From IMG/VR virus record IMGVR_UViG_3300029309_000228, positions 9,640-30,159 of that record: 20,520 nt of DNA; one strand, given 5' to 3'. The stretch's first letter is position 1. Every line of letters begins with the position of its first letter. The position numbers and the translations under genes were made by a program. Below are positions 1 through 20,520 of the stretch, piece by piece. The notes beneath the pieces are model-generated. The model was not told the DNA's origin and did no database searches. It saw only the letters and a program-made list of their open reading frames with translations. This DNA comes from a virus.

Positions 1-138
1 AAAAGTTTCTTCAAATTGATGTTTTTTAAAAGCCATCCACTCAGACTCTATAGCAGGTGAGTCTACCAATGCAATGTAATCCACTCCAGACTCATCTTCC
101 TCATCTATTATTAGTTCTAGTAATTCTGTATTTTTCAT
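1..138 (-). CDS. Probable head maturation protease/scaffold protein, XkdF-like (N-terminal 46 residues only)
   Basis: The reading frame starts at an ATG at 138 and is open to the window edge, giving 46 residues. After an acidic start it carries DYIALVDSPAIESEWMAF. From memory, a segment of the form S/ALVD-x-PAIE-x-x-(W/F) is found near the N terminus of XkdF-like proteins, which act as prohead proteases or protease-scaffold fusions next to the major capsid gene in Bacteroidetes phages. The catalytic region lies outside the window and cannot be checked. The gene begins 11 bases after the tape measure stop, so it belongs to the same transcript. If the call is right, head genes follow the tail module. 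A different short head or scaffold protein remains possible. Confidence 0.5.
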   Translation of the reverse strand, partial: MKNTELLELIIDEEDESGVDYIALVDSPAIESEWMAFKKHQFEETF

Positions 139-149
139 AATTATTTATT

Positions 150-2303
150 TTATCTTATAGTTGCTTGTCCTTGTATTACCGCCACCTGGTTTTGAGTTGC
201 TGTAATATCTGTTTCAGTTACAAATACTCTAGTGTTGTTTTGTGGTACTAATGTGCTAGTGTTAGCTGGTGCTAGTAAAGGTGCACCACCGCCACCATCA
301 TAACCACCACCTCCGCCACCACCAGCCAAAGTAGCTGCTTCAAATTTTTGTTGCCTTATTTTATTAACATTTGCTAATCCAGCAAAGATAGCAGCACCAG
401 CAGCTATAGCACCCCTAACAGGTGATGATGGGTCTGGCACTGGTAAAAATTGTGATTGATAAGCACTGTTAGCACTAGAATATGTAGTCATTAAAGCACC
501 AGCTATTTGAGCTGATTTTTGTCTGTCAAAAGCTTTTTTTGCCCTTTTATTATTTGCTGCTAATAATTTACTTTTTTCTTTGTTAGTCAATTTCTCATTA
601 TTTAATATACTATTATTCATTCTATTGAACCTGTCTAAAGTTTGTTGTGATAAATCAGCAAATGTATTTAATAGTTGTGTTGTGGTATCAATAGAAAATT
701 GTTTATTTCTTTCTATTATTGCTAATTGTCTTGCCTCTTCCTCATCTGCAAACCTTTTTTTAATTTCATTTATTTCAGCTTGTTGTGCCTCTTCTAATGT
801 TTTTGAGTCTTCACCAAATATTTTAGCTTGCTCTATTAATGTATTATATTTATCTCTTACTGCATTTATTTCTATTTGTTCTTTGCTTAACTTTCTGTCA
901 AAAAATTCATTTTCTAACTCTTCTTTAGCTAGTAAAAAATCTGCTAAATCTTGAGCCTCTTTAGCATTTTGCTCTATTTTTTTAGCCCTAGCATCAGCAG
1001 CTGATTGATCTTGTTTATTTTTACTTTTATTATTAATTGCTACTCCTCTTTCTGCAAAATCTTTTTTAATTTTTTCAATAGCCAGTTGTGTATTAAACTC
1101 AGCTAATTCTCTTTCACTTTTTGTAAGTTCACTAGTTTTGATTAAGTGTTTTAATTTAAAATTTTCAATATCAATAAAATCTTGTAAACTTTCAGCATTT
1201 GCTGTTTTAGTAGCTACCATTAATTCAAAAGCTGCTTTTTTCTCAGCTTCATTTCTAACCCTAATCTTTTCTAATCTTTCTGCCTCTTCCTTATCTGCTT
1301 TGTCTTTTTGTTCTTTTATTTGTTCATCTATCTCAATTCTAGTTTGTAGTTTATTATCTAATAATTTTAATTCTAAAGCGTTATTAGCAGCCACTTTATT
1401 TATTGTAGCCTCTTCTAGTTGTTCTCTAATTAAAGCTGCTTTTTCTTCATTTTTAAAATTTTTGGCTAATAATTTAGATAACCTTTCCTCCTCTATTTGG
1501 AAATTTTTTAGTTTTTGTCTTAAAGCATTTGTTTCTATATCTCTTAATTCCTCAGCATTTCCTTTTCTAATTTTAGCGTTTAATATCTCCTTTTGTGTTG
1601 TTATGTCAATTTCATTGTTTAATCTAGTTACTTCAGACCTATAACCCTTCAACGTTTCAGTTAAGTCTGCTAGTTCTTTTTCAAGTTCATCTGAATTATC
1701 CATCCAATCCATAGTCATAGAAACTACTTCACCTAAAACAGCGACTAGAAGACCTATACCAGAAGCAGCGATTGCACCTTTTAAAATTTTAAAACTCCTT
1801 GACGTTCCTTTCACGGTAATTCCGAGTAATCTCATTGCTGTCCTAGCTAAATTAGTGGCAGCTGTGTTTGCCTTAGTTATTATAGTATTAGCTATAGTAC
1901 TATTATTTAATAACTTCATCATTGATTGAGTTCCCTCTATAGCTCCTTTAAAGGCCATAGATATTCCAATAGCCTTTTCTATGTTTTGTACCGTTTCTTC
2001 AATAGCGCCACCTCCTCCACCTAACAAAACAAAAGCAGCAGACACATCACCAACAGCACCAGCTACAGAACCTAATTCACTAGCTACTTGCTCATTGTCT
2101 AAAGACTCCATAGATAGCTCGGTGTTTTTAATTTCTCTACTAACACCAGTTAATTCTGTCTTTAAATCTTTAAAAGCCTTTGAGCCTAAAGGAACTTTTC
2201 TTAGCTCTTCGTTTAATCTTTCTGCCTCTTCCTCTAATTGACCTAATGAGGTGGTAGCACCTTTTGCATTAATGTCTAATTCTAAAGCTATTTTTTCTGC
2301 CAT
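150..2303 (-). CDS. Tail tape measure protein
   Basis: This 717-residue protein should line the tail tube, set tail length during assembly and leave with the DNA at infection. It has the usual tape measure build. An N-terminal charged helical part is followed by a small-residue, hydrophobic stretch at about residues 75-200, including a likely membrane-active segment near 172-195. A long Lys/Glu/Ala-rich coiled coil runs from about 200 to 620. The C-terminal part contains a glycine-rich linker at about 660-675 (seven Gly, Tyr-Asp, four Gly). At roughly 1.5 angstroms per residue, the rule of thumb for this family, it implies a tail near 100 nm; that figure is an inference. No lytic transglycosylase or peptidase domain is obvious. 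It starts four bases after the upstream structural gene ends. Confidence 0.85.
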   Translation of the reverse strand: MAEKIALELDINAKGATTSLGQLEEEAERLNEELRKVPLGSKAFKDLKTELTGVSREIKNTELSMESLDNEQVASELGSVAGAVGDVSAAFVLLGGGGGAIEETVQNIEKAIGISMAFKGAIEGTQSMMKLLNNSTIANTIITKANTAATNLARTAMRLLGITVKGTSRSFKILKGAIAASGIGLLVAVLGEVVSMTMDWMDNSDELEKELADLTETLKGYRSEVTRLNNEIDITTQKEILNAKIRKGNAEELRDIETNALRQKLKNFQIEEERLSKLLAKNFKNEEKAALIREQLEEATINKVAANNALELKLLDNKLQTRIEIDEQIKEQKDKADKEEAERLEKIRVRNEAEKKAAFELMVATKTANAESLQDFIDIENFKLKHLIKTSELTKSERELAEFNTQLAIEKIKKDFAERGVAINNKSKNKQDQSAADARAKKIEQNAKEAQDLADFLLAKEELENEFFDRKLSKEQIEINAVRDKYNTLIEQAKIFGEDSKTLEEAQQAEINEIKKRFADEEEARQLAIIERNKQFSIDTTTQLLNTFADLSQQTLDRFNRMNNSILNNEKLTNKEKSKLLAANNKRAKKAFDRQKSAQIAGALMTTYSSANSAYQSQFLPVPDPSSPVRGAIAAGAAIFAGLANVNKIRQQKFEAATLAGGGGGGGYDGGGGAPLLAPANTSTLVPQNNTRVFVTETDITATQNQVAVIQGQATIR

Positions 2304-2306
2304 TTC

Positions 2307-5300
2307 TTAATTATTTGATGTTATTATAAATTCTGTACCTGTCCATTGGATAGTCACATAAGAGTAATTAGAACTTAACACATAAGTGTTAGAACCATCT
2401 ATAGTAGCTCCAATAGTAGATGCATCAATAGTAACTGTATTTGATGCTGTTATTTTTTTAAAAGACCAGGTTTTTCCTTCATTTATTGTCACAGTAGGTG
2501 AAAAATCTATAGTAAAGTTACCACCTGTAGCATCACAAAAATATTGTTTTACATTTAAATTTGCCTTTGTAAATGATGTAATAGTTTCAGTAGAACCATT
2601 GCCAGATGTTATTTCATTATTAATGTAGGTTATATTTGATGTTATGACAGTTTGATTATCACTGTTAATTAATTTAACATTATTACAACCTGAATTTATA
2701 ATATTATTACTCCCTTGAATTTCAATATTTTTTGCAAATGATTTTATTTTATTATTAGAACCAATTATATTAATTGCATAAGCTGTAGGTGAGATGTAAT
2801 TGTTTGAACCTACTACTCTTTGATTTAAGCTTGTTCTGGTATTATTATTAGTTAATAGATTATTACTCCTAGAAAACAACGGCGCTCTACTACTACCAAC
2901 TAAAACACCTGTACCACCTCTAGTAGCTGTAGTAGATGGTGTGAAAATTTCACTCAAATTTAATTTTAAAAATTCACATTTAGTAATTGGATTTATAGGA
3001 TTATAGTTTTCTACTTTATTAAGTCTAAAATATTGACCTTCAAAATAATATTGTTTACTAAAACTTAGATTTTTGATGTCAGATGGACTTAAATAAAAAT
3101 GACCAGTTACTACTTTACTATTAACGTCTGTTATTTCCTGGATAAATTTTTCATAGTATTTATTAAAAAGTGTATTATCACAGAATGTAATTTCTTTGTC
3201 AAATACATTAGCATAATATATTTCATTAGTCAAACCAAACTCTAAAAGCGTAGTTGGCGTATATGGATCATCATACATACCAGCATAAGGATAAGAAGAC
3301 TGTATTAAATTTGCACCAGTTCCAAACCAATTATCTGTGCTTAAAGACCAGTTAAAACTAGATGATTTCAAACCACCCCACTGCAAAATCCTTATATTAC
3401 TTTCTGTCCTAGTATAACCACTATTATCATCATATTTATATATGGTAGGAATAACTCTATCGTGATAAGATTGCCCTACTGATGGCGTAGGTGAAAATAT
3501 TACTTCTGTTTTATGTTCTGTGTTTAAAAAATCATTAACTAGTGTAAAATCATCTTGACCGTAAACCTCATCCCAAGTACTAAAATATAACTCATTGTAA
3601 AAATCTTTATCCTGTTTATATGTATATAAATATTCTTTAAAGTTTAAAGCTCCCATAGGTTTGGATTCTACATTTTGGGATTTATCTATTTTAGTAGACC
3701 AGTCTATAATATCATTACTATAGAAATCGTCTCTAGGTTCTATTAATAAATTTTTGTTGTTAGATGCATCTGGCTGAATATATAAATTAAACATTTTAAC
3801 AAAAGACATAATATAGTCTTTTTGTTTTATTTTTTTTGGTATTGTGTCATTCATAGGTATGTTAGTACCCTCTAAAATCATTGTGTTAGTAATATCCGAT
3901 TTAAAAAAACCATCTAAAATATTAAGTGCATAAGCCTCTCCAGTAGTTCCTGTTGCACCAGGCCAAACAGATGGAAAGCTTTGTTGCCCAAAAGATGAGT
4001 CTATTACGACCTTACCAGCGACTTTAGCAAAAATCTCCAGTTTTACTTTTTCGCCTTCTTCTAAAAATACTTCTGGAATATTTAAAAAATATTTATTTTT
4101 TGGATTTGTATTATTTAAAACAACCCGGTTTTCTTCTACAGCAAAAAAACCACTGCCTAGAGGTATAACACCATTGAGAAGCAAATAATCTTCATTTGTC
4201 GTAGATGGGTTAGCATCAGTTATATGTTGCTGTCCTGGTGTAAATGTTGTATTTTCTGATCTTATTGCTAAATCTAAAGCATCCAAATTTTCAATAAAAT
4301 TTTCTGAATTATCATATTTATTTATTTCTATTCTAACAACCATAAAACCATTAAAAGTTGTGCTAGTGTAAGATGTTGTTGGTGATTTAAAACTCGCTTG
4401 TAATTGGAGCATACTATTGAAACTGTAAAACCCTTTAGCACCTGCAGGAACCGTAAAAACATCATTAACAAAAACATTTCCTGCATCCCTAACTTCATTT
4501 GTAAAACCTACATCTTTCATTTCTGAATTCTCAAAAAAAGTAGGATCAAAAACCACATTAAAGTTAGTGCTGCCACTACTTTGTATTATAGGACTATCAA
4601 CTTCAAAAGTTCTATTTAAAATGGTAGTATTTGAAAATTTAAAATCCTCACCATTAAAAGGTATTATTAAAGTATTAAAAAAACTACTAGTCAAAAAAGT
4701 TGATGTATAACTATATCCAATAGAATCAAATATTAAATCCAAATATTTTTTTGCTTTTACAGCTGGATAAAAATCAGTAACTTTCCACTCTTCTGTATTT
4801 GGTCCAGTAGAAATTAAAGTATTTGAATTGTTAGTAATCATATCACCTCTATAATTAATCATAGGGTAGCAATAATCAGTAGTCAACGGCAAATTCCAAG
4901 TTGCTGTTATATTTGTAGCAGTGTAAGTATGATCTAAAGCACTTAAGTCTAAGTCAGTTAATTCAGCAGCTCCTAAGTCAGCTATGAAGTTTCCTACTCT
5001 ACCTATTATAATACAATTATATATTATATGACCGTCTTTATCTTTTACAGATTTTAACTGTAGATAGCCGTCAATTTGTATTTCACCATCTACTAAATAT
5101 ATGACATCTGTCTTTAGATTAGGATTAAAAGTTTGCAAATCAGTATCTAATTCAAAGATGTGTTCAAATATCTTATTAATCTTTTTACTAGCTGGCAACT
5201 CTATAGTTTTAGAGTGGTCTGCTTTTCTAGTATCTGGCTTAGCAATATCAGCAATATTAAAAGTTAAATTAGGGTTTAATGATTTAATTAACTCTACGCT

Positions 5301-5333
5301 TTCACCGTTTATATATAACTCTTCTTTAATCAT
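2307..5333 (-). CDS. Large tail/baseplate structural protein with beta-helix-like C-terminal repeats
   Basis: This is the largest protein in the window (1008 residues). It lies between another structural gene and the tape measure, so it is probably a virion tail or tail-tip component. Most of it is rich in Asn, Thr, Ser, Tyr and Phe, as expected for an all-beta particle protein; I do not recognise a named family for residues 1-800. At about 842-892 there is a repeat of GSNN-type turns at 842, 858, 874 and (as GCNN) 882, with a related NSDN near 890. Spacings are multiples of eight, which suggests turns of a small beta-helix or trimeric fibre. The last 80 residues form a separate domain ending in a WTGTEFIITSNN-type strand, resembling C-terminal modules of phage fibres. 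Host binding is an inference from these features. Confidence 0.65.
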   Translation of the reverse strand: MIKEELYINGESVELIKSLNPNLTFNIADIAKPDTRKADHSKTIELPASKKINKIFEHIFELDTDLQTFNPNLKTDVIYLVDGEIQIDGYLQLKSVKDKDGHIIYNCIIIGRVGNFIADLGAAELTDLDLSALDHTYTATNITATWNLPLTTDYCYPMINYRGDMITNNSNTLISTGPNTEEWKVTDFYPAVKAKKYLDLIFDSIGYSYTSTFLTSSFFNTLIIPFNGEDFKFSNTTILNRTFEVDSPIIQSSGSTNFNVVFDPTFFENSEMKDVGFTNEVRDAGNVFVNDVFTVPAGAKGFYSFNSMLQLQASFKSPTTSYTSTTFNGFMVVRIEINKYDNSENFIENLDALDLAIRSENTTFTPGQQHITDANPSTTNEDYLLLNGVIPLGSGFFAVEENRVVLNNTNPKNKYFLNIPEVFLEEGEKVKLEIFAKVAGKVVIDSSFGQQSFPSVWPGATGTTGEAYALNILDGFFKSDITNTMILEGTNIPMNDTIPKKIKQKDYIMSFVKMFNLYIQPDASNNKNLLIEPRDDFYSNDIIDWSTKIDKSQNVESKPMGALNFKEYLYTYKQDKDFYNELYFSTWDEVYGQDDFTLVNDFLNTEHKTEVIFSPTPSVGQSYHDRVIPTIYKYDDNSGYTRTESNIRILQWGGLKSSSFNWSLSTDNWFGTGANLIQSSYPYAGMYDDPYTPTTLLEFGLTNEIYYANVFDKEITFCDNTLFNKYYEKFIQEITDVNSKVVTGHFYLSPSDIKNLSFSKQYYFEGQYFRLNKVENYNPINPITKCEFLKLNLSEIFTPSTTATRGGTGVLVGSSRAPLFSRSNNLLTNNNTRTSLNQRVVGSNNYISPTAYAINIIGSNNKIKSFAKNIEIQGSNNIINSGCNNVKLINSDNQTVITSNITYINNEITSGNGSTETITSFTKANLNVKQYFCDATGGNFTIDFSPTVTINEGKTWSFKKITASNTVTIDASTIGATIDGSNTYVLSSNYSYVTIQWTGTEFIITSNN

Positions 5334-5335
5334 TC

Positions 5336-6658
5336 TTAGAAAGTTTGTCTAAAATTATCTATTCCAAATTCAATATCTAGTGTTAAAGTGCAAACCATAT
5401 CACTGTTAATAGTTTTTTCTTCCCAATTACCCTCTATGTTTTGCACTGGTATACGCCTTATTTCTGTAGTTCCTGACGGTGTTGTATAGTTATCTAGTAA
5501 ATATATTTCAGGGCTTTCTATTAGTTCTAATAGCCAGTTATAAGTATCTACAGTCATAAAGTCAGAGTTTAACTTCATTTTGTTTTTAGATGAGGTATAG
5601 TATTGCACCTTTTGTCTATTTGATATTGAGTAATCAATAACACCAGTCTCAGATAAATCATTAGGATTAGTCTTAAAGAACTTTCTTTCTATTTCCTCTG
5701 AGTGTTTAGATACTTTAGTAAAATTATAATAATCAAAACCACCTAGACTATTTAAAAATTCTAGTCTTCTAGTTTCATAACGACATTCACTTGCTATATT
5801 AAAAAACATTTGCTCTGTCTTTAATATACTAGCTTTTTTTAGTTGAATTGAGTAGTAAGAAGCAGATGTTGAAACTATTGGCTGACTACCTGTTAAATAA
5901 GTTGTATTTATTGAGTTTAATGTTGTTGGTGCGTAAGGTATTCTAACGTGCTTAGCATTTGTTAAAGTTGGAACTGTTATATCTAAATCATCTATTAAGT
6001 TCCCATTTGATCTAAATGTCTTTAAGTTTATAGCATCAAAATTAGTAACATTATCCATTAGTATGTATATATAACCCTCGTCTGTATATTGAACTTCTAA
6101 ATTGTTAGAACTACCAGCAAAACCTCTAGGCTGATTAGTTAAGAATTTATGAGTTGATATATTTGGGATATATTTTAAATAAAAATCAGTAGACTGCCAG
6201 TCATAGAAGTTTACAACATCTCTTCTATAGTTAGGTAAGGAACCGTTAAATACAATTAAGTTTTGTGTTGAGGTTGTGCTAGTATCTGGTAGTGTAACTG
6301 TTTGAGGTATGCTAGTAGTAGCTGAGCCTGTATTATAATGCACCCATCCAAATTGCAAAGTAAAGTTTGTATGGCTATTAGTATTGTCAAATACAGAGTC
6401 TATGTTAGTTCCATTTAACAACCCTAAATCACTTGAAATATACGATTTCATAATACCAGATAAATCGAAACGCCCAAAACCATTAGTAGTAGGTGGTACT
6501 CTTAATCTACCTATCGTAGTTAAACCTATTTTAACATCTATTAAATAGGCAAATCCAGTGTAACCTCTAGTAGTTGCATCAGTCTCAAACATTACTATTT
6601 CAACTGGATTATATACACTTCTATAATCTTGCGGCAAATATTTTATTTCTAAACTCAT
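5336..6658 (-). CDS. Putative tail structural protein
   Basis: A 440-residue protein of unrecognised family. It is rich in Thr, Asn, Ser, Tyr and Phe, lacks a signal peptide or membrane segment, and looks beta-rich, all typical of particle proteins. Its ATG overlaps the stop of the HK97 gp10-like gene (ATGA junction), and it is followed two bases later by the 1008-residue structural gene. Position between a tail-completion-type gene and the tape measure argues for a tail tube, tail-tip or baseplate role. It could be the major tail protein, but the length is large for that family and the usual order (major tail protein before the chaperone) does not fit, so I do not assign it. Confidence 0.55.
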   Translation of the reverse strand: MSLEIKYLPQDYRSVYNPVEIVMFETDATTRGYTGFAYLIDVKIGLTTIGRLRVPPTTNGFGRFDLSGIMKSYISSDLGLLNGTNIDSVFDNTNSHTNFTLQFGWVHYNTGSATTSIPQTVTLPDTSTTSTQNLIVFNGSLPNYRRDVVNFYDWQSTDFYLKYIPNISTHKFLTNQPRGFAGSSNNLEVQYTDEGYIYILMDNVTNFDAINLKTFRSNGNLIDDLDITVPTLTNAKHVRIPYAPTTLNSINTTYLTGSQPIVSTSASYYSIQLKKASILKTEQMFFNIASECRYETRRLEFLNSLGGFDYYNFTKVSKHSEEIERKFFKTNPNDLSETGVIDYSISNRQKVQYYTSSKNKMKLNSDFMTVDTYNWLLELIESPEIYLLDNYTTPSGTTEIRRIPVQNIEGNWEEKTINSDMVCTLTLDIEFGIDNFRQTF

Positions 6659-7233
6659 TTTTCTAATATTTCTTTTAATCCTTTTGCTACTCTGTCACCA
6701 GATACTACTCTAATATCTGACTTAAATCTGTCAAATGTTTCACCAAAAAAAGTTTCTTTCATACAGTTGTCAAAAAAGAATCTAGGTTTAATTCCTTTAT
6801 GTGCTATTGATGTTCTAACGGCATATTCATTCAATCCTTTACTTCTGGCCCATTGTTTTATGTGGCTTACCCTGGGACCTTTTTTAAAACTATACGGACT
6901 GTTGGGAGCTTTAATTTCCCATCCTTGACCTTTTAACCTCCCACTTTTTCTTTTTCCTCCAATACCTTTGACACCTTTATTAACAAAGTCGTAATAGTCA
7001 GCTAAAAATAAAGTAGCTGTTAATCTAAATCCAAACATCTTAACAGGCATTTTAATTGACTCTAGTAAATTACCTTTAAAAGTTAAGTTTTCTTTTTGTA
7101 CTGATTGTTTTAAACAAAAAACCATTTCAGCAGCAATATTATTAAACACCTCAGATAGTGTACTAGGGTTATTTATTTTAACCTCTTCTAGTTGATTAAC
7201 ATCGAATCCAAATATGTCTAATTGATTACTCAT
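6655..7233 (-). CDS. Tail completion/head-tail joining protein, HK97 gp10-like
   Basis: This 192-residue basic protein has a feature common in the HK97 gp10 family, which sits at the head-tail interface or terminates the tail tube. A central segment ADYYDFVNKGVKG, where gp10-like proteins typically have a Y-x-x-(Y/F)-V-E-x-G-type motif, is followed by a Lys/Gly/Arg-rich loop (GGKRKSGRLKGQGW). A second recognisable part is KGIKPRFFFDNCMKETF, resembling the 'xxPRPFLxPAxxxx' end of the family. Its ATG overlaps the stop of the -1 frame of the chaperone gene (ATGA at 7233-7230), so the two are translationally coupled. The match is by pattern only and the protein is longer than many gp10 homologues. 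Confidence 0.5.
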   Translation of the reverse strand: MSNQLDIFGFDVNQLEEVKINNPSTLSEVFNNIAAEMVFCLKQSVQKENLTFKGNLLESIKMPVKMFGFRLTATLFLADYYDFVNKGVKGIGGKRKSGRLKGQGWEIKAPNSPYSFKKGPRVSHIKQWARSKGLNEYAVRTSIAHKGIKPRFFFDNCMKETFFGETFDRFKSDIRVVSGDRVAKGLKEILEK

Positions 7234-7508
7234 CTTCTTTTAGTTTTCTGCATTTGCTCCCTATGTATTTGCATCTCCATTTTTTGTTTATCATTATAAT
7301 AAGCTACTATATTTAGTGCTTTAATTACATTATAATTCAATACCTCATCCCACTTATCTATCCTGCTATTTGTTAGACTATCTAAGGTAGCCCACCATCC
7401 CCATCTTTTAGTGAACTCATTTCTAGTGTCAGTTCTTTCTTTATCCTTTCCACTTCCTCCATTAAACAAGTTTTTATAGCCTTTGTTAAGCCGTCCAAGT
7501 GAGTGTAA
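7230..7508 (-). CDS. Tail assembly chaperone, -1 frameshift extension (gpT-like part of the fusion)
   Basis: This second frame is open from just after a TAG at 7520-7518 down to TGA at 7232-7230. It has no good start of its own: the only early candidate is a TTG at 7469 with no leader. Read after a -1 shift at 7508-7514, it adds 92 residues to the first 173 of the chaperone, giving a 265-residue fusion instead of the 214-residue unshifted protein. The added part continues LHSLGRLNKGYKNLF and then RWGWWATLDSLTNS, a Trp-rich helical module, ending in a very basic tail (EQMQKTKRR). This fits gpT-like extensions, which bind tail tube subunits. Confidence concerns the frameshift reading; a separate gene with a TTG start is less likely. 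Confidence 0.6.
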   Translation of the reverse strand, partial: LHSLGRLNKGYKNLFNGGSGKDKERTDTRNEFTKRWGWWATLDSLTNSRIDKWDEVLNYNVIKALNIVAYYNDKQKMEMQIHREQMQKTKRR

Positions 7509-8026
7509 AAAAAAACACTAATAGGATAAGCTATAGTCATTGGCATATTGTCAAAAAAGTTTTTAGATGTTTCTCTAATTATTTTAGCATCCACTTTTAT
7601 TTTACGCCAAACAAAAAACTTTCTTTTAACTGGTCTACATACAGTGGTTAGTATAGTGTGTAAATTATCAAAAATAACCTCTTCATTATCCCTAGCTTTT
7701 TCTATTATCTCCATTATGTTTATATACTCACCAAATAATAAATTTTGTGCTTTTAATTCAAAGATATACCAATGACCACCTATCTTAAATCTTTTGTGTT
7801 TAAGTTCTTTAGGGAGTTCAGTATCTAAGAAACTCATCTTTTTCTTAATCTCTTTGTACTGATCTAAACTAATGTTTTTAATTACTTCTTTCTTTTCTCC
7901 AGTTAATATAGCTAGTATATTAATTACTCGTTGTATTGGTGTTAGTTCTGAATTTAAAACTGGTCTTAGGTTAATGTAATTACCTACAGTAATATCTTTC
8001 CACTTTGTTGGTATTGTAACATTCAT
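7382..8026 (-). CDS. Tail assembly chaperone, short (gpG-like) product
   Basis: This is the first gene of the tail operon. I place the start at the ATG at 8026 (MNVTIPTKWKDITVGNYINL, 214 residues); the upstream extension to 8068 begins with GTG and has no clear leader. It is a soluble helical protein with a 'P-x-x-W-K-D-I-T-V-G-x-Y' start, which resembles chaperone-like tail proteins of Bacteroidetes phages. In lambda, gpG and the frameshifted gpGT coat the tape measure and recruit tail subunits. Two features match that system: a second frame at -1 overlaps the 3' end, and a T run (7507-7515) provides a slippery heptamer. No portal or capsid gene separates it from the terminase block. The functional label is inferred from architecture and position. 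Confidence 0.6.
   Translation of the reverse strand: MNVTIPTKWKDITVGNYINLRPVLNSELTPIQRVINILAILTGEKKEVIKNISLDQYKEIKKKMSFLDTELPKELKHKRFKIGGHWYIFELKAQNLLFGEYINIMEIIEKARDNEEVIFDNLHTILTTVCRPVKRKFFVWRKIKVDAKIIRETSKNFFDNMPMTIAYPISVFFYTHLDGLTKAIKTCLMEEVERIKKELTLEMSSLKDGDGGLP
7508..7514 (-). other. Slippery heptamer T TTT TTT, predicted programmed -1 ribosomal frameshift site
   Basis: In the zero frame the codons are GTT TTT TTT TAC (Val-Phe-Phe-Tyr, 7516-7505), inside a run of nine T. The heptamer fits X_XXY_YYZ perfectly, so both tRNAs can re-pair after slipping back one base. The -1 frame has its last stop (TAG, 7520-7518) immediately upstream, so the site is at the earliest position where a shift could work. 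A weak A/T-rich stem can be drawn downstream (TTAACAA near 7489 with TTGTTTAA near 7469, one bulge), but I see no strong hairpin or pseudoknot. Slippage of RNA polymerase on the T run could give the same product. Confidence 0.65.
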
Positions 8027-8246
8027 ATTTCTATATATAACAAATTTTTGAATTATGACAAAAACCACCTAAATTATTTTTTAGTTAAATACTAATCAAC
8101 TAAACACTAACTAAATAAATTAACTCAATATGTATTTAAACACTATTTAGATGAGTTTTAAGACACTCAAATACTTTTTTAGTATATTCATATACATTAG
8201 TATTTAATAATAGCTTAGATGTCTTTATTTTAATTCTGTTGCTTTT

Positions 8247-8298
8247 TTATCTTATTTTATCTTTTCTTTTATTGTCTTATCTTTTCTTATCTTATCTT
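8247..8298. repeat. Pyrimidine-rich tract with phased TTATCTT repeats
   Basis: On the plus strand TTATCTT occurs at 8247, 8257, 8277, 8287 and 8292. Four of these positions fall on a 10-base spacing, with one position of the series (8267) degenerate. The whole stretch is almost purely T/C with scattered A, so the minus strand is purine-rich (AAGATAA units). Phasing near one helical turn would place the units on the same DNA face, as for a multi-site binding protein or a bent or easily melted segment. It directly adjoins the 11-bp repeats. Confidence 0.6.
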
Positions 8299-8307
8299 AT
8301 ATAACCC

Positions 8308-8351
8308 CATTTGCTCAGCATTTGCTAACCATTTGCTCAGCATTTGGTCTT
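8308..8351. repeat. Four tandem 11-bp iteron-like repeats (CATTTGCTCAG)
   Basis: The units are CATTTGCTCAG (8308-8318), CATTTGCTAAC (8319-8329), CATTTGCTCAG (8330-8340) and the degenerate CATTTGGTCTT (8341-8351). Units 1 and 3 are identical, so the array can also be read as a 22-bp repeat. Each full unit includes TGCT, and two junctions form TGCTCAGCA, a palindrome around one central base. The arrangement resembles operators or iterons bound by a cooperative protein and is GC-richer than its surroundings. It lies just downstream of the terminator of the terminase block. Confidence 0.75.
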
Positions 8352-8366
8352 TTTATATCTGTAAAT

Positions 8367-8404
8367 AAAAAAAGGATGCAACGCTCTTTTGCCGACTACA
8401 TCCT
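8367..8404 (-). terminator. Intrinsic terminator of the terminase-methyltransferase block
   Basis: Read on the minus strand, AGGAT (8404-8400) pairs with ATCCT (8377-8373). An inner GCAA (8392-8389) pairs with TTGC (8381-8378), leaving a 7-base bulge on the 5' side and a loop AAGAGCG. The 3' arm TTGCATCC runs straight into seven T (8373-8367). The position, about 60 bases after the methyltransferase stop, fits the end of a transcription unit. The stem is interrupted, so readthrough or regulation is possible. Confidence 0.65.
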
Positions 8405-8464
8405 CCTAGTTCTTATTTTTTGGTTAAATTAAATATCCTAAAATAACCTACTCAAATATACTAA

Positions 8465-9211
8465 TTAAAACAATTTATATTCTACTTCTTTAATTCTTTT
8501 TTTTGCAATTTCAAAATATCCCTCATCTTGCTCTATTCCAATAAAATTTCTATTTAAGTTCTTTGCTGCTACGCCAGTAGTTCCGATACCCATAGTAAAA
8601 TCTAAAACCGTTTCATTTTCATTAGTATAAGTCTTTATTAAGTATTGCATTAATGCTACTGGTTTTTGCGTTGGATGGATGGGTGGATGTGGTCTATTAT
8701 ATTTTAATACTTGTCTTGGATATTTCTCATTGCCCTCTCTATTGACTCTTTTAAAATTTCCATATAAATTATTGTTTTTGCAAGTTACATCATTAATTGC
8801 TTTACCTATTGAATTAGATTTTTTACCTATTGTCATTATAGGATTGTAGGTGCATTGTTTTTTATAAAATACAGATATATTTTCCACATTTCTCAAAGGT
8901 TGTTTTTTAGAATTAAGATGTCCACTTGGTCTATCTTTTTTCCATATCCAGTCATATTTATAGTTTTTTATATTTGACATTCTCAAAGCACTACTAAAAG
9001 GCTCAGAGCCAAATAAAACTATAGCTCCATTATCTTTAATAATTCTGTTTAGTTGTTTCCACATTAAATTAAAGTCAATAACACTATCCCACTTACAAGC
9101 AGTAGTTCCGTAAGGTGGGTCTGTTATAATAGCATCAATACTTTTGTCTTGTATTGTTTGCATTACTTTTAAGCAATCTCCTTTATATAGTTTTATCTTA
9201 TTGAATACCAT
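8465..9211 (-). CDS. DNA N6-adenine (or N4-cytosine) methyltransferase, beta-class
   Basis: This 248-residue enzyme should transfer a methyl group from S-adenosylmethionine to an exocyclic amino group in DNA. Catalytic motif IV is DPPYG at residues 31-35. The cofactor motif lies C-terminal to it at 203-212 (LDFTMGIGTT, a variant of the usual DPFxGSGTT), after HPTQKP at 179-184. DPPY first and FxGxG last defines the beta class. The target site cannot be read from sequence; the insert between the motifs (about 95-175) probably forms the recognition region. No restriction endonuclease lies nearby, so it is an orphan enzyme likely to protect phage DNA or influence packaging or expression. It overlaps the terminase large subunit gene by 19 bases and is followed by the terminator. 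Confidence 0.85.
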   Translation of the reverse strand: MVFNKIKLYKGDCLKVMQTIQDKSIDAIITDPPYGTTACKWDSVIDFNLMWKQLNRIIKDNGAIVLFGSEPFSSALRMSNIKNYKYDWIWKKDRPSGHLNSKKQPLRNVENISVFYKKQCTYNPIMTIGKKSNSIGKAINDVTCKNNNLYGNFKRVNREGNEKYPRQVLKYNRPHPPIHPTQKPVALMQYLIKTYTNENETVLDFTMGIGTTGVAAKNLNRNFIGIEQDEGYFEIAKKRIKEVEYKLF

Positions 9212-10371
9212 CCTTTATTATTTTGTTTTAAATGTATTAAAGCTACGTATCGCAAAGCATCCAGTAAGTGATCTTGTCCTATTGGTTTTTGTAAGCTATT
9301 ACCGTTTTTGTCAGTAGCCCATTTGTAAGTCCTAAACTCTCTTCTTAAGTTACTACTACTTACTACATTTATTTTAAAGCGTTTTAAGATATCTATTCCA
9401 TTAAGAATACTATCTCTACCTTTTGTAGCTGGCTTTGCGTTTAAACCTAGTCTATATATTTCTTCTATTGACTTAGGCTCTGCACTATCACAAATAACCT
9501 CATCTCTGCCTATTATAGGCCTTAGTCTTTTTGCTAGGTCCTGATTAGTTAATTCTCTTTCGTAAATAATTTCTTTTAAATATAGCTCATCATCTTTTCT
9601 ATATACAGCAACGCAAGCAGAAGGATCAATACTATAACCAAAGTCTAATCCATAAGCTACTAATTTACAATCTGGCATAGTATCTACATATTTAACATTT
9701 TCATATACTAGACCACTTATATTACCATACTCACCTAGACCGTATATCTTCCAAAATTCTTTGTCTGTTTCTTTTAAGTACTCTATTTCTTTAATTAGTG
9801 ACTTAGGTAGAAACGTATTATTTTTGTAGTTACTTACTATCACCTCAACATCATTAACCTCTGCAGCTCTTTTTATTTCAAGTTCCTGGTTAATCCATAT
9901 TTGTTCATCATCTGGATTAAAGTCTAAGAATATTTTATTCTCAGTTCGCATTAGTAATTGAAAGAACTCCTGTTTGTATTCTAATTCGTTTGCTTCATTA
10001 CAGTATAAGATATTTCTTTTAGCACCTCTTAATTTTTGCTCATCATCCGCACCTATAAACTCAACTAGTCTTTTACCGTATCTGTATTGTTTTTTAGTTT
10101 TATTATGATCCACACTATTATACCAACCCTCAACTTTTAGTATATCCTCAAAGTCTCTTATAACAGTACCGTCTAGATTAGTTCTATACTTTCTTACAGT
10201 AGTCCAAACACCTTCACTTACATACATACCATTTCCATAGTTACCACTAATTAACCACAAAGCGCATAATTGATTTAAAGACCAGGTCTTACTACTTCTA
10301 GTGCCACCTCTATTAATTACTATCTTAGCTGTAGAGTCGTAGTTGCGTTCAAAGATTTCAGTCGCTTCCAC
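9193..10371 (-). CDS. terL: Terminase large subunit (packaging ATPase-nuclease)
   Basis: This 392-residue motor protein should cut concatemeric DNA and pump it into the prohead through the portal. The N-terminal ATPase has a P-loop variant GGTRSSKT at 22-29, a Walker B region ILYCNEAN at 121-128 with catalytic Glu126, and LDFNPDD at 149-155. The C-terminal RNase H-like nuclease shows acidic residues in GLDFG (Asp243), ICDSAEPK (Asp295) and GQDHLLDALRY (Asp367, Asp371). These features match the PBSX-type Terminase_3 family, whose members are usually slightly longer (about 420). It overlaps the small subunit gene by 14 bases. Unusually, no portal gene follows; the next gene is a methyltransferase. 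Confidence 0.93.
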   Translation of the reverse strand: MEATEIFERNYDSTAKIVINRGGTRSSKTWSLNQLCALWLISGNYGNGMYVSEGVWTTVRKYRTNLDGTVIRDFEDILKVEGWYNSVDHNKTKKQYRYGKRLVEFIGADDEQKLRGAKRNILYCNEANELEYKQEFFQLLMRTENKIFLDFNPDDEQIWINQELEIKRAAEVNDVEVIVSNYKNNTFLPKSLIKEIEYLKETDKEFWKIYGLGEYGNISGLVYENVKYVDTMPDCKLVAYGLDFGYSIDPSACVAVYRKDDELYLKEIIYERELTNQDLAKRLRPIIGRDEVICDSAEPKSIEEIYRLGLNAKPATKGRDSILNGIDILKRFKINVVSSSNLRREFRTYKWATDKNGNSLQKPIGQDHLLDALRYVALIHLKQNNKGWYSIR

Positions 10372-10831
10372 GCTTTATATTGATATTGATATTGTGAACT
10401 GTTTGTTCTATTTCCTGTTTGTCTGGAGCGTTCAAACCAAACATCTTAGCAATAGAATCATAAGCCCCTCGATAGTCAGAACCTTTAACCATTTCCTTAA
10501 GTAAATAGAATTTAGCTTTCTGGTCTTTAGAGAGGTTTTCTTTTGCTGCTAAGTCCATTAGATACTCCCAAGATTTAATCATCTTAAAATAGCCCTCAGC
10601 TACTTCTTTCCGCGTTATTTGAAAAGACTCAGCTTCTTTTTTCTGTAACTCATTGACTGTTAGTTTTATGTTAGTATCTGCTAACAGCTTACTAGAATTC
10701 ACTTTAATAGTATCTAAACTAGTATCTGTACCAACATCATAAGCCCGTCTATAAGCCTCTGAAGCATTACCAGTATTAACATACTCTTCAGCAAATTTAC
10801 GTTGTTTAGGTGTTAGCTTTTTAGTCTTCAT
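10358..10831 (-). CDS. terS: Terminase small subunit
   Basis: A 157-residue DNA-recognition subunit of the packaging motor. The start MKTKKLTPKQRKFAEEYVNT, followed by GNASEAYRRAYD, is the N-terminal helix-turn-helix signature of Terminase_2-type small subunits. The middle is helical and probably forms the oligomer ring, and the C-terminal tail would contact the large subunit. I chose the ATG at 10831 because family members begin directly before LTPKQ; an in-frame ATG at 10843 would add four residues. It overlaps both flanking genes slightly, consistent with coupled translation with the large subunit. Confidence 0.85.
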   Translation of the reverse strand: MKTKKLTPKQRKFAEEYVNTGNASEAYRRAYDVGTDTSLDTIKVNSSKLLADTNIKLTVNELQKKEAESFQITRKEVAEGYFKMIKSWEYLMDLAAKENLSKDQKAKFYLLKEMVKGSDYRGAYDSIAKMFGLNAPDKQEIEQTVHNININIKRGSD

Positions 10832-11015
10832 AAATATAAGCAAGTTCTAATATTTCAAAATCAGTTCCAAAATCAAATGTAGTAGATGCGACACCATTAA
10901 TATCAAATAGTTCATACGTTTCACCGTTTAACATACTGTGAAAATATAATCCATCCTCATCAATATAATAACCATACTCAAGTTTTATTTTTTGATGTTC
11001 TTTTTTTGCGCACAT
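10821..11015 (-). CDS. Small hypothetical protein
   Basis: A 64-residue protein, MCAKKEHQKIKLEYGYYIDE onward, of no family I recognise. After a basic start it is acidic and aromatic, and it ends in LAYIYED. I prefer the ATG at 11015, which follows a run of A/G bases (AAAAAAGAAAAAAA) typical of leaders in this genome. The longer in-frame start at 11048 would overlap the upstream gene by 71 bases. It overlaps the terminase small subunit gene by 11 bases, so its product may be made together with the packaging proteins. Confidence 0.55.
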   Translation of the reverse strand: MCAKKEHQKIKLEYGYYIDEDGLYFHSMLNGETYELFDINGVASTTFDFGTDFEILELAYIYED

Positions 11016-11232
11016 TTTTTTTCTTTTTTGACTTTGCTTCTTTGTCATTTAACCAACTTAAAAGCAGACTCATTTGATTTTTAACACAACTATTACAGGC
11101 CCAACTTATTCTAACTTCTGGAAAGTTCTTTTTAATAATTGGATTAAAATTATTCCTAAGATAGCTTATATCTATTTTACTAGGAAATGCATCTACTTTA
11201 TTATATAGTCTTATGACCTCTTCTATTTTCAT
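10978..11232 (-). CDS. Small hypothetical protein with a CxxC pair and lysine-rich tail
   Basis: The ATG at 11232 gives 84 residues and overlaps the stop of the upstream membrane protein gene (ATGA). A longer in-frame reading to 11343 runs through that gene and is probably not used. A helical N-terminal part is followed by SWACNSCVKNQ, with Cys46 and Cys49, and by a C-terminal tail dominated by Lys and Arg (residues 64-84). The single CxxC could bind metal as a dimer or be redox active. I do not recognise the family. Its coupling to a membrane protein with its own CxxC is noted. Confidence 0.6.
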   Translation of the reverse strand: MKIEEVIRLYNKVDAFPSKIDISYLRNNFNPIIKKNFPEVRISWACNSCVKNQMSLLLSWLNDKEAKSKKKKNVRKKRTSKNKT

Positions 11233-11444
11233 AATAATCTTCTTTCTATTATACGCAAAATTAATGGACTTATTAATATGTAAGTGTCTAAAGTTATAAA
11301 AAAAGTAAGAAGACTTATCCAAAAAGTAAGACAAAAGCTGCAATTTAACGGTTTGTAATCAAATTTATTAATTAGTGGCAGTGCATAATCCACCCAGGTA
11401 GTAGTAATAGTTATTATAAGTAATATGTTAAGTATAGAATTCAT
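11229..11444 (-). CDS. Small integral membrane protein, DUF1360-like
   Basis: A 71-residue, very hydrophobic protein. Likely membrane helices are at about 3-20 and 39-62. Between them lies KPLNCSFCLTFWISLL, where Cys35 and Cys38 followed by L-x-F-W recall the C-x-F-C-L-x-F-W signature of the DUF1360 family of small membrane proteins of unknown function. The family link is pattern-based and the protein is shorter than typical members. It is encoded between the sigma-like gene, which it overlaps by 17 bases, and the small CxxC gene, which it overlaps by 4. A role in the host envelope such as exclusion or lysis timing is possible but unsupported. Confidence 0.6.
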   Translation of the reverse strand: MNSILNILLIITITTTWVDYALPLINKFDYKPLNCSFCLTFWISLLTFFITLDTYILISPLILRIIERRLL

Positions 11445-11910
11445 TTAGTGACCATTTAGATTTTATTTTATTTGCTAATTCTTTAAATTTATATTGAATA
11501 GTATTTCGGTGAATTTTACTTTTTTTAGATAAACATTGCTTACTCCCAGAGCACAATAATAATTGTTGCAACATTATTTTATCTAAGCCATCTAAAGAGT
11601 TTATTAGATCATTTAGAACCTCATCTTTAAAACAGCTATTAGAATAAGTCTCTACCTCATCTATGCTATTAAAATAACTAGGTATATAGTATTTAGTTCT
11701 ATAGTTACCTCTTTCACTAATTATTTGATATATACAAAGTTTATAAACATTAATACTGTTTTCCTCATCTAATTGTATTATAAAATCCTCTCCTTTTTGT
11801 AGTAGTAGTATAAAAATATCCTGTTTAAAGTCTTCTAATTCAACTACATTGTATTCTCTGCCTATATACAAAATAAAGTTCTCTATTTTCTTAATTAGTT
11901 TATTATTCAA
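11428..11910 (-). CDS. Sigma-70-like transcription factor or HTH regulator
   Basis: A 160-residue protein whose layout resembles a minimal sigma factor. Residues 24-37 (ELEDFKQDIFILLL) look like the start of region 2, where ECF-type factors have 'D-L-x-Q-E-x-F-x-x-L'. A variable middle follows. Residues 98-115 (VLNDLINSLDGLDKIML) and the helix-turn-helix near 122-147 (KQCLSKKSKIHRNTIQYKF) look like region 4. The HTH is clear; the region 2 match is weaker. In the reading direction it lies before the membrane protein and terminase genes, with a four-base overlap to the methyltransferase upstream. A role as activator of late genes, including the tail operon beyond the terminator, is an inference. 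Confidence 0.55.
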   Translation of the reverse strand: MNNKLIKKIENFILYIGREYNVVELEDFKQDIFILLLQKGEDFIIQLDEENSINVYKLCIYQIISERGNYRTKYYIPSYFNSIDEVETYSNSCFKDEVLNDLINSLDGLDKIMLQQLLLCSGSKQCLSKKSKIHRNTIQYKFKELANKIKSKWSLNEFYT

Positions 11911-12554
11911 AACATTCTTAATTGTTGTTTGTGTTCGTTAATTCTTTTAATAGCTGCATCGTAATACTCTTTGTCTAATTCGCACGCTGTAAAATCATAA
12001 CCTAAGTTATGACAAGCAATAGCTATTGAGCCACTACCTAAATGAGTATCTAAAATCTTATCTCCTTCTTTTGCGTAATTCATTAAAAGCCATTCATATA
12101 GTTTTATAGGTTTTTCTGTAATATGAATTTTTTTTGGTTTATTGTAATCTACATTTAATTTATTATTAAAACCCTGTAAATTTCCACAATTTGTGTACCT
12201 AACAAATTTAGCTTTTTTTAAAAAGGAAACCCACGCCAATTCAAATTCTGATATATATTCTTTTTTTATTTTTGAAGTAGAAATAGTTTTCCCCCTAACG
12301 GCTTCTGAAAATGTTTTGTCCCAACAGAGCCACCCCTGATTATGAGGTAAGTTAAAATAATTGCCACCCCAAACGATTTGGTTTTTACTTACTCTAAATA
12401 ATTCTTTAAAATAATCGTCATTTGGTTTTAAATCTATTTTATCCCATTTAGCAATATCAATCCCATAAGGAGGGTCTACTATTGCAAGGTCAAAATAATT
12501 ATCCTCATACCTTGCCATTAGTTCCATATTATCTTCATTAGTAATAGTCATCAA
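11907..12554 (-). CDS. DNA adenine methyltransferase, beta-class
   Basis: A 215-residue SAM-dependent enzyme. Catalytic motif DPPYG is at 27-31 and the cofactor-binding motif LDTHLGSGS at 168-176, preceded by ITEKPIKLYEWL (145-156). This order again marks the beta class. VWGGNYF (61-67) is a typical motif in phage N6-adenine enzymes of this kind. It is clearly different from the second methyltransferase at 8465-9211, so the two probably modify different sites. There is no partner restriction gene. It overlaps both neighbours by a few bases within the replication-to-packaging stretch. Confidence 0.85.
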   Translation of the reverse strand: MMTITNEDNMELMARYEDNYFDLAIVDPPYGIDIAKWDKIDLKPNDDYFKELFRVSKNQIVWGGNYFNLPHNQGWLCWDKTFSEAVRGKTISTSKIKKEYISEFELAWVSFLKKAKFVRYTNCGNLQGFNNKLNVDYNKPKKIHITEKPIKLYEWLLMNYAKEGDKILDTHLGSGSIAIACHNLGYDFTACELDKEYYDAAIKRINEHKQQLRMF

Positions 12555-12895
12555 TAATTTTTTTGTACGTTGTACATTTCTGACTTTAAAAAACTTATAT
12601 TTGTTCTCATTGCATCTACTACTCTGTACCCAGATTCTAGTAGTCTTCTTAATTGATACATTTCAGGAACTTCTATATTAGCTTCATTAGTTGCCCTAGC
12701 TACAGAAAAACCCTCAGATACTTTAGTATGTATAAATTTCTCATAGTCTTCGTGGGCCTTAGTTCTCATAGTTTCTATATGATATAGTCTGCTAGTCAAT
12801 TCTTTTAGTTGTTCGTTTAGCTTATTACCATTGAATATATTAGTATTGTTATACTCTTCTATTAATTCAGCTATTCGTTCTAGTGTCGATCTCAT
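12551..12895 (-). CDS. Hypothetical helical protein
   Basis: A 114-residue, highly charged and almost wholly helical protein of no recognised function. Its first half (ERIAELIEEYN and LNEQLKELTSRL) has heptad-like spacing, so oligomerisation by coiled coil is plausible. It contains no obvious catalytic motif, signal peptide or membrane segment. It overlaps the Hjc-like nuclease gene upstream by 29 bases and the methyltransferase downstream by 4, so it is made together with DNA-processing enzymes. Confidence 0.7.
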   Translation of the reverse strand: MRSTLERIAELIEEYNNTNIFNGNKLNEQLKELTSRLYHIETMRTKAHEDYEKFIHTKVSEGFSVARATNEANIEVPEMYQLRRLLESGYRVVDAMRTNISFLKSEMYNVQKNY

Positions 12896-13235
12896 CTTGT
12901 AATTGTTGTATAGTTAATAGTAAATTCATAAAGTCTTCAAATTCTAAACAGGCGTAGTCTTTCTCAAAGTTCTTAGTAAATACTACTACAGGTGTTTTTC
13001 CCATTGGCTTATCTGCCCTAGCTTGTGCTAGTGCTTTCCAAATATTTAGCTTTTCCTGGTTCTTACATTCCCAGTGGTAGTCATATAATACAGAGTCTGG
13101 ATTAATATCTATAATGTCTCCTTTAATACTCATACCACCAGACATAGGAGTTCGTCTAACATTAGTATTAAATTTATTATTTAATTGCTTTGCAACGTCT
13201 CTTTCAAAGCGTTTTCCTTTTTGATTAGCGTTCAT
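12867..13235 (-). CDS. Holliday junction resolvase-like PD-(D/E)XK nuclease
   Basis: A 122-residue nuclease of the restriction-endonuclease fold. The catalytic pattern is complete: Glu11 in KGKRFERDVA, Asp40 in IKGDII, and Glu56-Cys-Lys58 in WECKNQ. A conserved basic/Pro/Gly patch (RRTPMSGG, 27-34) precedes Asp40, as in archaeal Hjc-type resolvases and their phage relatives. After the catalytic core comes WKALAQA, typical of the family. It probably resolves branched recombination or replication intermediates before packaging. A simple endonuclease role cannot be excluded. It overlaps the preceding 54-residue gene by 11 bases. Confidence 0.8.
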   Translation of the reverse strand: MNANQKGKRFERDVAKQLNNKFNTNVRRTPMSGGMSIKGDIIDINPDSVLYDYHWECKNQEKLNIWKALAQARADKPMGKTPVVVFTKNFEKDYACLEFEDFMNLLLTIQQLQDEIDTRTNS

Positions 13236-13389
13236 AATTTTTAAATTGTTTTCTTATTTCAGCACCTAAGTCAGCATCATTAGGATAAATAGAACATAAA
13301 TAACTTATACTATCTTTTATAGTATTATAAGGATGGTTATAATAACTGTCCTTAGTTTGTCTATATTCGTTAAGTGTTCTTTTTTTCAT
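13225..13389 (-). CDS. Small hypothetical protein (54 residues)
   Basis: A short gene starting at the ATG at 13389 (MKKRTLNEYRQTKDSYYNHP) and ending NYER at a TAA at 13225. It fills the gap between a membrane microprotein and the Hjc-like nuclease and overlaps both, by 20 and 11 bases, the packing seen throughout this genome. The basic, Tyr/Asn-rich N-terminal half resembles short conserved proteins I have seen in flavobacterial phages, but I cannot name a function. Confidence 0.65.
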   Translation of the reverse strand: MKKRTLNEYRQTKDSYYNHPYNTIKDSISYLCSIYPNDADLGAEIRKQFKNYER

Positions 13390-13489
13390 TTATATGCCTT
13401 ACAAATTCATAATAAATAAAAGTAAAAATACAACCCCCAAAGAAAGCAAACAAATGAGACGACACTAAAAGAGTTGTTATTTCGTACAT
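13370..13489 (-). CDS. Single-pass membrane microprotein (39 residues)
   Basis: Starts at the ATG at 13489 and ends at a TAA at 13372-13370. The sequence MYEITTLLVSSHLFAFFGGC is followed by IFTFIYYEFVRHINEKKNT: one hydrophobic helix (about 6-28) and a short basic, charged C terminus expected to face the cytoplasm. It overlaps the upstream coiled-coil gene by 13 bases and the downstream 54-residue gene by 20. The continuous overlaps support it as a real gene; function is unknown. Confidence 0.55.
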   Translation of the reverse strand: MYEITTLLVSSHLFAFFGGCIFTFIYYEFVRHINEKKNT

Positions 13490-13788
13490 TTATCTTTATT
13501 TGGTGACTCTAATTCTGCTTTTAATAAATTGTGTTTGTATTTATCAAAGTCTGCTTTTAATATAGCATTTTCTTTGTAAGATACAGCATTTTCATACTTT
13601 AATTTTGCAATTGTCTTATATTGCTTTCTTATTTCTTCTTGTAGTTCGTGTATTAATTCTAGTATGTCTAATAAAGTTTCTAAGCCCTCCTGTTTAACTT
13701 TATCCTTTTTCTTTTCTAGTTGATGACTAGCTTTAATAATCATTATATCTAGTTTGTTTTTTCTAAGTATTACATCTAATTCGTTCAT
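13477..13788 (-). CDS. Coiled-coil hypothetical protein
   Basis: A 103-residue protein that is helical and charged nearly throughout, with Leu-rich heptads such as LETLLDILELIHELQEEI (about 36-53) and a second helical part to residue 90. It has no catalytic motif and ends in a Lys/Cys-containing tail. It directly follows the helicase-like ATPase, overlapping its stop by four bases, so it may be a helicase accessory or loader factor, but nothing in the sequence shows that. Confidence 0.65.
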   Translation of the reverse strand: MNELDVILRKNKLDIMIIKASHQLEKKKDKVKQEGLETLLDILELIHELQEEIRKQYKTIAKLKYENAVSYKENAILKADFDKYKHNLLKAELESPNKDKCTK

Positions 13789-14645
13789 TGTTGTATGTTT
13801 TTTAGTATATTATTACCACCAATTGTAAATCCTAAGCCTCCATTATAATCAAAACAAAGTGGCTCATCTAGTGTTGGTGTACCACCAGTTTCTTTGTCTT
13901 TAATCTTTTCTACTCTTATCTGTGACATCATCCACAACTTAGGGCTGTTTATAAATCTATGTATTGATATAAACTGATCACACCTATTAGCAAATACTTG
14001 ACCGCCCTCTACATCACTTTTTCTAGGTGGTTGAATATAAGATGAAAATTCGTGGCCTGGCGGATATACTCTCCTAGCGGATTCTGTCATTGGATGAGTC
14101 ATTAAATATATAGTTTTTCCAGTAGTATTACAAAACTCTCTTATGTCATTACATATTAAATAATTACGTTCATATTGATTAACTCTTCTGTCGTGATTTA
14201 ATCCAGTAAAAGGATCAATTACACCAGCATCACAATTAGACTCTTTAAATATCTTTAACAATTCTTTATGATTATACATTTTCTTATTAGATACAAAGCT
14301 AAACCACTCACCTATTTTAGTATTATATTCTTTTATTTTAATTTTAGATAGATAGTTTAGTTTAGTTTGTGAATACATTTGTATTAAATCTCTAGTTAAT
14401 TGACCAGCTGAATTTTCACCAGACCACAATAACCACTTTATATTATGCTTAATACTTAAAGCTAAGAAATACCATAACATAAAATTAGTTTTACCTACAT
14501 TATCTAAACCTACTATAATATTAAAACTTCCTCTTTTATATAAAACCCAGTTGTCTAATTCGTTTCCAATTCCTAAACCTCTTTTAATTTTACCATCTTT
14601 AAAAGCATATAAATATTTTAGTTGCTCTTCTTTTTCAACTATCAT
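13785..14645 (-). CDS. RecA/DnaB-fold replicative helicase-like ATPase
   Basis: A 286-residue P-loop ATPase. Walker A is GLDNVGKT at 46-53, a probable catalytic glutamate lies in WSGEN (Glu77), Walker B is GVIDPF with Asp144, and THP at 183-185 is at the sensor position. DVEGGQVFANRCDQFISIHR near 211-230 resembles the conserved C-terminal motif of DnaB-type helicase domains. It lacks a primase or DnaB N-terminal domain, so it is only the motor part. It is preceded by a DUF1376-like protein, a pairing that recalls phage initiator plus helicase modules. It could instead be a RecA/Sak4-type recombinase, but the context favours helicase. Confidence 0.7.
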   Translation of the reverse strand: MIVEKEEQLKYLYAFKDGKIKRGLGIGNELDNWVLYKRGSFNIIVGLDNVGKTNFMLWYFLALSIKHNIKWLLWSGENSAGQLTRDLIQMYSQTKLNYLSKIKIKEYNTKIGEWFSFVSNKKMYNHKELLKIFKESNCDAGVIDPFTGLNHDRRVNQYERNYLICNDIREFCNTTGKTIYLMTHPMTESARRVYPPGHEFSSYIQPPRKSDVEGGQVFANRCDQFISIHRFINSPKLWMMSQIRVEKIKDKETGGTPTLDEPLCFDYNGGLGFTIGGNNILKNIQQ

Positions 14646-15024
14646 TCTGTTGTGCTTTCATAAAGTTGTTAATACTATTAGTAGATAAATAAGGGTCACT
14701 AGTCACTACCTTAGTTTTTTTAGACTTTTTAGCAGCTTCTACTCTTTTTATATATTGTTCTTTTCGTTCTTTGTATTGTTTATCTAAAAATTTTATTTTA
14801 ATTTGATGTCCTTTTTTTTGTAGTAGCTCCTCATCTATTAGTATATCTAATGATTTTTGACCTATACGCCTAGCTAGTTTATTATAAGTCATACTACAAT
14901 CTTTATTCCAGTAGTGGCAGACAGCATCTATAAAAGCTCCTTTGTCTTCTTTTGATAAATAGTTAATCTCTCCCCCTATCCACTGACTAGGAAAGAATTT
15001 AAAATAAGGTAGTTCTTCACTCAT
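14635..15024 (-). CDS. DUF1376-like replication protein (replisome organiser type)
   Basis: A 129-residue protein. The N terminus LPYFKFFPSQWIGGEINYLS followed by KGAFIDAVCHYWN is the pattern of DUF1376-like proteins, a winged-helix family found beside helicase genes in phages and prophages (P-x-F-x-x-D/SxW ... G-x-x-x-x-L-x-x-x-x-W). It is shorter than many members; the C-terminal part (85-129) is Lys-rich and likely unstructured. The gene overlaps the helicase gene by 11 bases. The likely role is binding DNA or primosome partners at initiation. Confidence 0.65.
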   Translation of the reverse strand: MSEELPYFKFFPSQWIGGEINYLSKEDKGAFIDAVCHYWNKDCSMTYNKLARRIGQKSLDILIDEELLQKKGHQIKIKFLDKQYKERKEQYIKRVEAAKKSKKTKVVTSDPYLSTNSINNFMKAQQNDS

Positions 15025-15436
15025 TAATTTTAGTTTGTTGTGATGGTTTTAGTTTATAAAAGTATTTATTTATTTTGTTATTTTTATTAAATTCTGTTTG
15101 GTAACTTACCTTTTGAATTATTATTTCAGACTGTAAAAGATTTGTTTTTTGCTTTTCTAAGTTATAAAAAAAATAACCTTTTTCATCTTTTACACAATAG
15201 TAAGGTGTTTTAGAATAGTATTCGGCAGCCATAATCAAACGTAAAAATTTATCTATTTGAATATATTTATCTTCATAAAACTTATTTCTAAATTTAAATT
15301 CTATAATTATTTCATTATCTTCAGCATCCCAAATTTCATATTGATTAACAGTTTTAACTAAATTTAAATTATATTTATCATTAAAATATTCTATTGATAA
15401 TAATACTTTTTGTGCTTCAGTTAAATTATATTTCAT
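15017..15436 (-). CDS. Putative PD-(D/E)XK nuclease
   Basis: A 139-residue protein with a probable nuclease core. WDAEDNEIIIEFKFRNK contains an Asp (37 or 40), then Glu46-Phe-Lys48 on a hydrophobic strand, the D-x(n)-E-x-K pattern. KYIQIDKFLRLI follows, where related phage proteins carry a helix lining the active site. The C-terminal 40 residues are basic and Asn/Lys-rich. No family name can be fixed from sequence alone. It lies between an HTH protein and the DUF1376-like gene, with overlaps on both sides, so replication or repair is the likely context. Confidence 0.5.
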   Translation of the reverse strand: MKYNLTEAQKVLLSIEYFNDKYNLNLVKTVNQYEIWDAEDNEIIIEFKFRNKFYEDKYIQIDKFLRLIMAAEYYSKTPYYCVKDEKGYFFYNLEKQKTNLLQSEIIIQKVSYQTEFNKNNKINKYFYKLKPSQQTKINE

Positions 15437-15731
15437 CTATGTTTTGTATTTCATTATAAAAATCTTTTTCAGATTGACTAAGATCACTAAAATTATAAGA
15501 CAAATTTAAATTACCATAATCCATTTCATTTTTGTAGTAAGGTTCTTTTTTTTCTGAAAACCAAATTGGTGTTATATAAACAAATTCATATAGTAAATGA
15601 TACGTTATAAATCTAAAAGACAGCCCAAATCTTTCAGCTATGTATTTTTTTGTTTTACCTTTTGATATTAAAACTTTAATGAGTTTTTTATCGTCTTCAT
15701 TTAAGCTGTCATATTTTTCTTTTGATGTCAT
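15426..15731 (-). CDS. Small helix-turn-helix protein
   Basis: A 101-residue protein with a helix-turn-helix at about 17-46 (KLIKVLISKGKTKKYIAERF, then GLSFRFITYHL), similar to resolvase- or sigma-like HTHs that recognise DNA. The C-terminal half is acidic and Tyr/Asn-rich and ends in EIQNIDEI. It could be a local transcription regulator or an origin-binding factor, since it opens the stretch of replication genes after a 51-base gap, one of the few small gaps in this part. Confidence 0.6.
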   Translation of the reverse strand: MTSKEKYDSLNEDDKKLIKVLISKGKTKKYIAERFGLSFRFITYHLLYEFVYITPIWFSEKKEPYYKNEMDYGNLNLSYNFSDLSQSEKDFYNEIQNIDEI

Positions 15732-15782
15732 TTTTTTAAAATAAAACCGTATTTATTAAATAGTTCAATAACATAGTCTAAG

Positions 15783-16046
15783 TTAAAAAGGTAAGTCATC
15801 AGTCTCTTCAGCTATTTGCTGAGCTGGTTTTGACTCTTTTTGTGGTTCGTATGTATTGACACTAAGACTAACATCTTTTCCAAACTGATCTGCCTGGTCT
15901 TTTACATTAACATTTAACTTTAAATATCTATTACCTTTATATTCAAAAATATGTTCTTTAGCTTTATCTATGTGAACTGTAACCGTTAGCCAGTTTTCGT
16001 TTCTTTTATTACCGCCACCGCAGTATATTGTAGGTTTTTTATCCAT
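15783..16046 (-). CDS. ssb: Short single-stranded DNA-binding protein
   Basis: An 87-residue protein ending EETDDLPF. That acidic tail with terminal Pro-Phe is the hallmark of bacterial and phage SSBs, used to recruit replication and repair partners. The body (WLTVTVHIDKA, then FEYKGNRYLKLNVNVKDQ) reads as alternating beta strands and could be a reduced OB fold, with a Gln/Pro/Ala linker at about 68-79. It is much shorter than the usual 110-180 residues of SSB, so it is a minimal or divergent type. Position between exonuclease and replication genes supports the call. Confidence 0.65.
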   Translation of the reverse strand: MDKKPTIYCGGGNKRNENWLTVTVHIDKAKEHIFEYKGNRYLKLNVNVKDQADQFGKDVSLSVNTYEPQKESKPAQQIAEETDDLPF

Positions 16047-16047
16047 T

Positions 16048-16182
16048 TTATTTATTATTTATTTTATTATATTGTTCTTTAGTCATTACTATATAATTAT
16101 TTTCTTCTAGTAATTTTATAGATTCTTCTATTTTTTTCTGTTTCATTCTATAAGTATAGAATATTTGATTATGTATTGCCAT
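16048..16182 (-). CDS. Small hypothetical protein (44 residues)
   Basis: A short frame with ATG at 16182 (MAIHNQIFYTYRMKQKKIEE) and TAA at 16050-16048. It fits exactly between the exonuclease stop and the SSB start, and is charged and helical throughout, ending in KEQYNKINNK. Function is unknown. Gap-filling without a stop and a matching AT-rich, Lys/Asn-biased composition support it as a real gene. Confidence 0.5.
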   Translation of the reverse strand: MAIHNQIFYTYRMKQKKIEESIKLLEENNYIVMTKEQYNKINNK

Positions 16183-16184
16183 TT

Positions 16185-16829
16185 TTATAAATTTATATTG
16201 TTTATATATTCTCTACACTCTTCTACTCTAGTGTAAATTCTGTCAATGTCTAAGTCATTACGTTCTAATTCAAATACTTTAATTCTATATTTAGAATCAA
16301 TATCTGAATACTTATAATGCTTTGCAAAAGTATCATAGTCTAAATTACTGCCAAAATACTCTTTTTTAATTAACTCTTCTGGAGTGTCCATTAGTGTGTA
16401 TATTAATCTATAATAGTCTAATCCAGTCAGTGCCATATAGCCTTGAGCTTGCCAGTAATAATTTTTATTAGGTACGTTATCAAAAAATAGTGGAAAGGTA
16501 AAACAATCCCAGCTATTTTTAACATCTATTATATGATCACTAAATATAGCATCTGGAGTGCCTGTCAAATAATCGTTTTCAAATGACTTTTCATTTTTAG
16601 GTAGACTATCATAACCTAATTCACTTGCTATATAATCTAAAGAGTTTTGTTCCATTATATTGCCTTTGTCAAAGTATTTACTGCTAATTTCTTTTTTACG
16701 GCTGTAGATTTGTTCTTTCATCCATTCCTTACAATAACTAGCAGTAGTTTTAGATATTAAGTCACTTTTGGATTTTGCATTTGTCATTATCAAACCAATA
16801 GCAGAGCATCTTATTTTAAACGTCTTCAT
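16185..16829 (-). CDS. YqaJ-like phage recombination exonuclease
   Basis: A 214-residue nuclease of the lambda exonuclease/YqaJ group, which resects double-stranded ends to expose DNA for an annealing protein. Motifs are in order: GNIMEQ with Glu60, LTGTPDAI with Asp93, IDVKNSW with Asp102 and Lys104, and YWQAQGYMAL with Gln127/Gln129, the motif after the catalytic core in this family. Two genes upstream lies the predicted annealing protein, giving a two-component recombinase like Red beta-exo. It overlaps the 54-residue gene upstream by 14 bases. Confidence 0.85.
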   Translation of the reverse strand: MKTFKIRCSAIGLIMTNAKSKSDLISKTTASYCKEWMKEQIYSRKKEISSKYFDKGNIMEQNSLDYIASELGYDSLPKNEKSFENDYLTGTPDAIFSDHIIDVKNSWDCFTFPLFFDNVPNKNYYWQAQGYMALTGLDYYRLIYTLMDTPEELIKKEYFGSNLDYDTFAKHYKYSDIDSKYRIKVFELERNDLDIDRIYTRVEECREYINNINL

Positions 16830-16980
16830 CTTTTCTTATTGTTAAGTTATTTAAATTTTCTAAATCTTCTTTCATATTTTCTGTCAACCAATAGTCATAA
16901 GCTGATTTTTCTTTTTCTAATTCTTTTAAAATCATTTCGCATTGGTTTTTTATGTTTTCTATGTGATCAAATATTGTCAT
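16816..16980 (-). CDS. Small hypothetical protein (54 residues)
   Basis: A frame with ATG at 16980 (MTIFDHIENIKNQCEMILKE) and TAA at 16818-16816. It is acidic/basic mixed and helical, with heptad-like Leu/Ile spacing suggesting a short coiled coil. It sits between the annealing protein (two bases after its stop) and the exonuclease, whose start it overlaps by 14 bases. Placement inside the recombination pair suggests it may modulate it, but no motif shows this. Confidence 0.6.
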   Translation of the reverse strand: MTIFDHIENIKNQCEMILKELEKEKSAYDYWLTENMKEDLENLNNLTIRKDEDV

Positions 16981-16982
16981 AA

Positions 16983-17336
16983 TTATTGGTTTTTGATTGC
17001 ATTTGCTACCTCATCTGCACTAGCTACATTAGAATCAACTCCAATTCCAAAATTAGCTAAGCATCTACCCCAGCTACTAGTTTCACAGTTTTCTATAAAT
17101 GAAGTCTTATTTATAAAACTTGAGTTTTGTTTTTCGTGAGCATATCCACTAGCTACCTCTACGCCTTTGTCATTTAAGATACTTGAACGAATTATAACAC
17201 CATTATCATTAATATGTGTTATTTCTGAAGTTAAGCAATATCCTGTGAATTTTTCTCTAAAGTATTTAATTCTTTCGTTGACTGTGACATAAGCTTTCCC
17301 TTTTATATCTACAGTCTTTAGTTTATTAGTTGTCAT
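16983..17336 (-). CDS. Rad52/DdrA-like single-strand annealing protein
   Basis: A 117-residue protein with the pattern I associate with phage DdrA/Rad52-like annealing proteins: KGKAYVTVNERIKYFREKF at 12-30, a beta-rich middle, a SGYAHEK strand-loop, then FIENCETSSWGRCLANFGIG at about 80-99, where 'E-N-x-E-T-S-A-x-G-R-A-L' is the strong family signature. It would bind single-stranded DNA and anneal complementary strands after the neighbouring exonuclease resects ends. Members are often longer; this one ends soon after the signature. The subfamily (such as Sak3) cannot be fixed by eye. Confidence 0.7.
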   Translation of the reverse strand: MTTNKLKTVDIKGKAYVTVNERIKYFREKFTGYCLTSEITHINDNGVIIRSSILNDKGVEVASGYAHEKQNSSFINKTSFIENCETSSWGRCLANFGIGVDSNVASADEVANAIKNQ

Positions 17337-17634
17337 ATTGTTGTATTTTGGTTAGTATATTAATTATCTTAATTATTCTTTTTTCGTTGTAATTTATATT
17401 TAGTTGCTTCATTTCTTTAGCTATAGTTTCAACTACTGCTATATAACGGCCAAATCTATTTCTGTGAATTTCAATATCATTTCTAGTCAAATAGAATCTA
17501 CATATTAAATTTTTATTCCAGTTAGCTTGTATAATAATATTAAGTAGTCTTTGAGCTAAAAATTTATGTCTTTCATAGCGTTCCCAGTGTTCTAAATAAT
17601 CATTATGTAAATTGTAATATATATTAGATTCCAT
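17326..17634 (-). CDS. Hypothetical basic protein
   Basis: A 102-residue protein rich in Asn, Ile, Arg and Tyr, predicted helical, with no motif I recognise. The middle (LICRFYLTRNDIEIHRNRFG) is strongly basic, so nucleic-acid contact is possible. It lies between the small ribbon-helix-helix-like gene and the annealing protein, whose start it overlaps by 11 bases, so it is probably part of the same early transcript. Confidence 0.6.
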   Translation of the reverse strand: MESNIYYNLHNDYLEHWERYERHKFLAQRLLNIIIQANWNKNLICRFYLTRNDIEIHRNRFGRYIAVVETIAKEMKQLNINYNEKRIIKIINILTKIQQYDN

Positions 17635-17636
17635 AA

Positions 17637-17795
17637 TTAATTATTTTTATTGTATTGTTCTATGAGTTTTATAATTACAGAGCTATAAGACTTGTGGCCA
17701 TTATTTCTGCACTTTTCCTGAAATTTTACTAGTGTATCTATTTTATCAGCAGGTACATATATATGTCTTGTTGTATATTTAATTTCGTTATTCAT
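17637..17795 (-). CDS. Small ribbon-helix-helix-like DNA-binding protein
   Basis: The ATG at 17795 gives 52 residues; a longer frame to 17846 begins with TTG and is unlikely. A first strand (YTTRHIYVPADKID) precedes two helices (LVKFQEKCRNNG, then SYSSVIIKLIEQYNK), the strand-helix-helix layout of Arc/CopG-type regulators, including the polar-Ser N-cap before helix two. The size fits a minimal member. The 85 bases upstream are very AT-rich, with TAATTTG and TTG elements that could be a promoter, though they do not match the Bacteroidetes consensus well. It opens the early block, a sensible place for a repressor. Confidence 0.5.
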   Translation of the reverse strand: MNNEIKYTTRHIYVPADKIDTLVKFQEKCRNNGHKSYSSVIIKLIEQYNKNN

Positions 17796-17880
17796 TGTAA
17801 TAGTTTTTAATTTATGGCTATAAACATAAACATAAAAACAATACAAATTACAAAAACACTAAAAAAAATATAATTACATC

Positions 17881-18951
17881 TTAAAACAAATGTGTAAGTC
17901 TTGCGACTTGACCAAACTCACTAAACAAAAAAGCTTCTATTGCTTTGTTATTAGAACTTTGATAACCAGCAGTGTGGTGAAAAATATCACTTTCTGTAGG
18001 TGACATTAAAGATTCTACCCACAGACCTGGATATTGTTTTGATACTTTATGATGTATGTGCTGAGTGAACATATATCTATATTGTGTTTTGCTCCAAAAC
18101 TTACACTCATCAGCTACTACCATAGGCAAAGTATCTGCTTTAATTCTATGACCGTGACAGGTGCTAATTAAATTAGTTTTGTATTTATAATACTTTCTCA
18201 TTTGAAGACTAATATCAAAAGTTACATCTTTATTATGTCTGAACCATACGGCTAATATTTCAGCTACTAACCAGCCTGTAGTATTGTCGTGATTTCCTGG
18301 CGTAAACATAACGTGAACTGTACTAACTTCTAATAACATCTCTATAATAGAAACCATTAACCTCTTAGCAATTTGGAAGTGATCACTTAACAAACCATCT
18401 GTCTCATTTTGTTTAGTACCTTTTCTAGTTGTATTATCAAAATTATCTACGTGTAATAAATCACCAGATAATAGTAAAATAGTTTTCTCTATGTTAAATC
18501 CTTGTGCTTTGTTTAAACAACCTTTAACGCCCTCTAAGGCCCTTATCACTGCTATTTGATTGTTATACTCTTCGCCACTTGTAAAACTTTTACAAAGCTT
18601 ACCTATGTGTAAATCAGATGGACACATAAATAATAAATGTGCATCTTTATACTTTTGTCTTTCTAGTTGTGGATATTTAGGTGAATATTCTTTTAAGTCT
18701 TTTAGTAGTTCTTTACTAAGTTTCTTAAAATCTATTTGATTAGCTTTAGGTTGTTTGAAATATAGACTAGCGTTTTTGTTTTTAATCCATCCACTGTGTA
18801 AAGTATTAGGATCTAAACCCTCTCTTTCACACTCTTCTTTAGCTCTTCTGTATTGATATATTATTTCAGCCTCATCTGGTTTTAGTCTATATCTAGGATT
18901 AGCAGCATTTTGCTCTACATATCTGTTACTATAATTTTTATTTTTACTCAA
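17881..18951 (-). CDS. Calcineurin-like metallophosphoesterase
   Basis: A 356-residue protein. The catalytic metal-binding set is complete and in order: D113-L-H115, G163-D164, G219-N-H-D222, H266-G-H268 and H298-I-H300. This fold cleaves phosphodiester or phosphomonoester bonds using two metal ions; in phages similar proteins are found near DNA repair or end-processing genes, and substrate cannot be read here. The first 110 residues are a separate, Lys/Glu-rich region containing a possible HTH-like helix pair (25-60), perhaps for DNA contact. It overlaps the holin-like gene by four bases, so it is co-transcribed with the lysis block. Confidence 0.85.
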   Translation of the reverse strand: MSKNKNYSNRYVEQNAANPRYRLKPDEAEIIYQYRRAKEECEREGLDPNTLHSGWIKNKNASLYFKQPKANQIDFKKLSKELLKDLKEYSPKYPQLERQKYKDAHLLFMCPSDLHIGKLCKSFTSGEEYNNQIAVIRALEGVKGCLNKAQGFNIEKTILLLSGDLLHVDNFDNTTRKGTKQNETDGLLSDHFQIAKRLMVSIIEMLLEVSTVHVMFTPGNHDNTTGWLVAEILAVWFRHNKDVTFDISLQMRKYYKYKTNLISTCHGHRIKADTLPMVVADECKFWSKTQYRYMFTQHIHHKVSKQYPGLWVESLMSPTESDIFHHTAGYQSSNNKAIEAFLFSEFGQVARLTHLF

Positions 18952-19400
18952 TCTTTTCTAATTGAACTACCATAGAAGTAACCAAACAGGCTCAAAGTAA
19001 TTCCCTCTACTAAACCTATCAAAGTATAAAATGTTTTTTCGTTATGTTCTGGTATTTGTATGTATACGATAGCATATACTAAAAAAACAAATGTAGATAG
19101 ACCTACTAGACCAGTTAGAGTAAACATAAAATCAAACTTTCTAACTTTAGCAATTTCTACCTCTCTTTTCCTTGCACTATCTCTGTCAGCAACCTCTGTT
19201 TTATATGCTTCTATTAGTTGATTATGTAATTCTTTTTTAGTCTCAGCGTCTATAGTATCATCTTTATTAATTAGGTTTTTAACAATACCAAGTGTACCAC
19301 TGGTAGGCAAAATATCCCCAACTATATCTAATATATTAGGAGCTTTGTTTTTTAAGAATTTACCTATCTTAGTATCTTTAAACTTTTTATTATCACTCAT
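18948..19400 (-). CDS. Holin-like membrane protein (3TM/GTA-type)
   Basis: A 150-residue protein with two strong membrane helices at about 91-115 and 122-145, plus an amphipathic, Gly-containing segment at 24-45. The central motif AYKTEVADRDSARKREVEIA is characteristic of the 'holin of 3TMs, for gene-transfer release' family, where E-x-x-D-R-x-S-A-R precedes the membrane part. It would form the membrane lesion that releases the endolysin at the end of infection. It overlaps the endolysin gene by eight bases, the expected neighbour. Orientation and timing were not assessed. Confidence 0.75.
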   Translation of the reverse strand: MSDNKKFKDTKIGKFLKNKAPNILDIVGDILPTSGTLGIVKNLINKDDTIDAETKKELHNQLIEAYKTEVADRDSARKREVEIAKVRKFDFMFTLTGLVGLSTFVFLVYAIVYIQIPEHNEKTFYTLIGLVEGITLSLFGYFYGSSIRKD

Positions 19401-19860
19401 AACTCTTATATCTAGTTTTACCTCTACTATCTTTATAAGCTACTAGCACTTGTTTTTTTTGATTGCCATAATTATTATAGCTAACGTGTACCCAATCTGG
19501 ATTAGTATTGCTACCAAACTCCCATATTAATTGGTCGAAGTTTAAATTGTTTTTAATATATTTAAATATTTCAGCATTATTAGGTAAGCTGTGACCGTCT
19601 CTATCTATGTCAATAGCCTGTCCTTTGCAGTGCTGTGAAGATTTACTACCACCGATAGCTTTATTCAAAGCCTCTGAACGGTAACCACTACTTATATATA
19701 TAGGCACGCCATAATAATCTCTAAGGGGTTGAAATATGTTTTCTGCCAATTCTTTAAGATTTACTAAATGTTCTACTTTCGGTTCGTTGTTTATTCCTAG
19801 TCTTTTAGCTGTCCTAGATTTAATTACTTCAGATAAATATAGGTTTTTACTTAGCTGCAT
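19393..19860 (-). CDS. Endolysin, peptidase M15 family (D-Ala-D-Ala or L-Ala-D-Glu type)
   Basis: A 155-residue zinc peptidase expected to cut peptidoglycan peptides. Zinc ligands and catalytic residues are visible: SGYRSEALNKAIGG (58-71), S75-x-H77-x-x-G80-x-A82-x-D84, Glu114 and H125 in DWVHVSY. This is the M15A/M15_3 layout. There is no signal peptide, so export depends on the holin. The domain occupies the whole protein and there is no separate wall-binding module. The N terminus (MQLSKNLYLSEVIKSRTAKR) is typical of these phage enzymes. It overlaps the membrane/coiled-coil gene by 14 bases. Confidence 0.88.
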   Translation of the reverse strand: MQLSKNLYLSEVIKSRTAKRLGINNEPKVEHLVNLKELAENIFQPLRDYYGVPIYISSGYRSEALNKAIGGSKSSQHCKGQAIDIDRDGHSLPNNAEIFKYIKNNLNFDQLIWEFGSNTNPDWVHVSYNNYGNQKKQVLVAYKDSRGKTRYKSYE

Positions 19861-20146
19861 TGTTTTTCCTATTTACTTTTTTTTTTGCGTTTAGGATTAA
19901 TCTTTCTTCCATCCTAGCTAGCTTTTCTCTTAAGTGAGTATTCTCAGTAATCAATGAATCTATTTTCTTTTCTAAATCGCCTATCTTTTCTTTCAGTTGT
20001 TCAATTACTTGTATTTGAAAATCATCAGTCCTAGCCTCTTTACTGGCTTTAATATCCATTTTCTTTTTGATAATATCCCAGATTTGTTTTAAGCCTAAAC
20101 CACCTACTAGGGCAGTTATAGCCATTAATAGACTATGATCTTCCAT
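19847..20146 (-). CDS. Membrane-anchored coiled-coil protein, possible spanin or lysis accessory
   Basis: I use the ATG at 20146 (MEDHSLLMAITALVGGLGLK, 99 residues), since it places the membrane helix at the very N terminus and clears the preceding gene; an ATG at 20176 would add ten residues. One hydrophobic helix (5-21) is followed by a basic hinge and a Leu/Ile-Glu-Lys coiled coil (about 42-85), then a basic end. A single anchor plus a long coiled coil beside an M15 endolysin recalls inner-membrane spanin subunits, but no outer-membrane lipoprotein partner is visible. It could also be a holin or tail-related protein. Confidence 0.6.
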   Translation of the reverse strand: MEDHSLLMAITALVGGLGLKQIWDIIKKKMDIKASKEARTDDFQIQVIEQLKEKIGDLEKKIDSLITENTHLREKLARMEERLILNAKKKVNRKNNAAK

Positions 20147-20156
20147 TCTTAATATT

Positions 20157-20285
20157 TTAACGTCCCTGTTTTGCATAGGGTTTTACATAATTTTTACTAT
20201 TTTTATTCTTACTCATTTTACTTTTAGCGTGAATATTTTTACGCCTTTTTTTAGGCTTTTCTATTTTAGCTGTTAATCCTCTCAT
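20157..20285 (-). CDS. Small highly basic protein (42 residues)
   Basis: Starts at the ATG at 20285, sharing an ATGA with the stop of the upstream gene, and ends at a TAA at 20159-20157. MRGLTAKIEKPKKRRKNIHA is followed by a Lys/Ser/Asn-rich half ending YAKQGR; nearly one third of residues are Lys or Arg. It resembles short basic proteins that I have seen in flavobacterial phages, without known function. Nucleic-acid binding or a virion role is plausible from charge alone. Confidence 0.6.
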   Translation of the reverse strand: MRGLTAKIEKPKKRRKNIHAKSKMSKNKNSKNYVKPYAKQGR

Positions 20286-20520
20286 TCAGGCATATCTTCT
20301 GACCAGGCATCAGTTGCCATTAATTCAAGAACCTCACTATAAGTTAAAATCTTAACAGGTGTTACAGTTCCATCACTTATGAATGTTGGTGTTGTATTAT
20401 ATTTAATTACAAATTGAGTTTCATCTAATGACTTTCTTATTGTGTTTTTACTTGTTTCACCAACTTGCGAAAAATCAACATTTAATAAATCTGAAATATT
20501 TAAAATTGTGTATGTTCTGT
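20282..20520 (-). CDS. Hypothetical phage protein (C-terminal 78 residues)
   Basis: The frame is open from the right edge of the window to TGA at 20284-20282. The visible part reads RTYTILNISDLLNVDFSQVG and then SKNTIRKSLDETQFVIKY, ending LELMATDAWSEDMPE. The 'V-D-F-S-Q-V-x-E-T-S' and 'R-K-S-x-D' pattern resembles small conserved proteins of Bacteroidetes phages that lie near structural or lysis genes, but I cannot name a function. The true start lies outside the window. It is coupled to the basic 42-residue gene by an ATGA overlap. Confidence 0.65.
   Translation of the reverse strand, partial: RTYTILNISDLLNVDFSQVGETSKNTIRKSLDETQFVIKYNTTPTFISDGTVTPVKILTYSEVLELMATDAWSEDMPE

Follow-up and report, generated by a model that had tools for sequence, protein, structure and literature searches.

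In the 20,520-nucleotide stretch of viral DNA analysed here (hereafter, the window), two overlapping reading frames on the minus strand appear to be joined by a -1 recoding event into one gene with products of two lengths. That this recoding is real and conserved is strongly supported by the conservation of the slip site, purifying selection on the -1 frame, the lack of a start of its own in that frame, the same layout in Nonlabens phage P12024S, and homologues that encode the long form as a single open reading frame (ORF). The best explanation, to which we give slightly better than even chances, would be one recoded morphogenesis gene that uses a ribosomal -1 shift to make a pair of proteins resembling lambda gpG/gpGT. 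Frame 0 (G) is an ORF of 214 aa (7382..8026, minus strand) that starts with the ATG at 8026, reads MNVTIPTKW...GDGGLP, and ends at TAG 7384-7382. The -1 frame (T) is open over 95 codons (7230..7517, minus strand) between TAG 7520-7518, which bounds it upstream, and its stop, TGA at 7232-7230, and contains a W.WW...L.NSR.DK module. The frames overlap at 7382..7517 (minus strand), a dual-coding stretch with constraint in both. Within it, the G frame reads CCT ATT AGT GTT TTT TTT TAC ACT, and a run of nine Ts (T9; 7507..7515, minus strand) in GTT TTT TTT TAC (7516-7505) is the candidate slippage site, which holds the heptamer T_TTT_TTT (7508..7514, minus strand) in the X_XXY_YYZ register. After the shift, the -1 frame is read from 7508, with a predicted junction PISVFF-LHSLGR. 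The whole recoded gene would therefore occupy 7230..8026 (minus strand), giving 214 aa by default and 265 aa after the -1 shift, and the profile of this fusion is collinear with the single-ORF homologues. A preliminary description of this DNA had proposed the same frames, coordinates, and lengths, all of which were recomputed from the sequence and are right; the heptamer that it placed at 7514-7508 was found there, inside T9. Its remark that the heptamer lies as early as the -1 frame permits is true of the window and its nearest relatives only; most homologues keep the -1 frame open for another 10-26 codons upstream.

Regarding the conservation of the site, the 214-aa G has 29 relatives in IMG/VR with 67-100% identity where the match covers most of the length (67-95% in most of them), and alignments of the G part and the T part added further homologues, down to about 50% identity. 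BLAST of the window gene (DNA and protein) against phage records gave no match, recovery being by profile only, and two scans of genome contigs gave no prophage or genome relatives. A collection of 80 distinct IMG/VR loci was made via the T-domain protein alone, with the T run as no criterion. The preliminary description had suggested searching homologues for conservation of the overlap and the slippery site, and this search bears it out, as exactly T9 in the same register is kept in 79 of the 80 and both frames are constrained. In the one remaining homologue, on the contig IMGVR_UViG_3300017763_001333, the run is T8 and the G frame is interrupted, which may reflect either a sequencing error or a real variant. 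The base preceding T9 is G throughout the 80 loci, and the two bases 3′ of the run vary (AC, AT, GC, GG), so that the residue after the run is Tyr, Cys, or Trp. The T_TTT_TTT register is the same in all representatives and in P12024S. When codons at the site were compared among 24 representatives with <90% identity, Phe172-Phe173 was TTT TTT in 24/24, with TTC accounting for 19% of Phe codons, and Val171 was GTT in 23/23, against a GTT usage of 42% of Val codons (P12024S has CTT); as the representatives share ancestry, these counts are not independent events. Beyond the overlap, the conserved V/F/Y/I/L columns of G all show synonymous variation (e.g., 14 TTC and 9 TTT at F66). The conservation of T9 is far beyond chance.

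The T frame carries the marks of a protein under selection. For 11 representatives without gaps, pairwise variability at the three codon positions amounts to 0.23/0.09/0.41 where only G is encoded and to 0.17/0.12/0.40 where only T is encoded, the latter read in the -1 frame; judged from these alignments, this periodicity is a protein-coding pattern. In the G/T overlap, neither frame has a free third position. Stops in the -1 frame of the overlap occur in 0/11 sequences, compared with 10.9/11 expected when synonymous codons are shuffled by usage. The -1 amino-acid divergence is 0.363, below all 500 permutations in which synonymous codons were permuted within columns (0.394, sd 0.004). Among the 20 codons with which the -1 frame of the window begins, one TTG is the sole ATG/GTG/TTG; since this only candidate is missing in several relatives, the T frame is without a conserved start, in line with the earlier remark that the second frame has no credible start. 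No conserved ATG/GTG/TTG was found ahead of the W.WW module in the window group, and an own start for T was rejected for that group.

A cultured relative was reached through a match of the portal protein to Nonlabens phage P12024S, in which the G profile then found gp38 (PHROG 32199) directly after terL. P12024S gp38 reads CTT TTT TTT TAT, with T9 at 23578-23586 in the same register as in the window, and the -1 frame is open at 23570-23830. In hhalign comparisons, gp38 matches the G profile with an E-value of 2.7e-8 and the -1 ORF matches the T profile with an E-value of 1.3e-5. The window G itself matches PHROG 32199 (E 3.8e-5). The gene order terL-G-T-192aa-440aa-1008aa, counting homologue-like genes, is common to the window and P12024S. 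P12024S gp38 and gp39 (PHROG 38404) thus share with the window a homologous G, a homologous T in the -1 frame, the T9 register, and the gene order, whereas identity is about 25-30%, CTT replaces GTT ahead of the run, and TAATG is present at the G stop. In the record NC_018271.1, gp38 and gp39 are annotated as two hypothetical proteins, but by sequence they look like one recoded gene (23136-23830). As the annotated gp39 start lies at TAATG, reinitiation is conceivable in P12024S.

Distant relatives that encode the long form in one frame were found by structure. A Foldseek search of viral models with an AF2 model of G (pLDDT 79) gave 35 matches with E <= 0.001, including P12024S gp38 and a protein of Flavobacterium phage 6H. 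Through the latter, homologues were reached in Duneviridae, Leef_1, Microcystis, and Bacteroides phages, where the gene is a single ORF of 259-301 aa (PHROG 25418); the Duneviridae members with the single ORF are FPSV-F7, 2A, laban6-1, and Ingeline_1. In hhalign, the fusion profile matches the single-ORF proteins with an E-value of 3.2e-10 over 218 columns spanning the junction, and the score is 74.2 for the fusion versus 66.9 for G alone; the six single-ORF proteins are distant from the fusion profile, and the T-half is the weaker part of the alignment. The PHROG 25418 proteins and the frameshift product are thus collinear across the junction, but the former have one uninterrupted frame without T9. 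By this collinearity, which the preliminary description did not include, the frameshift product corresponds to the full-length protein made elsewhere, and the default product is a short form of it; the match would be hard to explain unless the -1 frame joins G. Phage 6H itself was rejected as a case of frameshifting, because its -1 frame stops immediately (TAG 10364-10362); as its relatives use one frame, 6H looks like a disrupted copy. The 6H gene (KC959568.1 10927-10044) encodes just the first part of the single 293-aa ORF of FPSV-F7 and 2A, and the remainder of this type of protein is present as an unannotated open frame.

In the proposed mechanism, most ribosomes would stay in frame 0 and make the 214-aa protein, and at U9 a minority would slip back one base, probably by tandem re-pairing of two Phe tRNAs on U_UUU_UUU. 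The shifted product would have 265 aa, the final 92 of them from the -1 frame, and would show an architecture for which other phages use a single frame. A downstream stimulatory structure is frequent in -1 frameshifting, but not obligatory. No RNA structure was found downstream of T9 in 24 representatives (mean fold z -0.13 to -0.27), in agreement with the preliminary description, which had seen no strong downstream structure; when the upstream side was included, no structure appeared either (mean z between -0.27 and 0.25), and no Rfam match was found at the locus. Therefore, the claim of a programmed ribosomal -1 frameshift holds as far as conserved recoding is concerned, but its attribution to the ribosome is less secure, because a T9 without a stimulator also fits transcriptional slippage. 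In that case, RNA polymerase would stutter on T9 and some mRNAs would carry T10, from which ribosomes in an unchanged frame would translate the long protein, passing through an additional Phe-type codon step at the run. On T8 mRNAs, G would end prematurely, about 6 codons past the run. Baranov and colleagues searched for runs of nine A or T and treated the avoidance of such runs, relative to codon-shuffled coding sequence, as a sign of slippage (PMC1088944); T9 reaches this 9A/9T cut-off. Across related ORFs totalling about 126 kb, with the recoding site removed, 2 A9 runs were observed versus 12.1 in the codon-shuffled expectation, a clear sixfold depletion, and 0 other T9 runs versus 2.6 expected, a weak result; avoidance of long runs could also have ribosomal or replication slippage as its source. 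As RNA structure and other T9 runs are lacking and A9 runs are depleted, polymerase slippage on T9 is a serious rival, one that we regard as possible but not probable.

Further features of the site bear on this choice. Exactly T9 is kept, which is more than the 7 bases of a ribosomal heptamer, and the last heptamer base is always T, even though T-to-C there would be silent in both frames and would retain a U_UUU_UUC heptamer; since TTT is the common Phe codon, this invariance is at most suggestive for the run length. Transcriptional slippage without ribosomal signals has a precedent in an A11 tract (PMC4256274). Genes with transcriptional slippage, such as Citrobacter rodentium tssM, Shigella mxiE, and IS elements, likewise have a long homopolymer near the frame transition and two protein lengths without further signals (PMC4256274, PMC1088944), but those described with a conserved overlap have A runs, whereas the window gene has T9 with a ribosomal heptamer in register. 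Besides this heptamer, what speaks against slippage by the polymerase is that the Val codon and, in the -1 frame, Leu partly dictate the flanking Ts, that transcripts would be wasted on T8, and that the known tail chaperone cases are ascribed to ribosomal shifting (PMC5009743, PMC10885494), which is the usual reading for such tail genes (PMC5009743). In Flavobacterium johnsoniae, frameshifting at prfB is reportedly poor and Shine-Dalgarno sequences seldom used (PMC12421855), which, by our inference, would fit a site independent of a Shine-Dalgarno stimulator. It would be a step further, and one that we consider unlikely, to see here a flavobacterial tail-assembly-type gene whose two lengths are set at transcription, in hosts with reportedly poor Shine-Dalgarno-dependent shift stimulation. 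On balance, it is probably the ribosome, and not RNA polymerase, that slips. Separate production of T, either from an internal start or through reinitiation after termination at the G stop, would be in keeping with the TAATG of P12024S, from which gp39 is annotated, but the window group has no conserved start ahead of the W.WW module and the fixed T9 would be left unexplained; we consider this very improbable. A sequencing error or a decaying frame, for which the single homologue with T8 and a broken G frame could be cited, is refuted by conservation, as the other 79 distinct sequences, which come from many metagenomes, agree with each other and purifying selection acts on both frames, leaving it next to no probability.

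Tail assembly chaperones of the gpG/gpGT type bind the tape measure and tail tube proteins, are absent from the virion, and have their gene directly upstream of that for the tape measure protein. The lambda type in two lengths is also the likeliest role for the pair described here, as the preliminary description proposed in calling it a gpGT-like chaperone. The arrangement speaks for this proposal, as judged from frame layout and synteny a two-length layout of a predicted product is present in the tail gene region; against it, neither a chaperone family nor a solved structure gave a match, and other genes intervene before the tape measure gene. Lambda gpG/gpGT, one of the dsDNA phage tail assembly chaperones made by -1 frameshifting (Xu, Hendrix and Duda 2004, as given in PMC5009743), likewise has two lengths via a -1 shift in the tail-gene cluster, which in the window is read from sequence; in contrast to lambda, the window gene has no detectable sequence homology to gpG/gpGT, an all-T9 site, single-ORF relatives, and a position with three genes between it and the tape measure gene. 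The likely tape measure protein of the window (717 aa; 150..2303, minus strand) was assigned from its syntenic position and gave no significant family match, and P12024S gp49 matches the tape measure family PHROG 58 (E 2.2e-4). No chaperone family match was found in Pfam, PHROGs, or NCBIfam, and no usable match to a tail chaperone in PDB, by sequence or by fold; helical PDB matches (Z <= 4) were set aside. Among the Foldseek matches of the G model, some weak ones (prob 0.72 and 0.90) are annotated as tail assembly chaperone, and the structure model of the T domain is of low confidence (pLDDT 56). Owing to the lack of family and PDB matches and to the three genes that intervene before the tape measure candidate, the gene is kept out of the gpG/gpGT family, but it may work like gpG/gpGT. 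A role as a tail assembly chaperone is plausible from the arrangement, the module, and the weak fold matches, and we consider it fairly likely. Alternatively, the recoding may be real and the protein another head-tail morphogenesis or connector protein in two lengths, a reading that we rate as a distinct possibility short of probable. Besides the missing chaperone matches, it gains from the position of the gene after terL in both the window and P12024S, not adjoining the tape measure gene, from Ingeline_1, which has two genes between the homologue and the tape measure gene, and from the Duneviridae homologues, which exist in one full-length form alone; on the other side, a -1 recoding that yields two lengths within a tail-gene cluster is the hallmark of tail chaperones, the weak Foldseek matches point the same way, and one other P12024S pair in -1 relation, gp47/gp48, does not qualify. 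The latter pair, which lies just upstream of the tape measure gene, was rejected as a chaperone pair because its overlap is just 16 nt and it is without a long T or A run.

A full-text literature search of open-access papers gave no description of this frameshift or recoding in these flavophages. The recoding site is shared by a large, mostly uncultured group of marine phages and by one cultured phage. No stimulator could be detected at it, and for the bacterial group concerned, weak ribosomal frameshifting at prfB and a rare use of Shine-Dalgarno sequences have been reported (Flavobacterium johnsoniae, PMC12421855). In P12024S, two genes listed as "hypothetical" are reassigned as one, and PHROGs 32199, 38404, and 25418 are joined into one family.

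The next gene encodes a 192-aa protein (6655..7233, minus strand), syntenic with P12024S 24400-24852. Its ATG (7233-7231) overlaps the stop TGA of the T frame as ATGA, so that ribosomes completing the long form would stop where the next gene begins; in relatives, the T stop and the next start are arranged similarly or closely spaced. In contig L031 (20-9526) and the window (150-10843), the tape measure block lies between the terminase and head genes (protease, capsid, portal), and this order of terminase, tape measure block, and head genes is unusual and partly common to P12024S. A 171-aa protein of L031 (5894-6409) matches two separate P12024S genes (2149-2598 and 5968-6435), which are possible paralogues. 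Long runs of A are otherwise uncommon among these phages. Between the methyltransferase gene and G, the window has a gap (8234-8346) with short tandem repeats, with about 11 copies of TTATC and 3.5 copies of CATTTGCTCAG.
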